The notes under the pieces were generated by a model, which was given only the letters and a program-made list of their open reading frames with translations, had not been told where the DNA came from and did no database searches. The translations under genes and the position numbers were made by a program. This document shows positions 1-25,467 of a DNA stretch of 25,467 bases, one piece after another (position 1 is the first letter of the stretch; each line of letters begins with the position of its first letter). Origin of the DNA: a virus; IMG/VR virus record IMGVR_UViG_3300025122_000137, positions 1 through 25,467 of that record; one strand, 5' to 3'.

Positions 1-344
1 GCCTCCGCTTTCGGTGTTTCGCGGAAGTAGCCCAGATTGATAGGCAAGGTGCCGCCGCCAAGGAAGTGTAACGCCGCCGGGCGAGCGCCTGTGCAATTAC
101 CTTCCCATGGCCCTAGCACTAGCACGCTTTCTTGCCCCGCTAGCACGCCGCTTTCTACTAGCACGTGCCAGTGTTTCGCGTTGCAGATGTAGGCGCGCTC
201 AGTCTTGCTTTTGTAGGCGCCCTGTAACTTTTTGACGCCGCTATTTAGGGCCAGAGGAAGGATCATAAAACGTTCGGGGTGGTCGGTCGAGAAGATAATA
301 TATGTTTCCGCGCTGGTGGCGCCGGAATGGTTTTGAATACCCAT
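1..344 (-). CDS. Hypothetical protein, leftward, C-terminus beyond the window edge
   Basis: The reverse strand is open from an ATG at 344-342 to the left edge (114 codons visible), and I see no stop. The protein begins MGIQNHSGATSAETYIIF and includes a segment rich in V, L and G (HVLVESGVLAG). A ribosome-binding site (AAAGGAT) lies just upstream and overlaps the stop region of the next gene to the right, so the two are probably co-transcribed and coupled. I recognise no domain or family. Being in a leftward cluster opposite to the structural genes suggests an early or regulatory/host-takeover gene, but that is inference from position only. The gene is partial because of the window, not because of damage. 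Confidence 0.7.
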   Translation of the reverse strand, partial: MGIQNHSGATSAETYIIFSTDHPERFMILPLALNSGVKKLQGAYKSKTERAYICNAKHWHVLVESGVLAGQESVLVLGPWEGNCTGARPAALHFLGGGTLPINLGYFRETPKAE

Positions 345-349
345 GATTG

Positions 350-610
350 CTAAATCCTTTCTACGCGGTTAGGGTTAGCGGCCACTATGCGGCCAGTGTT
401 TACATCGAAAATATAAATGGCGTCTCTTGTGCGGCGAGTAATCGGGCCAGCAACAACTGTTACCGGCGGGGTTCTGCCATATTTTACGTGATCGCCGACT
501 GCGATTGGTTCGGCGCTTTCGATTGACGGCGCCTTTGCCTTGCGATTGGCATGATAGGCGCTTGGCTTGTAGCCTTTGAAACCTTTTGAAAGCATTGATA
601 ATTTGAACAT
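350..610 (-). CDS. Small basic hypothetical protein (86 aa), leftward
   Basis: An 86-residue protein starts at the ATG at 610-608 with a ribosome-binding site (GAAAGGC) about 6 bases upstream, and stops with TAG at 352-350, five bases before the next leftward gene. The N-terminal third is strongly basic (MFKLSMLSKGFKGYKPS). The C-terminal half looks like a small beta-rich fold (GDHVKYGRTPPVTVVAGPI, then AIYIFDVNTGRIVAANPN). I do not recognise the family. Its start/stop spacing with its neighbours supports a three-gene leftward operon. A longer overlapping frame (375-677) has arginine/histidine-rich, non-protein-like composition and was rejected. Confidence 0.65.
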   Translation of the reverse strand: MFKLSMLSKGFKGYKPSAYHANRKAKAPSIESAEPIAVGDHVKYGRTPPVTVVAGPITRRTRDAIYIFDVNTGRIVAANPNRVERI

Positions 611-622
611 GGTTTTGCCTTT

Positions 623-769
623 CTATGCAACGCGGGTTAAAGTGTGATCGGCGTTTACGCGATACGTTGTCGCGCACCAGCTGGTTATGATGTCCATAAC
701 CCGTACGGGCTTTCCGAATACATCAAACACAACGTATTGGCCGGGCTTTGCGTTCATTGGGGTTGACAT
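623..769 (-). CDS. Very small hypothetical protein (48 aa), leftward
   Basis: I choose the ATG at 769-767, giving MSTPMNAKPGQYVVFDVFGK and 48 residues in all. This start has a well-placed ribosome-binding site (AAAGGC, six bases upstream) of the same style as the two downstream genes. The frame extends upstream to 868, but that stretch runs through the likely leftward promoter at 806-832, so the longer version is unlikely. Another ATG at 784 is possible but has poorer ribosome-binding spacing. The protein looks like one small beta-rich domain (QYVVFDVFGKPVRVMDI, then TTYRVNADHTLTRVA). Its style resembles the C-terminal half of the neighbouring 86-residue protein, so they may be distant paralogues. 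Function unknown. Confidence 0.55.
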   Translation of the reverse strand: MSTPMNAKPGQYVVFDVFGKPVRVMDIITSWCATTYRVNADHTLTRVA

Positions 770-805
770 GATTAAGCCTTTCATATGGATTACAACTATC
801 CCTTT

Positions 806-832
806 CCTATAGCATGGCGATACCCTTGTCAA
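806..832 (-). promoter_or_regulatory. Candidate leftward sigma70-type promoter
   Basis: On the reverse strand there is a perfect -35 hexamer TTGACA (832-827) and, 15 bases on, TATAGG (811-806) preceded by TGC, an extended -10 element. It lies about 40 bases upstream of the chosen start of the 48-residue leftward gene. The 15-base spacer is short for sigma70, which lowers confidence. The extended -10 partly compensates. Confidence 0.5.
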
Positions 833-853
833 CCTTTTCTTTTCAGGGGGTGC

Positions 854-1048
854 GCCAAGGCTTACCAATTATATTTTAGTCTGTAAACGTGGGAAGCCTT
901 AGTTAAGCCTTGGCTTATCATAGGCTTAACCTCATAACCAGTTGCATTAGATAGCCAAGGCTATACCATAGCGAGCGCACGCTGCGGTGGTAGCCTTGGC
1001 TTCCTATGCTACCATGCGACGTGGTTATCCAAGGCTAAGCCAAGGCTT
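854..1048. repeat. Cluster of AGCC-WW-GGCT iterated inverted repeats
   Basis: About seven full or partial copies of a short inverted repeat (AGCC, AA or TT, GGCT) lie in under 200 bp. Clear copies are at 854-864, 904-917 (TAAGCCTTGGCTTA), 951-964 (ATAGCCAAGGCTAT), 991-1002, 1029-1036 and 1038-1048. Partial AGCCTTA/TAGGCTTA forms are at 895-902 and 921-928. One copy is inside a larger stem formed by TGGTAGC (988-994) and GCTACCA (1008-1014). The cluster sits between the leftward and rightward promoters. Iterated sites of this kind bind a repressor/activator or a replication initiator in many phages and plasmids. Which applies here cannot be read from the sequence. Confidence 0.65.
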
Positions 1049-1053
1049 CGCAT

Positions 1054-1118
1054 GGGGGGGGCTTCGCTCAGAAGCGACTTCGGGGGCGCCGGGGGGCCGT
1101 TGCGCCTCAGTACCCCCC
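1054..1118. other. G-rich tracts with small hairpins upstream of the terminase genes
   Basis: Runs of 8, 5 and 6 G occur at 1054-1061, 1082-1086 and 1091-1096, with six C at 1113-1118. A small hairpin (GCTTC/GAAGC) lies at 1061-1075, and the last G run can pair with the C run. There is no convincing gene here. Packaging start sites often lie just upstream of the small terminase gene and can be G-rich, so a cos/pac role is possible, but there is no direct evidence for it. Confidence 0.3.
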
Positions 1119-1170
1119 AGATGGCGTCAAGCCCTCACGGCGATATTCCAGAAAAAAAACCATTGCTTCC

Positions 1171-1200
1171 TTGACAATCCTCGGATCAATCCCGTATCAT
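1171..1200 (+). promoter_or_regulatory. Candidate rightward sigma70-type promoter for the late operon
   Basis: A perfect -35 TTGACA (1171-1176) is followed after 18 bases by TATCAT (1195-1200), five of six matches to the -10 consensus. An A-rich stretch just upstream (1151-1159) could act as an UP-like element. It would give a leader of roughly 130 bases before the first rightward gene at 1335. That leader contains a short hairpin (GCCCT, TATT, AGGGC at 1254-1267). The 350-1334 interval holds no other rightward gene I accept. Confidence 0.65.
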
Positions 1201-1334
1201 TGTACCACGTGCGCTGCTTGGGCTTCTTCCCCGGCCTTTGAGCGGATGCATAGGCCCTTATTAGGGCGAACCGCTAGCTGGGCGACGGCGGTATACCAAA
1301 TGCCCCAAGTTAACCAGGGGCTAGGGAGAAGATC

Positions 1335-1448
1335 ATGTTCGATACCCTAATAAACATCCCACCGTGGGTCATGCTGGCCCAACTCTACGCCTTCTTCTGC
1401 CTCGGGTTCTCCCTTGGCATCTTTTGGCGTCGGATGTTTTACGCATGA
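1335..1448 (+). CDS. Small single-span membrane protein (37 aa) coupled to terS
   Basis: A 37-residue protein starts at ATG 1335 behind a good ribosome-binding site (GGGAGAAG at 1324-1331). It ends with a TGA whose first bases are shared with the terS start (ATGA at 1445-1448), so translation of the two is probably coupled. From MFDTLINIPPWVMLAQLYAF onward it is one hydrophobic segment rich in F, L and G, ending in a short basic tail (WRRMFYA). This is the pattern of an inner-membrane protein with its C-terminus in the cytoplasm. In T7 the holin gene (17.5) directly precedes the small terminase gene (18), so a lysis role is possible by position. At 37 residues it is shorter than known holins, and no family can be assigned. 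Confidence 0.6.
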   Translation: MFDTLINIPPWVMLAQLYAFFCLGFSLGIFWRRMFYA

Positions 1449-2068
1449 CCACGCCGATCACTAAGAGACTTCGGCCTCTTACCGAGCGGCAGCGCTTAGC
1501 CGTCGATGCGTATGGCAAGAATGGCTACAACAAAAAGCAAGCGATGCTCACCGCCGGCTTCAGCGAGATATATTCATCCAAACAGCAGGACCGCTTTTTT
1601 AAGATACCCGCCGTGATAGCCGAAGTTGAGCGTAAGCGAAAACAAATCTGTAAGAAACACAAGCTCAGCCCTGAATGGGTGATCGAGAGGCTGATGAGGC
1701 TGGCAATGGCTGATGAGGTGCTGGCGAAATTCAAGAAAACTGACGCGGACGGTAACTTGCGGTGGGACTTTACCGGCGCCACGGAGGAGGATTTACGCCA
1801 TGTGCATGGCCTCGGCACCGACACATACATGGATGGGAGAGGCAAAAATGCTAAGAAGGTTAAGAAGTTTAAGGTCAAGGATATTGACACTGGCGCGGCG
1901 CTTGTATCGCTCGCCCGTCATCTTGGCCTCTTTAAAGATAGCATCGAAATCAAAGGCTCCATGGCTGACCGCATCCAAGCGGCTCGCCACCGGGCTTTGG
2001 AAGTTCCCCGGGAGGATATCGAAGCGAAAGCGATAGACGTGACGCCGACCGAAACCGTAGTACACTAA
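1445..2068 (+). CDS. terS: Terminase small subunit
   Basis: This 207-residue protein should recognise phage DNA and regulate its cutting by the large subunit during packaging. The N-terminal region (LTERQRLAVDAY, then NKKQAMLTAGFS) matches the helix-turn-helix of the Terminase_2 type small terminases. A central helical part and a C-terminal segment LVSLARHLGLFKDSIEIKG are also typical of that family. The ATG at 1445 is chosen because it overlaps the upstream stop as ATGA and gives a normal family N-terminus. An in-frame extension to 1364 reads through the small membrane gene in another frame and looks non-coding. The region 120-170 is rich in K and G (DGRGKNAKKVKKFKVKD), possibly a DNA-contacting insert. 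Identity is well supported by sequence plus position before terL. Confidence 0.88.
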   Translation: MTTPITKRLRPLTERQRLAVDAYGKNGYNKKQAMLTAGFSEIYSSKQQDRFFKIPAVIAEVERKRKQICKKHKLSPEWVIERLMRLAMADEVLAKFKKTDADGNLRWDFTGATEEDLRHVHGLGTDTYMDGRGKNAKKVKKFKVKDIDTGAALVSLARHLGLFKDSIEIKGSMADRIQAARHRALEVPREDIEAKAIDVTPTETVVH

Positions 2069-2086
2069 ACGCACAGGGGGAAGAAA

Positions 2087-2106
2087 ATGGTATCACGTGA
2101 TACCAT
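2087..2106. repeat. 20-bp perfect palindrome overlapping the terL start codon
   Basis: ATGGTATCACGTGATACCAT reads the same on both strands. Its first three bases are the terL start codon. The 16-bp core GGTATCACGTGATACC recurs exactly at 9786-9801 and with two changes at 22470-22485. As DNA it could be the site of a dimeric protein. As RNA it would fold into an 8-bp stem with an ACGU loop that buries the start codon. Confidence 0.8.
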
Positions 2107-3676
2107 CGAGCAAGAACTCTTCGATGATCTCGGGAGGTACGCAGACAACCCGCTAGGGTACGTCATGTACGTCTTCCCGTGGGATACCCACCGAGCTATT
2201 CAAGTCGTCCCGTGGGACGATCCCGCGATAGCCGAGCAGATTGCGCCGTATCGGAAGAGATTTCCGAATGCGAAGTTTGGCCCCGATGTCTGGGCGTGTG
2301 AGTTCCTCGACGCCCTCGGGGATGAAATCAAGAAAAACAAATTTGACGGACGCACCGCCGTCCCGCCGATCCAGTTCGCCACCGCAAGTGGCCATGGTAT
2401 TGGTAAGTCCGTCATGGTTGCGTGGCTAACTAAGTTCATTTTAGACACCCGACCGCGATCCGTAGGGACGGTTACCGCCAACACTGCCGAGCAGTTGAAA
2501 ACGAAGACCTGGGCTGAAGTCGGCAAGTGGCATAAGATATCGCTCACCGAGCAGTATTTTAATTATAACACTGGCCGTGGAGCGATGAATCTCACCCACA
2601 ACGAGCAGAAGGAGGAGTGGAAATGCACCGCTCAGACTTGCCGTGAGGAAAATTCAGAGGCTTTCGCTGGACAACATGCAGTCTCAGGCACGTCGTTCTA
2701 CATTTTCGACGAAGCTTCCCGCGTTCCCGACAAAATATTCGAAGTGCGAGAAGGCGGGACAACTGATGGCGAGCCGATGGTCTTCGACTTCGGAAACCCC
2801 ACCCGCAATTCAGGGAGATTTTTCGAGCATTGCGCCGGAAGATTTCGCCATCGCTACAAAGTCAGATGCATAGATAGCCGCGATGTCTACATCACCAACA
2901 AAGATCTGCATAAGCAATGGGAGGAAGACTATGGCGAAGATAGTGATTTTTTCAAAGTTCGCGTACGCGGCATGTTTCCCTCTGCTGGTTCTTTGCAGTT
3001 TATTGGCACTGAGTTGGTGGAAGACGCGCAAATTCGTGAAACCTACGACGACAAATATGCACCGTTACTGATCGGTGTAGACGTTGCCCGGTTCGGAGAT
3101 AATGAAAGCGTCATCTATCCCCGGATCGGGTACGACGCCCGCTCCTGGCCAGCCGAGAGGTACCAAGGGCTGGACACGGTTCAACTGTTGGGCAAGATTT
3201 CCGAGATGATCCATCGCTTTGAAGACCTCGGCATCAAGTGCAGCGGTCTCTTTGTCGACGAAGGTGGGTTGGGCGCGGGCATCGTTGATAACCTGCGGCA
3301 CCTGGGGTATGGCCCGATAGGGGTGAACTTCGGGGCGACGGCTATCAACAGCAAGACGTATCGCTATCGCTCCGACGAGATGTGGGGTAACTTGCGGAGC
3401 GCGCTGCCGAAGATGATGCTTCCTGCCAACAACGCGAAAAACGGTCTTGACTTGAAAGCCGACTTGACGCAAAGAGAATATGGTTATACACTGATGGGGA
3501 ACAAGATACATCTCGAAACGAAAAAAGATATGAAAGACAGAGGCGTTAATTCCCCCGATCTGGCGGATGCTTTAGCGCTTACTTTTTCGCAGACGGTTGC
3601 CACGTTGGAGATACCCGGGGGACGAGGGGCGCCGGCGCAGATGGCCGAAAGCGAATATGACCCACTAGAGGATTAA
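2087..3676 (+). CDS. terL: Terminase large subunit (packaging ATPase/nuclease)
   Basis: A 529-residue DNA-packaging motor. The N-terminal ATPase has a Walker A motif GHGIGKS (102-108) and a Walker B strand ending YIFDEAS (205-211, with D208 and E209). The C-terminal RNase H-like nuclease has its first acidic residue in IGVDVARFGD (D332), a second in LFVDEGG (D391) and a final one in NSPDLADALAL (D491/D494). Length and domain order are normal for the family, and no motif is missing. The start follows a purine-rich GGGGGAAGAAA site 18 bases after the terS stop. The start codon lies inside a 20-bp palindrome, so the first eight codons are also a potential hairpin that could limit translation. 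Confidence 0.95.
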   Translation: MVSRDTIEQELFDDLGRYADNPLGYVMYVFPWDTHRAIQVVPWDDPAIAEQIAPYRKRFPNAKFGPDVWACEFLDALGDEIKKNKFDGRTAVPPIQFATASGHGIGKSVMVAWLTKFILDTRPRSVGTVTANTAEQLKTKTWAEVGKWHKISLTEQYFNYNTGRGAMNLTHNEQKEEWKCTAQTCREENSEAFAGQHAVSGTSFYIFDEASRVPDKIFEVREGGTTDGEPMVFDFGNPTRNSGRFFEHCAGRFRHRYKVRCIDSRDVYITNKDLHKQWEEDYGEDSDFFKVRVRGMFPSAGSLQFIGTELVEDAQIRETYDDKYAPLLIGVDVARFGDNESVIYPRIGYDARSWPAERYQGLDTVQLLGKISEMIHRFEDLGIKCSGLFVDEGGLGAGIVDNLRHLGYGPIGVNFGATAINSKTYRYRSDEMWGNLRSALPKMMLPANNAKNGLDLKADLTQREYGYTLMGNKIHLETKKDMKDRGVNSPDLADALALTFSQTVATLEIPGGRGAPAQMAESEYDPLED

Positions 3677-3681
3677 CCTTC

Positions 3682-3903
3682 ATGTCAATCTTTAGCCCTC
3701 CGAAAGCACCACAATTTCTTCCGCCGCCGCGCGCGCCTGTAGCGCTACCCACCAAATCTGATCCCCGGGTTGGTGAAGCTGCGAAACGTGATCAACAGTT
3801 GGCAGCCCTGGCAGCAGGTCGAAATAGCACGATTGCCACCAGCGGCTTGGGGCTAACTAGCCCTGCAAAAAGTTCAGCGAAGAAAACCATTCTGGGGGCA
3901 TAG
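3682..3903 (+). CDS. Small proline-rich conserved phage protein (73 aa)
   Basis: This short protein begins MSIFSPPKAPQFLPPPRAP, has an alanine-rich helical middle (EAAKRDQQLAALAAGRNST) and ends with KKTILGA. Small proteins of this layout (Pro-rich start, polar middle, 'GL...KKTLLG' end) are common between large terminase and portal genes in podovirus genomes. Their role is not established. It starts five bases after the terL stop and ends three bases before the portal start, so it belongs to the same operon. A minor virion or head-assembly role is the best guess from position. Confidence 0.75.
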   Translation: MSIFSPPKAPQFLPPPRAPVALPTKSDPRVGEAAKRDQQLAALAAGRNSTIATSGLGLTSPAKSSAKKTILGA

Positions 3904-3906
3904 GCC

Positions 3907-5568
3907 ATGGCCTTCGAAGCAATCCGCGACTATTACGAGCAGCGCAAGGGAGATATGAAGAAAGAGCGATCCAGCTTTATCTCCCACTACAAACTGCTGT
4001 CCGACAATATACAACCCCGGCGTGGCAGGTTTGAGACCACCGATAGAAATGTCGGCACACGCCGTCACCAGAACATCATCAACAGCAGAGGCACTCAGGC
4101 GCTTAAAATAGCTACCGCAGGACTGTTCGCCGGCATCATGTCGCCGACGCGGCCATGGTTCGACCTCGCTTCCCCTGACCCCGATCTAATGGAGTTTCGC
4201 GAAGCCAAGATATGGTATCGGCAGGTGGCTCAAACCATGCGTAGCATCTTCAACGCGGGCAACCTCTATACTATGGCGCCCGTGATGATACAGGAACTTC
4301 TCCTGTTCGGTACGGGCAACATGAGCCACGTTGAAGACGATGAGAATGTAGCTCGGTTTTACACTCATACGGCGGGCAGCTACATGATCTCTCAAAATGA
4401 GAAGTTTGAGGTTGACACTGAATGTCGTGAATTTATGATGACGGTCGAACAGATGGCGTCGGACTTCGGTGTAGATAACTTGAGCGATACGGCTAAGTCA
4501 GCTGTTGATCAGAATAACCTGGACATGTGGCTGCCCGTCGTCCACTTCATCGAGCCTAATGCTGACTATAAGCCATCAAGCGTGTTGGCGAAAAACAAGA
4601 AATTCTCCTCTGTTAAATACGAGCCGGGCAATGTGAACAAGGAGATATTTCTCAGCAAGAAAGGTTTCGATGAGTTCCCGAAATACTGTCCCCGCTGGGG
4701 CGTCACGGGCGAAGACGTATATGGTACCGACTGCCCTGGGATGACGACGCTGGGCGACGTTAAGGGTTTGCAGATCGAAGAGAAACGGAAAGCCCAAGGG
4801 ATTGATAAACAGGTTAACCCTCCGTTAACTGGCCCAGCGTCCGTTAGGAATACTCCTGTTTCCTCGCTGCCTGGCGGGTTGACATTGTACGACGGAGACC
4901 CCAGCCGGAACAAGCTGGAAAGCCTCTACGCTGTCAACATCAATCTTCAAGATATGAAAGAAGATATCGAGCGAGTTGAAAGGCGCATCAATGACGCATT
5001 CTTCGTCGACCTCTTCCTTGCCATCTCCAACATGGAGGGCATACAGCCCCGTAATCAATTCGAGATTTCAGAGCGCAATGCGGAGCGCCTTCTCCAACTC
5101 GGCCCCGTCCTCGAAAGGATGCAAGGCGAGTTCCTCGATCCTCTCATCTCTCGGACATTTAATCAAATGGAGAGGGCCGGGCTATTACCACCGGCTCCCG
5201 AGGCAATCCAAGGACAGCCCTTAAAGGTAGAGTACATCTCGTCTTTAGCCCAAGCCCAGCGGGCAGTCGATACGCGGTCGATAGATCGCTTGACGACATA
5301 TGTGGCCGGGCTGAAGCAAGCGGAACTCTCCGATGGGCGTAAGTTTGACGGCGATAAAGCCATCTCCAAGTACGCTGATCTCGTTGGCACGCCGCCGGAA
5401 CTGATGGCGGAAGACCAAGAGGTCGCGGACGTCCGCGAGGCAGAACAGCAACAGCAACAGCAAGCCCAGCAGCTAGGAGCAGCCGAACAGGCGGCACGCA
5501 CGGCACGCGATGCTGGCCAAGTTGATTTAGGGGGTGATAACCCTGTGGCGCGTGCGGTAGAGAATTGA
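3907..5568 (+). CDS. Portal protein (head-to-tail connector)
   Basis: The 553-residue protein matches the podovirus head-to-tail connecting protein family (T7 gp8/BPP-1 type). Signatures are the N-terminal helix (AIRDYYEQRKGDMKKERSSF), the conserved stretch NSRGTQALKIATAGLFAGIM followed by SPTRPWF (59-85), and a helical C-terminal half. The last 45 residues hold a glutamine run (about 513-525) and a flexible A/Q-rich tail, common in this family. It should form the twelve-subunit ring through which DNA is packaged and ejected and to which the terminase and tail bind. It lies three bases after the upstream stop. Length is normal and there is no sign of disruption. Confidence 0.93.
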   Translation: MAFEAIRDYYEQRKGDMKKERSSFISHYKLLSDNIQPRRGRFETTDRNVGTRRHQNIINSRGTQALKIATAGLFAGIMSPTRPWFDLASPDPDLMEFREAKIWYRQVAQTMRSIFNAGNLYTMAPVMIQELLLFGTGNMSHVEDDENVARFYTHTAGSYMISQNEKFEVDTECREFMMTVEQMASDFGVDNLSDTAKSAVDQNNLDMWLPVVHFIEPNADYKPSSVLAKNKKFSSVKYEPGNVNKEIFLSKKGFDEFPKYCPRWGVTGEDVYGTDCPGMTTLGDVKGLQIEEKRKAQGIDKQVNPPLTGPASVRNTPVSSLPGGLTLYDGDPSRNKLESLYAVNINLQDMKEDIERVERRINDAFFVDLFLAISNMEGIQPRNQFEISERNAERLLQLGPVLERMQGEFLDPLISRTFNQMERAGLLPPAPEAIQGQPLKVEYISSLAQAQRAVDTRSIDRLTTYVAGLKQAELSDGRKFDGDKAISKYADLVGTPPELMAEDQEVADVREAEQQQQQQAQQLGAAEQAARTARDAGQVDLGGDNPVARAVEN

Positions 5569-5617
5569 TGTTGGAGCACATTGGCAGGGATGGCTAGAAG
5601 ATACCTAAGGGGGGACC

Positions 5618-5953
5618 ATGGCTGAAACATTCGACACAAGCGATGAGAAGCAAGTCAAGGAAAGGAAGAAAGCACATGAACTCGCAAGCGAGACAGAGAC
5701 CGAAGAACTCAAGGCCGTGCTGGGGACTTACTCGGGGCGAGCTTTCGTTTGGCGTCTTCTTGATAAATGCGAAATTCACACCTTTGGGTATTGTGGCGAT
5801 AATAATTTTCTTAATAACCTAGAGGGCAGACGCTTTATAGGCGGCTGGATCGAGAAGGAGGTCTTGACTGACGCACCAGGAGCTTATATAATGATGCGGA
5901 ATGAAGCAATGGAACGTGTAGCTAGAAAGAAGAGAGGGAAATCAAATGGGTGA
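5618..5953 (+). CDS. Bbp19-family phage protein
   Basis: A 111-residue protein with a helical charged start, then the core SGRAFVWRLLDKCEIHTFGY, EGRRFIGGWI and AYIMMRNEAMERV. This spacing (GR..WRLL..C, later EGRR.IG, then the M..E helix) matches the small Bbp19-type proteins located between portal and scaffold in BPP-1-like phages. The biochemical role is not known to me; a role in head assembly is inferred from the conserved position. It has a strong ribosome-binding site (AAGGGGGG, 5606-5613), and its last 8 bases overlap the scaffold start, so the two are probably coupled. Confidence 0.8.
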   Translation: MAETFDTSDEKQVKERKKAHELASETETEELKAVLGTYSGRAFVWRLLDKCEIHTFGYCGDNNFLNNLEGRRFIGGWIEKEVLTDAPGAYIMMRNEAMERVARKKRGKSNG

Positions 5954-6626
5954 AGAGATTTTAGATGCGGGGGATACCACAGAGGAAGCTCCCGCCGCCG
6001 AGGAAAAGAGTGAGCCGACTGCGCTCACCGACGAGACCACGGAGGAGAAATCCTCTGACGATACAGACGCCAAGGCGTCTGAAGAAACTGACCACAAGGA
6101 CGATGCCGACCAGAAACCGGAGGACAGCAAAGCTGACGACGGTAAGGACGGTGCGCCAAGTGAGTATACGGAGTTTACTGTACCTGAAGGGCAGAAGCTC
6201 GACGCCGATGCGGTTGCTGAAGCGGCGCCACTCCTCAAGGAGCTAGGTGCTACACAGGAACAAGCGCAGAAGCTGGTCGATCTTCAGTCCAAGATGATGC
6301 AGAGCGCTGCCGATGCTCAACTTAAAGCGTGGACAGATCAAAAGAGCGAGTGGAGAAAGGCGTCCGAGAATGACGAAGAGTTTGGCAAAGGCAAGTACGA
6401 TGCTAGCGTTGCTGGCGCTCGTAAAGCCTTACGAACTTTCGGCACGCCGGAACTCACTGCTACTCTAGAAACCAGCGGGTTGGGCGACCACCCCGAAGTT
6501 ATCCGGGTCTTTTCCCGAATAGCGAATGAAATTGGAGAAGACAACCTGAGTTTTGGGCAAGGCGGACGAGACGCTGTAAAGTCTTACGCCGATGTGATAT
6601 TTCACAAACACCAAAACCCCGGCTAA
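5946..6626 (+). CDS. Putative capsid scaffolding protein
   Basis: A 226-residue protein without recognisable enzyme motifs. Residues 1-75 are extremely acidic and low-complexity (many E, D, T, K). Residues 75-145 look helical (EYTEFTVPEGQKLDADAVAE, then ELGATQEQAQKLVDLQSKMM). The C-terminal part has a conserved-looking helix-rich domain (LETSGLGDHPEVIRVFSRIA). An acidic, helical protein directly before the major capsid gene is the usual profile of the internal scaffold that directs procapsid assembly, and this one resembles the Bbp18-position protein of BPP-1-like phages. It overlaps the upstream gene by 8 bases. No protease motif is visible, so scaffold rather than maturation protease is preferred. 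Confidence 0.82.
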   Translation: MGEEILDAGDTTEEAPAAEEKSEPTALTDETTEEKSSDDTDAKASEETDHKDDADQKPEDSKADDGKDGAPSEYTEFTVPEGQKLDADAVAEAAPLLKELGATQEQAQKLVDLQSKMMQSAADAQLKAWTDQKSEWRKASENDEEFGKGKYDASVAGARKALRTFGTPELTATLETSGLGDHPEVIRVFSRIANEIGEDNLSFGQGGRDAVKSYADVIFHKHQNPG

Positions 6627-6665
6627 ACCGTCTCCTGGCATAAACAAGAGAAAGGGCATTGAAAA

Positions 6666-7694
6666 ATGGCTGCTTTATCTGTTAAAAACCCTACTCTTCT
6701 TGATCTGGCGAAAATCACCGCTCCAGACGGGTCCATTGCATCCGTCGTCGAAATCCTCAATGAGACTAATGAGGTGCTCGCCGACATGACGTGGATTGAG
6801 GGTAACCTACCCACCGGCCACCGTTCGAGTATTCGTGCCGGTATCCCGACGCCCACATGGCGCAAACTGTACGGCGGCGTTCAGCCGAACAAGTCGACCA
6901 CAGTGCAGGTCACTGACAACACTGGTATGTTGGAAGCCTACTCCGAGGTCGATAAAGCTTTGGCTGATCTGAACGGCAATACTGCGTCGTTCCGCTTGCA
7001 GGAAGACAAACCTCACATCGAAGGCATGAACCAAGAGATCGTCAGCACTCTCTTTTACGGCAATGAAAGCACGGAGCCTGAAGCCTTTACCGGCTTGTCT
7101 CCGCGTTTCGCTAACCTGACTTCCGATGCGAACTCCGATAACGTCATTGACGGCGGCGGTTCCGGTTCCGACAACGCTTCCATCTGGTTGGTTGTTTGGG
7201 GTCCGAGCACCTGCCACGGCATTATCCCGAAGGGTTCTAGCGCCGGCCTCAAAGTAACCGACATGGGCGAGCAGACTATCGAAGACGCCTCTGACGGAAG
7301 CAACTCTGGCCGCATGCAAGCCTATCGGACGCATTACCGTTGGGACGCTGGCCTCACTGTTCGCGATTGGCGCTATATCGTGCGCATCGCCAACATCGAC
7401 AAGTCGGCTTTGATCAGGACTTACACCGCCGGCACATTCGCCGCCGGTGCTATCCTTCCCGACCTGATGTTCCAGGCGCTTCGCTTGGTTCCGAACCTTT
7501 CCGCTGGCCGTCCTGCTTTCTATATGAGCAGGGACATCGCCACCTGGGTTGCGCGTCAGAGCGCGGCCATGGGTAACGCCAACGCTGTCACCATCGACAC
7601 CGTTGCCGGCGATACCAAGATGACCGAGCGGTTCAATGGTATTCCGATGCGGCGTGTCGATGCGCTCTCCGCTGACGAAGCTGCCTTAACTTAA
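6666..7694 (+). CDS. Major capsid protein
   Basis: A 342-residue protein following the scaffold gene behind an AGAGAAAGGGC ribosome-binding site. Recognisable parts are the N-terminal NPTLLDLAKITAPDGSI, the LPTGHRSSIRAGIPTPTWRK segment (about 49-68), a loop-rich middle, the GLTVRDWRYIVRIANIDKS helix, and the C-terminal GIPMRRVDALSADEAAL. These match the major capsid family of BPP-1-like and many environmental podoviruses. That family has an HK97-type fold, with an altered chain topology described for BPP-1. Its codons are unusually regular (Gly GGC, Ala GCC/GCT, Asn AAC), as expected for a very highly expressed gene. The cement protein gene follows directly. Confidence 0.92.
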   Translation: MAALSVKNPTLLDLAKITAPDGSIASVVEILNETNEVLADMTWIEGNLPTGHRSSIRAGIPTPTWRKLYGGVQPNKSTTVQVTDNTGMLEAYSEVDKALADLNGNTASFRLQEDKPHIEGMNQEIVSTLFYGNESTEPEAFTGLSPRFANLTSDANSDNVIDGGGSGSDNASIWLVVWGPSTCHGIIPKGSSAGLKVTDMGEQTIEDASDGSNSGRMQAYRTHYRWDAGLTVRDWRYIVRIANIDKSALIRTYTAGTFAAGAILPDLMFQALRLVPNLSAGRPAFYMSRDIATWVARQSAAMGNANAVTIDTVAGDTKMTERFNGIPMRRVDALSADEAALT

Positions 7695-7717
7695 TCGGTG
7701 GATGAAGGAGATAAACC

Positions 7718-8194
7718 ATGATTATGGACGAAAGACTTGAGTTCGCTGATGACGTAAGTGTTGCGGCGGCTGCTGGTACCGCGCTAATCGGAAGTCAGAT
7801 AGATATGACTGTTGCTCGCGACATTGGCAACGGCCAGCCTATCTATGTGGTTATCCGTACGGGTGGCACCGAGATCATCACTGGCGGCTCTGCTGGTACC
7901 CTTCAGTTTAAAGTGGCTTCCGACGCTACGGCTGCTATTGCGACTGATGGTTCAGCGACTGAGCATATTCTTACCGATACGCTTGTCACCGATGATGCGA
8001 GCAACAACTCTGCTCTCTTCAACGCTGGCGGGCTTATCTACTTCGGCGCACTTCCGCAGGAAGGCCCCTCTTACGAGAGGTTCCTTGGCATCCTTGCCGT
8101 GACTGCCACCACCACGACTACGGCGGGTACGATTAATGCGTATCTGACGTTCGACGCGGCTGGCTGGAAGTCCTACGCGGACGCTAGCAACTAG
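7718..8194 (+). CDS. Bbp16-family capsid cement protein
   Basis: A 158-residue beta-rich protein starting MIMDERLEFADDVSV, with ARDIGNGQPIYVVIRTGG and a T/G/A-rich second half ending in LTFDAAGWKSY. This pattern (M..D..L.F.D, then DIG.G.P.YVV) matches the Bbp16 capsid cement/stabilisation proteins. In BPP-1 the cement protein is a jellyroll that decorates and clamps the major capsid shell. It lies 23 bases after the capsid gene with a near-ideal ribosome-binding site (AAGGAGAT), and a strong hairpin follows, so a high expression level matching the capsid protein is expected. Confidence 0.85.
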   Translation: MIMDERLEFADDVSVAAAAGTALIGSQIDMTVARDIGNGQPIYVVIRTGGTEIITGGSAGTLQFKVASDATAAIATDGSATEHILTDTLVTDDASNNSALFNAGGLIYFGALPQEGPSYERFLGILAVTATTTTTAGTINAYLTFDAAGWKSYADASN

Positions 8195-8203
8195 CAGATT
8201 GTG

Positions 8204-8237
8204 GGGGGGAGCTAAGGCGCTCCCCCCAACGATCTTT
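8204..8237 (+). terminator. Strong hairpin after the capsid/cement genes
   Basis: A nine-pair stem, GGGGGGAGC (8204-8212) and GCTCCCCCC (8219-8227), closes a six-base loop, followed by AACGATCTTTA. The stem is very stable, but the following T run is short. It may be a leaky intrinsic terminator or an RNA 3'-end stabiliser that raises capsid mRNA over downstream genes. It begins ten bases after the cement protein stop. Confidence 0.6.
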
Positions 8238-8250
8238 ATGGAGAGAAGAC

Positions 8251-8604
8251 ATGATTGTAGAGTTTAAAAATACATTTCATGTGCCGGGCTTCGGAAGACG
8301 ACGGTTTGAGAGGGGCGTTGTTTATGACGTGCCTGATGCGTTGAAGACCATCTTACCTACTTCTGCTAAAATCCTTCCTTCAAGTTTTGCGAAGGACAAG
8401 GAGCAGGAGAAAGCAAAGGAAGAACTTCACGTGGCTGACTTAGCCCGTGCTGCGTCGGAAGGCACCGCACAAAAGGCACTCGAACAGGCCGGTATGGCTG
8501 GTTATGTGGACGCGAGCGACGAAGCTCCCGTCGACGCAGAACCAGAGGTTCAGGCCAAACGATCCCCTGGAAGACCACGCAAAAAGAGAGGATTTTGCAC
8601 ATGA
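8251..8604 (+). CDS. Small protein with AT-hook-like C-terminus (117 aa)
   Basis: The N-terminal 45 residues (MIVEFKNTFHVPGFGRRRF, then GVVYDVPDALKTIL) look like a small beta-barrel-type domain often found just after podovirus capsid genes. The middle is helical and charged (KEQEKAKEELHVADLARAAS). The end is RSPGRPRKKRG (107-114), which carries the GRP core flanked by basic residues typical of an AT-hook, a minor-groove DNA-binding motif. Function is unknown. A head-completion or DNA-contacting virion role is possible by position. It overlaps the next gene by four bases (ATGA at 8601-8604). Confidence 0.75.
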   Translation: MIVEFKNTFHVPGFGRRRFERGVVYDVPDALKTILPTSAKILPSSFAKDKEQEKAKEELHVADLARAASEGTAQKALEQAGMAGYVDASDEAPVDAEPEVQAKRSPGRPRKKRGFCT

Positions 8605-9764
8605 AAACGCTCATGAAAAGTCTGCTGTTGGTTGCACTGCTCGCTTTTGTCCCTGGCTTGGCTAAGGCTGAGTTTGGGTATAAGATTGACAGCGCCACGG
8701 TAGACGACGTAACGACTACTGCTTGCACTACTGGGCGTAACCAGACAGTCAGCGGTTTCTTCAACGGCGTAGATGCCGATCAGATTTGGCGGCTTGAGAA
8801 AGAAACCGGTTCCCGGGGTTCTGGCGCTTGGCGCCCGATTTCGGGGTACTCTGATGTATTTCCGACTGCCAATGGCGGTGCTGCGGTTGCTAACGCGGTC
8901 CAGATTATGCGCTATAGCTCAGAAGAGGCTGCCTGTTTCCGTCTCCACATGACTACGGACGGCGGCGGCACTGCTCAGGTTCAACTCGTAACGAACCGTG
9001 ACAATGTTACGGCTAATCAGCCCCGCTCCACCCACTTTGAACTCTTTGACGATTTCTTCCAGAGTCTTCTTCCGGTGGCGGCGCTAGGCAGTCAAGCCGA
9101 TTGGATTGGGTTCTTAGGAACTTCCCAGAACAATGTTGTGGCCATTGGTGAGGCTTCCCCTGAAGGTATTATGACCTTGACGGGCGGCGACACTGGCGAT
9201 ATCGAAGATTATTCTGAAGTTACTCTCGGCCTCGATGCTTATGGGGCTACCGTCAGCGAAGGTTTGATTATCTTCGAAGCTCGGCTGTCCATGGAAGACA
9301 TTGATGCTGGCGACGTGAACTTCGGCCTAACTGAAGATGTTGCGGTTAACGCTCACGAAGAGAATGAGTTCTTCGTGAACACCAATGTCATCACCGACAA
9401 ATCGACGGTCGATAGCGCAGTGATGTTTGCGTATTCTTCGGATGCGTATCTGCCTCTACTTTGGCACGCTGTCTCGACCAACGGCACGGCGATTGGTAAT
9501 GCTGCTGATGAATATTCCCTCGGGAACTCCCCGACTGCGGCCACCTACCAACTCTTCCGTATCGAAGTTGATCCCACCGGCCATGCTTATTGGTACGTCA
9601 ATGGCTTGCTGATGGGTGTGGAGCCTCTGGCTGTCGCAGTTGCTGCTACGCTGATGCCTTACTTTGGCGCTGGCTCAGCGGTTGATTGCGCTGGCAGTTG
9701 CGACGTAACGAAACTCGATATTGATTACGTGTACTTCTCGGGCGCTCGTCCGTCTGGTACCTAA
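8601..9764 (+). CDS. Lectin-like structural-cassette protein with Sec signal peptide
   Basis: The ATG at 8601 is chosen: it forms ATGA with the upstream stop and follows an AGAGAGGA site (a TTG six bases earlier is less likely). The 387-residue product begins with a textbook signal peptide: basic MKTLMK, hydrophobic SLLLVALLAFVPGL, and cleavage predicted after AKA (residue 23). Residues 24-145 look beta-rich. Residues 146-385 resemble the concanavalin/LamG-like domain common in phage decoration proteins (FELFDDFF..., EARLSMEDID, YWYVNGLLMGVEP, DIDYVYFS). The mature part has four cysteines (C42, C112, C363, C367), an even number that would suit disulfides outside the cytoplasm. A signal peptide on a gene inside the head-tail cassette is unusual. 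It could be a secreted or periplasmic protein, or a decoration protein with a hydrophobic N-terminus. Family assignment is moderate, and the signal peptide is clear. Confidence 0.75.
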   Translation: MKTLMKSLLLVALLAFVPGLAKAEFGYKIDSATVDDVTTTACTTGRNQTVSGFFNGVDADQIWRLEKETGSRGSGAWRPISGYSDVFPTANGGAAVANAVQIMRYSSEEAACFRLHMTTDGGGTAQVQLVTNRDNVTANQPRSTHFELFDDFFQSLLPVAALGSQADWIGFLGTSQNNVVAIGEASPEGIMTLTGGDTGDIEDYSEVTLGLDAYGATVSEGLIIFEARLSMEDIDAGDVNFGLTEDVAVNAHEENEFFVNTNVITDKSTVDSAVMFAYSSDAYLPLLWHAVSTNGTAIGNAADEYSLGNSPTAATYQLFRIEVDPTGHAYWYVNGLLMGVEPLAVAVAATLMPYFGAGSAVDCAGSCDVTKLDIDYVYFSGARPSGT

Positions 9765-9780
9765 TCTAAGACTTTAGGGC

Positions 9781-9820
9781 GCGGTGGTATCACGTGATAC
9801 CACCGCCCCGCCTCTTCTTT
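9781..9820 (+). terminator. 26-bp perfect palindrome followed by a T-rich tract
   Basis: The stretch 9781-9806 is a perfect palindrome that folds as an 11-pair stem around ACGT. It contains the core GGTATCACGTGATACC (9786-9801). The following CCCCGCCTCTTCTTTTC is pyrimidine/T-rich, so an intrinsic terminator after the signal-peptide gene is plausible. The same core at two other block boundaries, without T tracts, suggests the core also has another role. Confidence 0.55.
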
Positions 9821-9833
9821 TCGGGAGATCGCC

Positions 9834-10433
9834 GTGGCTGCTATAAGCAAAGTCCGTATCGCCAACATGGCTCTGTCGAATATCGGCGCCAAGTCAACTA
9901 TCGAGACGTTCGTAGAAGATAGCGCTGAAGCCCAAGAGATCGACCTCTGGTACGACTACAGCCGCCTTCAAACCCTGATGGCTGCTGATTGGAGTTTCGC
10001 CCGGCGTCGTCTCACGCTTACTACGCATACGGAAGACCCCCCAGGCACCTGGGGCTTCCGCTATGTCTACCCGGCGGACTGTATTTCGTTCCGCCATATC
10101 CAGCATCCCTCGGGCCAGCAAGCGGACGCCATCCCTTTCGAGATCGAGATCGACGCAACGCTTCAGAAAAAGAGCATCCTGACTGATCTGGATGACGCCA
10201 TCGGCGTTTATACCTTCGACCTTGAGACGGTCGATCTCTTCTCCCCGATGTTCGTGGATATGCTGTCGTTTGCCCTGGCATCCCATATTGCCTTCGCGCT
10301 CACCGGCAGCCTCGAACTACGCAAAGAGATGGGCGGAACCTTCTCAGAGATGCGGCGCGTGGCTCCCGCCGACAACGCCAACGAACAAGTAGGACGCTCT
10401 CCCCGAGAAGCTTCATGGATTAGGGACCGCTAA
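9834..10433 (+). CDS. Tail tubular protein A-like head-tail adaptor
   Basis: A 199-residue protein beginning at a GTG (9834) behind a CGGGAGA site. The order of features fits the podovirus tail tube A/adaptor family (T7 gp11 type): helix ISKVRIANMALSNIGAKSTI, then EIDLWYDYSRLQTLMAADWS, then beta segments with FRYVYPADCISFRHI and KKSILTDLDDAIGVYTF, and a C-terminal helical part (DMLSFALASHIAFALTG). It should form the ring that docks under the portal and starts the tail. It is the first gene after the palindrome at 9781-9806 and ends one base before the next start. Confidence 0.85.
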   Translation: MAAISKVRIANMALSNIGAKSTIETFVEDSAEAQEIDLWYDYSRLQTLMAADWSFARRRLTLTTHTEDPPGTWGFRYVYPADCISFRHIQHPSGQQADAIPFEIEIDATLQKKSILTDLDDAIGVYTFDLETVDLFSPMFVDMLSFALASHIAFALTGSLELRKEMGGTFSEMRRVAPADNANEQVGRSPREASWIRDR

Positions 10434-10434
10434 C

Positions 10435-13400
10435 GTGGCCCGATTTATCCAGCCTTCCTTCGCGAAGGGTGAGATCGGCCCTGCCCTCTACGGGCGCGTC
10501 GATATCGCTGCGTATGGCGTTGCTCTCAAGACGGCGCGTAATACTATCGTTCATGCTACTGGCGGTATCAGCAATCGCCCTGGCACGAAGTTCATCTGCC
10601 CTGTCAAGACCCATACGATCACCCCCACGCTCGTTGACTTCCAATTCAAGGCGTCCGATACCTACATCCTTGAGTTCGGCAACCTGTATATGCGGGTGAT
10701 CCGTAACGATGCCCAGGTGCTCACGGATATTGACGCGACGAACACGATCACGGGGATCACGGCAGCTAATCCTGGGGTAGTAACCACTGGAACGCATACT
10801 TACTCCAACGGCGACCATGTCTTCCTGACAGGTATCGTGGGGATGACGGAACTCAATGATCGTTGGTTCATCGTCTCAAGTAAGAGTGCAACGACGTTCC
10901 AACTGACCGACCCGTACGACGGTTCCACGGTAATTGACACCTCTGGGATGACTGCATACTCTTCCGCCGGCTCGGCAGGGAAAGTCTTTGAGCTTACCAC
11001 CACCTACGCTACTGCCGATCTCCCTCAACTCAAGTGGACCCAATCGGCGGATACGCTGACGATTACTCACCCGACGTACCCGCCACGGGAAGTCACTCGC
11101 ACCGGCCATAACGCTTGGACGATTGCGGATATTACGTTTGCTCCTTCTATATCAGCACCCGCTAATGTTGTGGCTACTGAAATTGGGGGACCTCTCACCG
11201 CAGAAACTTGGTATTACACAGTAACTGCTGTTTCAGCGAGTGGAGAAGAAAGTTTACCTGGATTAGGTACAGGGAATATTGCTGATGTATCGGTTGCAAC
11301 TGCGGCTGATCCGGTTGCAATAACTACGGTCGGGGCGCATGGTTTTTTCGATGGAGACGAAGTAGAGATTAGTGGGTTTACGGAAATGACGGAGGTAAAT
11401 AACCGTCGTTTTACCATAACAAAAACCGGGGTTTCTAGTTTTACGCTAGATGGAGAAGATGGCTCAGGATATATTCAAGAAGACACAGGAGGAAACACTG
11501 TTACTCCAGCTTTTAATTTTGAGTTAGCGGGAGATAGCCCCGCCGTGCAAGTTGGGTGGTCGTTAGTGGCAGGTGCGGCGAAATACAATATCTACCGGAG
11601 GAGATTGAAGGGGGATATTTTTGGGCTACTTGCGTCTACTAAAGAAGTTACATATATTGACCGAAGTGTAACCCCAGGCACCGCAGGGACAGAACTCGCT
11701 GAGACAGACGCTAGCATTACCCCACCGTTTTTACGAAATCCGTTTCGTATAGCTAGCGAATTTCCTGGGGCTGTTGGCTATTACCAGCAACGCCGAGTTT
11801 TCGGAGGGTCAACAGGGAAGCCTGATACTTCTGATTATTCTCAAACAGGAAATCAAAAGAACTATACTGCGGGGGGTACTGCTAGCGAAGCTATAACCGC
11901 GACCTTAACCTCCCGCAAAGTGAACCAAATACGCCACTACGTCCCGGGGAAAGATTTAATGATCTTGACGGATGGCTCTGAGTGGCGGATTAATTCAGGC
12001 GACAACTCTGGTTTCTCCGCAGATACGCTTAAACAACAGCCGCAGACGGAATGGGGTGCTAGCCATCTGCGCCCGATTACCATTGGCCCGGTTATCCTAT
12101 ATGTGCAGGAGAATTTAATCTCCGTCAGAAGCCTTAACTACCAATTGAAGGCCGATGCGTACAGTGGCACCGACTTGACGCTCCTAGCCCCTCAAATCTT
12201 CGATGATACCACTGCTGTATCGTGGGCGTTCGCCCGCTCTCCCGATCCGCTGATCCACGTCGTTCGTGCTGATGGCACTGCTGGCGTCTTTACCTTCGAT
12301 CAGGAGCAAGAGGTTCTGGCGTGGTGCCGATGGGACACGCTTGGTAAATTCAAGTGGTGCGCGGCCATGCGGCCTTCCTCGACAGACGTTACTGATGCTC
12401 CCTACTTCGTTGTCGAGCGGGTGATCAACGGGAACACTGTCAAATTGATTGAGCGCGTCGCTAGCCGTAGGTTCTCCACAATTGAGGACGCCTACTTCGT
12501 CGACTGCGGACTGAGCCTTGATACGGCACTGACGATCACGGGCGCTACGGCTGCCGATCCGGTCGTTGTTTCGTCCACCGCGCATGGCTTCTCGGATGGC
12601 GATCTGATTGATATCGAAGGGATCGAGTGGACGAAAGCTTTCGATACCGACGACAACGAGACTAACCCTGACCAACTCAATGGGCGCCGGTACTACGTCG
12701 TCGATAAGAACGCTAATGATTATACGCTGGTAGAGAGCACGAATGGGAAGCCAATCACGGGGATTACGGAAGCTGATCCAGGCGTAGTGACTGCGCCAGC
12801 CCACGGCTTCGCAGACGGCGACATTATCGGCATGACCTCGATTGGGGGCATGACCGAGGCCAACAACAATATCTACAAGGTGGCGAATAAGACGGCGGAT
12901 ACCTTCGAACTCAATAATGTGAGCGATGCCAACATCGACACGTCAAGCGGCTTTACCACTTACACTGGCGGGGGCAACATCTATCATGCTGTCGACGGCT
13001 CTGCTTTCGCCGCCTACGTGAGCGATGGCAAAGCCCGCGTCGCTGTACTCACCCTATCCGGCCTCGACCACCTTGAGGGCGAGACGATCTCGATCCTCGC
13101 CGATGGCTCTCCTGTCACTGGCAAGACGGTGTCGAGCGGTACGATCACTCTTGACACGCGGGCGAGCCGTATCCACGCAGGATTGAAGTACATTTCCGAC
13201 TTTGAACCCTTGAACGTCGAGGCTTCTGACCGTACAATACAAGGAGCATTCACGAAGTTCTCAAAAGTTAACGTCCGTTTCCAGAAGTCCAGGGGTATGC
13301 TAATTGGGCCGAACACTAGCCAGTTGCGTGAGATGAAAGAGCGGGAGTTCGAGAAGATGGGGGAGCCGACAGGGCTATTTACGGGGGACCGCGAGGTGAT

Positions 13401-13500
13401 CTTGTCGCCTAAGTGGGATAGCACCGGACGCTTCTTCATGCGGCAGAACCTGCCTCTTCCCTGGACGATCCTAGCCATCATACCGGAGATCACCGGATGA
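10435..13500 (+). CDS. Tail tubular protein B-like large tail protein with FCCH/FN3-like domains
   Basis: A 1021-residue protein starting at GTG 10435, one base after the previous stop, behind AGGGA. The N-terminus (MARFIQPSFAKGEIGPALYG, ARNTIVHATGGISNRPG) and the core 440-690 (GYYQQRRVFGG, NQIRHYVPGKDLMILTDGSE) match tail tube B/nozzle proteins of podoviruses. Inserted are four FCCH-like repeats (about 105-178, 288-345, 700-768, 774-850). Each has the pattern HGF.DGD...I.G...M.E.N.R.F.V......F.L. An FN3-like domain (about 240-420; TWYYTVTAVSASGEESLPG, then AGAAKYNIYRRR) is interrupted by the second FCCH copy. Bases about 11150-11900 look more A/T-rich with AGA/AGG/TTA/GGA codons, suggesting acquired modules. 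The product should build the tail nozzle, and the extra domains may contact the host surface. Confidence 0.85.
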   Translation: MARFIQPSFAKGEIGPALYGRVDIAAYGVALKTARNTIVHATGGISNRPGTKFICPVKTHTITPTLVDFQFKASDTYILEFGNLYMRVIRNDAQVLTDIDATNTITGITAANPGVVTTGTHTYSNGDHVFLTGIVGMTELNDRWFIVSSKSATTFQLTDPYDGSTVIDTSGMTAYSSAGSAGKVFELTTTYATADLPQLKWTQSADTLTITHPTYPPREVTRTGHNAWTIADITFAPSISAPANVVATEIGGPLTAETWYYTVTAVSASGEESLPGLGTGNIADVSVATAADPVAITTVGAHGFFDGDEVEISGFTEMTEVNNRRFTITKTGVSSFTLDGEDGSGYIQEDTGGNTVTPAFNFELAGDSPAVQVGWSLVAGAAKYNIYRRRLKGDIFGLLASTKEVTYIDRSVTPGTAGTELAETDASITPPFLRNPFRIASEFPGAVGYYQQRRVFGGSTGKPDTSDYSQTGNQKNYTAGGTASEAITATLTSRKVNQIRHYVPGKDLMILTDGSEWRINSGDNSGFSADTLKQQPQTEWGASHLRPITIGPVILYVQENLISVRSLNYQLKADAYSGTDLTLLAPQIFDDTTAVSWAFARSPDPLIHVVRADGTAGVFTFDQEQEVLAWCRWDTLGKFKWCAAMRPSSTDVTDAPYFVVERVINGNTVKLIERVASRRFSTIEDAYFVDCGLSLDTALTITGATAADPVVVSSTAHGFSDGDLIDIEGIEWTKAFDTDDNETNPDQLNGRRYYVVDKNANDYTLVESTNGKPITGITEADPGVVTAPAHGFADGDIIGMTSIGGMTEANNNIYKVANKTADTFELNNVSDANIDTSSGFTTYTGGGNIYHAVDGSAFAAYVSDGKARVAVLTLSGLDHLEGETISILADGSPVTGKTVSSGTITLDTRASRIHAGLKYISDFEPLNVEASDRTIQGAFTKFSKVNVRFQKSRGMLIGPNTSQLREMKEREFEKMGEPTGLFTGDREVILSPKWDSTGRFFMRQNLPLPWTILAIIPEITG

Positions 13501-13961
13501 CCCACTACGAGATAATCCCCGCCACCGAAGAACACGCCTATGCCATGGCCGATCACTTACGCCCGGCGGACGTGAAGGAGCTGTGGGCTGCCTTTCGTTT
13601 GCAGCCGTTGCAGTCTCTTTTGAATTGTTTGCAGGTGTCCCACGAACCCAAGGTCGGCTTAGCGGACGGAGAACTCGTCTGCATCTACGGCGTTGGACAG
13701 GTTTCCGAGTTGAGCCAGATCGGATACCCCTGGTTGCGTACGACCGCGCTGGTGCAAGAGCACAAGGCAGCCTTCTTGCGGCGCACGATGGTATATGTCG
13801 CGAATATGAGGAAACGCCACACCCTGCTCTATAATGTGATAGACGCTCGCAATACTGACGCCTTCCGTTGGATGAAATGGCTGGGTTTCGAGTTTGCACC
13901 TGCTAGGCCATTCGGCCCGGATCAACTGCCGTTCCACGCGGCGACGATGGAGGGCATGTAA
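13497..13961 (+). CDS. T7 gp13-like acetyltransferase-fold protein
   Basis: A 154-residue protein overlapping the previous stop as ATGA. It resembles the T7 gp13-type family, which has a GNAT acetyltransferase-like fold. Supporting features are the start YEIIPATEEHAYAMADHLRP ADVKEL, the central strand region GLADGELVCIYGV, and the C-terminal RNTDAFRWMKWLGFEFAPAR, where N..AFRW...LGF is the usual last GNAT helix and strand. Whether it binds acetyl-CoA is uncertain. In T7 the protein helps assemble the internal core and is not shown to act as an enzyme. Its position before gp14- and gp15-like genes matches T7 gene order. Confidence 0.8.
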   Translation: MTHYEIIPATEEHAYAMADHLRPADVKELWAAFRLQPLQSLLNCLQVSHEPKVGLADGELVCIYGVGQVSELSQIGYPWLRTTALVQEHKAAFLRRTMVYVANMRKRHTLLYNVIDARNTDAFRWMKWLGFEFAPARPFGPDQLPFHAATMEGM

Positions 13962-14503
13962 TGGGCGAAGCTGTGCTCGCGGGTCTCGCACTCGGCACTA
14001 GTGCTCTTGGTACTGGGGTCAGTATCTTCGGCCAGATCAGGCAAGGACAGATACAGAAGCAACAGGCTGAACTCGCGCAAAACGTCGCCCAGAACCAGAT
14101 CAGTGCGCTCGGCCAGGAGAAGGAAGCCGAGACCGGCGATGAAGCGCTACGGCAACGATTGATTGCTGGCGAAGTCAGCGAGGAGCAAGGGAATTTCCAG
14201 GTGGCTGCGGCTGGCCGGGGGGTTCTCGTTAACAAAGGGAGCGCCGGCGCTGGCCGTACTCGTATCGCGGCAGAGGGCAAATATAAGCAGATGCTGTCGC
14301 AAGCAGAGAGTGAGCGGCGCAAACGTAATATTGGTATCCAAATTCAGAATGTGCAAGCCGGCCAAGGGCAGATCGCCCTCAAGGCTGAGAGCGACGCTCT
14401 GGCGACAAAGGTTAAGGTCGGATCGACGGCGCTCACGTCGGTTGGTAAAGCCGCCACGAAGTTCAAGAAGGGCCAGAAAGGTTTAGAGTTTAGGACGACA
14501 TAG
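13961..14503 (+). CDS. T7 gp14-like internal virion protein
   Basis: A 180-residue protein that shares one base with the previous stop (TAATG). It starts with a hydrophobic, glycine-rich segment (VLAGLALGTSALGTGVSIFG, residues 5-24) and continues as glutamine/alanine-rich helices (RQGQIQKQQAELAQNVAQNQ; QNVQAGQGQIALKAESDALA), with a glycine-rich turn near VAAAGRGVLVNKGSAGAG. This is typical of gp14-type core proteins, which enter the outer membrane during ejection and begin the trans-envelope channel. Similarity is by pattern, since these proteins diverge strongly. Confidence 0.75.
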   Translation: MGEAVLAGLALGTSALGTGVSIFGQIRQGQIQKQQAELAQNVAQNQISALGQEKEAETGDEALRQRLIAGEVSEEQGNFQVAAAGRGVLVNKGSAGAGRTRIAAEGKYKQMLSQAESERRKRNIGIQIQNVQAGQGQIALKAESDALATKVKVGSTALTSVGKAATKFKKGQKGLEFRTT

Positions 14504-14505
14504 AG

Positions 14506-17478
14506 ATGGCTAGTTCAGTTCCTTCCAGCACAGTACGCTCAAGTGATATTGGGACGTTCAAGACCGTTCTGCCTAATGTGCAGCAGCAGAATATCTCTGC
14601 GGGTGCTCAGGCCATTGTCGAGGCCGGGGATAAGACGCAAGCGTTCGGAGACCAACTCGCTGTCCTCGGCGCTCAGGAGCAACGGGAAGAGGAAGGTCGT
14701 CTCGCTGAAGATGAGAAGCAGCGTTTCCAGAGTTTTAAGGACGACAAGTTCTATGGGAAGGACGGGTTATTCACTAAGTCGGGCGCCGCGTTCGGGGCCG
14801 CTAGAGCAGGTACTCTTAGCGAGATAAGTTCATTTCGGAAACGCCAGGCTGAGCGGCTACAAGGCACAACGCAGAAGATATTTAACAACCAGACAAAAGA
14901 TCTCATGCAGGGCTTCGAAACGAAAGTGGCCATCGCGAATGTGTCGGAGCAGCGAGTTGCGTGGCAGAAGACGATGAACCGGGCTGCGAAGCAAGCTCAA
15001 ACTGACATGATGAACGCAGACCCCTTCAGCGCCGAGCAGCAAGACGCGAAAAAAGAATTAGAGCAGATGATCGCCGCTACATTCGAGAGAGCGGGCGGTG
15101 GCACTGACGACGATGGGAAGGATTTCAATAACTTCCGGCGAGAGAAACTAGGGCAAACTCACAGCCTTGTCGTACTTGACTTGCTTACAAAAGATCAGCT
15201 TGTCGTAGCGAAGAAATATTTTGCAGAGAATGAAGACGAGATGACGGGGGAACAGAAGATAGAAGTTCGGAAAGCATTGAAGAGAGATGCGCGGGAGCGA
15301 TTAGCCATTCTTAATACGGAAGTGAATGACACGGTTGATGTGTTGGACGATGGTGGTCTTGTTCCTGCCGGCACGGTGAAAGACCAAGAAAAGAGATTAG
15401 TAGTTTTAGGAAAAGCTGGCGTACCAGCCTTGAAGAAGTTGCGGGAAGCTGCACATGACAATCCTCTCGTTCGCGCCGATAAGACCAAACCCTTAGCAGA
15501 GCGAAAGCGTAGTCTTGCGAAGCTGCAACAGAAGTTTGCCACGGAGCCCTCGACCGGTGCAGAAAAGCGTTTACTAGAGAAGTTACGGCAGTCTTTGAAG
15601 AAGACCGAAGATAGTATTACGAAAGGAGAGGGACTGCTGGCGGCAGCAGAAGATGGGCTTATCTCTCCCCTTCAAAAGCTGGACCTTACGGACCCGGAGA
15701 GTTATAAACAGCGAGCCATCCAGGCAGCGCAGGTGACTGAATTATATGGCACCTCGATCCAACCGATGCTTCCCGTCGAAATCAAGACCCTTAATGAAAT
15801 AATCATGGGGCGTAGCGGTCCTCAGCGCTTGAAAGCTGATAATGACCCTGGCAGTGCTGCTGCTTCAGTAGGACGAACGGTCGCTATCCTCGCTGCGATG
15901 AAAGAGGGGCTAGGCAAAGAAGTCGCAGAAAGCATGGCTGCTAAGGCGATTGAGACTAGCGGGGCGGCGTCCATGGTGATGGCTATCGCGCCGACTAATC
16001 TAGAGCTAGCTGAGAGGATCATCTCTGGCCTTCGCATCATGCAAGCTAGCTCAGATTTCACTCCCACTAAAACTAACAGAAACAAGGAGGGAGACAGCGT
16101 ACTGGAGAACACTTTTGCTGGTGAGTTTGGTCCCACACGGGATACCATACTCGATGCGGCGGACGCGCTCTACGCGCTGAAAGCTAGCGAGGCTGGCAAT
16201 ACCGAGTTCGACCCGACGTTGTATGAGCAAGCTATCAACGAGGTGACCGGCGGGATATTGAAATCCGGTAACCGGTCGGTGATGGCGCCTGTCCCCGGGA
16301 TGCAGCAAGGGCCATTCGATGACATGGTGGAAGCGCTGACCCCCGAGAGCATGTTACAATTTGGTAGCGCGGCTCCTGTGTTTGCCGATGGAACGCCATT
16401 CACTCCTGACTTGCTAAACATTCCCACTTTCTCTTCGGGCGTCGATGCTGAGCTAGTCTCGACCGGGTTCGGGAAGTACATGGTCTTCATGCCGGGCAGC
16501 GGTTTCGTTCTCGGCGATGACGGCAATCGGTACGAGATTGATCTTCGCGCCTACCAGGAGGAAGGGCAAGCAGAAGCTGATAGAACAGTCTTTGAGCGCG
16601 GTGGCAAACGTAAGAGAGTAGATGTCGAAACCCGCAAACTGCAAGTCGGTGAGCAACCAGGTATCGACGACTTCGGGGCGGCGGTCGAGCAGTTTGAACT
16701 CGACGCGGCCCAGCGCCGAGCGGCTCAAAAAAAGAGGGCCGCCAAAGCGGTATCGAGGCCGTTCCAGGCGGACTTTGAGCGCGGTGGCAAACGTAAGAGA
16801 GTAGATGTCGAAACCCGCAAACTGCAAGTCGATCAGAGTACGATAGTTCCAGATATTGGAGCCTCCGCTGAGCGATTTGGAGAAGAATTTGAGGCGGCGC
16901 AACGCGACCCCCGAAAAGCTAAGCCTCTCGGGACTGTGAGTATCAAGGATGCCTCAAGTATATGGGGGGTTGCGTTCCAGACCAGCAACGATCCGAAGAA
17001 GATTAAAACTTTTCAAGAGAACGTGAAGCGCTTCGCTGCTAATGCTGATCCAGCTATCATACGAACCATCCAAGACACGGTAGCTCGGGGGTTCTCGGGG
17101 GACGAAGGAACTAATCCCGCGAAGCTGCAAGATATAATGGTGCAGATCGGGTTGCATGAGAGCGCTGGCTTTACACAAAAAGTGCAGAAGGGAGGACCGG
17201 CGCGAGGCATTCACCAAGTAGAACCTGCTACCGTAAGGTCCCTCATAGCACAATCTAACAAGCTGCTAAATTCCAAGAATGCCAGGACGAGAAAGAGAGC
17301 CTTGCTTGGCTTAAATGCGAGGCAGATTTTGCAAGAGCAAGGTTTCGACGTGACTAAGAAAGTTTCTACGCGACAGATAGAAACCTTCCTCGCGGATGAT
17401 ATCATTAGCACTGTTTTCGCTACGGCCCAACTGCTTACAGGAGCCAAAGCGAATAAGATATTGAAAGCGTTACAGTAA
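14506..17478 (+). CDS. gp15-like internal virion protein with C-terminal lysozyme-like domain
   Basis: A 990-residue protein two bases after its neighbour. Residues 1-600 are mostly long charged helices (for example EQREEEGRLAEDEKQRFQSF), as in T7 gp15-type core proteins that form the periplasmic ejection tunnel. Residues 690-780 contain an exact 19-residue repeat (FERGGKRKRVDVETRKLQV at 696-714 and 757-775), encoded by a 59-bp perfect repeat. The last about 130 residues look like a peptidoglycan hydrolase. The segment GLHESAGF has a candidate catalytic Glu (E885) and is followed by PARGIHQVEPAT (898-909), the usual 'G..Q..P.T' companion motif. This would make a local hole in the cell wall during DNA entry. 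In T7 the transglycosylase is at the start of gp16 instead. Confidence 0.78.
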   Translation: MASSVPSSTVRSSDIGTFKTVLPNVQQQNISAGAQAIVEAGDKTQAFGDQLAVLGAQEQREEEGRLAEDEKQRFQSFKDDKFYGKDGLFTKSGAAFGAARAGTLSEISSFRKRQAERLQGTTQKIFNNQTKDLMQGFETKVAIANVSEQRVAWQKTMNRAAKQAQTDMMNADPFSAEQQDAKKELEQMIAATFERAGGGTDDDGKDFNNFRREKLGQTHSLVVLDLLTKDQLVVAKKYFAENEDEMTGEQKIEVRKALKRDARERLAILNTEVNDTVDVLDDGGLVPAGTVKDQEKRLVVLGKAGVPALKKLREAAHDNPLVRADKTKPLAERKRSLAKLQQKFATEPSTGAEKRLLEKLRQSLKKTEDSITKGEGLLAAAEDGLISPLQKLDLTDPESYKQRAIQAAQVTELYGTSIQPMLPVEIKTLNEIIMGRSGPQRLKADNDPGSAAASVGRTVAILAAMKEGLGKEVAESMAAKAIETSGAASMVMAIAPTNLELAERIISGLRIMQASSDFTPTKTNRNKEGDSVLENTFAGEFGPTRDTILDAADALYALKASEAGNTEFDPTLYEQAINEVTGGILKSGNRSVMAPVPGMQQGPFDDMVEALTPESMLQFGSAAPVFADGTPFTPDLLNIPTFSSGVDAELVSTGFGKYMVFMPGSGFVLGDDGNRYEIDLRAYQEEGQAEADRTVFERGGKRKRVDVETRKLQVGEQPGIDDFGAAVEQFELDAAQRRAAQKKRAAKAVSRPFQADFERGGKRKRVDVETRKLQVDQSTIVPDIGASAERFGEEFEAAQRDPRKAKPLGTVSIKDASSIWGVAFQTSNDPKKIKTFQENVKRFAANADPAIIRTIQDTVARGFSGDEGTNPAKLQDIMVQIGLHESAGFTQKVQKGGPARGIHQVEPATVRSLIAQSNKLLNSKNARTRKRALLGLNARQILQEQGFDVTKKVSTRQIETFLADDIISTVFATAQLLTGAKANKILKALQ
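16590..16831 (+). repeat. 59-bp exact direct repeat within the gp15-like gene
   Basis: The copies at 16590-16648 and 16773-16831 are identical over 59 bases and 183 bases (61 codons) apart, so both are read in the same frame. Each encodes FERGGKRKRVDVETRKLQV. The zero synonymous divergence points to a recent duplication or ongoing gene conversion. Confidence 0.95.
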
Positions 17479-19934
17479 TGGCTTTCTTCAGCCAGGATCA
17501 ATTAACCTCTGCCAACGAGACTGCGCAGCGTAGCCCTGCTCGGCCACAAGCTACGCTCGGAGAGGCCACAGAGGCCGCATGGCGAATGCAGCTTGACCAA
17601 CGCTCCTCGCTCTCCGCGGGGAACGCCATCTTTGATGAGTATGAGGATTACCGGAGCAAAGTCCATAAGCTCACGGGGGTCCGTCTCTTCAACCCTTATA
17701 CTCCGACCTTCTTTGAGGCAAGCGAGCAACGCCAGGAGAGTGTTTTCTTTCGGCAGGTTGAGAAGTTGCGGGAGCAGTCTGCCGACAACCTTGAGCCGGA
17801 TGACGAGTTCCCAACTCGCTCCCCAAGTGAGATACGCAGAAAAATCGCTAATGACCGTGCTAGACAACGCGCCGAGGCAGCCGACATTGAGGAGCGTTCC
17901 AGAGGCTTCATAACTAACCTGGGCGGCTTCGCGGGGGCGGCGGCTGCGGCAACGATTGATCCGCCAGTTCTCGTCAGTCTGGGGTTGGGTATGCCCTTCT
18001 CCTCTGGCATCCTAATCGGCGCGCTGGTAGACGCGGGGGTTGGCATTGTCTCGGAGACGGTGGTTCAGGCCAGCGTACAGTCAAGCCGACGAGCCTTCGG
18101 GGAGGAGCCGAGCCTCAAGGAAGCCCTCACCACCATAGCAGCGGTAGGCGGTGGCAGCTTCGCTCTCTCAGCTTTCCTACGCGGGGGAGCGAAAGGTACG
18201 AAGGCACTGGTGGCCAAAACTAAGCAACTGCCGGATCGCTTCCGCACCTCTGATGTGCGAGCGGCAGAAGATTACCTGACGAACCAGCATGAAGTGGCAG
18301 CCTCTAATCCTTTCCCTGAGACTGCCGCCGGGAAGCAACTTCACGCTGAGAGCTTAGATCAGGCTATGGATCGTCTGATGCAGACGACAGCTCTGGATAT
18401 GGTGCGCGCCTCGGGAAGAGAAGCAACCACTCCGCTTCAATTCGAGGTGGCGGAAACGACTGTTACGCGGGGCGAAGATGTCGGAGCTTTCGGCGCTCGC
18501 GTCGAGGCTACCGATCCTCCACTGTTCGCGAGGGCGAAGGAAGTACGCGACCGGCTGGTGGCTATAGCGGCGCGGATCAAGGCCATTGACGCTCGGCTAG
18601 AGACCCCCTCAGTGGCAGGGGAAGCCGACAAGGTAGCCAAATTGCAGCAGCAGCTAGCAGAGGCGACCGATAAGCGCAAGATCAAGCGGTTGCAGCGCCA
18701 GATCGACGAAGCTAATAAACGCGCCGGGGGAGATGCCACCAAGAAGGCACGCGCCGATAAGAGCCAGCGGACAAAACTGGCAAATGAGAAGAAGAAACTA
18801 CGCGCCGAAGCAAAGCCTCTTGAGAACGAGGCAAGGCGGCTGAGTAAAAGAACTGGCCGAGCCGCGCTCCGGGTTACCGCCGAGACCACGAAGCGGCGGG
18901 TTTTCGAGATCAAGCAGATCGTTGGCGACGGCGAGGCCACCTCTATTAAAGCTGGACAGGCAGCCGACTTCGCCACCGTTGTCTCAGAAGCCGTTTCCCG
19001 TGGCCCAGCGAAGCGCGCTGTAGAGCCGACACAACCTGCGAAGAAAGCAGGGTTGCTGCCTGAGTTTGAAGAAGAGATTGTGCCAGCGGAAGGAGCGGTG
19101 GAAGATGTTTTCGATTTAACTGACGAGCAACTACAGCAAGAATTTGATAAATTTCAGCGCCAAACCTTTGAAGGGCCGGAACTGACAGATGCTGAAGATG
19201 CTCGGTTTAAAGACGTGCTTGATGAACTTGCTGATCGTGAACAGGCGCAAGGAAATGTGCTTGATCAGATCGAAGCCGAAGCTGAAGCAACGCCGGGAGA
19301 ACGAGCCGAAGCGCAAGCTAAACTAGCGGAACGGCGAGCACGTCAAGGGTTGCCGGAAGGCCGGAAGTTCACACCCCAGCGTGTTATCGAAATCATGGCG
19401 CGCAATACAGAAGACGCTCTTAACTTTGAACGAGTGCGGGAAGAGTTTGACGGGGCTGGGAATGTTTTTATAGAAGTTAAAGATTTTCCGGTAGACCGTT
19501 TACGAGGGGTTGACGATGTCGATCCAGCGGGCGCCGCGAATGAAAAAGGAGCTATCATCGTAGCGGCAGACGGAACAATATTAGACGGGAGACACCGGGC
19601 TGCAAAAGCGATCCAAGATGGGCAGACGACCATCAACGCCATAGTTGGGTTTCATGCGCGTTCTCGTCCTGCGAAGTCTACGGAAACCCCAATTACCCCG
19701 GATGCCCGGGCTGCTGCGGTGCCTGAAACTCCCGCCGCGCAAGCTGTCAAGGACGATACCATAGAGGCACAGATACGCGAATTGATTGACCAGAACCCGA
19801 CCGCCAGGATGGAGGTTGTCGATGCCGACGGCAACATTAGTCAGATTTCAGCGCAAGATATGCTTGACGACTTAGCGGATGATCAGAAACTGTTGAACGA
19901 AATTAAAGGCTGCATAGCAGGAGCAATCACATGA
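17478..19934 (+). CDS. Large injected virion protein with ParB/sulfiredoxin-like domain
   Basis: An 818-residue protein starting one base into the previous stop (TAATG). Segments: a polar start (1-140); a hydrophobic glycine/alanine-rich region (147-235, including GFAGAAAAATI and SSGILIGALVDAGVGIVSE) that could insert in membranes; a long, highly charged coiled-coil (350-480, K/R/E/A-rich); an acidic linker; a small domain at about 660-725 (VFIEVKDFPVDRL, then AIIVAADGTILDGRHRAAKA); and a tail with SAQDMLDDLADDQ. The DGRHRAA motif (703-709) after a beta-strand is the hallmark of ParB/Srx-fold domains, some of which are nucleases or nucleotide-using enzymes. Such domains occur in phage 'polyvalent' proteins delivered with DNA. 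The segment 19090-19680 prefers GAA/GAT/TTA more than its flanks. The domain call is moderately confident, and activity is unknown. Confidence 0.7.
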   Translation: MAFFSQDQLTSANETAQRSPARPQATLGEATEAAWRMQLDQRSSLSAGNAIFDEYEDYRSKVHKLTGVRLFNPYTPTFFEASEQRQESVFFRQVEKLREQSADNLEPDDEFPTRSPSEIRRKIANDRARQRAEAADIEERSRGFITNLGGFAGAAAAATIDPPVLVSLGLGMPFSSGILIGALVDAGVGIVSETVVQASVQSSRRAFGEEPSLKEALTTIAAVGGGSFALSAFLRGGAKGTKALVAKTKQLPDRFRTSDVRAAEDYLTNQHEVAASNPFPETAAGKQLHAESLDQAMDRLMQTTALDMVRASGREATTPLQFEVAETTVTRGEDVGAFGARVEATDPPLFARAKEVRDRLVAIAARIKAIDARLETPSVAGEADKVAKLQQQLAEATDKRKIKRLQRQIDEANKRAGGDATKKARADKSQRTKLANEKKKLRAEAKPLENEARRLSKRTGRAALRVTAETTKRRVFEIKQIVGDGEATSIKAGQAADFATVVSEAVSRGPAKRAVEPTQPAKKAGLLPEFEEEIVPAEGAVEDVFDLTDEQLQQEFDKFQRQTFEGPELTDAEDARFKDVLDELADREQAQGNVLDQIEAEAEATPGERAEAQAKLAERRARQGLPEGRKFTPQRVIEIMARNTEDALNFERVREEFDGAGNVFIEVKDFPVDRLRGVDDVDPAGAANEKGAIIVAADGTILDGRHRAAKAIQDGQTTINAIVGFHARSRPAKSTETPITPDARAAAVPETPAAQAVKDDTIEAQIRELIDQNPTARMEVVDADGNISQISAQDMLDDLADDQKLLNEIKGCIAGAIT

Positions 19935-22456
19935 CCACTTTAACAAAATGCCTGACGGCTAAGGCTAACACAGGGAAAGTAGATAAACGTAAAGCGAAAT
20001 TCATTGCCGAGGAGTACGAAACGAGCGTACAGAACCTCATCGACAACGGCGGGGTATCGAGAGCCGAGGCTGAAGCCCAGGCTATCCAGCAGCTAGAAAC
20101 GCAAGCAGAGCGGGACATTCTTCGTAAGAAGCGTATGGCTTTCTCTCACGCTAGAACTCTCGCGGATATTCGCACTCAGGCGAAGGCTGCCGAGGACGCC
20201 GGGGTTGGCGTCGATATAGCCATGAACCAGAGGATAGCTTATGACCCCCGCGAGCGCGTGTTCGGCATGACGCTAGATGATCGTATCCAAGACGTGCGGG
20301 GCGCAGCGCAAGGGCGAATGGCGGATTTCATGGAGAAGTTTCGCACCAAAAAAGCGGGCCTTACCCAATTGAAAGCCGGCCTAGACGACATCATGCGGGA
20401 ACTCTTCGGAGAGAACAGCGGGAACGCTTCCGCAAAGAACATGGCTGGCGCCTTGCGAGAAGCAGTGGAATACCTGCGGGTTCGGTTCAATGCTGCTGGT
20501 GGCGACATTGTAGAGCGCAAAAATTGGGGCTTCTTCCAAGTCCATGATAAAGGGCGCGTTGCTGCTGCGGATAAAGATGCGTGGGTGAGCTTTGTGATGG
20601 ACCGCCTGGACATGGAGAAGATGCTGAACGTGAACGGCAGTCCTATGTCGCGAAAGCAAGTCTTCGAAGCGCTGCATGAGGTGTACGATGATATTGCTAC
20701 AGGCGGTGTCTCCTCGTTGAACGCGCCGCCTACCCGAAACTTGTTTGGCTCCTCAATTAACAAACGAGCCAACAGTCGCTTCCTACATTTCAAGAATGCT
20801 GACGCTTGGCTTGAGTACCAGCGGGAGTTCGGTAATCCTAACGTGTACGACCATGTGGTTGGCTCGATCAGCACCCTATCGCGAGAGGTAGCGCTGCTTG
20901 AAACCTTTGGTCCGCACCCAGAAGCAACGCTTCAATTCATGGAGCGTATGGTGGATGAAGCTGCTGCCCGAGGGGCCATCTCTAAGGCGGGCAGAAAAGC
21001 TCGCAAACTGGCCGAGGGGCTAGGCCAACACCGTCGCCCGCTAACGAACCTGTTTAATACGGTGAGCGGACGCATATCCATCCCAGAGGGTGGTATCGTC
21101 TCTGCCGTTAGCCAAGGAAACCGGAATGTGGTCATTTCAGCCACTCTAGGTTCCGCTTGGTTCGCTGCGATAGCTGATGTAGTAACTAGCACTCTTACAG
21201 CCAGGATGAACGGCATCCCTATGGCGAGGGTGGTCGGGCGACAGATGAAGATGTTCGCGAGCAACAGCGCCGCCGATAGGAAGTTAGCGGTGCAACTGAA
21301 TTTCGGTGCGCAAGGTATGGCCAGCAGGGCGATAGGTGCGCAACGGATCATGGGGGAAGTGACGGGGCCGGAACTGACTGAGCGCCTAGCTGACACGGCG
21401 CTACGAGCGGGGTTCTTGTCCCCCTGGACTGAGGCAGGGCGGTGGGGCTTCCAGATTGAGATGCTGGCCCATATTACGAACAGTTCAGAGAAAGCCTTCG
21501 ACGCTCTCGATCCGGCGCTTCGTAAGTCTTTCGAGCGCCACGGAGTCACCCCCGCCGATTGGGACTTGATCCGTACTACCGCAAAATGGACAGACGCAGA
21601 GAGCGGCGCACAATTCATTCGCGCTGAAGATGTCGCTCGTGGAGAGTTTGGTACTGCTGCCTTTGAAGCTGGCACTAAATTGCAACAAGCTATCTTTGTT
21701 GAAACGCAATTCGCCATCGTATCTTCTTCCCCGCATGTGCGCTCTGCTCTCACAGCAGGAGCGCCCGCTGGCACCTTCTGGGGGGAAGTAATGCGGAACA
21801 CTGCGCTATTCAAAGGCTTTCCCATGGCGATCATGCACCAGCATGGCAGTCGAATGATAGCTCAAAGAGGAGCCATGGCGAAGGGGCAGTACGCAGCGCA
21901 CCTTATTCTCGGCATGACCGCTCTGGGGGCGCTTTCTGAGCAGTTAGTGCAGGTCTCTCGGGGTAAAGACCCCCTAGATATGACGGAGCCTTCTTTCTGG
22001 CCTAAAGCGATGATGCGCGGTGGCTCTCTTGGTCTCCTGGGGGACATCGTCTTTCAAGATCAGAACCGCTTTGGTGGAGGGCTATGGGAAGGCATTCTCG
22101 GCCCCGTAGCTGGCCAAGTCGAAGACGTGTCGAAGATGACTGTAGGCAATGTTCAGGAGCTACTGGCTGGCGAGAAAACGAACGCCGGGCGAGAACTTTC
22201 GCGCTTCGTCGAACAGAACTTCCCAGGCCGCACCAACTGGTACACAAGGTTGGCCATGGAGAGGATACTCTTCGACGAGATAGATCGGGCGTTAGACCCA
22301 AGAGCGAATGCCGCATTCAGGGCTATCGAACAAAGAGCGCAAACCGACAACAAGCAGAAGTTCTTCTCGCGCCCAGGCAGAGGAGGGTTCCGCCAGTTCC
22401 CCAACATCTTAGGCGCGACACGCCCACCCAATTTAGATCGGGCAATCGGTGAATAG
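19931..22456 (+). CDS. Large gp16-like internal virion protein
   Basis: An 841-residue protein overlapping the previous gene by four bases (ATGA). The N-terminal 300 residues are helical and charged (AEAEAQAIQQLETQAERDIL). The C-terminal half has a layout common to the large last core protein of podoviruses: NVVISATLGSAWFAAIADVV (399-418) and YAAHLILGMTALGALSEQL (654-672) are potential membrane helices; PWTEAGRWGFQIEMLAHI (498-515) is a conserved-looking block; and the end is GGFRQFPNILGATRPPNLDR. No transglycosylase motif is visible; that activity appears to sit in the gp15-like protein instead. It is expected to be ejected with the DNA and to complete the inner-membrane end of the channel. 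Assignment rests on position, size and these blocks. Confidence 0.72.
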   Translation: MTTLTKCLTAKANTGKVDKRKAKFIAEEYETSVQNLIDNGGVSRAEAEAQAIQQLETQAERDILRKKRMAFSHARTLADIRTQAKAAEDAGVGVDIAMNQRIAYDPRERVFGMTLDDRIQDVRGAAQGRMADFMEKFRTKKAGLTQLKAGLDDIMRELFGENSGNASAKNMAGALREAVEYLRVRFNAAGGDIVERKNWGFFQVHDKGRVAAADKDAWVSFVMDRLDMEKMLNVNGSPMSRKQVFEALHEVYDDIATGGVSSLNAPPTRNLFGSSINKRANSRFLHFKNADAWLEYQREFGNPNVYDHVVGSISTLSREVALLETFGPHPEATLQFMERMVDEAAARGAISKAGRKARKLAEGLGQHRRPLTNLFNTVSGRISIPEGGIVSAVSQGNRNVVISATLGSAWFAAIADVVTSTLTARMNGIPMARVVGRQMKMFASNSAADRKLAVQLNFGAQGMASRAIGAQRIMGEVTGPELTERLADTALRAGFLSPWTEAGRWGFQIEMLAHITNSSEKAFDALDPALRKSFERHGVTPADWDLIRTTAKWTDAESGAQFIRAEDVARGEFGTAAFEAGTKLQQAIFVETQFAIVSSSPHVRSALTAGAPAGTFWGEVMRNTALFKGFPMAIMHQHGSRMIAQRGAMAKGQYAAHLILGMTALGALSEQLVQVSRGKDPLDMTEPSFWPKAMMRGGSLGLLGDIVFQDQNRFGGGLWEGILGPVAGQVEDVSKMTVGNVQELLAGEKTNAGRELSRFVEQNFPGRTNWYTRLAMERILFDEIDRALDPRANAAFRAIEQRAQTDNKQKFFSRPGRGGFRQFPNILGATRPPNLDRAIGE

Positions 22457-22469
22457 CATTGATCTCCCC

Positions 22470-22487
22470 GGGGTCACGTGATACCAT
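22470..22487. repeat. Third, imperfect copy of the GGTATCACGTGATACC palindrome
   Basis: Bases 22470-22485 match the core at 14 of 16 positions (GGGGTCACGTGATACC), and the following AT continues the flank seen at 2087-2106. It lies in the 53-bp gap between the gp16-like gene and the tail fibre. A weak promoter-like arrangement (TTGATC at 22459, 17 bases, TACCAT at 22482) would overlap it, and a CCCCGGGG palindrome adjoins it. Confidence 0.65.
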
Positions 22488-22509
22488 ATAGCGGATAAAG
22501 GATTTTCCG

Positions 22510-24924
22510 ATGACTGTAACAAATACAACGAAGAAGGTAGCGGGTACCGCAGGAGACGGTAGTAACACTACTTTCTCGTTCAGCCCAATGGTTATCTATG
22601 CTGCTTCCGAGTTGGAGGTGGTAACCACCGTTATCGCCACGGGCGTGGAAACCACACGCTCGCAGGGGACGGGTGACAGCGCTTGGAGCATCTCGATCAC
22701 GACGTTCCCCGCCACCGGCTCCATCACATATCCTGAAGACGAAGTGACGCCGCTGCCGGCGACGGAAACCCTGAGCATCCGGCGCGTTCTGACGATTGAG
22801 AACCAGCTTGACTTGGAGCACCGGGGAACATATGCTCCTGCCGCTCAGGAAACGCAATTCGACAAGATCGCAATGATCCAGTTGCAGCAGCAGGAAGAAA
22901 TATCCCGCTGCCCACGGATCAAGATGTCGGACACCACCACAACGACCACGGCATTGTCGGCAGACATCGTTACCCTGGCAGCCATCTCTACGGACGTAAC
23001 TGCGGTTGCCGGTCTAGCCAACTCCTTTACGTTCACTACGACTTTCGGCTCCGACCAGATTGACGCGACGGCGCACCCGCTTGCGAATGGGGATAGATTT
23101 ACAGTCACGACTTCAGCGAGTGACTTGCCTAGCGGACTATCAACAGCTATTACATATTTCGTGGTCACTGACGCTGCCAATAGCTTCCAGGCTTCGTTGA
23201 CTTCTGGTGGTGCAGCGGTTGCTCTCGCCGACGATGGAACTGGCACCCACACGGCGCACTACGGCTCTATAGTAACCGGGGGCTCGCTCGACAGCGCATT
23301 ATTAACGACTGTCGCCGGCATCTCGGCGAACGTAACGACTGTCGCCGGCATCTCGGCGAACGTAACGACCGTCGCCGGCATCTCGGCGAACGTAACGACC
23401 GTCGCCGGTATCAGCGCCAACGTAACGACCGTCGCGGGGGTCTCAGGCAACGTCACTACGGTTGCAGGTATCTCAGCCGACGTTACCACGGTTGCCGGTA
23501 TCAGCGCCAACACCACCACTGTCGCAGGTATCTCGGCTGACGTAACGACCGTAGCTGGCATTAGCTCAGACGTGTCGAGCGTGGCTTCTCAGTCCCACCA
23601 CTATAAATTTGATACGTCTACCACACTCTCAGAAGACCCCGGCACAGGGGATATCCGGTATAACAATGCCACCCCCGCCTCAGTGACGGTCATATCACTG
23701 TCCAATACTCCTAGCGGTGGCTCTGACATCTCCCCCTTCATCGTCACTTGGGATGATAGCACGAACGCAATAGCTGGTACTATCACTATCCAAGACGCGG
23801 ACACAGCCACCACTTTCCAAATCTTCTCAGTCACTGGCTCAGTTACAGACAGCGGCGCTTGGCTCGAAATCCCCGTAACTCACGTAGCCGGCACAACGCT
23901 CCCTGCGAGCACAGATGATCTCTTCCTCTCGTTCTCGCGCACGGGCAACGATGGCGCTGGTTCGGGGGATATGACAGCGGCCAACAATCTATCCGACGTA
24001 GCGTCCGCTGCGACATCTTTCGGCAACATCAAACAGGCTGCGACCACGACAGCCACAGGTGTTGTCGAACTGGCGACGGGCGCGGAGACTAATACTGGGA
24101 CCGACACAGCGCGAGCGGTTACACCAGATGGCCTGGACGATTGGACCGGTAGCACACAGATTGCTACAGTCGGAACTGTCGGTACAGGCGTTTGGCAGGG
24201 CACCGACGTTGGCGTTGCCTACGGCGGCACTGGAGCATCCACTCTCACTGACGGCGGGATTTTGCTAGGCTCTGGTACTGATCCAATTACCGCGATGGGT
24301 GTTTTGGCCGACGGGTCAATCGTCGTTGGCGACGGCTCTACTGATCCGGTTGCGCTTGCAGCATTCTCGTCCTCGACAGGTAACCTCGTCGCCGCAAAAG
24401 GTGGCACCATCGGGCAGCAAACTATCTGGTGGCCAGCGGGAGCAATGGAACCCGCCGTGACGACTGCCCCCGCAACATCGAATGTCGTCGAAATTGGCAC
24501 TTCGCTCTTCGCGGCAAGGACGATGGACTTTGCAACTGATGCTGACGACTATGCCTATTTCGGCCTTCAGATGCCCAAAAGTTGGGATGCTGGTACGTTA
24601 GTTTGTCAGTTTGTCTGGTCAGCTACGGGGACCACTGCTAATACCGTTCTTTGGGCGATCGCAGCCACATCATTGGGGGACGATGAAGTCCTCACCACTG
24701 CTTTTCCGGCGGCCGTATCTCCCGCGGCCGATACCAACAGCACCACGGCTGACGATATAATGATATCGGCCGAAGTGAGTGTCACTGTTGGCAGTACTCC
24801 CGCGGCCGAAGACTATGTCATGTTTGAAGTCAGTCGAGATGTAAGTGGTGACACACTTGCTGAAGATGCACGGCTTCACGGCATTCGGATACATTATACA
24901 ATAGATACAGGGAATGACACATAA
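22510..24924 (+). CDS. Tail fibre protein (T7 gp17-like N-terminus)
   Basis: An 804-residue protein behind an AAAGGAT site. Residues 1-135 resemble the T7-type fibre attachment domain (GDGSNTTFSFSPMVIYAASE, LSIRRVLTIENQLDLEHRGT). Then comes a repeat region. A degenerate unit (about 151-170) is followed by an inserted FCCH-like domain (170-255; HPLANGDRFTV..., TYFVVTDAANSFQASL). Nine tandem 10-residue units (consensus TTVAGISANV, 266-355) come next. Residues 360-640 are beta-rich shaft with a typical fibre segment AYGGTGASTLTDGGILLGSG. The end (from WWPAGAMEP) resembles a C-terminal domain seen in many environmental phage fibres (MPKSWDAGTL, YVMFEVSRDVSGDTLAEDAR). It should form a trimer, attach to the tail and contact the receptor. 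Confidence 0.87.
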   Translation: MTVTNTTKKVAGTAGDGSNTTFSFSPMVIYAASELEVVTTVIATGVETTRSQGTGDSAWSISITTFPATGSITYPEDEVTPLPATETLSIRRVLTIENQLDLEHRGTYAPAAQETQFDKIAMIQLQQQEEISRCPRIKMSDTTTTTTALSADIVTLAAISTDVTAVAGLANSFTFTTTFGSDQIDATAHPLANGDRFTVTTSASDLPSGLSTAITYFVVTDAANSFQASLTSGGAAVALADDGTGTHTAHYGSIVTGGSLDSALLTTVAGISANVTTVAGISANVTTVAGISANVTTVAGISANVTTVAGVSGNVTTVAGISADVTTVAGISANTTTVAGISADVTTVAGISSDVSSVASQSHHYKFDTSTTLSEDPGTGDIRYNNATPASVTVISLSNTPSGGSDISPFIVTWDDSTNAIAGTITIQDADTATTFQIFSVTGSVTDSGAWLEIPVTHVAGTTLPASTDDLFLSFSRTGNDGAGSGDMTAANNLSDVASAATSFGNIKQAATTTATGVVELATGAETNTGTDTARAVTPDGLDDWTGSTQIATVGTVGTGVWQGTDVGVAYGGTGASTLTDGGILLGSGTDPITAMGVLADGSIVVGDGSTDPVALAAFSSSTGNLVAAKGGTIGQQTIWWPAGAMEPAVTTAPATSNVVEIGTSLFAARTMDFATDADDYAYFGLQMPKSWDAGTLVCQFVWSATGTTANTVLWAIAATSLGDDEVLTTAFPAAVSPAADTNSTTADDIMISAEVSVTVGSTPAAEDYVMFEVSRDVSGDTLAEDARLHGIRIHYTIDTGNDT
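23305..23574 (+). repeat. Nine tandem 30-bp units inside the tail fibre gene
   Basis: Nine in-frame 30-bp units encode TTVAGISANV and close variants. The first three are nearly identical at DNA level, while later ones diverge mainly at third positions. There are no spacers, so this is a protein repeat and not a CRISPR array. Repeats of this kind form fibre shafts and can change copy number by slippage or recombination. Confidence 0.95.
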
Positions 24925-25316
24925 TGGCTAGATACGCACTGATAGAAGCTGGCGTCATCAAACGAGAAGTCGAGGGTGATAAAGAGTTTCGCTCAGGCAC
25001 GCCACCTGCCCTTCCAGACAAGGCGTTCGACTGGGTGCCGGTAATCCTTGTCAACAATGACGTTGACTACGATAGCGCAACACAAATTCAAGAGGGGCCA
25101 GTTGAGGTCATCACTGATAGTGAAGTAACGCGTACGTGGACGGTGCGAGAAAAAACGCAAACGGAACTGGATGAGCGGCTTGCTGTTCCTTCCGATTTCG
25201 CTGTGCTGGTGAATGCTCTGGCCAACAAAGCTGTCCTTAACTCTGCCGACCTTCCACAAGAATTAATTGATCGAGTTAACGCCCGCAATCGCCTCGACAG
25301 CGATCCAGAGATTTAA
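24924..25316 (+). CDS. Small tail-fibre-associated protein (130 aa)
   Basis: The start shares one base with the fibre stop (TAATG), so it is probably translated with it. The protein begins MARYALIEAGVIKREVEGDK, has a central part with FDWVPVILVNNDVDYDSATQ, then the strand/helix boundary VEVITDSEVTRTWTVREKTQ and a helical C-terminus (SADLPQELIDRVNARNRL). Small proteins with this 'YALI..G.V ... VTRTWTVR.KT..EL' layout often follow phage fibre genes. They may help fibre folding or sit on the virion, but a precise function is not established. Confidence 0.75.
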   Translation: MARYALIEAGVIKREVEGDKEFRSGTPPALPDKAFDWVPVILVNNDVDYDSATQIQEGPVEVITDSEVTRTWTVREKTQTELDERLAVPSDFAVLVNALANKAVLNSADLPQELIDRVNARNRLDSDPEI

Positions 25317-25317
25317 G

Positions 25318-25467
25318 ATGCTCCGAGGCACAGCACTGTCTGGTTTTGGCGCGGGAGTGGCAGAAGTACCTTGCGACACTACGTCTAGTTCTTCCGGGGA
25401 GTGGAACGGAGCAACTGGTTCTTTTACGTTTAGTGGGGATGGCGTTAACAGTGATGCCGGCGATAAA
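25318..25467 (+). CDS. N-terminus of a further tail/surface protein, cut by the right edge
   Basis: An open frame begins at ATG 25318, one base after the preceding stop, and runs to the window end (50 codons). It starts MLRGTALSGFGAGVAEVPCD and continues S/G/T-rich (SSSSGEWNGATGSFTFSGDG). The composition (Gly, Ser, Thr, Asp, aromatic) is that of a beta-rich, surface-exposed virion protein. Position after the fibre suggests a second fibre, an adhesin or a decoration protein. Nothing more can be said from 50 residues. Confidence 0.65.
   Translation, partial: MLRGTALSGFGAGVAEVPCDTTSSSSGEWNGATGSFTFSGDGVNSDAGDK

Follow-up and report, generated by a model that had tools for sequence, protein, structure and literature searches.

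A ConA-like protein with a predicted Sec signal peptide, encoded among the head genes of a BPP-1/epsilon15-type podovirus, and its signal-less homologues at the same place

Why should a gene lying among the head genes of a tailed phage encode a protein that begins like a substrate of the Sec pathway? The window analysed here is the whole of a virus fragment of 25,467 bases, and its cassette is, on sequence grounds, of the BPP-1/epsilon15 podovirus type. It runs from the small and large terminase genes through a small gene, a head-tail adaptor (portal-like), another small gene and a gene of protease/scaffold type to the major capsid protein, and then through a Bbp16-like cement protein, a small gene, the gene in question (P0001), tail tubular proteins A and B and internal virion proteins to a repeat-bearing, fibre-like gene. 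The capsid protein is of the GP7/Bbp17 type (6666-7694; PF20911), with BcepC6B (58.9%) and BPP-1 (56.5%) as its best named matches. Next come the cement protein (7718-8194; phrog_427, and PF21190 with an E of 6.4e-4, below the Pfam cut-off) and the small gene of 117 aa (8251-8604). P0001 occupies 8601-9764, from its ATG at 8601 to a stop at 9762-9764, and encodes 387 aa; it overlaps the preceding small gene by ATGA and has a Shine-Dalgarno-like AGAGGA 8 bases upstream (8587-8592), while the gene of tail tubular protein A type (9834-10433; phrog_394) lies beyond it. The features given here with coordinates are all on the plus strand. The small gene, to which PHROGs assign no family and for which Pfam gives nothing above the cut-off, bears a VPGFGRxRF ... 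LP..A.IL sequence and is also kept in relatives that lack the putatively exported gene.

P0001 itself matches no Pfam or PHROG family, and direct searches found no relatives of it in phage records (tblastn) or, with the single protein, in viral contigs; phage records searched with two other members gave no match either. Relatives were retrieved through the neighbouring capsid gene. Among the ORFs of the best 80 of 456 capsid-matching stretches, blastp detected homologues in 31 loci other than the window, and alignment searches added more, many of them on contigs already among those found. Where both flanks are present, the homologues lie between the Bbp16 or capsid gene and tail tubular A, the same place as in the window. 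They fall into a close group, 36-64% identical to P0001, and a distant one, whose identity is 23-27% across most of the protein in those with a ConA-like part in common; direct homology between the groups is seen, for instance, with L035 (27% over 343 residues, E 2e-15).

Does the start of P0001 behave as a signal peptide among these relatives? Its N-terminus reads MKTLMKSLLLVALLAFVPGLAKA^EF, in which a basic n-region is followed by a hydrophobic core and by AKA at -3/-1, so that residues 1-23 (8601-8669) would form a signal peptide of the Sec/SPI type cut after A23; there is no cysteine near the cut and no twin arginine. In place of a SignalP-type predictor we used a rule devised for this analysis, which asks for Lys or Arg ahead of a core of ten uncharged residues whose mean hydropathy is at least 1.8, followed by small residues at -3/-1. 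All 19 close-clade homologues pass it, four of them cut off later by the contig end, as against none of the 28 distant or short homologues and 9 of 604 unrelated ORFs from the same loci, for which every Met in the first 40 residues was allowed as a possible start. Alanine stands at -1 in 19/19, and -3 is Ala or Val. The first-pass annotation had proposed a Sec signal peptide with an AKA site, and this is borne out; whether the hydrophobic start fails to recur in relatives was also looked at, and every member of the clade keeps the pattern. Among 12 representatives (66 pairs) the signal sequences share a mean pairwise identity of 37%, against 57% for the mature part (N-domains 59%, ConA domains 56%). 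A diverged sequence with a kept pattern is the usual picture of a signal retained for its physical character. A lipoprotein reading was rejected since no cysteine stands at +1, and the earliest cysteine in any of the 19 members is residue 42.

The cysteines point the same way. The first-pass annotation had noticed that four of them lie in the mature part, as if the protein folded in an oxidising place, and they do behave as disulfide pairs would: C42 (8724-8726) with C112 (8934-8936), and C363 (9687-9689) with C367 (9699-9701). In the 15 full-length signal-bearing proteins the number of cysteines is always even (2, 4 or 6), compared with 7 of 26 distinct complete signal-less proteins, the other 19 having odd counts. 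Moreover, the 12 cysteine columns in the alignment of those 15 form six pairs with identical distribution within each, as if gained and lost together: in P0001 numbering, 42/112 (13 members), 363/367 (3), 206/356 (2), 259/264 (2), 329/344 (2) and 170/207 (1). L022 and L044, without the 42/112 pair, carry 329/344 instead. These counts are inflated by the kinship of the members, and the 170/207 pair is a single sequence. The pattern is what disulfides predict, and the protein is probably disulfide-bonded. Export to an oxidising compartment is the best-supported step of what follows, and we regard it as very probable. One may still ask whether the hydrophobic start is an uncleaved segment for membrane interaction or assembly in the virion, the protein being an ordinary virion appendage. 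The position in the structural block and the signal-less relatives at the locus would suit such a segment. We consider it very unlikely, as a membrane anchor gives no reason for the persistence of Ala at -1 and Ala or Val at -3 throughout the clade, and the cysteine pairing is confined to the signal-bearing clade.

What kind of protein would be exported? An AlphaFold2 model of P0001 was built from a 12-row alignment (pLDDT 68.4, pTM 0.77). In this model residues of about 137-384 match GH16/ConA jelly rolls in a fold search (E about 1e-6), and the match to VIA has a Z of 17.3 and an rmsd of 3.2 over 187 residues. By this modelling the C-terminal domain (about residues 143-387; 9027-9761) has the ConA-like lectin/glucanase jelly-roll fold, which agrees with the concanavalin-like domain first suggested from the sequence. 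Names of botulinum binding domains in the fold list were set aside as by-catch of a common fold, and PDB sequence matches of P0001 (best E 0.41, with staphylococcal enterotoxin names) as chance. The closest folds are GH16 glucanases, so a secreted GH16-type enzyme that opens capsule or other envelope glycans has to be considered. The GH16 active-site signature is E-x-D-x(1,2)-E. P0001 lacks it and so do 17 of the 19 signal-bearing members, the two matches being EGDQE in the near-identical L063 and L067, and identity to solved enzymes of this superfamily is 7-15% among the matches listed. The enzyme reading was therefore set aside as highly improbable, and the modification of surface glycans suggested earlier looks unlikely in an enzymatic form. 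It should be noted that a ConA fold is in itself no proof of glycan binding, a point against the masking role proposed below.

The N-terminal domain (about residues 24-135; 8670-9005), modelled alone from 44 rows, is predicted to be a beta-sandwich (AlphaFold2, pLDDT 80.5), and it is common to the signal-less homologues. Its best solved matches include YomS (Z 9.3), a KP1 baseplate chain (Z 8.7), the KHP40 trimeric cement (Z 8.1) and the Pam1 capsid (Z 7.1), while unrelated GOLD, C1q and BclA domains score alike; against viral models there were weak matches only (2 at E <= 0.001). Since matches to virion proteins tie with unrelated folds, a virion role is not settled by fold.

As the first-pass annotation had thought worth checking, homologues without a signal peptide do occupy this locus. 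These (L028, L031, L035, L050, L065, L101 and short forms) have the same N-terminal beta-sandwich, in part a ConA-like C-terminus, and the same slot between Bbp16 and tail tubular protein A. They differ from P0001 in a MASFTGVGDN-like start without a signal peptide, in the frequency of odd cysteine counts and in an extra linker element. Between two landmark motifs lie 54-60 residues in seven of the eight examined ConA homologues without a signal, the eighth (L076) departing from the pattern, and 24-30 residues in all 19 signal-bearing members, which thus lack roughly 30 residues of linker. The missing piece contains a D..GN.L...Q.G-like element; a loose pattern finds it in 20 of 28 signal-less proteins, and it is also present where the C-terminal domain differs. 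It may serve for coupling or oligomerisation, and the signal-less proteins are probably cytosolic, virion-associated appendages. One short signal-less member matches five phages of Rhizobium and one of Pelagibacter, but the likeness is confined to the C-terminal half of that member. For the signal-less group Pfam offered nothing better than an E of 0.02, and such weak matches were disregarded. Tandem paralogues of the family occur in one slot in L050 (7817-9499 and 10092-11180) and in L085 (4962-6155 and 6219-7262).

Such homologues bring us to the main rival explanation, that P0001 is a virion decoration that travels through the periplasm, becomes oxidised there and attaches to virions at lysis as a glycan-binding coat on head or neck. 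The slot and the two-domain family, which are common to cytosolic homologues beside capsid and cement genes, speak for it, as do the resemblance of the N-domain to a range of beta-sandwiches that includes cement and virion domains of phages and the side-by-side presence of a signal-bearing and a signal-less copy in L085. Against it stand the absence of the linker of the signal-less proteins from every signal-bearing member, the tie of the N-domain matches with unrelated folds, and the oddity of exporting, ahead of assembly, a part whose counterparts in relatives are made in the cytosol. Bbp16, the cement protein of BPP-1, and other decoration proteins resemble P0001 in being beta-sandwich auxiliary proteins, Bbp16 being encoded by the neighbouring gene of the cassette, but in the parts of the source consulted they have no signal peptide (PMC3863775); a term search of a review of decoration proteins gave no occurrence of signal peptide, disulfide or lectin (PMC7602432). 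We judge this explanation to be unlikely, though it deserves attention before the other alternatives.

Is the gene then an integral part of the head or tail? The first-pass annotation had called it a head-tail cassette gene; it does sit in the structural cassette, and yet it is absent or deleted in close relatives. Both flanks are present in 62 of 81 loci; by these models the slot contains a signal-bearing member in 12 of them, a signal-less member in 15 and neither in 35. When the full records of 32 contigs in which no member had been detected were searched, many of these records being fragments, a stump in L002 was all that came to light; it consists of the signal peptide and twelve residues. 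The flanks of L020 and L022 are 92-95% identical as DNA, but some 1.09 kb, almost the entire gene, is gone from L020, in which only the gene start is left; in L032 a signal-like start is joined to a tail resembling the C-terminus of the family. In a quick-method capsid tree of 68 rows, which leaves out L001, whose capsid gene is truncated, and L086, whose contig has none, the signal-bearing label is scattered and needs 7 changes, all forced by starred branches. From the stumps, the missing bodies and the absence from close relatives we conclude that the gene is dispensable and has been repeatedly lost, an accessory cargo in a structural operon, gained and lost among otherwise similar phages as morons are.

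How did two kinds of protein come to share one slot? The signal-bearing proteins form one side of a branch with support 100/100 in a 23-row tree, which is unrooted, so that it does not tell whether the signal was gained or lost. Signal-less forms are also found in distant capsid lineages (L111-L113), which favours, short of proof, a gain of the signal. It might be, and we say so tentatively, that a family of virion appendages was re-routed through Sec: one clade would have acquired a signal peptide and disulfides, shed the linker by which the protein is coupled to the virion, and come to travel among phages as an exported lectin, masking the cell or coating virions from outside after lysis.

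When would the protein be made? P0001 is the last gene of the head block and is followed directly by a strong hairpin before the tail genes (9777-9809; -28.2 kcal/mol for 9765-9822, z -6.2), terminator-like without a clean T run, and no forward promoter-like site was seen within 7690-10500, a weak test. It is therefore probably made late, together with the head proteins. Similar strong hairpins of changing sequence lie between the head and tail blocks in L002, L020 and L032, and the place looks like a conserved attenuator or terminator position. A gene that is patchy, deletable and last ahead of a strong hairpin could also be a moron-like cargo that modifies the host in ways unrelated to phage receptors, for example by altering adhesion or protecting the cell until lysis. 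Such a cargo is distinctly unlikely in our estimation: P0001 has no forward promoter-like site of its own, as far as the weak test goes, and neither a family member nor a host or prophage context was found in the genome collection, searched with the alignment A1, or in eight capsid relatives in bacterial genome contigs.

What, then, could a phage gain from exporting such a protein? The reading that we prefer, with a little less than even confidence, is that P0001 is an accessory protein that masks, on the dying cell and on the debris it leaves, the glycan which the phage itself uses as receptor. Made along with the head proteins, it would leave the cytoplasm by the Sec route, lose its signal peptide by a cut after A23 and form its disulfides outside, so reaching the periplasm or the surface of an infected host that is presumably Gram-negative. 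At that site the ConA-like domain and the N-terminal beta-sandwich would bind an envelope glycan; the target would most likely be the envelope of the infected cell or lysis debris. The likely benefit of a receptor that is occupied or masked is that superinfection would be reduced and fewer progeny lost to fragments. The protein would belong to the same family as the cytosolic, probably virion-appendage proteins, without their conserved linker and with an export signal. The first-pass annotation had suggested coating or masking of the infected cell, a block to superinfection or a modification of surface glycans, and these are to be taken as proposals.

Several points weigh against masking. The retained N-domain would equally suit virion binding, and a protein made together with the structural proteins is a poorer fit to superinfection exclusion than one made early would be; superinfection-exclusion proteins are described as early-expressed in the sections consulted (PMC9586334). 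As no lipobox or surface anchor is present, the crossing of the outer membrane before lysis is left without explanation. The same source presents T5 Llp as a phage protein that acts from the periplasm against superinfection and against adsorption to lysed fragments (PMC9586334). P0001 would resemble Llp and Cor-type proteins in periplasmic export and in this benefit, while these, as described there, are small lipoproteins made early, and P0001 has 387 aa, no lipobox, a ConA fold and a place in a structural operon. Another case is ORF22 of P1312, with a signal peptide and a carbohydrate-binding module, for which the authors suggested secretion and a role against superinfection; it is a 1096-aa metallophosphatase of an actinobacterial phage (PMC4569894), and no homology to P0001 is shown. 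The portion consulted of a further paper deals with the signal peptide of an endolysin (PMC8951688).

Exported phage factors are already known, and what is notable here is the kinship with signal-less proteins of a structural slot. To our knowledge, exported proteins of tailed phages are mostly small lysis, lipoprotein or exclusion factors, and our searches of the open PMC literature brought up neither a description of such a family nor any account of a ConA protein of a structural slot with a signal-bearing homologue. The present protein is large and lectin-like, has signal-less homologues in the structural slot, and combines a conserved putative export signal with disulfide-like cysteines. 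Can parts of a virion be turned into agents that act on the cell surface or coat the virion? The question is directly testable by comparison of phages with the exported protein, with the cytosolic one, with both and with neither.

Some other features of the fragment may be mentioned. The 818-aa presumed internal virion protein encoded at 17478-19934 contains GTILDGRHRAAKAIQDG, which may resemble a ParB-like DGRHR motif; no Pfam match supports the likeness. In the gene of tail tubular protein B type (10435-13500), three stretches match PF16190 (E1_FCCH, E 6.9e-28), a model named for a eukaryotic enzyme domain. The fibre-like gene at 22510-24924 holds a 30-base tandem repeat of 8.6 copies (23303-23561), which codes for TTVAGISANV-like decapeptides and gives a weak match to the Pfam Decapeptide model. 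Finally, upstream of the terminase genes (854-1052) the palindromic motif AGCCTTGGCT/AGCCAAGGCT is clustered, with copies in either orientation, in what may be a regulatory or packaging region.
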